Below, one piece after another: positions 1-9,515 of a stretch of 9,515 nucleotides of DNA (the first letter of the stretch is position 1; each line of letters begins with the position of its first letter). The DNA comes from Nitrospinota bacterium (lineage in GTDB: Bacteria; JADFOP01): the NCBI GenBank assembly GCA_022562795.1, contig JADFOP010000059.1, positions 1 through 9,515 of the forward strand, in the 5' to 3' direction. A program made the translations under genes and the position numbers. The notes beneath the pieces are model-generated. The model did no database searches. It was not told the origin of the DNA and worked only from the letters and a program-made list of their open reading frames with translations.

Positions 1-273
1 TACTTCTCCGTTTTCGACATAATTACCAACCTGCCAGCAGATACTGCCTCGCGGAGAGAGAATTCTCACACATTCTTTTATAACCTGGGCCTGTTGCTTT
101 AGGTATGTTTCAAGCTTTATCTTACGTTCGTAAGCTTTCCCGATATTATAGGGAGGTGACGTAACTACAAGTGCAGCTGCGCCATTGGGGATTTGTTGCA
201 GCAGATCGAGGCAAGACCCGTGATAAAGGACAACTTTAGCTTCACTTGAGTACGAACGTTCAATCAGCTGCAT
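1..273 (-). CDS. DNA methyltransferase, N4-cytosine type, N-terminal part (cut by window edge)
   Basis: Reading the minus strand from ATG at 273 gives 91 codons open to the window edge. Residues about 13-18 read KVVLYH, then GSCLDLL, the usual N-terminal motif of beta-class methyltransferases (often LYxGDxL). This is followed by VVTSPPYNIGKAYE, which is catalytic motif IV. SPPY is the form typical of N4-cytosine enzymes, whereas DPPY or NPPY is typical of N6-adenine enzymes. Further on, ILSPRGSICWQVGNYVENGE matches the segment that follows motif IV in this family. Motif IV lies near the N-terminus, so the SAM-binding motif I should lie beyond the edge. The start at 273 is about 33 nt below a promoter candidate. 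There is no clear Shine-Dalgarno sequence, and TTG at 294 is an alternative start. G+C is about 45%, well below the operons to the right, which suggests acquisition by transfer. It could belong to a restriction-modification system or be an orphan methylase; the neighbour to the left is not visible. Confidence 0.88.
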   Translation of the reverse strand, partial: MQLIERSYSSEAKVVLYHGSCLDLLQQIPNGAAALVVTSPPYNIGKAYERKIKLETYLKQQAQVIKECVRILSPRGSICWQVGNYVENGEV

Positions 274-312
274 GGCACATCTGGGGATATCCAATATGTT
301 GGACGTTTGATA

Positions 313-342
313 AATAAAAACACAAGATGTTGTGGATGTCAA
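313..342 (-). promoter_or_regulatory. Candidate sigma-70 promoter of the methyltransferase gene
   Basis: On the minus strand a perfect -35 TTGACA (342-337) is followed after 18 nt by TTTATT (318-313), which matches 4 of 6 positions of TATAAT. Transcription would begin near 306, leaving a leader of about 33 nt before ATG 273. The -35 box overlaps the only more distal in-frame TTG codon (342-340), which argues against an earlier start. Confidence 0.5.
321..334. promoter_or_regulatory. Inverted repeat inside the methyltransferase promoter spacer (candidate operator)
   Basis: CACAA (321-325), GATG, TTGTG (330-334) is a perfect 5-bp-arm inverted repeat. It lies exactly between the candidate -35 and -10 boxes, where a repressor or the methylase itself could block RNA polymerase. 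The arms are short, so chance is possible. Confidence 0.25.
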
Positions 343-612
343 GTAGAATTTGCATCACTCAATCAAATCCTGGGGAAGGGAAGAGAGAACCCTCCCTTGA
401 GAGTTTCATCATTTTCCTTCCTAGGACGATTAAGAGGTTTAATAACTTACAAGTTTACCAAAGAAAATCTTTTCTAGGCCAACATTTAGCGGAAAGCTAA
501 GTCCTTCCCGCACTCCGAACCCCGCCCCTAGCAGTCGGAGCCCCACCCCCCGGAATATTCCTGCCTCTTTGGTGTTTTGTGGTAAGAAGAGCCGCAAGAA
601 GGAGTGAGGGGC
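343..612. other. Intergenic region between the methyltransferase and the DUF3179 operon
   Basis: No coding region is supported here. Visible structures are a bulged hairpin GGGAAGGG (373-380) with CCCTCCC (390-396), an inverted repeat AGAAAA-TC-TTTTCT (462-475), a pair CTCCGA/TCGGAG near 515-541, and a perfect 10-bp palindrome GGAATATTCC (552-561). Base composition changes from AT-rich to GC-rich at about 500. I could not find a convincing -35/-10 pair for the plus-strand operon. The hairpin at 373-396 lacks a clean T-tract and is not called a terminator. Confidence 0.5.
599..604 (+). promoter_or_regulatory. Ribosome binding site that sets the start of the DUF3179 gene
   Basis: AAGGAG at 599-604 lies 8 nt before ATG 613. 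An in-frame GTG at 604 overlaps the last base of this site and therefore cannot use it, so ATG 613 is preferred. Confidence 0.75.
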
Positions 613-1689
613 ATGACCGCCAAGAAGCGCTCGTTGATTATTTTATTGCTGTGCGCCGCCCTGGGGCTCGCTCTCGCCGTGGCCTCGGCCGCCTGGGGGC
701 AGAACCTCCGGGGATTTGCAATGCACAACGGCTTCGACCTCACCTATAGCTTGGTCCCCCGCGAAGAGATTCTTTCGGGCGGCCCGCCGAAGGACGGCAT
801 TCCGGCCCTCACCAGCCCCCGCTTCCTCAAGGCCGGCCAGGCCGGCTACCTCTTTGACGACGATCTGGTCGTCGGGGTGGTCTTCAACGAGGAAGCCCGG
901 GCCTATCCGCTTCGCATTCTGGTCTGGCACGAAAACGTCAACGATGTGGTGGGCGGCTTACCCATCGCAGTCACCTACTGCCCGCTTTGTAACTCGGCCT
1001 TCGTCTTCGACCGTAGGGTCGGCGGAGCCGTCCGGGAGTTCGGGGTAAGCGGGCTCCTTTGGAACTCCAACGTGTTGCTCTACGACCGCCAGCCAGACGA
1101 CCGCGCCGAAAGCCTGTGGAGCCAGGTTAAGATGGCCGCGGTGGCGGGGCCCGCCGCTCAAGCGGGCTTGCGGATGAGGTTATTGCCGTCGGAGCTAACC
1201 ACATGGCGAGAGTGGGTGGAGCGTCATCCAGCCTCCAATGTGCTTTCAGACCAGACAGGCTATCGTCGAAACTACGGAGTCTCGCCGTACGGCTCCTACT
1301 TCGCCACCGACCGGCTAATGTTCCCCGTCAGGGCGGGCCAGCCGCGCCCCGAGCGGTTTCGCAACAAGGAGCCCATGGTCCTCGTCCAGGCAGGAGAGGC
1401 GCTTAAGGCCTACGCCGTCCGTGACGTGGCGGCGGCAGCCGGGGATAACGGGTGGGTCGAAGATACCGTGGGCCGGAAGCGGCTTCGCCTAACCTATCTG
1501 GAAGCAGGCGACACCGTACGGGTCGAGACTCTCTCCGGCGAAGGTGAGCAGACGCCCGTGGCCTACGCCTTCTGGTTCGCCCTGAGCTCGATGCTGCCGG
1601 AGGTCGAGGTCTACGAGCCCCCCGCGGCGTCCGGGGCCGTGGCAAACAAGGGTCCCTCATCGCCATCGACCAGTCTGGCCCAAGAATGA
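613..1689 (+). CDS. Exported DUF3179 domain-containing protein
   Basis: A 358-residue protein. A basic N-terminus (MTAKKR) and a hydrophobic stretch (residues about 8-27) ending in ASAAWG form a signal peptide, so the mature protein should be exported. No canonical lipobox is seen: the cysteine at 14 follows Leu-Leu-Leu and lacks the small residue at -1. Residues about 60-335 match the DUF3179 family. Hallmarks are ARAYPLRILVWHENVNDVVGG (95-115), then the conserved VTYCPLCNSAFVF (120-132, with Cys123 and Cys126), GLLWNSNVLLYDR (147-159), ESLWSQ (166-171), and the C-terminal AFWFALSSMLPEVEVY (319-334). The biochemical function of DUF3179 is not established. The CPLC pair could bind a metal or act as a redox thiol pair, which is inference. 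It is the first gene of a four-gene plus-strand operon, and its TGA overlaps the next ATG (ATGA). Confidence 0.9.
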   Translation: MTAKKRSLIILLLCAALGLALAVASAAWGQNLRGFAMHNGFDLTYSLVPREEILSGGPPKDGIPALTSPRFLKAGQAGYLFDDDLVVGVVFNEEARAYPLRILVWHENVNDVVGGLPIAVTYCPLCNSAFVFDRRVGGAVREFGVSGLLWNSNVLLYDRQPDDRAESLWSQVKMAAVAGPAAQAGLRMRLLPSELTTWREWVERHPASNVLSDQTGYRRNYGVSPYGSYFATDRLMFPVRAGQPRPERFRNKEPMVLVQAGEALKAYAVRDVAAAAGDNGWVEDTVGRKRLRLTYLEAGDTVRVETLSGEGEQTPVAYAFWFALSSMLPEVEVYEPPAASGAVANKGPSSPSTSLAQE

Positions 1690-1886
1690 TAAAGGGCTCC
1701 CTGGCGCAGATCCAGAATATCCATACCGAAGAGTTGTACAACGGCCATGGCGAGTCGGCTCAAGCCGTGTTAAACTTCGTAAGTCGATACATCGGCAGGG
1801 AAGACAGAGATTACCTGGCCATGAAACCCTATAGCATCCACTATACCGACTACGACTGGTCCTTGAACGAGCAGCGGGAAGGATGA
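1686..1886 (+). CDS. Small hypothetical protein (66 aa) between DUF3179 and VTT genes
   Basis: I do not recognise this protein. It starts at ATG 1686 in an ATGA overlap with the DUF3179 stop and ends 4 nt before the next start, which is exactly where a translationally coupled operon gene would sit. It is soluble-looking, with no membrane segment, signal peptide or cysteine. It is rich in His and Tyr near the end (YSIHYTDYDW, residues 49-58) and has charged segments (SRYIGREDRDYL, 33-44). It appears less GC-rich than its neighbours. No strong Shine-Dalgarno sequence precedes the start, so translation would rely on re-initiation after DUF3179. It may instead be a non-coding remnant, but its perfect fit between two genes favours a real gene. 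Confidence 0.55.
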   Translation: MIKGSLAQIQNIHTEELYNGHGESAQAVLNFVSRYIGREDRDYLAMKPYSIHYTDYDWSLNEQREG

Positions 1887-1890
1887 GGCA

Positions 1891-2661
1891 ATGACAGGGG
1901 AGGAGCCCACTACGGCTCGGCCCTCGGCCCCGAGCCATCACGTCCATGCCTCCGGCTGGTGGCGGCCGGTTGGGCTTGTAGGGCTCATCGTCGCCATCCT
2001 GCTGCTTTCGAAGTTCTTCGGGCTCGGCGAGCGGCTGGGCGCCGTGCGCGACTGGATTGGCACGCTGGGGGCCTGGGGCCCCGCGGTTTTTGTTTTGATC
2101 TACGTTGCGGCGACCGTGGCGGCCGTGCCGGGCTCGGTCCTGACGGTGGGCGCGGGAGCCCTATTCGGCTCCATCCTGGGGGTCGTCCTGGTCAGTGTGG
2201 CCTCCACCCTGGGGGCCAGCCTCGCCTTTTTGGTCGCCCGATACTTCGCCAGAGACGCCGCCGCTAGGTGGTTCTCTAGCAACGAAAAGTTCCGTCGGCT
2301 CGATAGGCTCACCGAAGAGCACGGGGCGATAATCGTGGCGTTGACGCGGCTCACCCCCATCTTTCCCTTCAATCTGCTCAATTACGGTTTCGGACTCACC
2401 CGGGTGCCGTTCTCGACCTACGTCTTCTGGTCCTGGCTCTGCATGCTGCCGGGCACCGTGCTCTACGTCGTCGGGGCCGACGCCCTGGCCCGGGGTCTCT
2501 CCCAAGGCCGCCTCCCCTGGGGACTGGTCGGGGCGCTCGCGGGGGCTGGAGTGGTCCTGGCCCTCCTGATCCGCTACGCCCGCCGAACCCTTCAGGCGAA
2601 GGAAACAGATACGGTGGCCGAGGCCGCTTCCGCCAAGGTGGAGCCCTCCCACCATGCATGA
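1891..2661 (+). CDS. TVP38/TMEM64 (VTT/DedA-superfamily) integral membrane protein
   Basis: A 256-residue polytopic inner-membrane protein. There is a cytosolic-looking N-terminus (1-23) and a first membrane segment at about 26-46. The VTT core spans about 62-200, with AAVPGSVLTVGAGALFG (77-93), the Gly-rich GVVLVSVASTLGASLAFLVAR (97-117) and the re-entrant region LTRLTPIFPFNLLNYGFGLT (151-170). The last membrane segment is at about 210-228, followed by a hydrophilic tail. The LTRLTPIFPFNLLNY arginine-proline segment is diagnostic of the TVP38 group. DedA/VTT relatives are linked to lipid scrambling or transport; the substrate here is unknown. The start at 1891 is supported by AAGGA (1879-1883) 7 nt upstream. 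The stop overlaps the following oxidoreductase by 8 nt. Related genomes carry the same pair as one fused polypeptide, which supports a joint function. Confidence 0.9.
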   Translation: MTGEEPTTARPSAPSHHVHASGWWRPVGLVGLIVAILLLSKFFGLGERLGAVRDWIGTLGAWGPAVFVLIYVAATVAAVPGSVLTVGAGALFGSILGVVLVSVASTLGASLAFLVARYFARDAAARWFSSNEKFRRLDRLTEEHGAIIVALTRLTPIFPFNLLNYGFGLTRVPFSTYVFWSWLCMLPGTVLYVVGADALARGLSQGRLPWGLVGALAGAGVVLALLIRYARRTLQAKETDTVAEAASAKVEPSHHA

Positions 2662-4177
2662 TGTCCCGGACGTCCCTCCCCACGATGAGCACAACGCCGC
2701 TCTGGTGGCCAACGTCCACCCCCCCGACTGGAAGAACCCTGAGCCTGCGCCGCGCTACAACTTAGTCGTCATTGGAGCGGGGACAGCAGGCCTGGTGACC
2801 GCCGCGGGGGCGTCTCTCCTGGGAGCCAAGGTCGCCCTCGTGGAGCGGCACCTCTTGGGGGGAGACTGCCTGAACACGGGATGCGTGCCCTCGAAAAGCA
2901 TCATCCGCTCCGCGCGCTCCTTTGCCGACGTCCACGACGCCCACCGCTTCGGCGTTCGCGTCCCCGAGGGCACGGATGTCGATTTTGGCGCCGTCATGGA
3001 GCGGATGCGCCGCATCCGAAGTCGGATCAGCGCTCACGACTCAGCCCGGCGGTTTAAAGAAGAGTTTGGTGTGGACATCTTTCTGGGCGGTGCCCGGTTC
3101 GCGGGGCCTGAGACGGTCGAGGTCGAAGGCACTCCGCTGCGTTTCAAAAGAGCCGTCATCGCCACGGGGGCTCGGCCCGTTGAGCCGCCCATTGATGGCC
3201 TCCACGAAGCCGGCTACCTCACCAACGAGACCGTCTTCTCTCTAACGGAGCGGCCGGGCCGCCTGCTGGTGGTCGGTGGAGGCCCCTTGGGATGCGAGCT
3301 GGCACAGGCCTTCCGCCGATTGGGCTCCGAGGTGATCCTCGTGGAGATGGCCCCGCAGGTGCTCATCCGCGAGGACCCCGACGCGGCCCAGGTTCTGACC
3401 GAGGCATTGGCACGGGATGGGGTCTCGATCAAGTTAAATACGGTTGTTGGGAAGGTGGTCCTATCAGGCTCCGAGAAGCTCATCCACCTGGAGGGCGTCG
3501 GGGGCGAGGAGGTAGTCACGGTTGATGAGATTCTCCTCAGTGCCGGGCGCGCGCCCAACGTCGAGGGCCTCAACCTCGAGGCCGTCGGGGTCCGCTACGA
3601 TACGAAAGGCGGTGTGGTGGTCAACGACCACCTCCAGACTACCAACGGTCGCATCTACGCCGCAGGCGACGTCTGCATGGCCTACAGGTTCACCCACGCC
3701 GCCGACGCGGCCGCGCGCATCGTCATCCAAAACTCACTGTTTCTCGGGCGAAAGAGACTGAGCGGACTGACCATTCCCTGGTGCACCTACACTGACCCGG
3801 AGATTGCCCGCGTGGGGTTGAACGAAGAGGAGGCCCGCCAGCGGGGTGTCCCGGTCGAGACGTTCGTCAGGCCCCTTGCAGATGTGGACCGGGCCATCAC
3901 CGACGGCGATGAAGAGGGGTTCGTCAAAATTCACGTCAAGCGAGGCTCCGACACAATTCTCGGCGCCACAATCGTCGCCCGTCACGCGGGCGAGATGATC
4001 AGCCAGGTCACCCTGGCGATGGTTGGCAAGGTGGGTCTGAAGACCCTCTCCAACGTCATCCATCCCTACCCGACCCAGGCCGAGGCCATCAGGCAGGCGG
4101 CAGACGCCTACCAGAGAGGCCGCCTCACCCCCCGCCTCAAGAGGTTTTTGAGCCGATGGCTTACCTGGAGGCGATAG
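2654..4177 (+). CDS. FAD-dependent pyridine nucleotide-disulfide oxidoreductase, mercuric-reductase-like
   Basis: A 507-residue class I flavin disulfide reductase. The FAD-binding GAGTAG is at 41-46. The redox motif GGDCLNTGCVPSK spans 69-81, with active cysteines Cys72 and Cys77. A second Rossmann motif GGGPLG (208-213) has Glu231 ending its second strand, which favours NADH over NADPH. AAGDV (336-340) is the second FAD contact. The dimerisation domain follows, with TYTDPEIARVG (378-388) and the catalytic HPYPTQAE (His470, Glu477). It lacks the N-terminal heavy-metal domain and the C-terminal Cys-Cys pair of true MerA, so mercury reduction is not supported. It probably reduces a disulfide or another acceptor linked to its VTT partner. 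The N-terminal 33 residues precede the fold and may contact the membrane protein. AAGGTGGAG (2635-2643) is the likely ribosome binding site. Confidence 0.9.
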   Translation: MHDVPDVPPHDEHNAALVANVHPPDWKNPEPAPRYNLVVIGAGTAGLVTAAGASLLGAKVALVERHLLGGDCLNTGCVPSKSIIRSARSFADVHDAHRFGVRVPEGTDVDFGAVMERMRRIRSRISAHDSARRFKEEFGVDIFLGGARFAGPETVEVEGTPLRFKRAVIATGARPVEPPIDGLHEAGYLTNETVFSLTERPGRLLVVGGGPLGCELAQAFRRLGSEVILVEMAPQVLIREDPDAAQVLTEALARDGVSIKLNTVVGKVVLSGSEKLIHLEGVGGEEVVTVDEILLSAGRAPNVEGLNLEAVGVRYDTKGGVVVNDHLQTTNGRIYAAGDVCMAYRFTHAADAAARIVIQNSLFLGRKRLSGLTIPWCTYTDPEIARVGLNEEEARQRGVPVETFVRPLADVDRAITDGDEEGFVKIHVKRGSDTILGATIVARHAGEMISQVTLAMVGKVGLKTLSNVIHPYPTQAEAIRQAADAYQRGRLTPRLKRFLSRWLTWRR

Positions 4178-4256
4178 CCAGCCGCGGCTTCGCCGCCTAC
4201 GTCTTAGGGAGGTGGTAGAATAGTATCACTGGGAGCGCTGAGGTACCGAACAGCGG

Positions 4257-4295
4257 AAAAGAAACCGGGGCGGGCCGCGGAGGCGGCCCGCCCCG
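4257..4295 (-). terminator. Strong intrinsic terminator of the rpoD operon, between converging operons
   Basis: A perfect 13-bp GC stem (4266-4278 with 4283-4295) closes on a 4-nt loop. On the minus strand it is followed by TTTCTTTT (4264-4257), and it starts 22 nt after the rpoD stop. On the plus strand the run after the stem is weak (TTAATG). It may still stop transcripts of the oxidoreductase operon, which ends 88 nt away. Confidence 0.88.
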
Positions 4296-4317
4296 TTAAT
4301 GTATGTGATCGTGAAGC

Positions 4318-6066
4318 TTAAAATCCGTCGTTGAAGCTCTTGAGCTTTTTCGACCGGCTGGGATGTTTGAGCTTCCGGAGCGCTTTAGCCTCAATCTGTC
4401 GGATCCGCTCGCGCGTGACGGCGAAGTCCTGTCCAACCTCTTCGAGGGTATGCTCCGTATCGTCTCCGATGCCGAACCGCTTTCTAAGCACCCGCTCCTC
4501 GCGCGGCGTGAGGGTCTGCAGCACACGTATTGTCTGTTCCTTCAAGTTCACGCGGCTGACCGCCTCGCCGGGTGACATGATTTTCTTGTCCTCGATAAAG
4601 TCGCCCAGGAGGCTGTCTTCCTCCTCACCAATCGGTGTTTCCAGGCTGATGGGCTCCTTGGCAATCTTCAGCACCTTGCGGACCTTATCCACGGAGAGAT
4701 CCATCCGCTCGGCGATCTCCTCGGGCACGGGCTCCCGCCCGTTCTCCTGGACCAGTTGGCGGCTCGTGCGAATGAGCTTGTTGATGGTCTCGATCATGTG
4801 GACCGGTATCCGGATGGTGCGGGCCTGGTCGGCGATGGCACGCGTAATGGCTTGACGAATCCACCAGGTGGCGTATGTGGAAAACTTGTAGCCGCGCCTA
4901 TATTCGAATTTGTCAACGGCCTTCATGAGGCCGATGTTGCCTTCCTGGATGAGGTCTAGAAACTGGAGCCCCCGGTTGGTGTACTTCTTGGCAATGGAGA
5001 CCACCAGCCGTAAGTTGGCCTCCGCCAGCTCCCGCTTTGCCTCCCTGTCTTTCCCCTTGCCGGCCCCGATGGCGCGGATCGTCAATTTGAGGTCGTCTTG
5101 CGAGACATGGGCTTCCATCTCAACCCGCCGAACCTTCCGGCGGCTGTTGCGGATCCTCCGGTCGGCCTCCTGTAAGGTGTCGTACGAGAGGCCAAGCTCT
5201 TTTTCGATCCGCTTACGCCTGTGGGCTCCGTCCATCGAGCGCGTAGCGCGGCGGAGCTCTTCGTTTGTGAGACCAACACGGTCCAGGACTTCTTGGATTT
5301 CTTGCTCAGCCTGGACGAGCCGTCGGTGGAACCCCTCGATCTTGGCCACTATCTTCTCGACTTGGGTCACGTTGAGGCGGACCTCATGGAGCAGCTCCCC
5401 CGTCTTCTGTTGGCAGCGTTGCTCCTCAGCCTCCTGGGCCTCCAGAGCCCGGCCCCTTAAGCGCTTGCCCGCCCGGGCGGCTTTGAGCTTCTCCATTCGT
5501 GTATCCAACGATTTGAGGTGTGTTACGAGCTTGAGGACGCGGGTAGTTTCATCGCCATCGGCCTTTCGCTCTTCGCCGCTGGCGGTCTGGACTATCTCGC
5601 CTATCGAGAGCTGCTTGGCCCGCAGCTTGTCTCCCTGAGCGATGACCTCCTTGGCCGCGATGGGTGCCCGCAGGATGGCGTCGACGACATCGTTGTAGCC
5701 CTCTTCGATGCGTTTGGCAATTTCCACCTCGCCCGCGCGCGTCAGCAAAGGAATTGTTCCCATCTCCCGCAGGTACATCCGAACAGGGTCATCGGTCTTG
5801 CCAGGCTGGTCCCCCAGGTCGAGGCTTTCCTTGCCCGCCGGCCTGTCGCGTTCCTCGACCCGCAGCTTGCGCCGGCCTTCCTCGGTATCGGCGTCGATAA
5901 CATCGATGTCATTCTCACTGAAAATCACCATGATGTCATCAATTTGTTCGGGAGAGACAATGTCGCTAGGGAGCAGATCATTGACCTCATCGTAGGTCAA
6001 ATAGCCCTTCTCCTTGCCGAGGGAGATGAGATCCTCCAGCCCCTTGAGTTTTTCCTTATTCGTCAT
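4318..6066 (-). CDS. rpoD: RNA polymerase primary sigma factor RpoD (sigma-70)
   Basis: A 582-residue housekeeping sigma factor that directs RNA polymerase to promoters. Region 1.1 is at about 4-58. Region 1.2 is at 92-125 ([11 protein letters not shown] then EIAKRIEEG). A large, charged, helical non-conserved region covers about 127-345. Region 2 starts with [20 protein letters not shown] (351-370), continues with [17 protein letters not shown] (371-387), and carries the -10-recognition helix [15 protein letters not shown] (397-411). Region 3 is at about 428-505. Region 4.2 has the -35-binding helix-turn-helix from TLEEVG (540) to [12 protein letters not shown] (555-566). The ATG at 6066 follows a run of six G (6072-6077) at 5 nt. 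A stronger GGAGG (6093-6097) lies too far upstream to serve directly. It is the last gene of the rpsU-yqeY-dnaG-rpoD operon, 92 nt below dnaG, and has its own promoter candidate. Confidence 0.98.
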
Positions 6067-6111
6067 GGATTCCCCCCTACCTACTTGGCCTTCCTCCAGT
6101 TATACGAATTA

Positions 6112-6139
6112 AATATAGGCAATTTGCGAATTTAAGCAA
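6112..6139 (-). promoter_or_regulatory. Candidate internal promoter of rpoD
   Basis: In the AT-rich 92-nt dnaG-rpoD spacer the minus strand shows TTGCTT (6139-6134), 16 nt, TATATT (6117-6112). Initiation near 6105 would give a leader of about 39 nt. A separate rpoD promoter would allow more sigma factor than primase; in E. coli internal promoters for rpoD lie within dnaG instead. Confidence 0.5.
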
Positions 6140-6158
6140 ACTTTATTGGCCAGCCGCA

Positions 6159-7937
6159 TTAAACCGGTAGACCCCGCTGAAGCTCCATTCGCCGAAGAGT
6201 GAGCTCGTGGACCATGGAGTCATTGCCCGCGACCTCGGCCTCTCTCAGCGCCCGCTCGAGCTCCCGGACCTGCCCGCGAAGCGCCCGCGATTCTATCGTC
6301 GCCATCGAGTCGCGCAGACCGACCCGGTAGTCCTCCAGCCCGTGGGGTGTCTCAGCGAGCTGGACCGCCCGGGCCGCCAGCTCGGCATCAGGCAGGTGGT
6401 CGACAATGCGCGCGAGGTCCACTTCTCCGACTTCGGAGACTTCGAAAAGGGCCCGGCAGATGGCCCGAAGCGACCCGTCCTTCAGGCTCTCTGGGGCGAG
6501 GTCGGCCGAAACGGCCTCCATCGCGGCCCGATCCTGAAGAAGGATGCGAAGCAGGAGCTCTTCTTCGGGCCAAGGGGTCTCTTGGACGACCGGCTCCGCT
6601 CCAGGCCCCTTGACAGGATGGCGCCTCGCCTCGGCCCGCTGTCGGCGAAATTCATCCCGAAGCGCCTCCTCGCGAACCCCGAGGGCGTCGGCCATGTGGC
6701 GGAAGGCCTCGTCCCGCTCCACGTGGTTTGGGATGCGGCTCACAAGCGGCAGCAGCTCGCTGGCCACCCGTCCTTTGCGGGCCGGCGAATCGGCCTCGTC
6801 GTCCTTGAGGAGCTCGTCCAGGAAAAAATCGACGAGGGGCTTTGCCTGACGGTGGGCGACCTCAAAAGCCTCCATGCCGGACGAGCGGATGTAGCTGTCC
6901 GGGTCGTGGCCGTCCGGCAGGGCCAGGACCTCTACCTGGAGTCCTTGGGCCAGCAGGAGGTCTGCTCCGCGACGGGCCGCGTTGAGCCCAGCCTGGTCGG
7001 CGTCGAAGACCAAGGTGACCCGCTTGGCATAGCGACCGATGAGGCGGGCGTGCTGCTCGGTCAGGGCCGTCCCCAGGGTCGCCACGATATTTCCTAAACC
7101 CTCCTGGTGCGCGGTGATGACGTCCAGGTAGCCTTCCGTGACCAGCAGCTCGTCGCAATCCTGGGCCTCACGCCTGGCTTTATCCATCCCGTAGAGGAGC
7201 CGGCCCTTGTGGTATAGAGCCGTCTCCGGCGTGTTGATGTACTTCGCCTCCGTGGCGTCGGGGTCGAGCAGCCGCCCGCCGAAGCCGACGACTTCACCCC
7301 GGTGGTCCCTGATGGGAAAGATGAGCCGGGCGCGGAATCGGTCGTAGTGGCCCCCGCCACGCTCGCTTCGGATGACCAGGCCCACAGCCTCCAGATCGGC
7401 GGTCGAGACCCCGGAGGTCTGGGCCTTCTTCAGCAGAAAATCCCACCCGGCCGGGGCGTAGCCAAGCTCGAAGTCTTTAATGGCGGCGTCGGTGAGGCCC
7501 CGGTCGGCCAGGTAGCGCCGGGCGCCGTCGGCCTCGGGAGCCTCGAGGAGTTGGCGGTGGTAGAGGGTCGCCGCGCGGCTCGTCACTTTAAGGAGCCGCT
7601 CCCGCCGGCGGGCGTCGCTCGCCTCCTCAGGCGTCGTTGCGGGAACCTCAACGCCGGCCCGTTTGGCCAGATACCTTACCGCTTCAAGGAAACTCATCCC
7701 ATCCATCTGCATAACGAAGGTGAAGACGTTGCCGCCGGCCCCGCACCCAAAACACCGAAAAATGTTCCGATCCGGAGAGACGTTGAACGAGGGGGTCTTC
7801 TCTGTATGGAAGGGACACAGGCCCTTGTAGCTTCGGCCGCTCTTTTTGAGAGGAATGTAGTCGCCGATGAAGCCGACCAGGTCGGTCCGGTCGCGAATCT
7901 CGTCGAGCACGGCGTCTGGGATAAGTCGAGCCCTCAC
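6159..7937 (-). CDS. dnaG: DNA primase DnaG
   Basis: A 592-residue primase that makes RNA primers at the replication fork with DnaB helicase. The N-terminal zinc-binding domain has CPFH (41-44) and CFGC (62-65), giving ligands Cys41, His44, Cys62 and Cys65. The RNA-polymerase core contains RFRARLIFPIRD (200-211), VGFGGRLLD (217-225) and KYINTPETALYHKGRLLYG (232-250). The TOPRIM fold supplies the metal-binding acidic residues Glu268 in TEGYLD and Asp312/Asp314 in FDADQAG, with DPDSYI at 345-350. Residues about 455-592 are the helical helicase-interaction domain. The start is GTG at 7937, with GGGGGAG about 8 nt upstream, and the zinc domain begins at the normal distance from it. Length is usual for the family. 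A 157-nt spacer separates it from yqeY. Confidence 0.98.
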   Translation of the reverse strand: MRARLIPDAVLDEIRDRTDLVGFIGDYIPLKKSGRSYKGLCPFHTEKTPSFNVSPDRNIFRCFGCGAGGNVFTFVMQMDGMSFLEAVRYLAKRAGVEVPATTPEEASDARRRERLLKVTSRAATLYHRQLLEAPEADGARRYLADRGLTDAAIKDFELGYAPAGWDFLLKKAQTSGVSTADLEAVGLVIRSERGGGHYDRFRARLIFPIRDHRGEVVGFGGRLLDPDATEAKYINTPETALYHKGRLLYGMDKARREAQDCDELLVTEGYLDVITAHQEGLGNIVATLGTALTEQHARLIGRYAKRVTLVFDADQAGLNAARRGADLLLAQGLQVEVLALPDGHDPDSYIRSSGMEAFEVAHRQAKPLVDFFLDELLKDDEADSPARKGRVASELLPLVSRIPNHVERDEAFRHMADALGVREEALRDEFRRQRAEARRHPVKGPGAEPVVQETPWPEEELLLRILLQDRAAMEAVSADLAPESLKDGSLRAICRALFEVSEVGEVDLARIVDHLPDAELAARAVQLAETPHGLEDYRVGLRDSMATIESRALRGQVRELERALREAEVAGNDSMVHELTLRRMELQRGLPV

Positions 7938-8059
7938 GCAATAAGCTCCCCCACCATCGCCCCGGCCCTCACGTCTTGCAGGGAGACGGGACTATGGGAC
8001 TTCTTGCTACGAGACCTTCGTTACGACGGAATGCCGCGGAAACAAACGGTGCTCGGTGT

Positions 8060-8077
8060 AGCTCCCCAACGGGGGCT
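8060..8077 (-). other. Hairpin in the yqeY-dnaG spacer (possible attenuator or processing site)
   Basis: The 157-nt gap between yqeY and dnaG (7938-8094) holds a compact hairpin: AGC plus CCCC (8060-8067, with one unpaired T) pairs with GGGG plus GCT (8071-8077). On the minus strand no direct T-run follows; a short T-rich stretch appears about 10-20 nt later. E. coli has a partial terminator at the corresponding rpsU-dnaG junction, so a dose-limiting role is conceivable but not shown. Nothing coding is seen in the gap. Confidence 0.25.
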
Positions 8078-8094
8078 CCTTCTGGCCAGGGGGC

Positions 8095-8547
8095 TCAACT
8101 GCTGGGCGCTAGCCGCTCCTTGACCAATCGGTTGACCAGGCCCCCTTCGGCTCTCCCCTTAAGCTCGGCCATTAGGACCTTCATCACCCTGCCCGTGTCC
8201 TTCGGGGAGGTCGCCCCAACCTCAGCGATGACGTCGGCCACCCGAGCTGCGACCTCCTCGGCCGACATGGCTTCGGGCAGATATTCTTGTAAAATATCCA
8301 GCTCGCGCTGCTCTTTCGCTCTCAGGTCGTCCCGGCCTCCCTCCTCGTAGGCCTGGACGGACTCCTTACGCTGTTTGGCGGCGGCGCTCAACACGTCGAG
8401 GATGCCTGCCTCGTCCACATCCTCCCCCTTTTCCTTGCACTTGTTGAGAATCGCCGCCTTGACCAGCCGCAGCGTCGAGACGCGATCCCTATCGCCGGCC
8501 CGCAGCGCCGTTTTGTAGTCTTCTTCTATCCGTTCTTGCAAGGCCAT
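8095..8547 (-). CDS. yqeY: GatB/YqeY domain-containing protein
   Basis: A 150-residue soluble helical protein. The family signature opening is MALQERIEEDYKTALRAGDR (residues 1-20), then RVSTLRLVKAAI (22-33), the linker VLSAAAKQRKESV, ELDILQEYLPEAMS, and the C-terminal three-helix domain with GRVMKVLMAELKGRA and NRLVKERL. This domain is shared with the C-terminus of the GatB subunit of tRNA amidotransferase, and its exact role as a free protein is unsettled. ATG 8571 would add eight residues and overlap the rpsU stop. ATG 8547 is preferred because it matches the family N-terminus and the usual length of about 147-150. Neither start has a strong ribosome binding site, so coupling to rpsU, 17 nt upstream, is likely. 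Confidence 0.93.
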   Translation of the reverse strand: MALQERIEEDYKTALRAGDRDRVSTLRLVKAAILNKCKEKGEDVDEAGILDVLSAAAKQRKESVQAYEEGGRDDLRAKEQRELDILQEYLPEAMSAEEVAARVADVIAEVGATSPKDTGRVMKVLMAELKGRAEGGLVNRLVKERLAPSS

Positions 8548-8564
8548 GGTCTTTATCGCCTGCT

Positions 8565-8765
8565 TCACCATCTTCCGGACTTTCTGATAGCCTTAAGGAG
8601 CTTCTTGCGAGCCGCCAGCATCTTTCGCTTCCGGCGGACGCTCGGCTTTTCATAGTGCTTCCGCCGCCGGATCTCGGAATAAATCCCAGCCTTCTCACAT
8701 TGCTTTTTAAATCGCTTAAGGGCTTGCTCGAAAGACTCTCCGTGCCTGATGCGGACACCCGGCAT
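8565..8765 (-). CDS. rpsU: 30S ribosomal protein S21
   Basis: A 66-residue, very basic protein of the small ribosomal subunit platform. The family pattern is complete: a short beta strand [19 protein letters not shown] (1-19), [20 protein letters not shown] (23-42), and a C-terminal lysine/arginine helix [20 protein letters not shown]. The ATG at 8765 is preceded by GGGGGTG about 8 nt upstream. It is the first gene of the operon, as in the classical macromolecular synthesis operon, and lies below two tandem promoters. Confidence 0.97.
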
Positions 8766-8925
8766 TCAAATTACACCCCCTTCTTTCCCTATCGGTGTTA
8801 CGTACCCCTCCCCACGAAGGAGGCCCTTCACACAAGCGTGTCCGGAGGATGGGAACGTAAGTTCTTTAGAAACAACGCATAATGCAATATGGGTGGATGA
8901 TCTGGCTCTAGAGTGACTATTTTAT

Positions 8926-8940
8926 GTGATATTACATCAC
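8926..8940. promoter_or_regulatory. Palindrome GTGAT-N5-ATCAC at the start of the rpsU leader (candidate operator)
   Basis: GTGAT (8926-8930) and ATCAC (8936-8940) are perfect arms around ATTAC. The site begins a few nucleotides after the expected start of the proximal promoter, a typical repressor position. The half-sites resemble CRP/FNR-family ones, but the GTGA-to-TCAC spacing is 7 instead of 6, so assignment to that family is doubtful. Confidence 0.4.
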
Positions 8941-8950
8941 CCCTTTGGTA

Positions 8951-8979
8951 AATATACGATTTCTAGAGAAAAATCGCAA
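8951..8979 (-). promoter_or_regulatory. Proximal rpsU operon promoter (P2)
   Basis: On the minus strand TTGCGA (8979-8974), 17 nt, TATATT (8956-8951). The spacer contains a CGATTT/AAATCG inverted repeat. It lies directly below the distal promoter and has the same -10 sequence and spacer length. Confidence 0.55.
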
Positions 8980-8994
8980 GCAAATAGAATAACT

Positions 8995-9023
8995 AATATA
9001 GGTTTGCGCAGCTTTTTTGTCAA
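8995..9023 (-). promoter_or_regulatory. Distal rpsU operon promoter (P1), near-consensus sigma-70
   Basis: On the minus strand a perfect -35 TTGACA (9023-9018), exactly 17 nt, and -10 TATATT (9000-8995, five of six matches). It is the strongest minus-strand promoter seen, as expected for a ribosomal and sigma factor operon. Confidence 0.8.
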
Positions 9024-9185
9024 CTATCGCCGCTTCGTTCCTCAAGGGCGCACATGGCGGGTGTACGGTCCTGGGTTGCCAGCCTACCAGGAGGGCTAGC
9101 CGATAGCCAACTCGCTTTTGACGTAACAAAGCTCGACCTTTAAATCCACTGATTACCAGGTGTATATCGCAACCTCAAAAAACGC

Positions 9186-9214
9186 TTGACAAATTCACCT
9201 GGGGGATGAATAAT
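9186..9214 (+). promoter_or_regulatory. Near-consensus sigma-70 promoter for the rightward gene
   Basis: TTGACA (9186-9191), 17 nt, AATAAT (9209-9214, five of six matches to TATAAT). It fires away from the rpsU promoters and would give a leader of about 275 nt that includes the repeat cluster before the start codon at 9497. A CCAGGTG/CACCTGG inverted pair (9156-9162 and 9196-9202) brackets the -35 box. Confidence 0.65.
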
Positions 9215-9285
9215 GTCTCAAGTTGCCACCCAAACCGTATTTATTTGCCCTTTAGTGAGAGAGGCATTTTGCTTGTCCGTCAGAA

Positions 9286-9291
9286 TATAAT
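9286..9291 (+). promoter_or_regulatory. Isolated perfect -10 box (secondary promoter candidate)
   Basis: TATAAT at 9286-9291 is a perfect -10 hexamer. The sequence at the proper -35 distance (9263-9268, GGCATT) is poor and there is no extended -10 TG, so this is at best a weak or activator-dependent promoter. Confidence 0.25.
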
Positions 9292-9299
9292 GTGTCGGG

Positions 9300-9335
9300 G
9301 TTCCGCCAGAGGCGGAACTACACAGTATAGGCCAA
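9300..9335. repeat. Hairpin repeat module 1 with CTACACAG..TAGGCCAA tail
   Basis: GTTCCGCC (9300-9307), AGA, GGCGGAAC (9311-9318) is a perfect 8-bp stem. It runs into CTACACAG (9318-9325), two bases, TAGGCCAA (9328-9335). The same tail with a three-base gap follows module 3, so the two are copies of one repeat design with different stems. Confidence 0.7.
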
Positions 9336-9357
9336 TATAGTGTCCGTTCACTTGTTA

Positions 9358-9401
9358 TGTAGGGACAGGGCCGACCAAAGGTCGCTTGCGACTCCCTGTC
9401 C
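9358..9401. repeat. Hairpin repeat module 2 (opens with TGTAGGGACA)
   Basis: TGTAGGGACA (9358-9367) leads into a stem GGACAGGG (9363-9370) with CCCTGTCC (9394-9401). Inside it is a second hairpin CGACC-AAA-GGTCG (9372-9384). Module 2 opens with the same ten bases as module 3 read on the other strand, so modules 2 and 3 form an inverted pair. Confidence 0.65.
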
Positions 9402-9462
9402 GTGGGTTAGACGGGCGGGTCGCTGCCCAAAAGGCCGGACACCCACGAGGGGTGTCCCTACA
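9358..9462. repeat. Composite 105-bp element bounded by TGTAGGGACA / TGTCCCTACA inverted repeats
   Basis: Perfect 10-bp terminal inverted repeats (9358-9367 and 9453-9462) enclose modules 2 and 3. This is the architecture of a REP/BIME-like or miniature inverted-repeat element. No transposase and no clear target-site duplication are visible, so the class is uncertain. Confidence 0.5.
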
Positions 9463-9476
9463 CAGGATTAGGCCAA
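9437..9476. repeat. Hairpin repeat module 3, inverted relative to module 2
   Basis: GGACACCC (9437-9444), five bases, GGGTGTCC (9450-9457) forms an 8-bp stem. TGTCCCTACA (9453-9462) is the exact reverse complement of the opening of module 2. The tail CTACACAG (9458-9465), three bases, TAGGCCAA (9469-9476) repeats that of module 1. The module ends just before the ribosome binding site of the next gene. Confidence 0.7.
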
Positions 9477-9496
9477 AAAAGGAGGAGGAAGAGAGG

Positions 9497-9515
9497 ATGA
9501 AGGGTATGATGGGAA
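9497..9515 (+). CDS. Start of an unidentified gene (cut by window edge)
   Basis: ATG at 9497 is preceded by a strong purine-rich ribosome binding site: AGGAGG at 9480-9485, and GGAGG at 9484-9488 with an 8-nt spacer. It is followed by six readable codons, MKGMMG. This is too short to identify; YbaB/EbfC-type nucleoid proteins often begin with a similar Met/Gly-rich stretch, which is only a hint. The promoter at 9186-9214 points to it. Confidence 0.5.

What the first reader, a model, noticed from the sequence alone, without database searches (positions are those of the whole stretch)
613..4177. Tightly coupled four-gene envelope module: DUF3179, orphan small protein, VTT membrane protein, dithiol flavoenzyme
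The four genes are joined by a 4-nt overlap, a 4-nt gap and an 8-nt overlap. An exported protein with a CPLC pair, a polytopic VTT protein and a cytosolic disulfide reductase suggest a path for reducing equivalents or a lipid/quinone substrate across the membrane. Each family is known singly, and the VTT-flavoenzyme pair is known as a fusion, but DUF3179 has no assigned function. Linking it to this pair would be a new clue.
Basis: partly seen in the sequence, partly recalled or inferred. Interest (0 to 1): 0.6.

Follow-up and report, generated by a model that had tools for sequence, protein, structure and literature searches.

The report
Redox membrane operon with truncated DUF547
Four tightly packed bacterial genes turn out to be a widespread membrane-protein/redox-enzyme pair, the stub of a lost third partner (the supposed orphan gene), and a secreted thiol/selenol-type protein that sits beside this pair consistently only in this genus and rarely elsewhere.

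Summary
The four ORFs, their coordinates and the 4-nt overlap, 4-nt gap and 8-nt overlap are real. The reading changes in three ways. (1) The 'orphan small protein' is not an orphan. It is the in-frame C-terminal ~54 residues of a DUF547 protein whose exported N-terminal ~240 residues, including the conserved HxAxVCAxxxCPPLR motif, are missing here. The sister genome has the full gene in the same place, and no intact DUF547 gene is left in this genome. (2) DUF547-VTT-FAD reductase is a recurrent unit across phyla, strongly linked to the arsenosugar radical-SAM gene arsS (21 of 29 genomes with both have them within 10 kb). This genome has no arsS. (3) DUF3179 is not a regular partner: none of 53 DUF3179 loci outside the genus has VTT or the reductase within about 8 kb. 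It co-occurs with the reductase (odds ratio 12) and lies within 6 kb in 3 of 79 reductase loci (0.13 expected), so a weak association exists. DUF3179 is an already listed selenoprotein family; in-frame TGA codons fall on the first Cys of CPLC in about 20 homologues, the likely active nucleophile. The proposed electron path is untested. Verdict: ordinary variant, one lost member, modest lead.

The parts
613..1689 (+). DUF3179 protein, exported (signal-peptide-like N-terminus); CPLC at residues 123-126; internal duplication (residues ~78-146 and ~247-319), active-site-like residues only in the first repeat
   Evidence: PF11376 254.6 bits; alignment with read-through homologues: in-frame TGA at the first Cys of CPLC; repeat 1 vs repeat 2 hhalign 98.8%, E 8e-17; H106, E107, N110, C123 >=80% conserved
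1686..1886 (+). C-terminal remnant (~54 aa) of a DUF547 gene, the first-stage 'orphan'; DUF547 Pfam domain and N-terminal export region missing
   Evidence: tblastn to L018 (62%), L033 (49%), L035, L044, L051, L052, L067, L078, L097, L111 upstream of VTT/reductase; full DUF547 in L018/L033 (PF04784 95-98 bits); no DUF547 in the whole genome G000; alignments
1710..1735 (+). approximate deletion breakpoint: net loss of ~720 bp relative to the sister genome
   Evidence: distance from DUF3179 stop to the shared CAACGGCCAT: ~50 nt in window, ~770 nt in L018
1891..2661 (+). VTT-domain (DedA/TVP38 superfamily) membrane protein
   Evidence: PF09335 108.9 bits; adjacent to reductase in most homologous loci
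2654..4177 (+). FAD/NAD(P)-dependent pyridine nucleotide-disulfide oxidoreductase, GGDCLNTGCVPSK dithiol site, HPYPTQAE C-terminal acid-base pair; subfamily NF004991
   Evidence: NF004991 833 bits over cut-off 620; MerA and lipoamide dehydrogenase models below their cut-offs
4266..4295 (.). GC-rich 13-bp stem between the convergent reductase and rpoD genes (T-rich tail on the - strand only)

Best explanation
The locus is a lineage-specific version of a widespread cassette, DUF547-VTT-FAD reductase. Most likely it is a cytosolic NAD(P)H-dependent dithiol flavoenzyme held at the membrane through a VTT lipid-scramblase-type protein, working with an exported DUF547 protein, in a pathway that often (not here) includes the arsenosugar enzyme ArsS. 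In this genus an exported DUF3179 protein, a Cys/Sec-dependent redox-type protein, stands at the head of the transcription unit. In this genome the DUF547 gene then lost ~720 bp, leaving an in-frame C-terminal stub that keeps translational coupling of the operon. Shown: gene identities, linkage statistics, the truncation as assembled, and the Cys/Sec equivalence. Inferred: co-transcription, membrane tethering, the Cys/Sec as catalytic nucleophile, and that the stub itself has no catalytic function.
For: DUF547 C-terminus identity and truncation. Across 386 genomes, reductase-ArsS within 10 kb in 21 of 29 genomes with both (0.18 expected), reductase-DUF547 14 of 32, ArsS-DUF547 16 of 43. VTT hit in 55 of 80 reductase loci held and DUF547 in 15 of 80; DUF547-VTT and VTT-reductase fusions in L108 and L086. 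Neighbours match TIGR04167 ArsS, TIGR04282 and TIGR04283 glycosyltransferases over their cut-offs and ArsM-like methyltransferases. No ArsS over cut-off in G000 or G001. DUF3179 in-frame TGA aligned to the first Cys of CPLC, the second Cys variable, agreeing with its listing as a selenoprotein family with UxxC/T (PMC9312934, PMC13188914).
Against: No expression or biochemical data. The truncation comes from one draft assembly (contig 59) and could be an assembly error. About 40% of sampled reductase genomes lack ArsS (29 of 50 have it), so the arsenosugar link is not obligatory and the substrate is unknown. Low dN/dS of the stub (0.33, 54 codons) does not separate a selected mini-protein from a recent deletion.
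Confidence: 0.7

Rival explanations
1. A dedicated four-part envelope redox relay: the reductase passes electrons through VTT (or a lipid/quinone moved by it) to the CPLC/UPLC centre of exported DUF3179, with the small protein as an adaptor.
For: Tight gene packing kept in the sister genome; thiol/selenol character of DUF3179; co-occurrence of DUF3179 and the reductase, odds ratio 12; DUF3179 within 6 kb of the reductase in three further loci outside the genus.
Against: 0 of 53 DUF3179 loci outside the genus carry VTT or reductase within ~8 kb; 0 of 24 genomes with both within 10 kb; the small protein is a DUF547 stub; the second Cys of CPLC is often Thr, Ala, Ser or Glu, so a CxxC disulfide relay is not a family-wide feature.
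Confidence: 0.1
2. DUF3179 is an occasional accessory of arsenosugar-type clusters (with ArsM, ArsS, DUF547, VTT, reductase); the window keeps the accessory genes after losing, or without ever having, ArsS.
For: DUF3179-ArsM-like-Pst-type transporter genes-ArsS-DUF547 in L130; ArsM-like, PiT-like transporter, ArsS, DUF3179 in L152; ArsS with DUF3179 and reductase in L059 and L088. DUF3179 within 10 kb of ArsS in 2 of 21 genomes versus 0.16 expected. A Thiothrix plasmid DUF3179 lies near a gene annotated as arsenate reductase (azurin) small subunit, the name used for the arsenite oxidase small subunit.
Against: Small numbers; most DUF3179 loci have no such neighbours; no ArsS in G000 or G001; other plasmid DUF3179 genes sit near copper, chromate or unrelated genes.
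Confidence: 0.25
3. The small ORF is a selected mini-protein (domesticated DUF547 C-terminus) rather than debris.
For: Frame kept open, ATGA coupling to DUF3179, dN/dS 0.33 over 54 codons.
Against: Only one genome; the divergence from the sister cannot be placed before or after the deletion; the conserved Cys/His motif is gone.
Confidence: 0.15
4. The deletion is an assembly artefact and the genome really has a full DUF547 gene.
For: Single draft genome, 84 contigs; no reads available.
Against: The junction is clean and stays in frame, and no DUF547 domain match appears elsewhere in G000.
Confidence: 0.15

Closest known systems
COG0398 DedA/TVP38 proteins fused to pyridine nucleotide-disulfide oxidoreductase (PMC10127716)
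   Same: Same two domain families, here as adjacent overlapping genes; a fused version was found in L086
   Different: Separate genes here; COG subfamily of this VTT not tested by phylogeny
Arsenosugar-biosynthesis neighbourhood (ArsS TIGR04167, ArsM, TIGR04282/TIGR04283 glycosyltransferases)
   Same: The reductase, VTT and DUF547 genes are frequent neighbours of ArsS in other phyla
   Different: No ArsS in this genome or its sister; the two TIGR04283 genes of this genome lie on other contigs
DUF3179 (seleno)protein family PF11376
   Same: Full family match; Cys at the position used by Sec elsewhere
   Different: Cys form; the neighbourhood with VTT/reductase is found here and in the sister genome, only loosely elsewhere
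Mercuric reductase MerA (incl. cyanobacterial Slr1849, PMC6741143)
   Same: Same flavoenzyme family and redox-active CxxxxC
   Different: Below the TIGR02053 cut-off, no NmerA domain, no C-terminal Cys pair, no mer genes in the window; relation to Slr1849 not tested by sequence

Membership tests
DUF3179 (PF11376) | Pfam model over gathering score | tested here: met
   254.6 bits vs 27
DUF3179 (PF11376) | Cys/Sec-P-L motif in the first repeat with HE..ND | tested here: met
   H106, E107, N110, C123
DUF547 (PF04784), small ORF 1686-1886 | Pfam domain present | tested here: not met
   No Pfam hit to the 66-aa ORF even at E 10; only the region C-terminal of the domain remains
DUF547 (PF04784), small ORF 1686-1886 | Homology to the C-terminal part of full-length DUF547 proteins in the same operon position | tested here: met
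VTT/DedA (PF09335) | Pfam model over gathering score | tested here: met
   108.9 vs 33.9 bits
NF004991 FAD-containing oxidoreductase subfamily | NCBIfam cut-off | tested here: met
   833.4 vs 620 bits
Mercuric reductase MerA (TIGR02053) | NCBIfam equivalog cut-off | tested here: not met
   399.7 vs 454.45 bits
Mercuric reductase MerA (TIGR02053) | C-terminal vicinal Cys pair | tested here: not met
   No Cys near the C-terminus in the translation
Dihydrolipoyl dehydrogenase (TIGR01350) | NCBIfam equivalog cut-off | tested here: not met
   377.5 vs 408.8 bits
Arsenosugar biosynthesis cluster | ArsS (TIGR04167) over cut-off in the genome | tested here: not met
   Best 50 bits vs 300 in G000
Rieske-type domain (considered for DUF3179) | Profile-profile similarity to Rieske domains | tested here: inconclusive
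   Weak structural rows Z 3.0-3.5; hhalign probability 0.3%
Envelope electron relay (reductase-VTT-DUF3179) | Electron transfer between the three proteins | not testable with these tools
   Needs biochemistry or complex prediction

The most novel reading that the evidence does not exclude
DUF3179 is an exported Cys/Sec enzyme that serves, in several phyla, as an accessory of the ArsS-DUF547-VTT-reductase neighbourhood, so that a family without a function can be tied to arsenic (or a related organo-element) metabolism and to a membrane-bound reductase.
Probability: 0.2. Interest if true: 0.55.

Novelty: new variant of a known kind. Interest (0 to 1): 0.33.

Why it matters
It replaces a guess (orphan gene, new DUF3179 partner) with numbers. 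The robust unit is DUF547-VTT-reductase with ArsS; DUF3179 is at most an occasional companion. For anyone working on DUF3179 it points to the first Cys/Sec as the residue to mutate. For work on DedA/TVP38 proteins it supplies a cross-phylum gene partner set (DUF547, ArsS) that I did not find described in the papers searched. The literature search was limited to open papers, so absence there is weak evidence.

Tried and rejected
DUF3179 as a Rieske-like fold: suggested by weak structural rows, no support from profile comparison. Solved structures related by sequence: none for DUF3179 at E up to 1; for DUF547 only a chance-level hit to an unrelated protein, E 0.44. Foldseek with predicted models: no match with E below 0.001 for DUF3179 (mean pLDDT 69, only 5 sequences) or for full-length DUF547 (pLDDT 86); absence does not show a new fold. 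DUF3179 in viral contigs: none. Independent second sample of DUF3179 genomes (class of G280): only 14 genomes, too few to add. Reductase as mercuric reductase or lipoamide dehydrogenase: below both cut-offs. A complete arsenosugar pathway in this genome: no ArsS; the two TIGR04283 genes showed no ArsS, VTT or reductase nearby by eye. Literature for DUF547 with TVP38 or arsenosugar with TVP38: nothing relevant. dN/dS of the stub: uninformative.

Full report
What is there. The window is a whole 9515-bp contig (G000:C59) of a 2.15-Mb draft genome. Its only close relative among the 60 genomes sampled first is a genome of the same genus, and the matching public contig is titled 'Nitrospinae bacterium AH_259_B05_G02_I21'. 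The four ORFs at 613-1689, 1686-1886, 1891-2661 and 2654-4177 are confirmed, with the stated overlaps and gap. They are DUF3179, a small ORF, VTT and an FAD-dependent disulfide oxidoreductase of subfamily NF004991. Order and coupling are kept in the sister genome, followed by rpoD on the other strand.

The small protein is a gene stub. In the sister genome the interval between DUF3179 and VTT holds a full DUF547 gene (PF04784, 95 bits). The window's 66-aa ORF aligns with the last ~54 residues of it (61% identity). About 720 bp are missing in the window, including the export region and the conserved HxAxVCAxxxCPPLR motif. The same C-terminus is recognisable upstream of VTT-reductase pairs in about ten other loci from several phyla. 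A whole-genome search finds no DUF547 in G000 but two in the sister. The deletion rests on one draft assembly.

The robust module. Among 80 loci of the reductase family, a VTT gene was detected in 55 and DUF547 in 15. DUF547-VTT and VTT-reductase fusions occur (L108, L086). Recurrent neighbours are ArsS (TIGR04167) and the TIGR04282/TIGR04283 glycosyltransferases, with representatives over their curated cut-offs, together with ArsM-like methyltransferases. In 386 genomes sampled broadly, reductase and ArsS lie within 10 kb in 21 of the 29 genomes that have both (0.18 expected), reductase and DUF547 in 14 of 32, ArsS and DUF547 in 16 of 43. The expectations assume random placement in 4-Mb genomes and ignore relatedness. 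G000 and its sister have no ArsS, so the cassette here works without it or is a leftover.

DUF3179 is a loose companion. Of 53 DUF3179 loci outside the genus, none has VTT or the reductase within about 8 kb (some loci are cut short by contig ends). In 24 genomes with both DUF3179 and reductase, none has them within 10 kb. Yet the two co-occur in genomes (24 of 47 DUF3179 genomes against 26 of 337 others, odds ratio 12.5), and 3 of 79 reductase loci outside the genus have DUF3179 within 6 kb against 0.13 expected (L059, L086, L088). Two further loci have DUF3179 beside ArsM-like and ArsS genes (L130, L152). Co-occurrence is not corrected for phylogeny or genome size.

DUF3179 chemistry. In about 20 homologues read through a single in-frame TGA, the TGA falls on the first Cys of CPLC, while the fourth position may be Cys, Thr, Ala, Ser, Glu or others. 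This agrees with reviews that list DUF3179 as a selenoprotein family with UxxC/T. The first Cys/Sec is thus the likely nucleophile (inference), and a two-cysteine relay is not a family-wide feature. The protein is an internal duplication (hhalign 98.8%, E 8e-17); in the window protein the His-Glu, Asn-Asp and Cys-Pro-Leu positions conserved across the family lie in the first repeat. Structure prediction gave a moderate model (pLDDT 69) with no clear structural relative.

Most likely working. A cytosolic NAD(P)H-dependent dithiol flavoenzyme associated with a VTT lipid-scramblase-type membrane protein, originally with an exported DUF547 partner, plus an exported DUF3179 thiol protein present in this genus. 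The scramblase-type role of VTT is taken from what is known of DedA/TVP38 relatives (PMC10127716), not shown here. Substrates are unknown; the frequent ArsS neighbourhood makes arsenic or organo-element chemistry a lead, not a result.

Verdict. Ordinary in kind, with a corrected annotation and a modest, testable lead on DUF3179.

Noticed in passing
L021, L023, L024, L059, L121, L130: DUF3179 genes lie near an ECF sigma factor with a small zinc-finger-type anti-sigma gene in six loci; ECF sigma in about 10 of 56 DUF3179 loci versus 4 of 76 reductase loci without DUF3179 (P 0.02). The test is post hoc, seeded from one locus.
   Followed up: partly
613-1689 (protein residues 78-146 and 247-319): DUF3179 is an internal duplication; the family-wide conserved His-Glu and Cys/Sec residues lie in the first copy only.
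   Followed up: yes
L176:6672-7601: On a Thiothrix subterranea plasmid DUF3179 lies near a gene annotated as arsenate reductase (azurin) small subunit and next to a GDCCVxC (seleno)protein and a phosphonate C-P lyase operon.
   Followed up: no
L022:966-4376: DUF3179, a hydrolase-like gene and DUF547 lie in a co-directional run in an unrelated genome, a second case of DUF3179 and DUF547 within two genes.
   Followed up: partly
L074:4476-5912 and L108:2040-3764: VTT and DUF547 in one open reading frame (Pfam shows both in L108; in L074 only the VTT domain reaches Pfam's list).
   Followed up: partly
1-342 (minus): N-terminal part of a DNA N6/N4 methyltransferase (PF01555) cut by the contig end.
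   Followed up: no
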